28,683 nucleotides of DNA from a virus: positions 1 to 28,683 of the IMG/VR virus record IMGVR_UViG_3300020203_000806, one strand, 5' to 3'. A program made the translations under genes and the position numbers. Numbering within the stretch: position 1 is the first letter of the stretch; the number at the start of each line of letters is the position of its first letter. This document shows, one piece after another, positions 1 through 28,683 of this stretch. The notes under the pieces were generated by a model, which saw only the letters and a list, made by a program, of their open reading frames with translations, searched no databases and had not been told where the DNA came from.

Positions 1-276
1 ATGATATATGATAGTGGGTTAGAAAACAATATTAATTTTATTAATATTGTTTTACAATTAAATTGTGGCGCAGATTATAATGAAGAAAGGCTTATTCATT
101 ATGTTTTAAATTTAAATAATGATGACATGAAAGAAATATCGCCAGAGAATTGTTCTGATTGGGCTTTTATTATAAATAGAAATGATAATTATCAAGTATA
201 TAAAAAAGAATTAATGAAACACCCTATTTGGAAAGATGCTTTCGATGAGTTAATGATTAAAAACATCATAGAGTGA
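1..276 (+). CDS. Small unknown protein with IKxIIE tail, 5'-truncated
   Basis: This is a C-terminal portion of a small protein of unknown function. The ATG at base 1 is probably internal. The first residues (MIYDSG, then INFINIV) match residues about 20-33 of the protein encoded at 6038-6349 (LIYDSG, then LINIV), which has about 20 residues before that point. The true start is therefore likely upstream of the window. No signal peptide, membrane segment or known domain is visible in the 91 residues seen. The protein ends in MIKNIIE directly before TGA, the C-terminal tail shared by at least nine other small proteins here. An 82-base gap with no recognisable gene separates it from the next gene. 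The reading frame is clear. The function is unknown. Confidence 0.7.
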   Translation: MIYDSGLENNINFINIVLQLNCGADYNEERLIHYVLNLNNDDMKEISPENCSDWAFIINRNDNYQVYKKELMKHPIWKDAFDELMIKNIIE

Positions 277-358
277 TGAGGCTCTAATTTTGTCGAGAAC
301 ATTTATTCACTAAACACTATTAATTACTCTATAACATTAAGTAATTAAAGGATAAATA

Positions 359-1066
359 ATGCTCTCCATTTGTATTTGTGTATATAATAACTGGAATTTG
401 ACCAGAACATGTCTCAGCGATCTGTCAAAGTTAGAAGATACAGAAGTTATTATCGTAGATAATGGCTCTTCTGATCAAACTCAAGAAAACCTATCTAAGA
501 AATCTTGTGTTTTACCCGAAAATTTCAAATATATTAGGGTCGAAGAAAACCTAGGGTTTGTTAGAGGAAGTAATTTAGCCTACCAAAACGCTTCTGGGCA
601 ATATATACTATTCCTTAATAACGATGTTAAAGTCAAGGAGCGGTTCAGTGATTGGACTCAGCTCCTTATCAATTCTATTGATAACGACCATGAAAGCATC
701 GTTGGGCCTACAGGAGGTTTGCTGGATAGTAACTTTAACTTTATTAGAGAAACTAGTAATTATGTTGAAAGTAAGTTTTTCTATATGTCAGGTTGGTGCC
801 TAGCTGGAAAAAAAGAAACATTCGAAAAATTGAGAGAGGTGTTAGCTGATGGTAAGATGACCAACGGACCTTTCTCTGAGTTTGTATTTTCTTATTTTGA
901 GGATGGAGACTTAAGTTGGCGCGCAAAGAAACTAGGGATTGATTTAAGGGTAGTAGGAGTACCTGTTTTTCATTTTGGAAGAATGACAGGTAAAAAATTA
1001 AATTTACCAGGGATGTACTCAGAAAGTAGAAGAAGGTTTATCGAGAAGTGGGCTGGTAAGATCTAA
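359..1066 (+). CDS. Glycosyltransferase family 2 (GT-A fold)
   Basis: This is a 235-residue GT2-type glycosyltransferase, which would move a sugar from a nucleotide-sugar donor to an acceptor in the cytoplasm. The nucleotide-binding start is clear: an N-terminal beta strand (ICICVYNN), then VIIVDNGSSDQT at residues 30-41. LFLNNDV at 84-90 carries the NND form of the metal-binding DxD motif. EDGDLSWRAKKLG at 181-193 is the acceptor-side ED motif of rhamnosyltransferase-like GT2 enzymes. A purine-rich Shine-Dalgarno (AAAGGAT) lies about 6 bases before the ATG. It has no membrane segment, so it is a soluble single-domain enzyme. Donor and acceptor cannot be read from the sequence. It lies apart from the main glycosyltransferase cluster, upstream of the mobile nuclease and the nrd genes. 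Confidence 0.9.
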   Translation: MLSICICVYNNWNLTRTCLSDLSKLEDTEVIIVDNGSSDQTQENLSKKSCVLPENFKYIRVEENLGFVRGSNLAYQNASGQYILFLNNDVKVKERFSDWTQLLINSIDNDHESIVGPTGGLLDSNFNFIRETSNYVESKFFYMSGWCLAGKKETFEKLREVLADGKMTNGPFSEFVFSYFEDGDLSWRAKKLGIDLRVVGVPVFHFGRMTGKKLNLPGMYSESRRRFIEKWAGKI

Positions 1067-1098
1067 AGAGTGTAGTTAGATTAAATTGAGGAGCTTGA

Positions 1099-2520
1099 AT
1101 GAGAGTTGATACGAGTGGCATAATTAGGACATCCTCTAAAACCAGAGTTGTTAGGCATGCCGAAAAATTCTTAAAAAAAGCTAAAGATAAATTTAATAAT
1201 AGATATGATTATAGCAGTACTATTTACAAAGGAATACATACAAAAATAGAAATCATCTGCAAACTTCATGGTTCATACTGGCAGACGCCAATTTCCCATT
1301 TAGCAAGTCATGTTGGATGCCCCGATTGTGTAAGCATAAGGTATAAGGAAGCCAAGCGTAAATCAATTGACCAGTTTTTATTAGAATGCAAAAATCTTCA
1401 CGGTGATAAATATGATTATTCTAATGTTGCGTATATTAATCAAAATACGCAGGTAAAAATCACATGTCATATTCACGGTGAGTTTATGCAAACTCCAAAT
1501 TGTCACTTAATCACAACTGGATGCCCCCAATGTGGCAGAAAGAAAAGAGACCAAGGATTAAGGCATACTAAAGAGCGTATTATAGAAGACATAAAAAAAA
1601 TATATGGAGATCAATATATTTATGACGGTATTATTTATGCTAATAATAATATGCCAATTGAAATTGTTTGCAAGCAGCATGGTAAATTTTCCAAATACCC
1701 TAGTGCATTAAAAAATGGTTATGGGTGTCCAGGATGCAGCCCAGTAAATAAATGGACAACAAAATCTATTGTACAAAGATTTATAGAAATTCATGGTAAT
1801 AAATATAATTATTCAAAAGTAATATATAATGGTACGTGGTCTCATGTTGAGATAATTTGTTCGGTAAAAGAACACGGGTCTTTTAATCAGATTGTTGATA
1901 AGCATTTAGCTGGTAAAGGGTGTGCTGCCTGTGCAGGAAATAAAAAGCATACTAATAACTCTATTATAAAAGCATTTATTGATACTCACGGTGATAAGTA
2001 TGATTATTCAAAAGTCAAGTATATAGGAGCCAACATAAAGGTTGAAATAATTTGTAAAAAAAATAATCACGGATCTTTTTTCCAAGGACCAATGCCACAT
2101 AAATCTGGTGTTGGTTGCCCTCGATGCTCAACATCAGTTTCAAATAAAGAAATAGCTTGGTTAGATAGTTTAAATGTGCCGAATGAATTTAGACATGATA
2201 AAAATAAAAAAATATATTTATCAAAACCAAATTTATTAAATAATAATTTTATAAAACCAGATGCGCTTGATTTAGCAAATAAAATAGTATATGAATTTGA
2301 TGGAGATTTTCATCACGGAAATCCTTTATTATATAAAGCAGAAGATATAAATCCATTAAATAAAAAAACTTACGGTGAACTATATAATAGATTATTAAAC
2401 AAGAATAAGATATTAAAAGATATGGGTTATACCGTTATACGCATTTGGGAAAAAGATTATGATGAAAGTTTACGTATGGAAAAATTAGAAAAACAAAATA
2501 AGGAGAATGATAATGCTTGA
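1099..2520 (+). CDS. Homing-endonuclease-like protein: five zinc-knuckle repeats plus Vsr-like nuclease
   Basis: This 473-residue protein is probably a free-standing homing endonuclease. Residues about 20-345 hold five tandem repeats of about 65 residues. Each resembles a DUF723-type unit: HGDKYDYS, a strand, C-x2/4-HG-x-F, then GCPxC. The cysteine/histidine sets are C54/H57/C74/C77, C123/H126/C142/C145, C191/H194/C210/C213, C254/H259/C275/C278 and C319/H324/C340/C343, consistent with a zinc-binding DNA-reading array. The C-terminus (about 345-465) has YEFDGDFHHG at 398-407 and RIWEKD near 448-453, typical of Vsr/EDxHD-type nucleases with a PD-(D/E)XK-like fold. A strong GAGGAG precedes the ATG by 5 bases. 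The end overlaps the nrdB start, so the gene sits as an insertion directly before nrdB. Target site and activity are not visible. Confidence 0.85.
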   Translation: MRVDTSGIIRTSSKTRVVRHAEKFLKKAKDKFNNRYDYSSTIYKGIHTKIEIICKLHGSYWQTPISHLASHVGCPDCVSIRYKEAKRKSIDQFLLECKNLHGDKYDYSNVAYINQNTQVKITCHIHGEFMQTPNCHLITTGCPQCGRKKRDQGLRHTKERIIEDIKKIYGDQYIYDGIIYANNNMPIEIVCKQHGKFSKYPSALKNGYGCPGCSPVNKWTTKSIVQRFIEIHGNKYNYSKVIYNGTWSHVEIICSVKEHGSFNQIVDKHLAGKGCAACAGNKKHTNNSIIKAFIDTHGDKYDYSKVKYIGANIKVEIICKKNNHGSFFQGPMPHKSGVGCPRCSTSVSNKEIAWLDSLNVPNEFRHDKNKKIYLSKPNLLNNNFIKPDALDLANKIVYEFDGDFHHGNPLLYKAEDINPLNKKTYGELYNRLLNKNKILKDMGYTVIRIWEKDYDESLRMEKLEKQNKENDNA

Positions 2521-3541
2521 TATTTTTAAACCAAGAATCGCTTATGGACCTTTTGAATATCAATGGGCTTACGATGCTTTTGAATTGCAAAATCTTAGTC
2601 ATTGGTTACCTTTTGAGGTAAACATGAGCGGAGATGTAAATGATTTTAAAAGAATGGATGAAAAAGATAAGTCGCTAATTGGCTCGGTGTTAAAATCGTT
2701 CACTATCAATGAGGTTTTTGTAGGTAATGATTATTGGTCTCGCATAGCTAAAATATTTAAAAAACAAGAGCTAGCCCTTATGGCTAATGCCTTTTCAAAT
2801 GCTGAGGGAATTCATAGTGTAAGTTATGCGTACTTAGACGAAAGCCTTGGATTACTTGATTATAATGCTTTCTTAAAAGATCCTACTGCCAAAGCAAAAA
2901 TAGATCGCATGATGGATACAAAATTTAAAACAAGAGAAGATATTGCATTATCAATAGCTATTTTCAGCGCATTTGTAGAAGGCGTGAATCTATACTCAAG
3001 CTTCTTGATTCTTTTAAACTATTCTAGATTCAACACCATGAAAGGTCTTTCACAGATTATAAGTTGGAGTATTATGGATGAGGCTCTACATTCTAGTACA
3101 GGATGCAAACTTTTTCGCACCATAATTGAAGAAAATCCTCAATTGTGGACAGATGACTTTAAGAAAAAGATTTATGACGCAGCTAGAGTTACTATTGAGT
3201 TGGAAGATGACTTTTTAACTCAAGCTTTTTCTTTAGGAAACGTAGAGGGGCTAACTTTAGCAGATGTTAAAGTTTTTATCAGACATCGCTGCAATTTAAA
3301 GTTAGAGGAGCTAGGATTAAAAAAGAATTGGAAGAATTTAGATCAGGAGGCATTAAAAAGATTAGCTTGGTACGATGTGGCTTCTAATTCAAACCTTGGC
3401 CATCAGGATTTCTTTGCAGGCCGCGTTACCACATATAGTAAGGTAAGCACTGATCAAAATTGGGATAAAATCTGGGATGAAACAGATAAACAAAATAACT
3501 TTAAAAATACAACAAAAGATTTAGAAGGAGCTGCTGAATGA
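2513..3541 (+). CDS. nrdB: Class I ribonucleotide reductase, small subunit (R2)
   Basis: This is the 342-residue R2 subunit, which houses the diiron-tyrosyl radical that starts reduction of ribonucleotides by the large subunit. Conserved ligands are seen: E98 and H101 with the radical tyrosine Y105 (pattern ExxHSxSY), a glutamate in AFVEGVNLYSSF near 161, and E/H in MDEALHSS near 194. The first carboxylate is probably the Glu in FTINEVF near residue 67. I chose ATG 2513, not 2507, because AGGAG at 2501-2505 is 7 bases from 2513 but only 1 base from 2507, and the usual protein starts MLDIF. The gene overlaps the nuclease gene by 8 bases and nrdA by 4, so expression is coupled. The order nrdB then nrdA is the reverse of the common arrangement. 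Confidence 0.97.
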   Translation: MLDIFKPRIAYGPFEYQWAYDAFELQNLSHWLPFEVNMSGDVNDFKRMDEKDKSLIGSVLKSFTINEVFVGNDYWSRIAKIFKKQELALMANAFSNAEGIHSVSYAYLDESLGLLDYNAFLKDPTAKAKIDRMMDTKFKTREDIALSIAIFSAFVEGVNLYSSFLILLNYSRFNTMKGLSQIISWSIMDEALHSSTGCKLFRTIIEENPQLWTDDFKKKIYDAARVTIELEDDFLTQAFSLGNVEGLTLADVKVFIRHRCNLKLEELGLKKNWKNLDQEALKRLAWYDVASNSNLGHQDFFAGRVTTYSKVSTDQNWDKIWDETDKQNNFKNTTKDLEGAAE

Positions 3542-5274
3542 GTAATAAAACAGATTTGGAAATGCAAAAAGAATTAGGTGAAGCTCCTGAGTGGTTAGAT
3601 GAAGTTGGATATAAAACATTAGCCAGCGGGTATTTACAAGACTTATCTGAAACGAAGAAGGAGACTGTTAATGAAGCCATTACTCGTGTATGTCATTCAG
3701 TCTCGTCATATCTGAACAAGCCACAGTTAGAGAGTTTATTTAAAGAAGCAACAATGCGCAACTGGCTTTGTTATGCAAGCCCTATTTGGTCTAATGCTGG
3801 TACGGCTAGAGGCCTACCTATTAGTTGTAATAGTATTCATGTTGGAGATTCCGTATCTTCAATATTTAAAAAGAATACTGAGCTTGCAATGTTAACTAAA
3901 TTTGGTGCGGGCGTTGGTATCTATATGGGGGATGTTCGAAGCAGAGGTGTAAATATAACTGGTAATGGAAAATCTGAGGGAATTATACCTTGGCTTAAAG
4001 TTCTAGAAGTTACAACCAACAGTGTAAGCCAGGGAAGCACGCGCAGAGGAGCCACAGCCACCTATGTTCCAGCTACCCATGGAGACATAAAAGATTTCTT
4101 ACTAATTAGACGTGCAACGGGCGATCATAATATGCGAGCACGAAATATGAATATAGGAGTGTGTATTTCAGATCAGTTTTTACAAGAAGCTGATGATGGA
4201 AATAAACATAACCGTGAGTTATGGCATGATATTTTAAAAGAAAGATTTGAGCAAGGAGAACCCTATCTTTTATTTACAGATAACGCTAACCGTCAAAAGC
4301 CAGAATCATATGTAAAAAATAATTTAGACATTAAGACATCAAATATTTGTAATGAAATTTATCAATATACTGATCCTGACCATACATTTGTGTGTTGTCT
4401 ATCATCGTTAAATCTTGATCGGTACGACGAGTGGAAAGATTTTAAATTTTCAAATGGCATGACACTTCCTGAATTATCTACGTGGTTTCTTGACGGGATC
4501 ATGAGTGAGTATATTGATAAAGCTCAGCATATAGAGCATTTTGAGTGTTCTGTTCGTTCAGCAATCAAAGGGAGAGCTTTAGGTTTAGGCGTTTTGGGCT
4601 TTCACTCTTACTTACAGCGTCACATGGTTGATATGGAGGGTTTTGAAGCTTTTAAAATTAATAATGAAATATTTAAGTTTATAAATGAGCAATCATTAAA
4701 AGCATCACAAGACATGGCTGTTGAATATGGAGAGCCTGAGTGGTGTAAAGGTTTGGGAGTTAGAAATACATTAAGAACAGCAGTAGCACCAACGGCTACT
4801 AATTCAACTATTTCTGGCGGGGTAAGTCCTGGTATAGAACCTATAGCTCAAAATTTAATTAATCTTAAATCAGCTAAAGGAAATTTTGAAAAATACAATC
4901 GTGATCTTAAAAAATTATTAGTTGAAAAGGGATTAGATACGCAAGAGACATGGACGAAGATCATTAATGATAATGGATCTGTAAAAAATATAAAGCAATT
5001 AAGCAAAGAAGAAAAGGAAGTATTTAAAACTGCAAGAGAGATGAATCAGCATACATTAATTAAACTAGCTTCACAGCGTCAAAAATATATTGATCAGGGG
5101 CAATCTTTAAATTTATTTTTCACTAGTAATTGTGATGCTAGATATTTGACAGAAGTTCATCGGGCAGCGCATTCTGAAGGCTTAAAAGGTCTGTATTACT
5201 GTAGGAGCACATCTGTATTATCTTCATCCGCCAGTTACAGATCTCCTGACGAGTGTATAGCCTGCGAAGGTTAA
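3538..5274 (+). CDS. nrdA: Class I ribonucleotide reductase, large subunit (R1), no ATP-cone
   Basis: This 578-residue subunit reduces ribonucleotides to deoxyribonucleotides together with NrdB. Key residues are present: C97 in ISCNSI (redox cysteine), N269-x-C271-x-E273 in SNICNEI (active-site triad with the thiyl cysteine), C286/C287 as the partner cysteine, PTATNSTISGGVSPGIEPI, and the tyrosine pair Y553-Y554 in LYYCRSTS that carries the radical from R2. The C-terminal shuttle cysteines are in CIACEG. It is much shorter than the roughly 750-residue bacterial NrdA and lacks the N-terminal ATP-cone. By family knowledge it should therefore not be shut off by dATP through that domain. An AAGGAG site and an ATGA overlap link it to nrdB. 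A hairpin follows the stop codon. Confidence 0.97.
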   Translation: MSNKTDLEMQKELGEAPEWLDEVGYKTLASGYLQDLSETKKETVNEAITRVCHSVSSYLNKPQLESLFKEATMRNWLCYASPIWSNAGTARGLPISCNSIHVGDSVSSIFKKNTELAMLTKFGAGVGIYMGDVRSRGVNITGNGKSEGIIPWLKVLEVTTNSVSQGSTRRGATATYVPATHGDIKDFLLIRRATGDHNMRARNMNIGVCISDQFLQEADDGNKHNRELWHDILKERFEQGEPYLLFTDNANRQKPESYVKNNLDIKTSNICNEIYQYTDPDHTFVCCLSSLNLDRYDEWKDFKFSNGMTLPELSTWFLDGIMSEYIDKAQHIEHFECSVRSAIKGRALGLGVLGFHSYLQRHMVDMEGFEAFKINNEIFKFINEQSLKASQDMAVEYGEPEWCKGLGVRNTLRTAVAPTATNSTISGGVSPGIEPIAQNLINLKSAKGNFEKYNRDLKKLLVEKGLDTQETWTKIINDNGSVKNIKQLSKEEKEVFKTAREMNQHTLIKLASQRQKYIDQGQSLNLFFTSNCDARYLTEVHRAAHSEGLKGLYYCRSTSVLSSSASYRSPDECIACEG

Positions 5275-5282
5275 CATTACTC

Positions 5283-5311
5283 TTGACACTACAATACTCC
5301 CATGATACAAA
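5283..5311 (+). promoter_or_regulatory. Possible sigma70-like promoter overlapping terminator
   Basis: A perfect TTGACA at 5283-5288 is followed after 17 bases by TACAAA at 5306-5311, a 4/6 match to TATAAT. The predicted start would be near 5318, upstream of the 5331 and 5372 reading frames. The elements lie in and beside the terminator hairpin. This could be an early-type promoter for the small-gene block, but the -10 is weak and the call rests on pattern alone. Confidence 0.35.
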
Positions 5312-5328
5312 CGTCTAGTGGGAGTATT
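5293..5328 (+). terminator. Rho-independent terminator after nrdA
   Basis: AATACTCCCA at 5293-5302 and TGGGAGTATT at 5319-5328 form a perfect 10-bp stem around a 16-base loop. Together with the two T residues that follow, the right arm ends in a short T run (5327-5330). It starts 18 bases after the nrdA stop, so it probably ends the nrd transcript. The T run is short, so termination may be partial. Confidence 0.7.
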
Positions 5329-5330
5329 TT

Positions 5331-5372
5331 ATGAAATTAAAAATATTACTTATAAATAAGGAAGTAGAATAA
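5331..5372 (+). CDS. Possible 13-residue leader peptide
   Basis: A short frame starts with ATG just after the terminator arm and reads MKLKILLINKEVE. Its TAA overlaps the ATG of the next gene (TAATG). No convincing ribosome binding site precedes it other than the purines of the hairpin arm (GGGAG at 5320-5324). The exact coupling to the next gene and the position right behind a hairpin suggest a leader, but a chance frame cannot be excluded. Confidence 0.3.
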   Translation: MKLKILLINKEVE

Positions 5373-5614
5373 TGGGTTATGTTGTTCACTATCCGCATAA
5401 TATTTATATTTGTAAATTTAATAAAAGAACAAAAAATTTTATAATAGATTGTTGTTTGGAAAACGCAAGTATATTTTTACAAAAAAATTATTTTATAAAA
5501 TTCATAAATAGTACCAATGAATGGGGTTCTGGAGGTTGGGAAGAATATGTTAAAATTTTTAAATGTGAAATTATATCTTATAATGAAGCTATTATAAAGA
5601 ATGTAGTAGAATGA
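5372..5614 (+). CDS. Small unknown protein with IKNVVE tail
   Basis: This 80-residue protein has no domain that I recognise. It is rich in aromatic residues and isoleucine, with strand-like stretches (VVHYPHNIYICKF, FIIDCCL), and looks like a compact alpha/beta or beta protein with no signal peptide or membrane helix. The start is supported by AAGGAAG at 5358-5364, 7 bases upstream. The last residues are AIIKNVVE, a conservative variant of the tail found on the other small proteins here (Ile-Ile changed to Val-Val). TGA follows. The GAATGA at the end also contains an ATG, but only an 8-residue frame follows it, so no coupled partner is evident. Function unknown. Confidence 0.75.
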   Translation: MGYVVHYPHNIYICKFNKRTKNFIIDCCLENASIFLQKNYFIKFINSTNEWGSGGWEEYVKIFKCEIISYNEAIIKNVVE

Positions 5615-5670
5615 ATATAGGTAATAAAAACAAATAAAGAAGTGTATACAAATAAATAAAGGAAATTAAA

Positions 5671-5989
5671 ATGAAAAGAGAAAACTAAAAACAACTTTTT
5701 TAAGCTAAACGAATTAGTAGTATCAAAACAAACTGGCAGAACAATGACTGTAGTAGAAGAAGATGGTGGCCAGATAGTATGTCAGTATATTTATAATAAC
5801 AAATATAAGCAAGAGGTTGTCGAAATATCTGGACTTTTGACATTAAGTGAGTGTATTATTAAACATACTGAGGCTCAAGAAATATTGAGAAATGCTGCGG
5901 TCAATGAGGCCGAGACTAAGCGAGTAGTAGATGAAACAAAAGAGAGAATGTTACGTCAAAAAGAAAAGAAGTTAGATCGTAAAAGATAA
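5671..5989 (+). pseudogene. YodC-like (DUF2158) small protein with 5' frameshift
   Basis: The intact frame from ATG 5744 gives 81 residues, but the coding signal begins earlier. In the same frame 5675-5743 reads NNFFKLNELVVSKQTGRT before MTVVEEDGGQIVCQY, which resembles the YodC/DUF2158 small beta-barrel pattern (F-x4-E-x-V-x2-K-x2-G-x2-M-x-V, then C-x-(Y/W)). No start codon exists in that frame. However, AAAGGA at 5658-5663 precedes ATG 5671 in the adjacent frame, which stops after five codons. Removing one A from an A run (5674-5677 or 5681-5684) joins ATG 5671 to the downstream frame. Either the gene is frameshifted or one base is wrong. The C-terminus (about 60-105 of the restored protein) is a charged helix, rich in E, K and R. 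It lacks the IKxIIE tail. Confidence 0.6.
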
Positions 5990-6037
5990 ATCATATGTGA
6001 ATTAAAGTGATTAATAAATGATTAAGGATATCTTTTT

Positions 6038-6349
6038 ATGAATGATGATTTATATTTATTTTCAAATGAAATAGTGGAGCCTGGAGAGTATCTTCTAATT
6101 TATGATAGCGGTCATTCAAATTTAATTAATATTGTTTGGTATAAAAATGTGCTTATGCAAAAGGTAACCAAATCAGAGTGCGATATTATTTATGTTGAGA
6201 ACGCGGAAGATGATCATGAAGATTATAAATATGATTTCTATCCAAACTTTGATTATGAAGTTTTGTTTTTCGGACCAATTCATAAAGTCAAACATTCTAA
6301 ATTAGAATTTATTAAAAATAATGTTACTGTGCACAACATAATAACATGA
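6038..6349 (+). CDS. Small unknown protein, divergent tail (HNIIT)
   Basis: This 103-residue protein is of unknown function. An AAGGA at 6025-6029 supports the start. The N-terminal part has PGEYLLIYDSG, then LINIVWY, the best full-length relative of the truncated protein at 1-276. A similar pattern (PGYYIFYN, CGLYHMLYS) occurs in the proteins at 7949 and 6439. A second shared motif is VLFFGPI near residues 76-82, matching TFFIGPI (6439) and IFFIGPL (24794). Acidic residues cluster in the middle (ENAEDDHEDY). It ends TVHNIIT rather than IKxIIE, so it looks like a diverged member of the tailed family. No signal peptide or membrane segment is seen. Confidence 0.75.
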   Translation: MNDDLYLFSNEIVEPGEYLLIYDSGHSNLINIVWYKNVLMQKVTKSECDIIYVENAEDDHEDYKYDFYPNFDYEVLFFGPIHKVKHSKLEFIKNNVTVHNIIT

Positions 6350-6438
6350 CGATTAGATTGTAACGTGTATATTTCATTTACCTGTAAAATACATAATAAA
6401 AAAACCAAAAATATAATTATTACTGAGACTATTAAATA

Positions 6439-6723
6439 ATGGAATGCTTATCAAATATGGAAGTTAAAAAATGCGGCCTGTATCATATGCTATATAGCAG
6501 TAGTGACTCTTATGATCTACATAAAATTCAACATCAAGGAATGTGTGTTGTATATGGTTTGATTCAAGAACTTGTGGTACACAGTGCTAATTGGTCTTCA
6601 GTCAAGTCAATTAAAACTATGAATCATACTTTTTTTATTGGTCCCATAATTGATGATAATCAAATAGAGAAAGCATTTGAAAGGAAGAAAAATTTAGATA
6701 TGATGAAAGATATTATAGAATGA
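6439..6723 (+). CDS. Small unknown protein with MKDIIE tail and FFIGP motif
   Basis: This 94-residue protein is of unknown function. Residues about 11-19 (KCGLYHMLY) align with PGEYLLIYD of the 6038 protein. TFFIGPIIDD near 65-74 carries the FFxGP motif shared with the 6038 and 24794 products. A lysine-rich segment then leads into LDMMKDIIE at the stop. The upstream DNA has no clear Shine-Dalgarno, so an alternative start at Met7 (6457) is possible. The stop overlaps the ATG of the GT2 gene at 6720 (GAATGA), so translation of the two is probably coupled. The pairing with a glycosyltransferase gives no functional clue, because similar genes precede unrelated ones. Confidence 0.75.
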   Translation: MECLSNMEVKKCGLYHMLYSSSDSYDLHKIQHQGMCVVYGLIQELVVHSANWSSVKSIKTMNHTFFIGPIIDDNQIEKAFERKKNLDMMKDIIE

Positions 6724-7529
6724 AGAAGTTATTTATAATGACGCTTACATGGAATGGGGAGTCAAAGCTTAAATCTCTAGCCCCAGGTTTACTTAAGAGC
6801 TTAGATAGTCTTGAATTAACATATGAATGGCATGTAAGAGATAATGGTTCAAAAGACAATAGTGTTGAATTTTTAAAAACACTACCTAACACTATTATCT
6901 ACGAAGTAGGGCACAACAGAGATAATTTTTCACAAGGTATGAATTATTTATTTAATGAAGCTAAACCTGACAATGATGATTTGGTTTTACTTTTAAATAA
7001 TGATATTGTATTTGGAGATATTGTATCACTAGATAAAATGATTAAGCTCCAGGAAAAAACCACAAGTGATATTGTTGGTGCAAGATTGCTTTATAGGGAC
7101 AGCGACCTCTTGCAACATGCAGGTGTAATCTTTGGCAGCAGGTACGGAGGAATGCCTTATCATCTATATCATAAAGAACCAACAACTACGACAGCTCAAG
7201 CCAATCGTTACTTCCAATCTGTAACAGCTGCCGTTATGTTAGTCACAGCTAAAGCTTTTAAAACTGTCGGTGGGTTCAATGAAAAATTCAATTGGGCTTT
7301 TGACGATACAGATTTGACATTAAGAATAGGAAAAATTAAATCAAAAAATATTGCTTACTGTGGTGAAACATTAATTTATCATGAAGAATCAGCATCTTTA
7401 AAAAAGAATCCTGTCAATAAAATGTGGATTGAAAGTAATGTAAAATTATTTAAGAGTAAACATATGGGTCAATATGAAATGGATCATGAAAAATATTTAA
7501 ATGATAAAAACTATATGATTATTTTGTAA
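6720..7529 (+). CDS. Glycosyltransferase family 2, rhamnosyltransferase-like
   Basis: This is a 269-residue GT-A enzyme predicted to transfer a sugar from a nucleotide-sugar donor. VRDNGSKDNS at 39-48 is the donor-binding strand and loop, LLNNDIVFGD at 91-100 holds the NND metal motif, and FDDTDLTLRIGK at 194-205 is the acceptor-side acidic motif followed by a helix. HAGVIFG at 133-139 and GGFNEKFNWAFDD resemble bacterial and phage rhamnosyltransferase-like GT2 proteins. No membrane segment is seen. The ATG is formed by the last codon and stop of the preceding small gene, with no strong Shine-Dalgarno, so it probably depends on reinitiation. A 51-base AT-only spacer made of ATAATAAA-like units follows. 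Substrate unknown. Confidence 0.88.
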   Translation: MKKLFIMTLTWNGESKLKSLAPGLLKSLDSLELTYEWHVRDNGSKDNSVEFLKTLPNTIIYEVGHNRDNFSQGMNYLFNEAKPDNDDLVLLLNNDIVFGDIVSLDKMIKLQEKTTSDIVGARLLYRDSDLLQHAGVIFGSRYGGMPYHLYHKEPTTTTAQANRYFQSVTAAVMLVTAKAFKTVGGFNEKFNWAFDDTDLTLRIGKIKSKNIAYCGETLIYHEESASLKKNPVNKMWIESNVKLFKSKHMGQYEMDHEKYLNDKNYMIIL

Positions 7530-7580
7530 AATTCATTTATGAGTTATAAAACAATAATAAAATAATAATAAAATAAAAAA

Positions 7581-7952
7581 ATGAAAAAAAATAAAATAAA
7601 ACTTAAACCTTTCAGATCAAGTTTTTATTCTCTTAAAACATTAATATATGATATAGAGTATAATACATTATCTTCACGCATATATAGCATGTATAATATA
7701 TTACAATGTGCTTATTGCCCTGTAATTCATTATACTAATATTAATAATGAATTTGAACAAGGAAACATTGGCGGCGCACCTTTTTATGATAAATCATCTT
7801 TTGTAAAACAATTAAATCAATGTTTTGAAGAGGGTTTCGAGGTATATTTGAATGAGCAAGTAGGCCATGATACTTTATTACACAATAAAGATATAATTAA
7901 ACTTAAAGATTTAAGAAGCAAACAAAAAATAATTAAAGATATTATAGAATGA
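7581..7952 (+). CDS. Small unknown protein with IKDIIE tail
   Basis: This is a 123-residue, basic protein of unknown function. The N-terminus is very lysine-rich (MKKNKIKLKPF). The middle contains YCPVIHYTNI and GGAPFYDKSSF, which I cannot assign to a family. The C-terminus is a predicted helix ending KIIKDIIE. No ribosome binding site is visible in the A-rich leader, so the start is not secure; the next in-frame Met is at residue 33. The TGA overlaps the ATG of the next small gene (GAATGA), giving two tailed genes in direct succession. Confidence 0.7.
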   Translation: MKKNKIKLKPFRSSFYSLKTLIYDIEYNTLSSRIYSMYNILQCAYCPVIHYTNINNEFEQGNIGGAPFYDKSSFVKQLNQCFEEGFEVYLNEQVGHDTLLHNKDIIKLKDLRSKQKIIKDIIE

Positions 7953-8218
7953 TATCTGATAATTTTATTTACCCTGAAGATGTAATTAATCCTGGATACT
8001 ATATTTTTTACAACTTAAAGACGCATATGAAGCTTTCTTATATAAAGTATGTTTCAAATTATTTTGGTAAAGGACTTTGCACAGACGATTTAAATACTTT
8101 TTATTTGAATAAAGATTATAAAGGATATATTTTATATCAAATTGAATTACCATCTATAACAAAAGAAGTTGAAGATTATTTTAATAACAATGAATTAATT
8201 AAAAAAATAATAGAATGA
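7949..8218 (+). CDS. Small unknown protein with IKKIIE tail
   Basis: This 89-residue protein is of unknown function. INPGYYIFYNL at about 13-23 aligns with the PGEYLLIYDSG segment of the 6038 protein, which suggests a common N-terminal beta module. The second half (TKEVEDYFNNNELIKKIIE) is probably helical and ends in the shared tail. The start lies in the previous gene's stop (ATGA) and the stop forms the ATG of the next gene, so it is the middle gene of a three-gene coupled chain (7581, 7949, 8215). No export signal or known motif. Confidence 0.75.
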   Translation: MISDNFIYPEDVINPGYYIFYNLKTHMKLSYIKYVSNYFGKGLCTDDLNTFYLNKDYKGYILYQIELPSITKEVEDYFNNNELIKKIIE

Positions 8219-9165
8219 AATATTTCCCATTTGCTCCGAACATTCCTTGGTACGTAAAACAGGATTTTATTATTCCTAAAATGAATGCTGATATATTCTC
8301 TAGAGCAATAGAAAATAAAGATATATGTTTAGTTTGTTATGGTGGATTTTTTGAAACTTACTTTTCATTAAGTATATTGGAGCTTTTGAATTCAATTTAT
8401 TTAGGTAAAAATTTCTACTGGAAAGGAAATTTAAATTTCTATAAATTAGTTGAGATTAACAACTTAACATGTAATGATAAAGCACCTATAATTGAAAAAA
8501 AACATTTGCGAAACTATCCAATACCTTTATTTTTCGATCGTGAAAATTTTGTTTATTTTAATTGTTTAAATGATTATGTAACAAAAATATCATTAACTGA
8601 ATTTAAAAGAAAATTAAATAGCGGGCCAATCACTAAGCAATTATTTTTAAATTCTTTTAATAATTGGAATATTAAATATAAACCGAAAATGAGATTATTA
8701 AAAGAAACAAAATCTTTTAAAAGCTGGAGCGCTGCAAATAATTTTAATCTTACTAATAAATATGTTTTAATTTTTCCAGATAGAATTGGCTGGTCCATTC
8801 ATAATTGTTCAAATTTAAAATGGAATATAAATCATATACGGTCATTATCTGCAATGTTAAGTTTACATGGTTATAAAACAATTGTCGTAACTAATCATAA
8901 AAACTACAATAATCATAACATTATATCAATAAATCCAGATATTGAAAATATAATGTTATTAATGAACAAGGCAAAAGCTATTTTATCTGAAGAAGTTGAT
9001 TTTAGTTTAGTTGCATTATTAAATTCATCCGCTAAAATTATTGGGCTAGATTCTGATTCAATTTTTAATTTATATTTAAATAATATATATCTAAACACTA
9101 CCAATGAACTTTTTTTACAAAAAGAATTAAAAGTTATAGATGTTTTTAACGCAATCGTTAATTAG
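8215..9165 (+). CDS. Probable GT-B-like glycosyltransferase
   Basis: This 316-residue protein probably has two Rossmann-like halves. The C-terminal half has the layout of the GT9/ADP-heptose transferase type: KYVLIFPDRIGW near 182-193, a helix, HGYKTIVVTNHKNY near 221-234, then IENIMLLMNKAKAILSEEVDFSLVALL and AKIIGL. The serine/acidic region after AKAIL corresponds to where this family binds the donor nucleotide. The N-terminal half has no clear motif. Its ATG overlaps the stop of the preceding tailed gene, and it opens the long glycosyltransferase run. Sequence identity to known enzymes cannot be judged here, so the call rests on fold pattern and context. Confidence 0.55.
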   Translation: MKYFPFAPNIPWYVKQDFIIPKMNADIFSRAIENKDICLVCYGGFFETYFSLSILELLNSIYLGKNFYWKGNLNFYKLVEINNLTCNDKAPIIEKKHLRNYPIPLFFDRENFVYFNCLNDYVTKISLTEFKRKLNSGPITKQLFLNSFNNWNIKYKPKMRLLKETKSFKSWSAANNFNLTNKYVLIFPDRIGWSIHNCSNLKWNINHIRSLSAMLSLHGYKTIVVTNHKNYNNHNIISINPDIENIMLLMNKAKAILSEEVDFSLVALLNSSAKIIGLDSDSIFNLYLNNIYLNTTNELFLQKELKVIDVFNAIVN

Positions 9166-9193
9166 TGATATATTGTTTTAAAAGGAGTTATTC

Positions 9194-9934
9194 ATGAGTA
9201 TCAGATCTTTAATGATGGTGACCTATAACAGATTAGAATTAACAAAACAGACTGTTGAGAATATATATTCCGTCACAGATAATTTTAATTTTATCATTGT
9301 TGATAATGGGTCTTCTGATGGTACCATAGAATATTTAAACGAATTAAACAGCAAACATCAGAATGTTAATTTATATTTTTATGAAAATAATACTGGTGTT
9401 GCCACTGGCCGCAATAGAGCATTAAAAATCGCAGCAGATTTGGGCACTGATTATTTTGTAACAATTGATAATGATGTTATCTTGCCTAGTAATTGGTTAG
9501 AAGATTGTATAGATATCTTGGACAAAGCTAATTACGGAATAACAGGTGTTAATTTTGAGAAGCAACAATTTGCACTAATTGATGTTAATGGAATTTTAAT
9601 TCAGCACAAGAGCCAAGGAAATATAGGGACAGCTTGCAAAGCCTTTACCAAAAAAGTGTTTAAGACAATAGGATATTTTACCACAGATTATCCAAAATAT
9701 GGCCACGAAGATGCTTCATACTCTTTTCGCTGTAGAGTGGCAGGTTTTAAAATTGGATATATTAAAAATAGTGGTATCCATTTGGGAGAAGGTGAAGCTG
9801 ATAGCGGAGATTATCGCGCATTCAAAGATGAATATGGTAAAAAAAACCTTCAACAATTTTATGCTGATTGCAGAGATTATATTGCAGGTAAAAAATCAAT
9901 ATATTTGCCATTTTCGGAAAAATTAAATGATTGA
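9194..9934 (+). CDS. Glycosyltransferase family 2
   Basis: This is a 246-residue GT-A enzyme. MMVTYNRLELTKQT opens the fold, FIIVDNGSSDGT at 33-44 is the nucleotide site, VTIDNDVILP at 89-98 carries the DxD-like metal motif, and GHEDASYSFRCRVAGF at 170-185 is the acceptor-side HED motif. The small CRNR-like segment (TGRNRALKIA, 71-80) is typical of GT2 proteins acting on proteins or surface polysaccharide. A strong AGGAG at 9183-9187 gives it independent translation initiation, unlike its neighbours. Its end overlaps the next gene by 8 bases (ATGATTGA). Confidence 0.9.
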   Translation: MSIRSLMMVTYNRLELTKQTVENIYSVTDNFNFIIVDNGSSDGTIEYLNELNSKHQNVNLYFYENNTGVATGRNRALKIAADLGTDYFVTIDNDVILPSNWLEDCIDILDKANYGITGVNFEKQQFALIDVNGILIQHKSQGNIGTACKAFTKKVFKTIGYFTTDYPKYGHEDASYSFRCRVAGFKIGYIKNSGIHLGEGEADSGDYRAFKDEYGKKNLQQFYADCRDYIAGKKSIYLPFSEKLND

Positions 9935-11996
9935 AGTTGCAAATGAAGATTTAAATAAGTATATAGCATCGTCAATGAGCTGTTCGGCAAATATTGGCGG
10001 ATATATAATAAAACCTATTCGCGGAAGATTGTTATTAGATTTATCGACTTTTCCTTCTTATAAATATTGTGAATTAAACTTAAAAAGATCTTCTGGTAAC
10101 GGAGCGGTTACTATTAATAATGAAAAGTATTTTACATTATCAAAGGTCTCTCAGAAAATAAAAATCGATATATCTATAAATAACACAATAGATATAAGAA
10201 GAGATTACGACTCACTTGGAGATTTGGTCTTATTATCAATATGTTTATTAAACGATAATGTAACTATTGAAAAACAATCATTAACTGATTTGAAAAATTC
10301 TTTAAAAACTTGCGGTTCATATACGTCTATTACCATTTTGGGCGAAAAAATATTAGCTTCTTCTGGCGCGACTATAAATAATGGATTAATTGTACATGAA
10401 ATAATAACTGACCCACCCAGTGTTACCAGCATTGGTGAAAAAATAATTTTTAATTCTGAATGTGAAATATTAAATATAATTCTTAAAGAAGTGCAGCCTC
10501 CTCCTTCATCAGATTTAATAAATATTCTCGGTAGAGCAGCTAGTTCTAATTTAAATAATCCTGAAGAATTAAAAACAAACAATCATATTCATGCTGCAAA
10601 TGAAAAGTATCTATACTATAAGAAATTACATCAAGTTAAAAATATGTCAGAAGAAATTAATTTATCACTTTCCACAATAAGTAATCATGAAGACGTATTT
10701 ACAAATACATCAACTAGCTTATTATTAAAAAATAAAGCTAAATTTTCCATACCTATCTCAAACATAGATCCTTATTCTAATTATATTTTAAATATTAAGG
10801 CTATGAAGATTAATGGAAACGGAAAGTTAGGGTTCCAGGTTCAAAGTAGCAATAATATTATTAGTAAAAAAGTAATTGTTTGTTCTGGAAAACTTTGTAA
10901 CGAATCATTAATATTTAGTTTTCCTGAACCAAGCGATCCTAACGATCCTTATTTTATAAATATATATAGACCAGAAAACTCATCATCAGGTGATGTTTTG
11001 TTAGAGTCAGTTACATTTAATAAATGCAAAAATATAGTTAATAACTATCTAAGTTCTGATTTGTTTGTTGGTCATACTAATGCGCCAACAGCTATCAGCT
11101 TAAAGGCTGATGCTATAATAGATCCAAATTTTGATATCTTGTTAAAAACAAGATATCAAAATTTTTCCACACCACTAGTTGATATTGAGGGAACTCATAA
11201 GCATGATATTATTTTTAATGTAGAACCTTTTGGTTTTGAATCATCACTGTGGGTAAAGAAAAACTTTCCATATTTTAGTTTAAATATCAAATCCAATCAC
11301 AAAGCTTTCGGAAATATTGATGAATATTCTGCTGAAAACACAATGTGTATTACTGATATAAACAATATAATATATACAAAAAATACTAAAGTTTATTTGC
11401 ATGAAATAAATGATGATTTTATTTTCACACAAGAAATTATTAAATCATTGGAATCAAAAACAGTAATTGTTACGTCTTCATTGACTGATAAGTTTATATT
11501 AAAAAAATATACACAGGCCGTTATACATATAAAATGTTTATTATCAGTTCTACCAATAGTTGAAACATCAGCTTTAAATAAAGCTTTCTATTTTGAAAAA
11601 GATCATTATTTTAATACTATACTTAATGACAATCAAACCATCGGAAATATGTATTCGATAAATGCTTCTTGCTTTTCTGGCAAGTTTGACTATGTTTCTC
11701 CTTATGAATACTATATTTCATCCAGCAGGAGACTTGCTGGTTCAAATTATTTAATATACTTATCTAAAAATAAACATCATAGAAGCAATTTAATTGAGAG
11801 TGCTTTGGTTTTAGGATTAAGTGTTTTAACAAATAATCATTATTATATTAATAATAATAGGTGCAGAGTTGTGAGCAATGAAATGTTAAAAACAATAGAT
11901 GCTACACATATTGATAAATATCAAGTAAATAATATTAATGAATATAACACTAGAGTAATTCAAGAATTAAAAGAATTAGAAAGTATTTTATGTTGA
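9927..11996 (+). CDS. Large multidomain protein: beta-rich N-terminus, possible GT-B-like C-terminus
   Basis: This 689-residue protein is the longest gene product here, and I do not recognise it as a whole. Residues about 1-200 are strand-rich with a serine/glycine-rich, low-charge composition. Residues about 230-350 also look like a beta sandwich (FSIPISNIDPYSNYILNIKA, then a strand series ending DVLLESVTF), similar in style to carbohydrate-binding or lectin modules. The last 300 residues alternate strands and helices and end with YLIYLSKNKHHRSNLIESAL and LGLSVLTNNHYY, which resembles the donor-binding end of GT-B glycosyltransferases. Overlaps of 8 and 7 bases with both neighbours tie it to the glycosyltransferase operon. 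A sugar-binding domain joined to a transferase is an inference. Confidence 0.5.
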   Translation: MIEVANEDLNKYIASSMSCSANIGGYIIKPIRGRLLLDLSTFPSYKYCELNLKRSSGNGAVTINNEKYFTLSKVSQKIKIDISINNTIDIRRDYDSLGDLVLLSICLLNDNVTIEKQSLTDLKNSLKTCGSYTSITILGEKILASSGATINNGLIVHEIITDPPSVTSIGEKIIFNSECEILNIILKEVQPPPSSDLINILGRAASSNLNNPEELKTNNHIHAANEKYLYYKKLHQVKNMSEEINLSLSTISNHEDVFTNTSTSLLLKNKAKFSIPISNIDPYSNYILNIKAMKINGNGKLGFQVQSSNNIISKKVIVCSGKLCNESLIFSFPEPSDPNDPYFINIYRPENSSSGDVLLESVTFNKCKNIVNNYLSSDLFVGHTNAPTAISLKADAIIDPNFDILLKTRYQNFSTPLVDIEGTHKHDIIFNVEPFGFESSLWVKKNFPYFSLNIKSNHKAFGNIDEYSAENTMCITDINNIIYTKNTKVYLHEINDDFIFTQEIIKSLESKTVIVTSSLTDKFILKKYTQAVIHIKCLLSVLPIVETSALNKAFYFEKDHYFNTILNDNQTIGNMYSINASCFSGKFDYVSPYEYYISSSRRLAGSNYLIYLSKNKHHRSNLIESALVLGLSVLTNNHYYINNNRCRVVSNEMLKTIDATHIDKYQVNNINEYNTRVIQELKELESILC

Positions 11997-12955
11997 AAGT
12001 TTTATACTTACCACTTGGTAATCAGCCAGGAACTGTTCATGGGTTTGAGAAAACAGGAGTGGATCTTAAATCTTTTGATTTCTTCACACATGTTCAGAGA
12101 AATTCGGTAACTGAAACTAACAATGAATTTATTAAAATAGCTAGCGATTTTAAACCAGATTTAATTCATTGCCAGCTTCAAATGACAAATGTAATTCACT
12201 CATCAACTATTTCTAAAATAAAAGCAATATTACCAAATACAATTATTACAAATTGGAGCGGTGATATTCGAAGAAAAGTTGCAAATGAAATGGTTGCAAT
12301 GTCTTCTGTTGTTGATTATACATTATTATCAAACGTAGGACAAATAGATCTTTATAAACAAGCTGGTGCAAAAAATGTGCACTATTGGCAAATTGGTATG
12401 GACCAGAAATTTTCAAAGCCATTAAACAAAACTAATTTCAAATACACAGTTTCATTTGTTGGAAACTGCTATGATAAACAATTCCCTGATGCTCATATAA
12501 GATCCCAAGTTGCTAGGCGATTGAGGACAACCTATAAATTGAAATTTGGTTTGTTTGGATCTGGTTATCAAGGTAACCTGGATGCAAAACCAGTTGATAT
12601 CTCTGAAGTGAACGACATATATAATGATAGCCTTTGTGTATTAAGTATAAGTAATTTTAATGATGTTTCTCATTATTTTTCAGATAGATTTCTAATGTGC
12701 GTCGGCTCCGGGAGGCCTTGTATAACTTACAGGTTCCCAGGCGTGAATAATTATTTTGTTTCAGGCAAAGAGGTGTTAGTCGCAAATGATATGGATCATT
12801 TATCTGGTCTGGTAGAATATTGTGTTAATAATCTTGCATTAGTTAACGAAATAGGTATGAACGGAGCTATTAAAGCTCAAGCAGAACATACCTTTACTTC
12901 AAGAGCTTTAGAACTAATTGAAATTGTCGGATTAAGTGGGAAACTTTATGATTAA
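11990..12955 (+). CDS. Glycosyltransferase, CgeB/DUF3880-like GT-B type
   Basis: This is a 321-residue GT-B-type protein. The N-terminal domain has KPDLIHCQLQ near 55-64 and IITNWSGD, with VDYTLLSN and AGAKNVHYWQIGMD at the interdomain region, a pattern known from CgeB/DUF3880 and GT4-type transferases. The C-terminal donor domain starts VSFVGNCYD and contains DIYNDSLCVLSISNFND and SDRFLMCVGSGRPCITYRFPGV, ending in the usual GKEVLVANDMDHL segment. These are the nucleotide-sugar contacts of that family. The gene overlaps the previous one by 7 bases and the next by 8 (ATGATTAA). Donor sugar unknown. Confidence 0.8.
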   Translation: MLKVLYLPLGNQPGTVHGFEKTGVDLKSFDFFTHVQRNSVTETNNEFIKIASDFKPDLIHCQLQMTNVIHSSTISKIKAILPNTIITNWSGDIRRKVANEMVAMSSVVDYTLLSNVGQIDLYKQAGAKNVHYWQIGMDQKFSKPLNKTNFKYTVSFVGNCYDKQFPDAHIRSQVARRLRTTYKLKFGLFGSGYQGNLDAKPVDISEVNDIYNDSLCVLSISNFNDVSHYFSDRFLMCVGSGRPCITYRFPGVNNYFVSGKEVLVANDMDHLSGLVEYCVNNLALVNEIGMNGAIKAQAEHTFTSRALELIEIVGLSGKLYD

Positions 12956-13526
12956 TTTATTTCAAAATTATTACGAAGAAAATAATGTTGCTAGACGTAA
13001 TGAAATAGATTTTTGTATTTCTAAAAATATGGAAAACCAAGACGTTAATCTTATACTTATAGAGTCAAATACGAGAATGACTTATTCTGATTTTTTTAGA
13101 ATTATAAATAATTATACTGGATCGGATGATATAAATATAATAGCTAATTTAGATATTTATTTAAATGAAACTATAAAGTTGTTAACAACAATGTCACATG
13201 ATCAGGCATTTGCTATTTGCAGATGGGAATTAGAAAAAAATGGCGGATTAAGATTTGCTGATCGCCCTGATAGTCAAGATACGTGGATCTTTAAAGGAAA
13301 GATAAAAAATGTATTTGGTGATTTTAATTTGGGTTATTGTGGGTGTGATAACAGAATAGCTTATGAAATTCAAAAAGCTGGGTATCTTTTAAAAAACCCT
13401 GGCAAAACAATTCAAACGATTCACGCTCATAGTTCTGGTATAAGGAATTATAAATATAAAGGAAAAGAAAGAAAAGACTTTGAAGTTGGACCACCATATC
13501 TTACCATTACCCCCACAACATTATGA
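12948..13526 (+). CDS. Small GT-A-like glycosyltransferase
   Basis: This 192-residue protein looks like a compact GT-A transferase. INLFQNYYEENNVARRNEIDFC at the start is followed by IIANLDIYLNETI at 64-76, whose N-x-DI is the usual metal/nucleotide motif of this type (aN.DI.f). SQDTWIFKG at 109-117 and GYCGCDNRIAYEI at 129-141 are the acceptor-side motif, and the histidines at 159-161 (HAH) could complete the metal site. I chose ATG 12948, inside the preceding stop region (ATGATTAA overlap), rather than the GTG-like upstream option, because the family begins with this strand. It ends with a 4-base overlap to the next gene. Confidence 0.7.
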   Translation: MINLFQNYYEENNVARRNEIDFCISKNMENQDVNLILIESNTRMTYSDFFRIINNYTGSDDINIIANLDIYLNETIKLLTTMSHDQAFAICRWELEKNGGLRFADRPDSQDTWIFKGKIKNVFGDFNLGYCGCDNRIAYEIQKAGYLLKNPGKTIQTIHAHSSGIRNYKYKGKERKDFEVGPPYLTITPTTL

Positions 13527-14419
13527 TAAATAAAATTACATTCTTTAACCACTTTCATAACGGCGACTTACATGTGTCAAGAACATTTGTAAGTGAAATT
13601 ATTAACAAATTAAATATTTCAGGTTCTTATAGCCATAATAAAAACGAATATTTATTAAATGATTTAAATCTTACCAAAGATAGTATTATAAATATACATG
13701 AAAAGATAGGCGCTAAAAATAAACTTGATAGTTTGTTTTTAAATACTTGGTATGGTGCTTATGATCAAAAATATCAAAATGCTTATGGCATAACTTTTGA
13801 TACGCTATATTCTATTTTTGATTTTCACTTGTCATCTAATTTTGGCATTAAACTAACTGACATACATCTAGATGCATCTAAGTTTTTCCCTAAAATTGAT
13901 TTTTCAAAATTTAAAATTCAAAATATAGATGATTATTTTAATAAAGTTTCATTTAAATACAAAATATTAATCTGCAATGGTGAAGCGTTATCTGGTCAAG
14001 CTGTTAATTTCCCATTAGCCCAAGTCATAAATTATTTAAGTGAAAAATATACTGACATTTTATTTATTTATACTAACGCTGATAAGAATATTGTTAATAA
14101 ATCCAACGCTGTTTCATCTTCAAGTATTATTAATTATAGCCTTCCTACAGATTTAAATGAAACAGCCTATATATCAACTAAGTGTAATATTATTGTAGGA
14201 AGAGCTTCAGGAGCATATACTTTCTCTATGATACAAGATAATATGTTTGAACGTGATTGTACACTGATATCATTTTCTAATCTCAATAATAATAAGTTTT
14301 GGTTAGGTAATGATTTTACTAATATTTTAAATTATAGCGCCAAGGTAAAAAATTACAATATAGATAACCCAAATGAAGCTCAAAGAATACTGGAGGAAGA
14401 AATTCAATGCTTGAAATAA
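13523..14419 (+). CDS. GT-B-like glycosyltransferase candidate (HFHNGDLHVSR type)
   Basis: This 298-residue protein opens with FFNHFHNGDLHVSRTFV (7-23), a hallmark start of a group of glycosyltransferase-like proteins found in surface-polysaccharide clusters and phages. The second half has ILICNGEALSGQAVNFPL and IIVGRASGAYTFSMI, consistent with the donor domain of a GT-B fold, where the G-x-S/A loop binds the diphosphate. It begins in the ATGA overlap of the previous gene and ends 13 bases inside the next. Its place in the middle of the transferase run supports the call. The sugar transferred is unknown. Confidence 0.6.
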   Translation: MINKITFFNHFHNGDLHVSRTFVSEIINKLNISGSYSHNKNEYLLNDLNLTKDSIINIHEKIGAKNKLDSLFLNTWYGAYDQKYQNAYGITFDTLYSIFDFHLSSNFGIKLTDIHLDASKFFPKIDFSKFKIQNIDDYFNKVSFKYKILICNGEALSGQAVNFPLAQVINYLSEKYTDILFIYTNADKNIVNKSNAVSSSSIINYSLPTDLNETAYISTKCNIIVGRASGAYTFSMIQDNMFERDCTLISFSNLNNNKFWLGNDFTNILNYSAKVKNYNIDNPNEAQRILEEEIQCLK

Positions 14420-14847
14420 GACTGGTGAGGCATGAAGATGAATACGAATTAGTTAATTTTTTTAGAAAAGTTGAATGTAATAATTATTTTCACCCTCATT
14501 CTTTCAACAAAGAATATGCTCAATTTTTGTGTAACTATAGTGGTTTAGATTTATATTATATTGTTTTAATTAATAATAAAATTATTGGCTACAGTCTATT
14601 AAGAGGTTGGGATGAAGGTGATGATATTCCAGAATTAGGAATTATTGTTGATGATTCCTATAGAGGTAAAGGCTTGGCTAAAGCTATTATGAATTTTCTT
14701 CATACTGCTGCTAGACTGAAAGGCGCCACGAAAATTAGATTAAAGTTTTATAAATATAATGAAAAAGCGGTTAGCTTATATGAAAGCTTAGGTTATGAAT
14801 TAAGTGATTTTGATAATGATCAGTATATAGGATATAAAAAAATATGA
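14407..14847 (+). CDS. GNAT-family N-acetyltransferase
   Basis: This 146-residue enzyme moves an acyl group from acyl-CoA to an amine. The acetyl-CoA pyrophosphate loop is clear as YRGKGLAKAIM at 85-95 (R-G-x-G-x-A form), preceded by the beta4 strand PELGIIVDDS. The final strand/helix pair NEKAVSLYESLGYE is also typical. The GAGGAAG at 14393-14399 serves as ribosome binding site. Between glycosyltransferases and a NeuD-like enzyme it probably acylates an amino sugar or sugar nucleotide, for example a 4-amino-6-deoxy sugar. Protein acylation is also possible. Confidence 0.9.
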   Translation: MLEIRLVRHEDEYELVNFFRKVECNNYFHPHSFNKEYAQFLCNYSGLDLYYIVLINNKIIGYSLLRGWDEGDDIPELGIIVDDSYRGKGLAKAIMNFLHTAARLKGATKIRLKFYKYNEKAVSLYESLGYELSDFDNDQYIGYKKI

Positions 14848-15449
14848 GAAAAAAAATATGTATATTTGGTAATTCTGGATTTGCAAAAGAGGTTAGTCAA
14901 TGGATTCCTAAATTAGGCTATCAAATAGATGCATTCATTGATCGTCCAGAAAATACGAATCATACACTTGGTGTTTACGATGACTCTTATTTTAATCCCA
15001 CGCTTCATGTGGCGGTAGTCGCAATTGGAAACCCAGCTTTAAGAAAGAAAATTGTTGATAGTATTATTGCTAAACATGGTGATGATGTCTTTACAACCAT
15101 TATTCATCCATCAGCAATTATTGATGATGCAGATGTAGGTAAAGGAGTTGTGATTTGTGCAGGGTGTATATTAACTTGTAATATTAAAGTTGGCGATTTT
15201 TCTCAATTAAACCTCTCAACTACTATTGGTCATGATACAGTTTTAGGTGAATATTTTACCACAGCTCCCGGCGCACATATTAATGGTCATGTTACAACAG
15301 GTACTAATGTATATTTTGGCTCAAATTCATCAACAGTTGAAAGTTTAAATATATGCAGTGATGTTATTGTTGGTGCTGGTGGCTGTGTTGTTAAAGATAT
15401 AATTATGCCTGGAACATATGTGGGTGTTCCTGTTAAAAAAATCACCTAA
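14844..15449 (+). CDS. NeuD/PglD/PerB-like sugar O- or N-acetyltransferase
   Basis: This 201-residue enzyme has a Rossmann-like N-terminal domain (ICIFGNSGFAKEV, 5-17) that binds the sugar nucleotide, and a C-terminal left-handed beta-helix of hexapeptide repeats from about 85 onwards. The conserved catalytic histidine is H130 in TIGHDTVLG, and the usual ending (GAGGCVVKDI, GTYVGVPVKKI) is intact. The family includes PglD, NeuD and PerB, which acetylate UDP- or GDP-linked 4-amino or sialic sugars. With the perosamine-synthase-like enzyme at 16617 and gmd at 18361, GDP-perosamine N-acetylation is the most economical role, but this is inferred. It overlaps the GNAT gene by 4 bases. Confidence 0.88.
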   Translation: MRKKICIFGNSGFAKEVSQWIPKLGYQIDAFIDRPENTNHTLGVYDDSYFNPTLHVAVVAIGNPALRKKIVDSIIAKHGDDVFTTIIHPSAIIDDADVGKGVVICAGCILTCNIKVGDFSQLNLSTTIGHDTVLGEYFTTAPGAHINGHVTTGTNVYFGSNSSTVESLNICSDVIVGAGGCVVKDIIMPGTYVGVPVKKIT

Positions 15450-15457
15450 TAATAATA

Positions 15458-16279
15458 ATGCATAGTTGCATGAAGAGCTTTGCAACTACCCTGAGAATTG
15501 GCATAGGTGATATCATTCTTGCATGGGCAGCATTAGAAAATATGAAGCATAAACTTAATGATATTTATATTGATGTTAATTGGAGTATATTATCAGCCTA
15601 CAAAGATAATTCAGAAAATTATAAAAAATTTATTCAAGATTTAATTCAAACTCTGTTTACTGATAATAAATACAAACTATTTACTAACAAGCGTGGAGAA
15701 GAACATACTTTTGATGATTTTAGGAATTATGGGATACCAGCTGTTTTACCAAAAGCTGCTCATTTGCTTTGTGCAGATTACACTCTGATGGATGCAGAAT
15801 ATATTGTAATTACTACCAAGGTAAGACAGTTTGATAAAAAGAAATTTTTATCTTACAAAGATCACTTTATTGAAATTATTAAAAAATTAAGTATAAAATA
15901 TAAAATCGTTTTGTTAGGCGAACAGGAGATAGAATACGGGGTAGAATATTCTTTATATGGAGTGAATCATATTTATTCTTTATATGATTATTTAAAAGAC
16001 ATAAATAATGTTATTGATCTTACTACCAAAGTAATTAGTTCGGATAATGCATCTTTAGAAAACGTCAAAAAAGATTGCGCTATAATGCATAAAGCACGAG
16101 CTGTTATTACTGTCGGTTGTGGTGGCAACTTGACTCTTGCCGCTGCCGTTTCAAAACATTTAATTGGAATAAGAAGAGATGATTATGAATTTGGTGATTT
16201 TATTTATCGAAACCCAAATGATGAGATATATGTAGTTAGAGATCATGCTTTATGGCTTGATAAAATTGAAAAACTATAA
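15458..16279 (+). CDS. GT9-like (ADP-heptose transferase-like) protein
   Basis: This 273-residue protein has a GT-B-like layout. LRIGIGDIILAWAALENM at 12-29 matches the start of GT9 transferases (R-x-G-x-GD), and HKARAVITVGCGGNLTLAAA in the C-terminal half matches the donor loop of this group (a-x-G-G-x-x-x-L-A), followed by KHLIGIRRDD. The first Met could instead be Met5 (15470); neither has a clear Shine-Dalgarno. The gene follows the acetyltransferase by 8 bases. It is a probable transferase of the same pathway, but shorter than typical heptosyltransferases (about 330-350). Confidence 0.6.
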   Translation: MHSCMKSFATTLRIGIGDIILAWAALENMKHKLNDIYIDVNWSILSAYKDNSENYKKFIQDLIQTLFTDNKYKLFTNKRGEEHTFDDFRNYGIPAVLPKAAHLLCADYTLMDAEYIVITTKVRQFDKKKFLSYKDHFIEIIKKLSIKYKIVLLGEQEIEYGVEYSLYGVNHIYSLYDYLKDINNVIDLTTKVISSDNASLENVKKDCAIMHKARAVITVGCGGNLTLAAAVSKHLIGIRRDDYEFGDFIYRNPNDEIYVVRDHALWLDKIEKL

Positions 16280-16287
16280 GGAACAAA

Positions 16288-16596
16288 ATGGCTAGTGAAA
16301 GTCTTGGGTTTTTGGTGGATAAAATTGCAACAATAAACAGTAAATTATTTATTGCTCAAGATGATTTATATAGAGTGCGTAGAATGTCATTCGAGGAATT
16401 CAAAACAGAATTTTCTACAGAAGAAAAAATGTTTGAATTATATAATATTTTTAAAAAAGCTATGGATCTAAATGTTCAAAGGTCTGCACAAATTAAAGTA
16501 TTTGATCAGCAGATAGTTAAAATGATTAAAGACGCTATCTCCGGTGTAGATATTGATGATGGTGTTGCAATTCAAGACCAACATAAAACTTATTAA
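16288..16596 (+). CDS. DUF4254-like short helical protein
   Basis: This 102-residue, almost entirely helical protein starts SLGFLVDKIATINSKLFIAQDD, similar in spacing to DUF4254 proteins (SIGELIDKLSIVNLKIW), which are found in bacterial surface-sugar clusters. The biochemical role of that family is unknown. The heptad-like hydrophobic pattern (FELYNIFKKAMDLNVQR) suggests it packs as a helical bundle, possibly as a partner of a glycosyltransferase. AAGGAAC precedes the ATG. It lies between the transferase at 15458 and the aminotransferase at 16617. Confidence 0.6.
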   Translation: MASESLGFLVDKIATINSKLFIAQDDLYRVRRMSFEEFKTEFSTEEKMFELYNIFKKAMDLNVQRSAQIKVFDQQIVKMIKDAISGVDIDDGVAIQDQHKTY

Positions 16597-16616
16597 AATA
16601 TTAAATCAGGAAAATA

Positions 16617-17735
16617 TTGTTACCAATATATAAGCCATATTTAAATGAAAATAATTTAAAATACGCACATGAAGCTCTCGATTCAACCTGGGTTTCTTCT
16701 AATGGCCCATACATTCAACAAGTTGAACATGACTTAGCAGCTTATTATAATATTAATTATTTTATTAGACCAAAAGTTCTTCTTACATCTAACGGAACAA
16801 CTGCACTTCATCTTTGCGCCAGATTATTAAAAAATAATTATCCTAAAATTAAAAAAATATTAGCACCTAATAATGTTTATGTTGCAGCGTGGAATGCATT
16901 TTTGTTTGATAGAAATTATATTATTGAAACAATTGATGCCGACATTAACACTTGGAATATTGATCTTGAAAAATTATATTTACAACTTAATAAAGAAGAT
17001 TTTAGCGAGACAGCATTGCTCGTCGTACATAATGTTGGAAATATTTTAAATGTTCCTAAAATTAAAAGAGATTTCCCAGATTTAATTATCATCGAAGATA
17101 ATTGCGAAGGTTTTTGTGGAACTTATGAAGGACTGCCTAGCGGATCAGTTTCATTCACCTCTTCAATTAGTTTCTTCGGTAATAAAAATTTAACCAGTGG
17201 AGAAGGTGGGGCAATCATTGCTTCAGAATCCGATCTTGATTATTTGCTTTGTCTAAGATCTCAGGGGCAAAGTAATATAAGATTTATTCATGAAGAGCTT
17301 GGTTACAATTATAGAATAACTAATCCTAGCGCAGCTATTTTAAAAGGTCAAATTGAGTCTTGGCCTAAAATTACAAAACTCAAACAAGATGTGTTCGATC
17401 TTTATCGCAAATTGTTAAAAGGTGTTGATGGAATAGAATTGCAGCAAACAGACCAGGACACTACGCATAGTAATTGGATGTTTGGTGTTCGAATTATTGG
17501 TAATAAAAATTATAATAATATTGATAAATATTTTAAAAATAATTATATTGAGGTTCGACCAATGTTTTACCCAGTAAATGCACATAAGCATTTAAAAGAT
17601 ATTAAATTTGATTCTATTGATGTGGCAAAAAAACTTAATCAGGAAATTGTAATTATTCCATGTTGGCCAGGTATCTCTGAACATGAGGTTTGTCATGTGG
17701 TAAATACATTAAAAAATTATATTAGGAGCAAATAA
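16617..17735 (+). CDS. DegT/DnrJ/EryC1 aminotransferase, GDP-perosamine synthase-like
   Basis: This is a 372-residue PLP enzyme. The PLP lysine is K190 in FFGNKNLTSGEGGAII, and the pyridine-binding aspartate is D161 in IIIEDNCEG. LDSTWVSSNGPYI near the start and GYNYRITNPSAA and EVRPMFYPV in the C-terminal part follow the RfbE/PerA type, which converts GDP-4-keto-6-deoxymannose to GDP-perosamine with glutamate as amino donor. The start is TTG at 16617, chosen because AGGA at 16608-16611 is at the right distance and the family begins IP-x-Y-x-P. The matching substrate maker gmd lies two genes downstream. A related 4-amino sugar product cannot be excluded. Confidence 0.88.
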   Translation: MLPIYKPYLNENNLKYAHEALDSTWVSSNGPYIQQVEHDLAAYYNINYFIRPKVLLTSNGTTALHLCARLLKNNYPKIKKILAPNNVYVAAWNAFLFDRNYIIETIDADINTWNIDLEKLYLQLNKEDFSETALLVVHNVGNILNVPKIKRDFPDLIIIEDNCEGFCGTYEGLPSGSVSFTSSISFFGNKNLTSGEGGAIIASESDLDYLLCLRSQGQSNIRFIHEELGYNYRITNPSAAILKGQIESWPKITKLKQDVFDLYRKLLKGVDGIELQQTDQDTTHSNWMFGVRIIGNKNYNNIDKYFKNNYIEVRPMFYPVNAHKHLKDIKFDSIDVAKKLNQEIVIIPCWPGISEHEVCHVVNTLKNYIRSK

Positions 17736-18346
17736 TGTATCATGGTCAATTTGAAATAGATAAATATTTACATCAGAATTTTTTTGAAAATGTTTATGAT
17801 GGATTCTTTGTTGAGTGCGGAGCCGTAGATGGTTTAACAGAATCATCTTGTTTATTTTTTGAGCAGAAATTAAATTGGACAGGTATTAATATTGAACCAG
17901 TACCATCTTCATATAATTTATTAATACAGAATAGACCAAATAGTATTAATTTAAATTACGCCCTGTCTGATAAAAATGAGGAGGCAACTTTTACTCAAGC
18001 TAATCATCCGCAACACAGTATCTTTGGTAACGGATCTTTAAACCATACAGCAGAACATAAATATGATTTAATTAATCAAGGATGCTCTTTTCATAAATTA
18101 AATGTAACCTGTAAAAGATTTGCTGATATATTTACATATGAACGAGAAATAGATTTGTTTGTATTGGACGTTGAAGGTAGTGAATTAAAAGCTCTAGATG
18201 GTATTTTAGATTTAGATGTTAGCCTTCAGCCAAAGGTGTTCTGTATTGAATATCCATTTGCAGGTTTGAAAGAAATAGAAAAAAAATTAGTTAATTATAA
18301 CTTGTTTAGTTTACAACTTCAAAATGCAATATTTGTTAAAAAATAA
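17735..18346 (+). CDS. FkbM-family methyltransferase
   Basis: This is a 203-residue SAM-dependent O-methyltransferase of the FkbM type. FFVECGAVDGLTES at 24-37 is the SAM-binding motif I, GINIEPVPSSYNLL near 50-63 is motif II, and LFVLDVEGSELKALDGI near 141-157 is the characteristic FkbM motif. Related enzymes methylate hydroxyl groups of sugars in capsule, O-antigen or antibiotics. The ATG shares one base with the previous TAA (TAATG), so it is coupled to the aminotransferase and probably acts on the same glycan, capping or decorating it. Acceptor unknown. Confidence 0.9.
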   Translation: MYHGQFEIDKYLHQNFFENVYDGFFVECGAVDGLTESSCLFFEQKLNWTGINIEPVPSSYNLLIQNRPNSINLNYALSDKNEEATFTQANHPQHSIFGNGSLNHTAEHKYDLINQGCSFHKLNVTCKRFADIFTYEREIDLFVLDVEGSELKALDGILDLDVSLQPKVFCIEYPFAGLKEIEKKLVNYNLFSLQLQNAIFVKK

Positions 18347-18360
18347 TTTGAAAGGTAATG

Positions 18361-19347
18361 ATGAGTAAAAGTGTAATAATTACAGGTGTCACTGGTCAAA
18401 TAGGAAGTGGCTTTGCTAGGTTTCTTTTAAATGAAGGTCATGAAGTACACGGTATTATTAGACGAACATCATCATTTAATACATCGAGAATTGATGATGT
18501 ATTTAGCCACCCAAAATTAAAACTTCATTATGGTGATATGACTGATGGTTCTGTTTCTAATTTGATTTGTGACTTAAAACCTGATTATTTTATTAATCAG
18601 GCAGCTATGTCTCATGTTGCCGTATCATTTGATAATCCAGAATATTGTTTTGATGTAAATGCTACCGGTGTAATTAGATGTCTGGAAGCTATTAGAAGGC
18701 ATAGTAAACATACTCGTGTTTTGCAAGCATCGACATCAGAGCTGTACGGAGATCATGTTGCTCCTCAAAATGAGTTAACACCATTTAAACCTCGGAGTCC
18801 GTACGCAGTAAGCAAATTGGCCGCTTTAGCATCGGTTGTAAACTATCGGGAGGCTTATAATATATTCGCTGCTAACTCTATTACATTTAATACTGAAGGA
18901 CCGGCACGAGGCGCAACATTTTTAACGCGCAAAGTCACTCTGGCCGCTGCACGAATATCTCTTGGCTTGCAAAAAGAATTACGTTTAGGCAACTTATGTT
19001 CCAAACGATCTTGGACGCACTATGAAGATCAACTTGATGGCCAATGGCTGGTTTTAAATGCAGATGAGCCGGACGATTATTGCATAGGTTTAGAGGAATC
19101 ACATTCAATTCAAGAATTTGTTGAAATTGTTTTTTCAAAGTTAAATCTTGACTGGAAAGAATTTGTTATTTGCGATCCTAGATATTTTAGACCTACAGAG
19201 GTTGATCACTTAGAGCCTGACTGTACAAAGATCAGATCTAAGCTAGGATGGAAGCCTAAGCACACATTTCAGCAGTTAGTTGATGAAATGGTTAAGCACG
19301 ATCTTGATTTAGCAAGAAAAGAGAAGATTTTGTTAGATAATAAATAA
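18361..19347 (+). CDS. gmd: GDP-mannose 4,6-dehydratase
   Basis: This is a 328-residue extended short-chain dehydrogenase that converts GDP-mannose to GDP-4-keto-6-deoxymannose. GVTGQIG at 9-15 is the NADP-binding loop. STSELYG at 124-130 supplies the catalytic Ser/Thr-Glu. SPYAVSK at 146-152 supplies Tyr148 and Lys152, and LTRKVT and LGNLCSKRSW follow the Gmd-specific blocks. The family motif usually written NHESPRRG reads NTEGPARG here, and the following GHAKDYV-like block is also altered, so it is a diverged member. AAAGG precedes ATG 18361; a second ATG at 18358 adds one Met. It is separated from fcl by the GIY-YIG gene. Confidence 0.92.
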   Translation: MSKSVIITGVTGQIGSGFARFLLNEGHEVHGIIRRTSSFNTSRIDDVFSHPKLKLHYGDMTDGSVSNLICDLKPDYFINQAAMSHVAVSFDNPEYCFDVNATGVIRCLEAIRRHSKHTRVLQASTSELYGDHVAPQNELTPFKPRSPYAVSKLAALASVVNYREAYNIFAANSITFNTEGPARGATFLTRKVTLAAARISLGLQKELRLGNLCSKRSWTHYEDQLDGQWLVLNADEPDDYCIGLEESHSIQEFVEIVFSKLNLDWKEFVICDPRYFRPTEVDHLEPDCTKIRSKLGWKPKHTFQQLVDEMVKHDLDLARKEKILLDNK

Positions 19348-19353
19348 GGGCAT

Positions 19354-20508
19354 ATGTTTTATGTTTATAAAATTACCAATATAATAAATAATAAAATATA
19401 TATAGGCCAAACCATAACAACTATTAAAAAAAGATGGGATTCACACATACGAGCTTCGTGTTTAGATAAACCAACAATGCTAATATCATTAGCTATAAAA
19501 AAATTTGGATTAGAATATTTTTCTATTGAAGAAATAGATAGATCTAAAAATATTAATGATATAAACATTAAGGAAATATATTGGATTAATTTTTATAACT
19601 CCAGGCACAATGATATTGGCTATAATGTTAGTAGGGGTGGTGGCAATTCGATCAATAAGAAAAAATATCAGTTAGTAAGTAAAAATCAAGTATATAAAAT
19701 AAGATTTGAATTATCAAAAGGCCATCACAGTTTCAATGATATATCAAATATTTTAAATATTGATTATGATACTGTTCGCGCAATATATCACAATCAATAT
19801 TGCATAGATAAAAACTATATAAAACAAAATTATGATAAAATATTAAAAAAAGGTTTGAAACAGCGCAGTGATATGTCAAGAGGATTAAGATCATATAAAT
19901 CGAAGTTTTCTTATCAGGATATAGTAAACATAAGATCTTATTTTTATTATGAAAAATTATCTTGTGATAAATTATCTAAAATATATAATGTTTCTAATAA
20001 TACTATATTAGATCTTATCAGGCTTAAATCATATGCAGATATACCAGCACCTTATTCATTAAAAAAAATCAAAGAAATAATTTTAAATAATAAATCAATT
20101 AATGGTATGAATCAGGGTCCCAAAAATAAAGGCGAAAAACATGGTATGAATAAATATTCTGATGATTTAATTCAAAAAATTAGAACAATGTACTCAACTG
20201 GCAACTTTACGCAGAAATATATAGCTGATTGTTTTAATGTTCTGCCTAAATATGTTAGCAGAATAGTCACCGGAGAGCGCCGTGGAAAAACAAATATTGA
20301 TGTAAAGCAGATAAAAGATAAGACTGTATCTTATAGTGGAAATAAAAACCCAGCAGCAAAATTAACTACGGAAATTGTAAAACAAATTAGGGCAGAAATG
20401 AAATATTCTACAAAGGATAATATTGTTAAAAAATATACAGAGATATACAAAGTTTCAAAAACATCTATATACTATATATTAAACAATAAAACATGGAACA
20501 ATGTATGA
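19354..20508 (+). CDS. GIY-YIG homing endonuclease
   Basis: This 384-residue protein is a free-standing GIY-YIG endonuclease. FYVYKITNIINNKIYIGQT at 2-20 is the GIY-YIG core, R27 and E74 (KEIYWI) are the expected catalytic residues, and GYNVSRGGG at 89-97 closes the domain. Residues about 100-384 contain repeated helix-turn-helix-like or IENR/NUMOD-type units, such as SYQDIVNIRSYF, SDDLIQKIRTMY and TTEIVKQIRAEM, each followed by a DNA-reading helix. It lies between gmd and fcl, and its TGA overlaps the fcl ATG (ATGA). Like other homing endonucleases it probably spreads to phages lacking it, with a neighbouring sugar gene as target. Confidence 0.93.
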   Translation: MFYVYKITNIINNKIYIGQTITTIKKRWDSHIRASCLDKPTMLISLAIKKFGLEYFSIEEIDRSKNINDINIKEIYWINFYNSRHNDIGYNVSRGGGNSINKKKYQLVSKNQVYKIRFELSKGHHSFNDISNILNIDYDTVRAIYHNQYCIDKNYIKQNYDKILKKGLKQRSDMSRGLRSYKSKFSYQDIVNIRSYFYYEKLSCDKLSKIYNVSNNTILDLIRLKSYADIPAPYSLKKIKEIILNNKSINGMNQGPKNKGEKHGMNKYSDDLIQKIRTMYSTGNFTQKYIADCFNVLPKYVSRIVTGERRGKTNIDVKQIKDKTVSYSGNKNPAAKLTTEIVKQIRAEMKYSTKDNIVKKYTEIYKVSKTSIYYILNNKTWNNV

Positions 20509-21518
20509 CAGAAAATATTTTACTTACAGGCTGCACATCATTCCTTGGTGCAGCAATTATAGATTGTCTTGTAAAAGATGGGTATAATATATTTGGGTCC
20601 AATATTGTAAATTATTCAATTGAAAATAAACATATAATGTTTATCATTCCAAACTCTAATGATTGCGATTGTTTAAATTTTGATAAATTAAATAATTATA
20701 TAAATGAATTTAAAATAACAAAAATATTTCATGCAGCAGCTCGTTGTGGTGGAATTGGTTTAAATCAAAAAACTCCAGCAGACTTGACAGTTGAAAATAT
20801 TCAAATGGGTATTAATGTATATATGGCTGCAAAATTAAATAATATTGAATACGTATACACTCTAGGTAGCGTTTGTGCTTACCCTCAATTTTGCGATATA
20901 CCATTTAAAGAGTCAGATTTGTGGAATGGAATGCCGGAAATAACTAATGCTGGGTATGGTCACGCTAAGCGAACTTTACTTATGCTTGGCAATACTTACA
21001 GGTCACAATACGGCATTAAAGGTGGACAGTTAATACCAATTAATATGTATGGTTTACAGGACCATTACGATTTAGAAAATTCGCATGTGATACCAGCTCT
21101 TATAAGAAAAATATATGAAGCGAAATTAAATAAAGACAAAGATGTTACGTGTTGGGGTAGCGGCAAAGCATACAGAAGTTTTTTAAATAGTCATGATTGC
21201 GCTCAAGCTATAGTTAAAACATGTTTGTTAAATTTAGATTTTGAGCAACCAATTAATTTAGGACCAACTGATGATATATCTATTAAAGATTTATCTTTGT
21301 TAATATCTAAATTAATAAATTATAATGGAAATATTGTTTTTGATCCATCAAAACCTGATGGACAATTAAGAAGATTGTTAGATACGTCTAGAGCTAAAGA
21401 TATTTTGGATTGGCAAGCACAAATAAAATTCGAGAAAGGCTTAAACGATACCATTAAATGGTACATAGCTAATAGGGAATTATTAATAAATAATGAGTCA
21501 AAAAAAATACGAAGATAA
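20505..21518 (+). CDS. fcl: GDP-L-fucose synthase (4-keto-6-deoxymannose epimerase/reductase)
   Basis: This 337-residue bifunctional enzyme converts GDP-4-keto-6-deoxymannose, the Gmd product, to GDP-L-fucose with NADPH. LLTGCTSFLG at 6-15 is the cofactor loop, TLGSVCAYP at 119-127 carries the catalytic Ser and Cys, GYGHAK at 150-155 carries Tyr151 and Lys155, and SHVIPALIRKIYEA contains the His needed for epimerisation. WGSGKAYRSFLNSHDCA and PDGQLRRLLDTSRAK complete the family pattern. I chose ATG 20505, the ATGA overlap with the endonuclease stop, rather than 20493, which lies inside the upstream frame. The last 26 bases overlap the next gene. Confidence 0.95.
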   Translation: MTENILLTGCTSFLGAAIIDCLVKDGYNIFGSNIVNYSIENKHIMFIIPNSNDCDCLNFDKLNNYINEFKITKIFHAAARCGGIGLNQKTPADLTVENIQMGINVYMAAKLNNIEYVYTLGSVCAYPQFCDIPFKESDLWNGMPEITNAGYGHAKRTLLMLGNTYRSQYGIKGGQLIPINMYGLQDHYDLENSHVIPALIRKIYEAKLNKDKDVTCWGSGKAYRSFLNSHDCAQAIVKTCLLNLDFEQPINLGPTDDISIKDLSLLISKLINYNGNIVFDPSKPDGQLRRLLDTSRAKDILDWQAQIKFEKGLNDTIKWYIANRELLINNESKKIRR

Positions 21519-22035
21519 TTATAATTATAAATATACGTTACATTATATGTATAACAATGCAGCGCATAATAACAACGAAAACTATCACGTATGCAAACAA
21601 ATTATTCATACTTATAACAGTATAAACATTGATGATTTATCTAAATTTACATTTTCATTAAGTCTTAATGGAGACGGAATGAAGAACTGGTCGTTTCATG
21701 ATATTTACCATATAGAAAGTAACTTAGATGTTCTAATGGATAAAATATACAACGATCATTGTGCTGAAAATAAAAGTTACCCAGTAATTGAGTTTTGTAA
21801 GTATGAAGAATCTTTATATGAATTATCACTGAAATTTGCAAAAAAACATCATATTTTAAACTATTGTAGCGATGACATGTATCAAGAACTTTATAATGAA
21901 ACAAATGAATTTACTTGTTTAAATGGAAATGTTTCATGGCTTGACTCAGGATTTGAATTAGCCACAATGATAGCAAGCTCGCCAACAATAAGTATATTTA
22001 AAAATAACATTATGATAAAAAACATTATTCAATAA
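21493..22035 (+). CDS. Unknown 180-residue protein with IKNIIQ tail
   Basis: This protein is of unknown function and is the longest tailed member. The N-terminus is rich in Asn, Tyr and His (YEDNYNYKYTLHYMYNNAAHNNN) and resembles no family I recognise. The middle is alpha/beta-like (SFHDIYHIESNLDVLMDKIYNDH, then PVIEFCKYEESLYEL). Residues about 140-170 include CLNGNVSWLDSGFELATMIASSP. It ends IMIKNIIQ at the TAA, with Gln instead of the usual Glu. It overlaps the end of fcl by 26 bases and has only a weak upstream purine stretch. It is the only tailed gene close to the sugar block. Confidence 0.75.
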   Translation: MSQKKYEDNYNYKYTLHYMYNNAAHNNNENYHVCKQIIHTYNSINIDDLSKFTFSLSLNGDGMKNWSFHDIYHIESNLDVLMDKIYNDHCAENKSYPVIEFCKYEESLYELSLKFAKKHHILNYCSDDMYQELYNETNEFTCLNGNVSWLDSGFELATMIASSPTISIFKNNIMIKNIIQ

Positions 22036-22042
22036 GGATAAT

Positions 22043-22236
22043 ATGGCAATTAAAAATAAAAACATGAATGTAAAGAAAAACAAGATGTTAGATGTGTTGT
22101 GAAGTTCTAACCTGGAGAGATAGTGTTTTTTCTTGAAAACATTAAGAACAGAGATGTGGAATCTGAGCTGTTTGATAAAAAAGAAGCAGTATTAAAACCA
22201 AGAAGTCGTTGCTTTTCATTCTTAAATGTTATATAG
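22043..22236 (+). pseudogene. Decayed small gene with frameshift and nonsense change
   Basis: AAGGATA at 22034-22040 precedes ATG 22043, but that frame stops after 19 codons (TGA at 22100-22102). A neighbouring frame carries a coherent protein sequence: QDVRCVVKF, an in-frame TAA at 22108-22110, then PGEIVFFLENIKNRDVESEL and more, up to TAG at 22234-22236. A frameshift in the A-rich stretch 22070-22085 plus one nonsense change would explain this. PGEIVFF is typical of small SH3-like or metal-binding barrel proteins, but no family is assigned. Sequencing error could explain the frameshift but would also have to explain the stop. Confidence 0.5.
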
Positions 22237-22256
22237 ATACAGCTAGAAAGGAATTC

Positions 22257-22379
22257 ATGAGTTTATTTTTAGCTAATAGCTTTGTTCGAGAAATATTTGT
22301 AAAAGAGTTTAATAAAATATCAACAAATAATACCATTGTTAATACTAAAACTTGGGTAGATGTAGGTTTTGATGAGTAA
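22257..22379 (+). CDS. Small unknown protein (40 residues)
   Basis: A 40-residue frame begins with ATG 22257 after AAAGGA at 22247-22252, a good ribosome binding site. It starts MSLFLANSFVREIFVKEF and ends WVDVGFDE. No known domain is visible. The stop overlaps the start of the epimerase gene (ATGAGTAA), as in other coupled pairs here. It follows a decayed gene, so it might be that gene's remnant end, but its own Shine-Dalgarno and junction argue for a real small gene. Confidence 0.5.
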   Translation: MSLFLANSFVREIFVKEFNKISTNNTIVNTKTWVDVGFDE

Positions 22380-23274
22380 GATAAAAATATTAATTACAGG
22401 ATGTCTTGGATTTATCGGTAGCAACGCTGCTAGGTTTTTATTAAAGGAAAGCAAAGACTATGAAATAGTGGGTATTGATTATGCTGTTGAACCTAAACTT
22501 CTTCATGCTATTCATTTAAATAAAAATAATACTTTTTACTTAGGCAATATAACTGATTCTCACTTCATTAATAACGTTTTAAGTTTAGAAAAACCAGATG
22601 TTATCATTCATATGGCTGATACCAAACTGCCTGGATGCGTTGATACAAATGTTGTCGGAACACATGTTTTAATTGAAAATGCCATAAAACATAAAATACA
22701 AAAATTTGTTTATATATCTTCTGATAAAGTATGTGGAAAGATATCAGCTAATGAAAATGATCATGCAACGCCTAATACTACTTATGCTGTTAGTAAATAT
22801 TCATCAGAACTTTTATTACAAGTGTCAGGATTAAATTATGTGATTATAAGACCTTGCAATATATTTGGACCAAGACAGTCAGAAGAATATTTGATACCGT
22901 ATGTTATCAAAAGTATGATAGAAGAACGTGTGGTTAAACTTTATAATCAAGGTTTAAACTTACGTGATTATTTATATGTTACAGATTTTGCGGCTGCACT
23001 AAAGATTATACTTGAAAAAGGTACGGGCCCAGTATACCATGTGAGTTCAGATTGGCAGCTTTCTAGCTTGGACCTATATAAGAATATATCAGATATCTTT
23101 AATATGAAAGATTACCCAATAGAATTTAATAATACATTTAAAACAGATAACGAAAGAAATATAAAATGTTCGGATCTAAAAGCACTAGGCTGGAAGCCAG
23201 AAGCAAAATTTAAAGAATCATTAAACACAACTATTAATTGGTATGTTAATAACTATCAATGGTTCTTAAAATGA
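22372..23274 (+). CDS. NAD-dependent epimerase/dehydratase (sugar nucleotide)
   Basis: This is a 300-residue extended short-chain dehydrogenase for a nucleotide sugar. ILITGCLGFIGSN at 6-18 is the NAD-binding loop. YISSDKVCG at 114-122 places Ser-Asp-Lys where RmlB has Thr-Asp-Glu, a triad form seen in the CapD/PseB type. TYAVSKYSSELL at 137-148 carries the Tyr-x3-Lys pair. IRPCNIFGPRQ and YLYVTDFAAAL are the usual sugar-binding parts. It could make a 4-keto sugar or epimerise one, and the exact reaction is not decided by sequence. An upstream TTG at 22369 is an alternative start, but ATG 22372 overlaps the previous stop and is preferred. Confidence 0.85.
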   Translation: MSKIKILITGCLGFIGSNAARFLLKESKDYEIVGIDYAVEPKLLHAIHLNKNNTFYLGNITDSHFINNVLSLEKPDVIIHMADTKLPGCVDTNVVGTHVLIENAIKHKIQKFVYISSDKVCGKISANENDHATPNTTYAVSKYSSELLLQVSGLNYVIIRPCNIFGPRQSEEYLIPYVIKSMIEERVVKLYNQGLNLRDYLYVTDFAAALKIILEKGTGPVYHVSSDWQLSSLDLYKNISDIFNMKDYPIEFNNTFKTDNERNIKCSDLKALGWKPEAKFKESLNTTINWYVNNYQWFLK

Positions 23275-24190
23275 AGAAGAGATGGACAGAACAAGAAGAT
23301 AATTTATTAAAAAAAATATATTGTAATATAAACAGAAACGAATTAAAAAATATGTTTCATAACAGAACATATGATGCTATAAAATTAAGAGCAAGATATT
23401 TTGGTTTAAAATATAAAAATATTGATTCTAGAATTGGTGATGTTAAAGTATTATTAAATGATAATAATGAAGTTTATTATTGGTTAGGGTTTTTATTAGC
23501 GGATGGTCATTTTTCTAATAAAAAAAGAATCGTTATAAAAATAGCACAAAAAGATACCAATCATTTAGAAAAGTTTGCAAAATTATTAAATTCAAAAGTA
23601 AAGATAAGCAATAGTTCACATAGATATTGTTCGGTTCAAATACAAGATAAAATTAATGTTAAAATACTGTGTGATAAATTTGGTATTAATTCTAATAAAA
23701 CTTATAATCCTCCAACCAAAATATTTAGCATAAATAATAACCAATTAATGTTTTCATTAATCGTTGGCTTTATTGATGGTGATGGCTGTATTTTTAAAAA
23801 AAAAACAGGCATGATGCTGGATTAAGGATTAAAATACACTCTTCATGGTTTCATATTCTACAAAATTTTGAATGTTTTATTTATGATTATTTAAATATCA
23901 ATCATAATAAATCTGTTATAATTAATAACCAAGGATATGCGCAACTTTCAATACTTAATAATGAAATATTAAGAAAAATTAAAAAAGAAATAATTAAACT
24001 TAATTTGCCTATTTTAAATAGAAAATGGGATAAAATAAATGAGAATATTTACGGCAAGTATCAAAAAACAACAATACAAAAACAAACAGTCATGATATTA
24101 ATGAATAAAAAATATAATATAAAACAGATTACTAAAATAACAAATATTAGTGCTGGCGTTATATATAATTATATAAGGAATGCAAAATGA
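23271..24190 (+). pseudogene. LAGLIDADG homing endonuclease, frameshifted in an A10 run
   Basis: The N-terminal frame (23271-23825) encodes a Myb/SANT-like DNA-binding segment (KRWTEQEDNLLKKIY, 3-17, to ARYFGLK) and both LAGLIDADG motifs: YYWLGFLLADGHF (69-81) and LIVGFIDGDGCIF (163-175). After ten A residues at 23796-23805 this frame stops at 23823. The -1 frame continues as RHDAGLRIKIHSSW and runs open to TGA 24188-24190, giving the rest of the second half and a C-terminal HTH (KYNIKQITKITNISAGVIY). One extra A, or two fewer, would restore the gene. Either it is inactivated, or slippage on the A run makes some full product, or the base count is an error. It starts in the ATGA overlap of the epimerase gene. 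Confidence 0.8.
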
Positions 24191-24792
24191 GTGACATATA
24201 TTTTACAAGTGATAATCACTTCTATCACAAAAATATTATTCAATATTGTAACCGGCCATTTGAGTCTGTAGAAGATATGAACGAGAAAATGGTTAAGAGA
24301 TGGAACTCTGTCGTTAAACCAAATGATACCGTTTACGATCTTGGTGACTTTGCAATGGGTTCGGGAGCTAAGGAGATCGAAATTATCTTTAAGCGCCTTA
24401 ATGGTAAAAAGATTTTAATCAAAGGTAATCATGATGCTAAACCAACACTAAATTGTCAATGGTATAGTATTCATGATATGCTTGAAATAAACATTAATGG
24501 GCAAAAAATTGTTCTACTTCATTTTGCTATGAAAGTTTGGAATAATAGCCACAGGGATAGTTGGCAGCTGTACGGGCACAGTCATATGAGTTTGCCAGAA
24601 AGCTCCAGCCTGTCTTTTGATGTAGGTGTTGATGGTTGGAATTATGCTCCGATATCCATTTCTCGTATAGCTGAAAAGATGAAATGGAAAAAAGAAAATA
24701 TTGACTTTTACTCTTCACCCGAGTATGTTGAAGCAAATAAGGATAAGGATAGTACGTTTAAATTTAATCAAGAATTTAATCATAAATTTTAA
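24187..24792 (+). CDS. Calcineurin-like metallophosphoesterase
   Basis: This 201-residue phosphoesterase has the complete two-metal motif set: D9 and H11 in TSDNHFYH, D54 in LGDF, GNHD at 80-83, H112 in LLHFAM, and GHSH at 130-133. It resembles the small phage and bacterial hydrolases that cleave phosphomonoesters, cyclic nucleotides or nucleotide-derived signals. The substrate cannot be read here. AAGGAATGC precedes the ATG, which lies in the stop of the endonuclease frame (ATGA). It is a soluble protein with a lysine-rich C-terminal helix. It may act in nucleotide or RNA end metabolism, or in removing a host signal molecule. Confidence 0.93.
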   Translation: MSDIYFTSDNHFYHKNIIQYCNRPFESVEDMNEKMVKRWNSVVKPNDTVYDLGDFAMGSGAKEIEIIFKRLNGKKILIKGNHDAKPTLNCQWYSIHDMLEININGQKIVLLHFAMKVWNNSHRDSWQLYGHSHMSLPESSSLSFDVGVDGWNYAPISISRIAEKMKWKKENIDFYSSPEYVEANKDKDSTFKFNQEFNHKF

Positions 24793-24793
24793 A

Positions 24794-25159
24794 ATGAATA
24801 TTAAATGTTTTTATAATGCGGGAGACGATAGTGATTTTTCGCTCATTAAACATGCACCATATTTTGCATTCCATTCCGAATGTTTAGTTGGTGTCGATTA
24901 TAATAAATTAATTATAAAAAATTCTTATATTAAACGTTATTGCGTTGATGAGGAAATGAAACGCTCTATCTTTTTCATTGGTCCATTAACATCAGATCAT
25001 ATAGTTTATTTTAATCAAAAATACGGATTAAATATTTCTATTGATCATACAAGCTTTTCATTTATCAATAATTCAAATTTAATTAACCAAGACCCCGAAA
25101 TAGTTGCTGAAGTTAAAAAATACTTTTATAATAAAACAATAAAGAATATAATAGAATGA
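24794..25159 (+). CDS. Small unknown protein with IKNIIE tail and FFIGP motif
   Basis: This 121-residue protein is of unknown function. I chose ATG 24794, one base after the previous stop, over the in-frame ATG at 24701 inside the phosphoesterase gene. The start NIKCFYNAGDD is similar to the next tailed gene's INIFYFGAYHK. IFFIGPLTSDH near 58-68 matches FFIGPIIDD of the 6439 protein. The end NKTIKNIIE is the shared tail. The GAATGA at its end supplies the ATG of the M15 peptidase gene, so the two are translationally coupled. No signal peptide is visible. Confidence 0.78.
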   Translation: MNIKCFYNAGDDSDFSLIKHAPYFAFHSECLVGVDYNKLIIKNSYIKRYCVDEEMKRSIFFIGPLTSDHIVYFNQKYGLNISIDHTSFSFINNSNLINQDPEIVAEVKKYFYNKTIKNIIE

Positions 25160-25749
25160 AATTTAAATTATTTATAATCATATCATTAATTTTAATTCCA
25201 TTAACGACTCGCGGAGATCAGTCATTAATACAAACCTTTCTGATTCGCTCTAACTATCTCAACTCAGGTAATGTTGCCAAAGCAAATAATTATCGGATTC
25301 ATGAATATACCTCAATTCGCAATACAACGTTTATGGGCAAAAATATTATGCTTCATGAGAAAGTTATTGGGCCATTAAAGTGCGTTGAGAAAAAAATTAA
25401 AGCAACCTGCTCCGATAACTATACACCTAAAGTTCTTTCTGGTTGGAGACCTAATAATACAATTCAAGGAGCAGAGATCTCAAATCATGTATTCGGAATA
25501 GCTATTGATATTGACCCGTCCATTAATACTTGTTGCGGCTGTGTTAAAGATTGGGCAAAAGCCGAAGGATGTAAAAATGCTGTTAAACCAGATGACGGCT
25601 CTGCTCCACTAGGAACTTATGAAATACCTCGGTGCTGGATTGATTCTTTTAATGAGTATGGTTGGTACTGGCTAGGTGATGAGCCAACATTAAGGGATAC
25701 AATGCATTTTGAATTCTTAGCAAAACCAGTGGATGTTAGTTGTGATTAA
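25156..25749 (+). CDS. M15-family peptidase with signal peptide, probable lysis enzyme
   Basis: This 197-residue zinc peptidase is expected to cleave peptidoglycan peptide bonds (L-Ala-D-Glu or D-Ala-D-Ala type). Residues 1-20 form a signal peptide or membrane anchor: a basic start, a hydrophobic core LFIIISLILIPL, then TTRG. The zinc motif is intact: SNHVFGIAID at 109-118 gives H111 and D118, and DTMHFEF at 181-187 gives H184 with E186. Eight cysteines (76, 85, 126, 127, 129, 139, 160, 196) suggest disulfides outside the cytoplasm. A signal-anchored M15 enzyme in a phage is probably an endolysin or spanin-independent lysis enzyme. It has its own ATGA link to the upstream tailed gene and overlaps the next by 8 bases. 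Confidence 0.9.
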   Translation: MKFKLFIIISLILIPLTTRGDQSLIQTFLIRSNYLNSGNVAKANNYRIHEYTSIRNTTFMGKNIMLHEKVIGPLKCVEKKIKATCSDNYTPKVLSGWRPNNTIQGAEISNHVFGIAIDIDPSINTCCGCVKDWAKAEGCKNAVKPDDGSAPLGTYEIPRCWIDSFNEYGWYWLGDEPTLRDTMHFEFLAKPVDVSCD

Positions 25750-26191
25750 TATATTCTATTTTGGAGCTTATCATAAATCTAACCAAGGTATGACTGGTAG
25801 TAAAAAAATTATAATCGATGTTATATCAGATATTGATGTGGAAAAACTTGGTATATTTTTAGCTAAATACGAGTATTCTTCTAATTATAACTTTACTTTA
25901 AGTAAAGTTCATGGCCCATACGAAATAGAAAATTTTTCCAGATATGAAATAGAAAATTTTTCCAGATATGAAATAGAAAATTTTTCCAGATCTCTGCCAT
26001 CCAACGTTTTAAATCATCTTGGTGTTAAATGGTTGGAAAACGCACATACGATTGATTCTATAGATCAAGAAATTTTTGATGAAATCAAACTGTGTATTAT
26101 GTACCCTACAAGTTTCACAACTATGTTTAGAAGCTGTGATACTTTCAGTGAATATAAAAATATGATTATGATTAAAGATATCATAGAATGA
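25742..26191 (+). CDS. Small unknown protein with IKDIIE tail and triplicated octapeptide
   Basis: This 149-residue protein is of unknown function. I chose GTG 25742, which overlaps the M15 stop (GTGATTAA); ATG 25733 is also possible and adds three residues. The start VINIFYFGAYHK resembles NIKCFYNAG of the 24794 protein. VHGPYEIENF marks a GP motif like the FFxGP of its relatives. Residues 60-83 are three copies of YEIENFSR. The second half includes GVKWLENAHTIDSIDQEIF. The end MIMIKDIIE is the shared tail, and its GAATGA gives the ATG of the next gene. Confidence 0.72.
   Translation: MINIFYFGAYHKSNQGMTGSKKIIIDVISDIDVEKLGIFLAKYEYSSNYNFTLSKVHGPYEIENFSRYEIENFSRYEIENFSRSLPSNVLNHLGVKWLENAHTIDSIDQEIFDEIKLCIMYPTSFTTMFRSCDTFSEYKNMIMIKDIIE
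25919..25990 (+). repeat. Three tandem 24-bp repeats inside a coding frame
   Basis: Three direct copies of a 24-bp unit lie head to tail at 25919-25942, 25943-25966 and 25967-25990. Copies two and three are identical, and copy one differs at a single base (TAC versus TAT). The unit encodes YEIENFSR, so copy-number change keeps the frame. Near-identity suggests a recent duplication by slippage or recombination. Confidence 0.95.
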
Positions 26192-26550
26192 AAAAATATC
26201 GTTTTCCTATTAAAGATGAGTTTGGTGTTATTATCAATTCATTCTATGTCAATAGCAAAGTGCAAAGAAAACATATTGCTAAAATGTTAGATTCATTAAG
26301 TTATCTCAATTTTTGTGATAACTTTGACAGAAGCGGCAATAAAGTTACATATAATTTATTGGATGTAATGCACTATTTCATATTGTTCGAATATTTGAAG
26401 TATGAACATATAAATGAAGATATGTATAAAGAAGGAAAGATGTTACTTGGAATGTTCTCTAGTAATTTAAAAACAGTTAACCAATTTTTCCAATTCGATT
26501 CTTTAAGTGAAGCTAAAATGTATTTTCCAATAAAACAAATTATCGAGTGA
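26188..26550 (+). CDS. Unknown helical protein with IKQIIE tail
   Basis: This 120-residue protein is of unknown function. It starts KKYRFPIKDEFGVIINSFYV, then is mostly helical (KHIAKMLDSLSYLNF, VMHYFILFEYLKYEH, MYKEGKMLLGMF) and ends YFPIKQIIE. It shares only the tail with the other small proteins; the FFxGP and PGxYxxxY motifs are absent. The ATG lies in the stop of the previous tailed gene. The stop (GAGTGA) lacks an ATG, and the next gene has its own start 10 bases later. No signal peptide. Confidence 0.75.
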   Translation: MKKYRFPIKDEFGVIINSFYVNSKVQRKHIAKMLDSLSYLNFCDNFDRSGNKVTYNLLDVMHYFILFEYLKYEHINEDMYKEGKMLLGMFSSNLKTVNQFFQFDSLSEAKMYFPIKQIIE

Positions 26551-26559
26551 GAGTTTTTT

Positions 26560-26730
26560 ATGAGTACTAAAATTACAAGAGACGGTAAAGAATTGTTGCC
26601 ACGAAAGAAAATAGCTTCAAAGAATGAAAAACTTGATGCCGTTTCTAATAAAGATATTGATTTGGCTCTCTCTGAATTTGGAGAAGAACCCGATGAAGAA
26701 TGTGATGGAGAAGATTATTTAGATTATTAA
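26560..26730 (+). CDS. Small acidic protein (56 residues), unknown
   Basis: This is a short gene of 56 residues. The first half is basic (TRDGKELLPRKKIASK) and the second half strongly acidic (LALSEFGEEPDEECDGEDYLDY). Such bipolar, probably unstructured proteins often bind a partner or nucleic acid, but no family is recognised. GAGAG just after the previous stop is a weak ribosome binding site. The TAA shares its last base with the ATG of the next gene (TAATG). It lacks the IKxIIE tail. Confidence 0.6.
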   Translation: MSTKITRDGKELLPRKKIASKNEKLDAVSNKDIDLALSEFGEEPDEECDGEDYLDY

Positions 26731-27011
26731 TGACTATAAAAAGAATCAAATCAAATGGTCAAAATATTGAAGTTAAAACTAAAAAAATAGATTACAAACT
26801 TCATAACTTTTTATCTTTCTTAGATGAAGATGTTTTAAAAATTTTTATTATAAAAAGCGAAGATAAATACGCTATATCATTTATTGATAATCTTCTTTCA
26901 GCTGCAAATAATTTAAATAATTCCTCTGAACAAAATAAAGAAATTGATGCCGCTAAAAAAATACTTAATAATAGAAAAAATCAAATTATAATTAAACAAA
27001 TTATAGAATAA
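26730..27011 (+). CDS. Small unknown protein with IKQIIE tail
   Basis: This 93-residue protein is of unknown function. The N-terminus is basic (TIKRIKSNGQNIEVKTKKIDY). The rest is helical with alternating hydrophobic residues (FLSFLDEDVLKIFII, FIDNLLSAANNL) and a charged helix (NKEIDAAKKILNNRKNQ) running into IIIKQIIE at the stop. The tail is nearly identical to that of the 26188 protein (IKQIIE). It begins by TAATG coupling and ends 7 bases before the tubulin-like gene, in the same transcript. Confidence 0.75.
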   Translation: MTIKRIKSNGQNIEVKTKKIDYKLHNFLSFLDEDVLKIFIIKSEDKYAISFIDNLLSAANNLNNSSEQNKEIDAAKKILNNRKNQIIIKQIIE

Positions 27012-27018
27012 GGGTATA

Positions 27019-28395
27019 ATGTCAGTTAAAACAACAAACGTAACATTGGAGAATAATATCGTGGATGACCTAGAAGAAAAACAAGAAGTTGAAGAAATTA
27101 CACAACCTGCTGATGATGTTAATCTCGCTACGTTGGAAGCACTTAAACAGAAAATGAAAGCTAAGAAAGAGGAAAACTCTATGTCCGTTAAAATCGTGGA
27201 AGATAAAAAAAGAAGCATTAACTTTGGCGTAATTGGATCCGGTCAGTGCGGATCTCGACTGTCTCAAAGTCTTTATGAAATGGGATATCCAGCTGTAGCA
27301 ATGAATACTGCCGAGGTTGATTTAAGAGATATTAAACTGCCGCAAGACTCAAAACTTTTACTGGATTATACAATTGGTGGTGCCGCAAAAAGTTTATCAA
27401 TTGGACACGAAGCTGCAGAAGCTAATCGCGAAGCCATTGTTGAACTGGTTGATACAAAGCTAGGTGATTGTCAGGCTTTTGTTTTTTGCGCAAGCCTTGG
27501 TGGCGGAAGCGGAGCTGGTAGCGCAAATGTTGTTCTTGATATTTTGGCACAAACTGGAAAACCAACAATTGCCCTGGTTGTATTACCCATGAGTTCAGAT
27601 GACCACGTTACAAAGAATAATGCAGTTGAAACACTTGTCATGCTAAGTAAACTCCTAAAAGAAAAGAAACTTTCAAATTGTTTTATTGTTGATAATGCTC
27701 GCGTAGAAAATTTATTAGGTGATGTGAATCCTCTTGATTTGTTTGAAGCTTCTAATACCGTGATAACAGAACCGCTCAATTATCTTAATACCTTAGGCTC
27801 TCTTTCGAGCCGAGCAAAAAGTATTGACCCATTAGAAACAGCCAAGTTGTTATTTGATTCTGAAGGATTATCAATTTTTGGAAGCATTACCATTCCAGCT
27901 TCAGATCTGGACGGTGACACAGCAATTGCAGAGGCTATTCTTGCAAACTTAAATGATGGCCTTCTTGCTTCGAACTTTGATTTGGCTCAAGCTAAATATT
28001 GCGCATTTGCAATTATTGGAAATGCTAAGGCCTGGTCTAAAGTTAAAAGCTCTGCATTAACTTACGCTAACGCTGTTCTTGAGGAAACTGCATCAAAGGC
28101 AGACGCAGTATTTCGTGGATTATATGAAAGCGAAGAAGTTGGTGATAACCTTAAAATATTTAGTTATTTTAGCGGTTTAGGAATTCCGACACAAAGAGTT
28201 AATTCATTAAAAGAAGAAGTTAAAAAAGGTATGGAAAGAACTCAGTCACGAGAAAAAGATAGAGCTGCAAATCTTGATGTTGCTGGAATTAAAGATGAAA
28301 ACCAAAGTGCTGCAGACAAAGTTAAAGAGATGATACGTCAAAAGAATTCTGGTTTTGGAAAGAATTTTGGCGGAGGAAAAGATTTTCGAAAATAA
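27019..28395 (+). CDS. Tubulin/FtsZ-superfamily GTPase
   Basis: This 458-residue protein is a tubulin/FtsZ-family GTPase, which would polymerise into filaments and hydrolyse GTP. The fold shows NFGVIGSGQCGSRLSQSL at 68-85 (first phosphate loop), AVAMNTAEVDL at 92-102, the tubulin signature LGGGSGAGSA at 160-169, and LVVLPMSSDD near 186-195. Residues 1-54 are an acidic, helix-rich extension with no match to the fold. A second start (MSVK at residue 55) has a better ribosome binding site and gives 404 residues. The C-terminus ends in a flexible Gly/Lys/Arg tail (FGKNFGGGKDFRK). Phage relatives such as PhuZ position DNA or a nucleus-like body, whereas TubZ segregates plasmids. Which role applies here is unknown. 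Confidence 0.9.
   Translation: MSVKTTNVTLENNIVDDLEEKQEVEEITQPADDVNLATLEALKQKMKAKKEENSMSVKIVEDKKRSINFGVIGSGQCGSRLSQSLYEMGYPAVAMNTAEVDLRDIKLPQDSKLLLDYTIGGAAKSLSIGHEAAEANREAIVELVDTKLGDCQAFVFCASLGGGSGAGSANVVLDILAQTGKPTIALVVLPMSSDDHVTKNNAVETLVMLSKLLKEKKLSNCFIVDNARVENLLGDVNPLDLFEASNTVITEPLNYLNTLGSLSSRAKSIDPLETAKLLFDSEGLSIFGSITIPASDLDGDTAIAEAILANLNDGLLASNFDLAQAKYCAFAIIGNAKAWSKVKSSALTYANAVLEETASKADAVFRGLYESEEVGDNLKIFSYFSGLGIPTQRVNSLKEEVKKGMERTQSREKDRAANLDVAGIKDENQSAADKVKEMIRQKNSGFGKNFGGGKDFRK
27169..27183 (+). promoter_or_regulatory. Internal ribosome binding site and second start in tubulin-like gene
   Basis: GAGGA at 27169-27173 lies 7 bases before an in-frame ATG at 27181. The annotated start at 27019 has AAGGG at 27010-27014 with only 4 bases of spacing. 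Both predicted proteins begin MSVK. The internal start would remove the acidic 54-residue extension and begin 13 residues before the first GTPase strand. Confidence 0.55.
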
Positions 28396-28398
28396 TCA

Positions 28399-28415
28399 AT
28401 TTTATTGAATAAAAT
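28399..28415 (+). repeat. Perfect short palindrome after tubulin-like gene
   Basis: ATTTTATT at 28399-28406 and AATAAAAT at 28408-28415 are perfect inverted repeats around one G, extended by one more pair on each side. It lies immediately before the larger hairpin. The loop is too short for a good RNA hairpin, so it may be a protein-binding palindrome or just AT-rich sequence. Confidence 0.5.
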
Positions 28416-28417
28416 TC

Positions 28418-28464
28418 ATAAAACATCTTAACATTATGATATATATTATGTTAAGATGTTTTAT
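28418..28464 (+). terminator. Rho-independent-like terminator after tubulin-like gene
   Basis: A perfect 17-bp stem pairs 28418-28434 with 28448-28464 around a 13-base AT loop, 23 bases after the stop codon. The right arm ends in TTTTAT, then TTATAT. It is the strongest hairpin in the window, though AT-rich, and could end transcription from either side (A residues at the left arm, T residues at the right). Confidence 0.7.
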
Positions 28465-28515
28465 TTATATGTGATTACAAATACTATTAATGGTAAAATT
28501 TCAGATAAAAAATAG
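28456..28515 (+). pseudogene. Remnant of a GIY-YIG endonuclease start
   Basis: A 19-residue frame reads MFYLYVITNTINGKISDKK. Its first 15 residues match the start of the GIY-YIG endonuclease encoded at 19354 (MFYVYKITNIINNKI), but the sequence breaks off exactly where IYIGQT should follow, and a stop comes four residues later. The ATG lies in the right arm of the terminator hairpin. It is best read as the leftover 5' end of a deleted or degraded homing endonuclease. Confidence 0.6.
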
Positions 28516-28683
28516 GGTATAATAACACTAAATCTATATTTACTAATCAAGAAGCAGAAAATATTAACGTTCCTGATTATCTTATTTAAAAAATCTTCGA
28601 TAGTCAAAACCATAATACTACGTATATACGAATGAATATAAAACTAACATTAAGAGATAATAGAGTGTTTATTGATGATTCTA
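28516..28683 (+). other. Possible decayed or partial coding sequence at window end
   Basis: In the frame starting at 28515 a coherent coding-like stretch (TKSIFTNQEAENINVPDYLI) runs to a TAA at about 28587, then continues to the window end in the same frame. An ATG at 28632 in that frame could start a gene (MNIKLTLRDNRVFIDDS) that runs out of the window, but no ribosome binding site is seen. It may be the decayed body of the endonuclease remnant or the end of another gene. Confidence 0.3.

Follow-up and report, generated by a model that had tools for sequence, protein, structure and literature searches.

The tubulin gene of the window and its 2 in-frame start codons

The stretch of DNA analyzed here (the window) is a complete virus record in IMG/VR, 28,683 bases long. 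On its plus strand, positions 27019–28395 are occupied by an open reading frame (ORF) of 458 codons for a phage tubulin with 84 close relatives in other viral contigs. The product matches the tubulin/FtsZ GTPase domain of Pfam (PF00091) with 61.2 bits against a cut-off of 33 (E = 2e-16). Judged by this score, by the GGGxGxG signature and by the acid of the T7 loop, the ORF encodes a GTPase of the tubulin/FtsZ superfamily. The signature (T4 loop) reads GGGSGAGS at residues 161–168 (27499–27522) and is invariant in the ten-member alignment A2, and the T7-loop acids D270 and E273 (27826–27837), which belong to the catalytic loop of FtsZ and tubulin, are conserved. The tubulin ORFs of 2 relatives (L111 and L114; 926 and 940 aa) are enlarged by intein-like inserts, 1 of them with a clear LAGLIDADG motif. 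Both lie exactly in the nucleotide-binding loop, between GxGQAG and SR, a placement which suggests that the site is functionally critical.

Reading of the ORF confirmed 2 ATG codons in the same frame, at 27019 and 27181, both of which open with MSVK (MSVKTTN and MSVKIVE, respectively) and would give products of 458 and 404 aa, the shorter encoded by 27181–28395. The internal ATG has, as the sequence-only reading had pointed out, a well-spaced GAGGA ahead of it (27169–27173, 7 nt before the start codon), and the predicted Shine–Dalgarno (SD) duplex is stronger at this site (−5.8 kcal/mol) than at the first start (−3.7 kcal/mol). The weak SD-like AAGGG of the latter (27010–27014) shares bases with the stop codon (27009–27011) of the preceding ORF, so that translational coupling is possible. 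Directly 3′ of the gene lies a 20-nt AT-rich inverted repeat (28418–28464), a possible terminator.

Predicted structure of the protein

An AlphaFold2 model built from a 50-sequence alignment (mean pLDDT 83.7) shows the tubulin fold from approximately residue 66, followed at the C-terminal end by a long helix at residues 391–422 (28189–28284), as in TubZ, and a short helix at residues 431–443. The N-terminal extension is predicted to be disordered, with pLDDT mostly below 50 at residues 1–34 and 50–60, save for a helix at residues 36–51 (27124–27171; family consensus KLAALKAKxxAK), in agreement with the earlier proposal that it lies outside the GTPase fold. The description of the first 54 residues as acidic holds for a disordered arm of approximately residues 1–38 (27019–27132; net charge −8, family median −5) and fails for the predicted helix, which carries a net charge of +2. 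The C-terminal tail, residues 430–458 (28306–28392), is basic and conserved (family consensus SAAQKIKxKIAxKSSxFGKLxGGxxDRRK). Its basic terminal motif is present in 81 of 81 complete family members, and the end of the window protein, GKNFGGGKDFRK, singled out before as a Gly-Lys-Arg tail, is part of the family-wide FGK..GG..DRRK.

A distinct family of tubulins in huge-phage contigs

In IMG/VR, 179 stretches encode relatives of the protein, 80 of which were kept. The 84 close relatives analyzed besides the window are encoded on uncultivated viral contigs, reaching 480,838 bases, and 53 representatives with less than 85% identity were used for start-site statistics. Each of the 26 large contigs encodes a single tubulin. 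Among 50,697 phage records, the sole relative was gp138 of Bacillus phage G (25% identity), which has a single start and no N-terminal extension. The viral library yielded 1 uncultured Caudovirales protein, the “FtsZ” A0A6J5RW92, known as a database entry only; it is 40% identical over its full length and almost certainly belongs to this family, whereas PhuZ-like proteins scored far lower. A cellular origin was considered and rejected: 84,980 genomes of prokaryotes were scanned and yielded only 2 distant archaeal matches.

Comparison with structures points toward TubZ. The top phmmer match in the PDB was TubZ/RepX (4ei7; 1.7e-10), with archaeal FtsZ next, and Foldseek ranked TubZ first (E = 1.7e-24; TM-score up to 0.81 by target), followed by CetZ and FtsZ. 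In a tree of 57 rows, in which the TubZ references came from PDB entries and plasmids, the family forms a separate, well-supported clade (99/97), apart from PhuZ (100/100, on a long branch), FtsZ/CetZ, and phage G, whereas the rows of plasmid TubZ are scattered on long branches. The tubulin thus falls outside the cellular FtsZ clade, a check that had been proposed from the sequence, and kinship with PhuZ was not upheld, the 2 clades being separate and the fold nearer to plasmid TubZ. A clade of marine phage tubulins (100/98) is also separate and is probably the nearest neighbor of the family, albeit with weak support (81/61). Its members (L001 and L015–L034) possess a conserved acidic N-terminus of their own, DLNIPTLDIEDxD; their first SD is strong, and among them no internal start was found whose SD is comparably conserved. 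The terminase profile gave too weak a signal for a placement of the phages of the family.

One gene, 2 probable products

A start codon (ATG or GTG) homologous to 27181 is present in 51 of the 53 representatives, located 9–11 codons ahead of the (R)S(I/L)xxG motif. The mean SD energy at this internal site is −6.25 kcal/mol, compared with −5.8 kcal/mol at the first ATG and −1.5 kcal/mol at 449 other in-frame ATGs, as scored on the assumption that the host has the canonical anti-SD sequence. When synonymous codons were redrawn according to the usage of each locus, the mean was −3.0 ± 0.31 kcal/mol and none of 2,000 shuffles was as low as the observed value (z = −10.6); the representatives share descent and hence are not fully independent, but synonymous sites are near saturation (median dS 1.4–2.1). 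An energy of −5 kcal/mol or lower was found for 77% of the internal sites versus 4% of the in-frame ATGs in the body of the gene. Codon choice follows the same pattern: the 6 valines that occupy the internal site are all encoded by GTG, although GTG makes up 9% to 16% of valine codons (p about 1.7e-6), and at positions −4 to −2 glutamate is encoded by GAG in 44 of 60 cases (68 of 318 elsewhere in the extension) and glutamine by CAG in 21 of 35 (26 of 134 elsewhere in the extension). In 50 of 51 sequences, A, P, or S follows the internal start codon, and the predicted mRNA structure is weaker around this start than in the body (−6.0 versus −12.1), a difference to which composition contributes. 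Taken by its conservation, the internal start is a real feature, far beyond chance. The MSVK repeat as such is no trace of a duplication, since it is the small residue after the internal start, and not MSVK at both starts, that is family-wide.

The extension has a dN/dS of 0.20, compared with 0.05 for the body, which marks it as a protein-coding segment under purifying selection. Together, the conserved internal start with its SD and the selection on the extension indicate that both forms are very probably made, so that 1 gene very probably yields a long and a short tubulin; the suggestion of 2 isoforms, the longer with a genuine N-terminal extension, is thereby strengthened. The arrangement is not indispensable in every phage, given that L007 and L108, which form a clade of their own, have lost the internal start together with its SD, and that L004 and L014 retain the start codon with almost no scored SD. 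A different explanation of the AGGAG preceding codon 55 is that it causes a translational pause at the junction of extension and GTPase domain, to let the protein fold co-translationally, while only the long form is made, and the conservation of the SD-like sequence and its location exactly at the domain boundary would fit this explanation. A pause, however, needs no start codon, yet one is maintained in nearly all representatives and as GTG in every valine case, and both the spacing and the small second residue are typical of initiation sites, which makes a pause with a single product very improbable.

In-frame dual starts have precedents in T7 gene 4 (4A/4B) and CheA, where, as proposed here, 1 gene provides 2 N-terminal forms of an oligomeric protein; unlike the present case, neither is cytoskeletal. 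Within the open-access library searched, no paper on a dual-start tubulin was found.

Relationship to known phage and plasmid tubulin systems

PhuZ of the phiKZ-like phages is likewise a tubulin-superfamily GTPase of large phages. The PhuZ proteins compared, however, are 314–327 aa long, shorter than both forms of the window protein, as had been noted before, and have no such extension. It had been considered plausible that the tubulin serves a nucleus-like compartment, and the searches for the corresponding genes turned out negative: no chimallin match above the cut-off was obtained in 24 tubulin-bearing contigs of 179–481 kb, some of which may be incomplete and in which a shell gene, if diverged, could have been missed, and phrog_3015, the RNA polymerase family of the phiKZ type, was not found in 21 large tubulin-bearing contigs. 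Phages phiKZ and 201phi2-1, which carry chimallin and multisubunit RNA polymerases, served as positive controls and matched in both searches. Given the chimallin result, a role in a phage nucleus is unlikely. The more specific idea of a PhuZ-like spindle protein that centers a chimallin nucleus, as in phiKZ, draws on the presence of the tubulin in a large phage, on a weak match to the PHROG profile of PhuZ, and on the report of PhuZ-like tubulins in huge phages by Al-Shayeb et al. (PMC7162821); set against the separate PhuZ clade and the missing chimallin and polymerase genes, we regard it as highly unlikely. A 2025 study regards tubulin in large phages as for the most part a marker of the nucleus-forming Chimalliviridae and notes only a handful of exceptions (PMC11835377).

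The TubZ proteins of Bacillus plasmids (2xka and 4ei7) are the best PDB match in both structure and sequence and have the long C-terminal helix in common with the window protein, at approximately 20% identity. The present tubulin differs from them in its dual start, its conserved N-terminal arm, its occurrence in huge-phage contigs, and the lack of a detectable TubR or tubC beside it. The closest fold would nevertheless suit a partition system of the TubZ type, by which a phage genome present as an episome (pseudolysogeny) is retained as its hosts divide, and the TubZ of phage c-st does segregate its plasmid prophage (review PMC7950403). The gene neighborhood speaks otherwise. No helix-turn-helix (HTH) family was detected among the tested neighbors of the tubulin, no iteron array was present in the 3 loci examined, and a plasmid-style partition role is therefore without support, whereas the plasmid homologs compared carry a small gene just upstream. 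The neighbors are instead glycan, helicase, and lysis genes: in the relatives, genes for an epimerase and a glycosyltransferase lie upstream, and downstream are those for a DnaC-like loader, a DnaB-like helicase, and a sigma factor, joined in some relatives by an endolysin gene. Partition of this kind consequently appears unlikely, if less so than the PhuZ-like spindle. Membership in a common superfamily makes it conceivable that polymerization surfaces are shared with the FtsZ of the host, in which case the protein could act as a decoy or antagonist, co-assembling with FtsZ or blocking it and thus halting division; with only approximately 20% identity to FtsZ structures and with conserved N- and C-terminal arms of its own, the tubulin is a poor candidate for this, and we give the idea little credence. 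FtsZ inhibitors of known phages, such as Kil and gp0.4, are small, unrelated proteins.

In most relatives, 2 conserved genes of unknown family are found 3–9 kb downstream of the tubulin (L045:14845–15459 and L045:15459–16031), and these are possible tubulin partners.

A model of a mixed tubulin filament

The comparative sequence data show selection on both starts and on the extension, together with intact GTPase motifs, and the fold is predicted to be that of tubulin. On this footing, we consider it reasonably probable that the protein, provided as 2 in-frame products, forms TubZ-like filaments driven by GTP in huge phages for which no nucleus is known. A subunit translated from 27019 would carry a disordered acidic arm and a short basic helix, and one translated from 27181 would be a bare tubulin. 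The 2 forms may co-polymerize at a ratio set by the 2 ribosome-binding sites, with the arm marking a fraction of the subunits and tethering, spacing, or regulating the filaments, while the conserved basic C-terminal tail would dock a partner. The assembly is most likely a TubZ-like filament in which some subunits bear the acidic N-terminal arm and others lack it, and we infer that such filaments could transport phage DNA or capsids, or set their position, in the course of the lytic cycle. A bolder version, which we put forward tentatively and which may well prove wrong, is that huge phages of a widespread lineage that lacks the chimallin nucleus possess a mixed, two-isoform tubulin cytoskeleton with a ratio set by translation, in which armed subunits grip cargo or serve as anchors and bare subunits polymerize.

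If this bolder version is correct, PhuZ and TubZ would be joined by a third tubulin system of phages. The occurrence of the tubulin clade in 2 dozen or more chimallin-negative huge-phage contigs suggests that a cytoskeleton can serve phages devoid of that nucleus, and the two-start gene would offer a simple, testable handle on the control of filament composition.

Other features of the window

Ten small ORFs of the window share a C-terminal tag, (x)IK[NDKQ][IV][IV][EQ], encoded by varied codons and attached to mostly dissimilar bodies; the tagged C-termini are at positions 276, 5614, 6723, 7952, 8218, 22035, 25159, 26191, 26550, and 27011. Such an IKxIIE-like ending is found in 10 of the 42 window ORFs of at least 60 aa versus 1 of 3,508 ORFs in other loci. 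Being specific to the window contig, the tag cannot mark clients of the tubulin family in general, and the notion that these small proteins are tubulin clients was abandoned.

The window further encodes an NrdA-like protein (3538–5274) that matches only positions 201–795 of the 975 in the ribonucleotide reductase family, which points to a possibly split large subunit; in L012, a separate C-terminal piece is located at 20438–21040. Finally, a LAGLIDADG-like homing endonuclease frame at 23259–24190 of the window is apparently broken into 2 ORFs.
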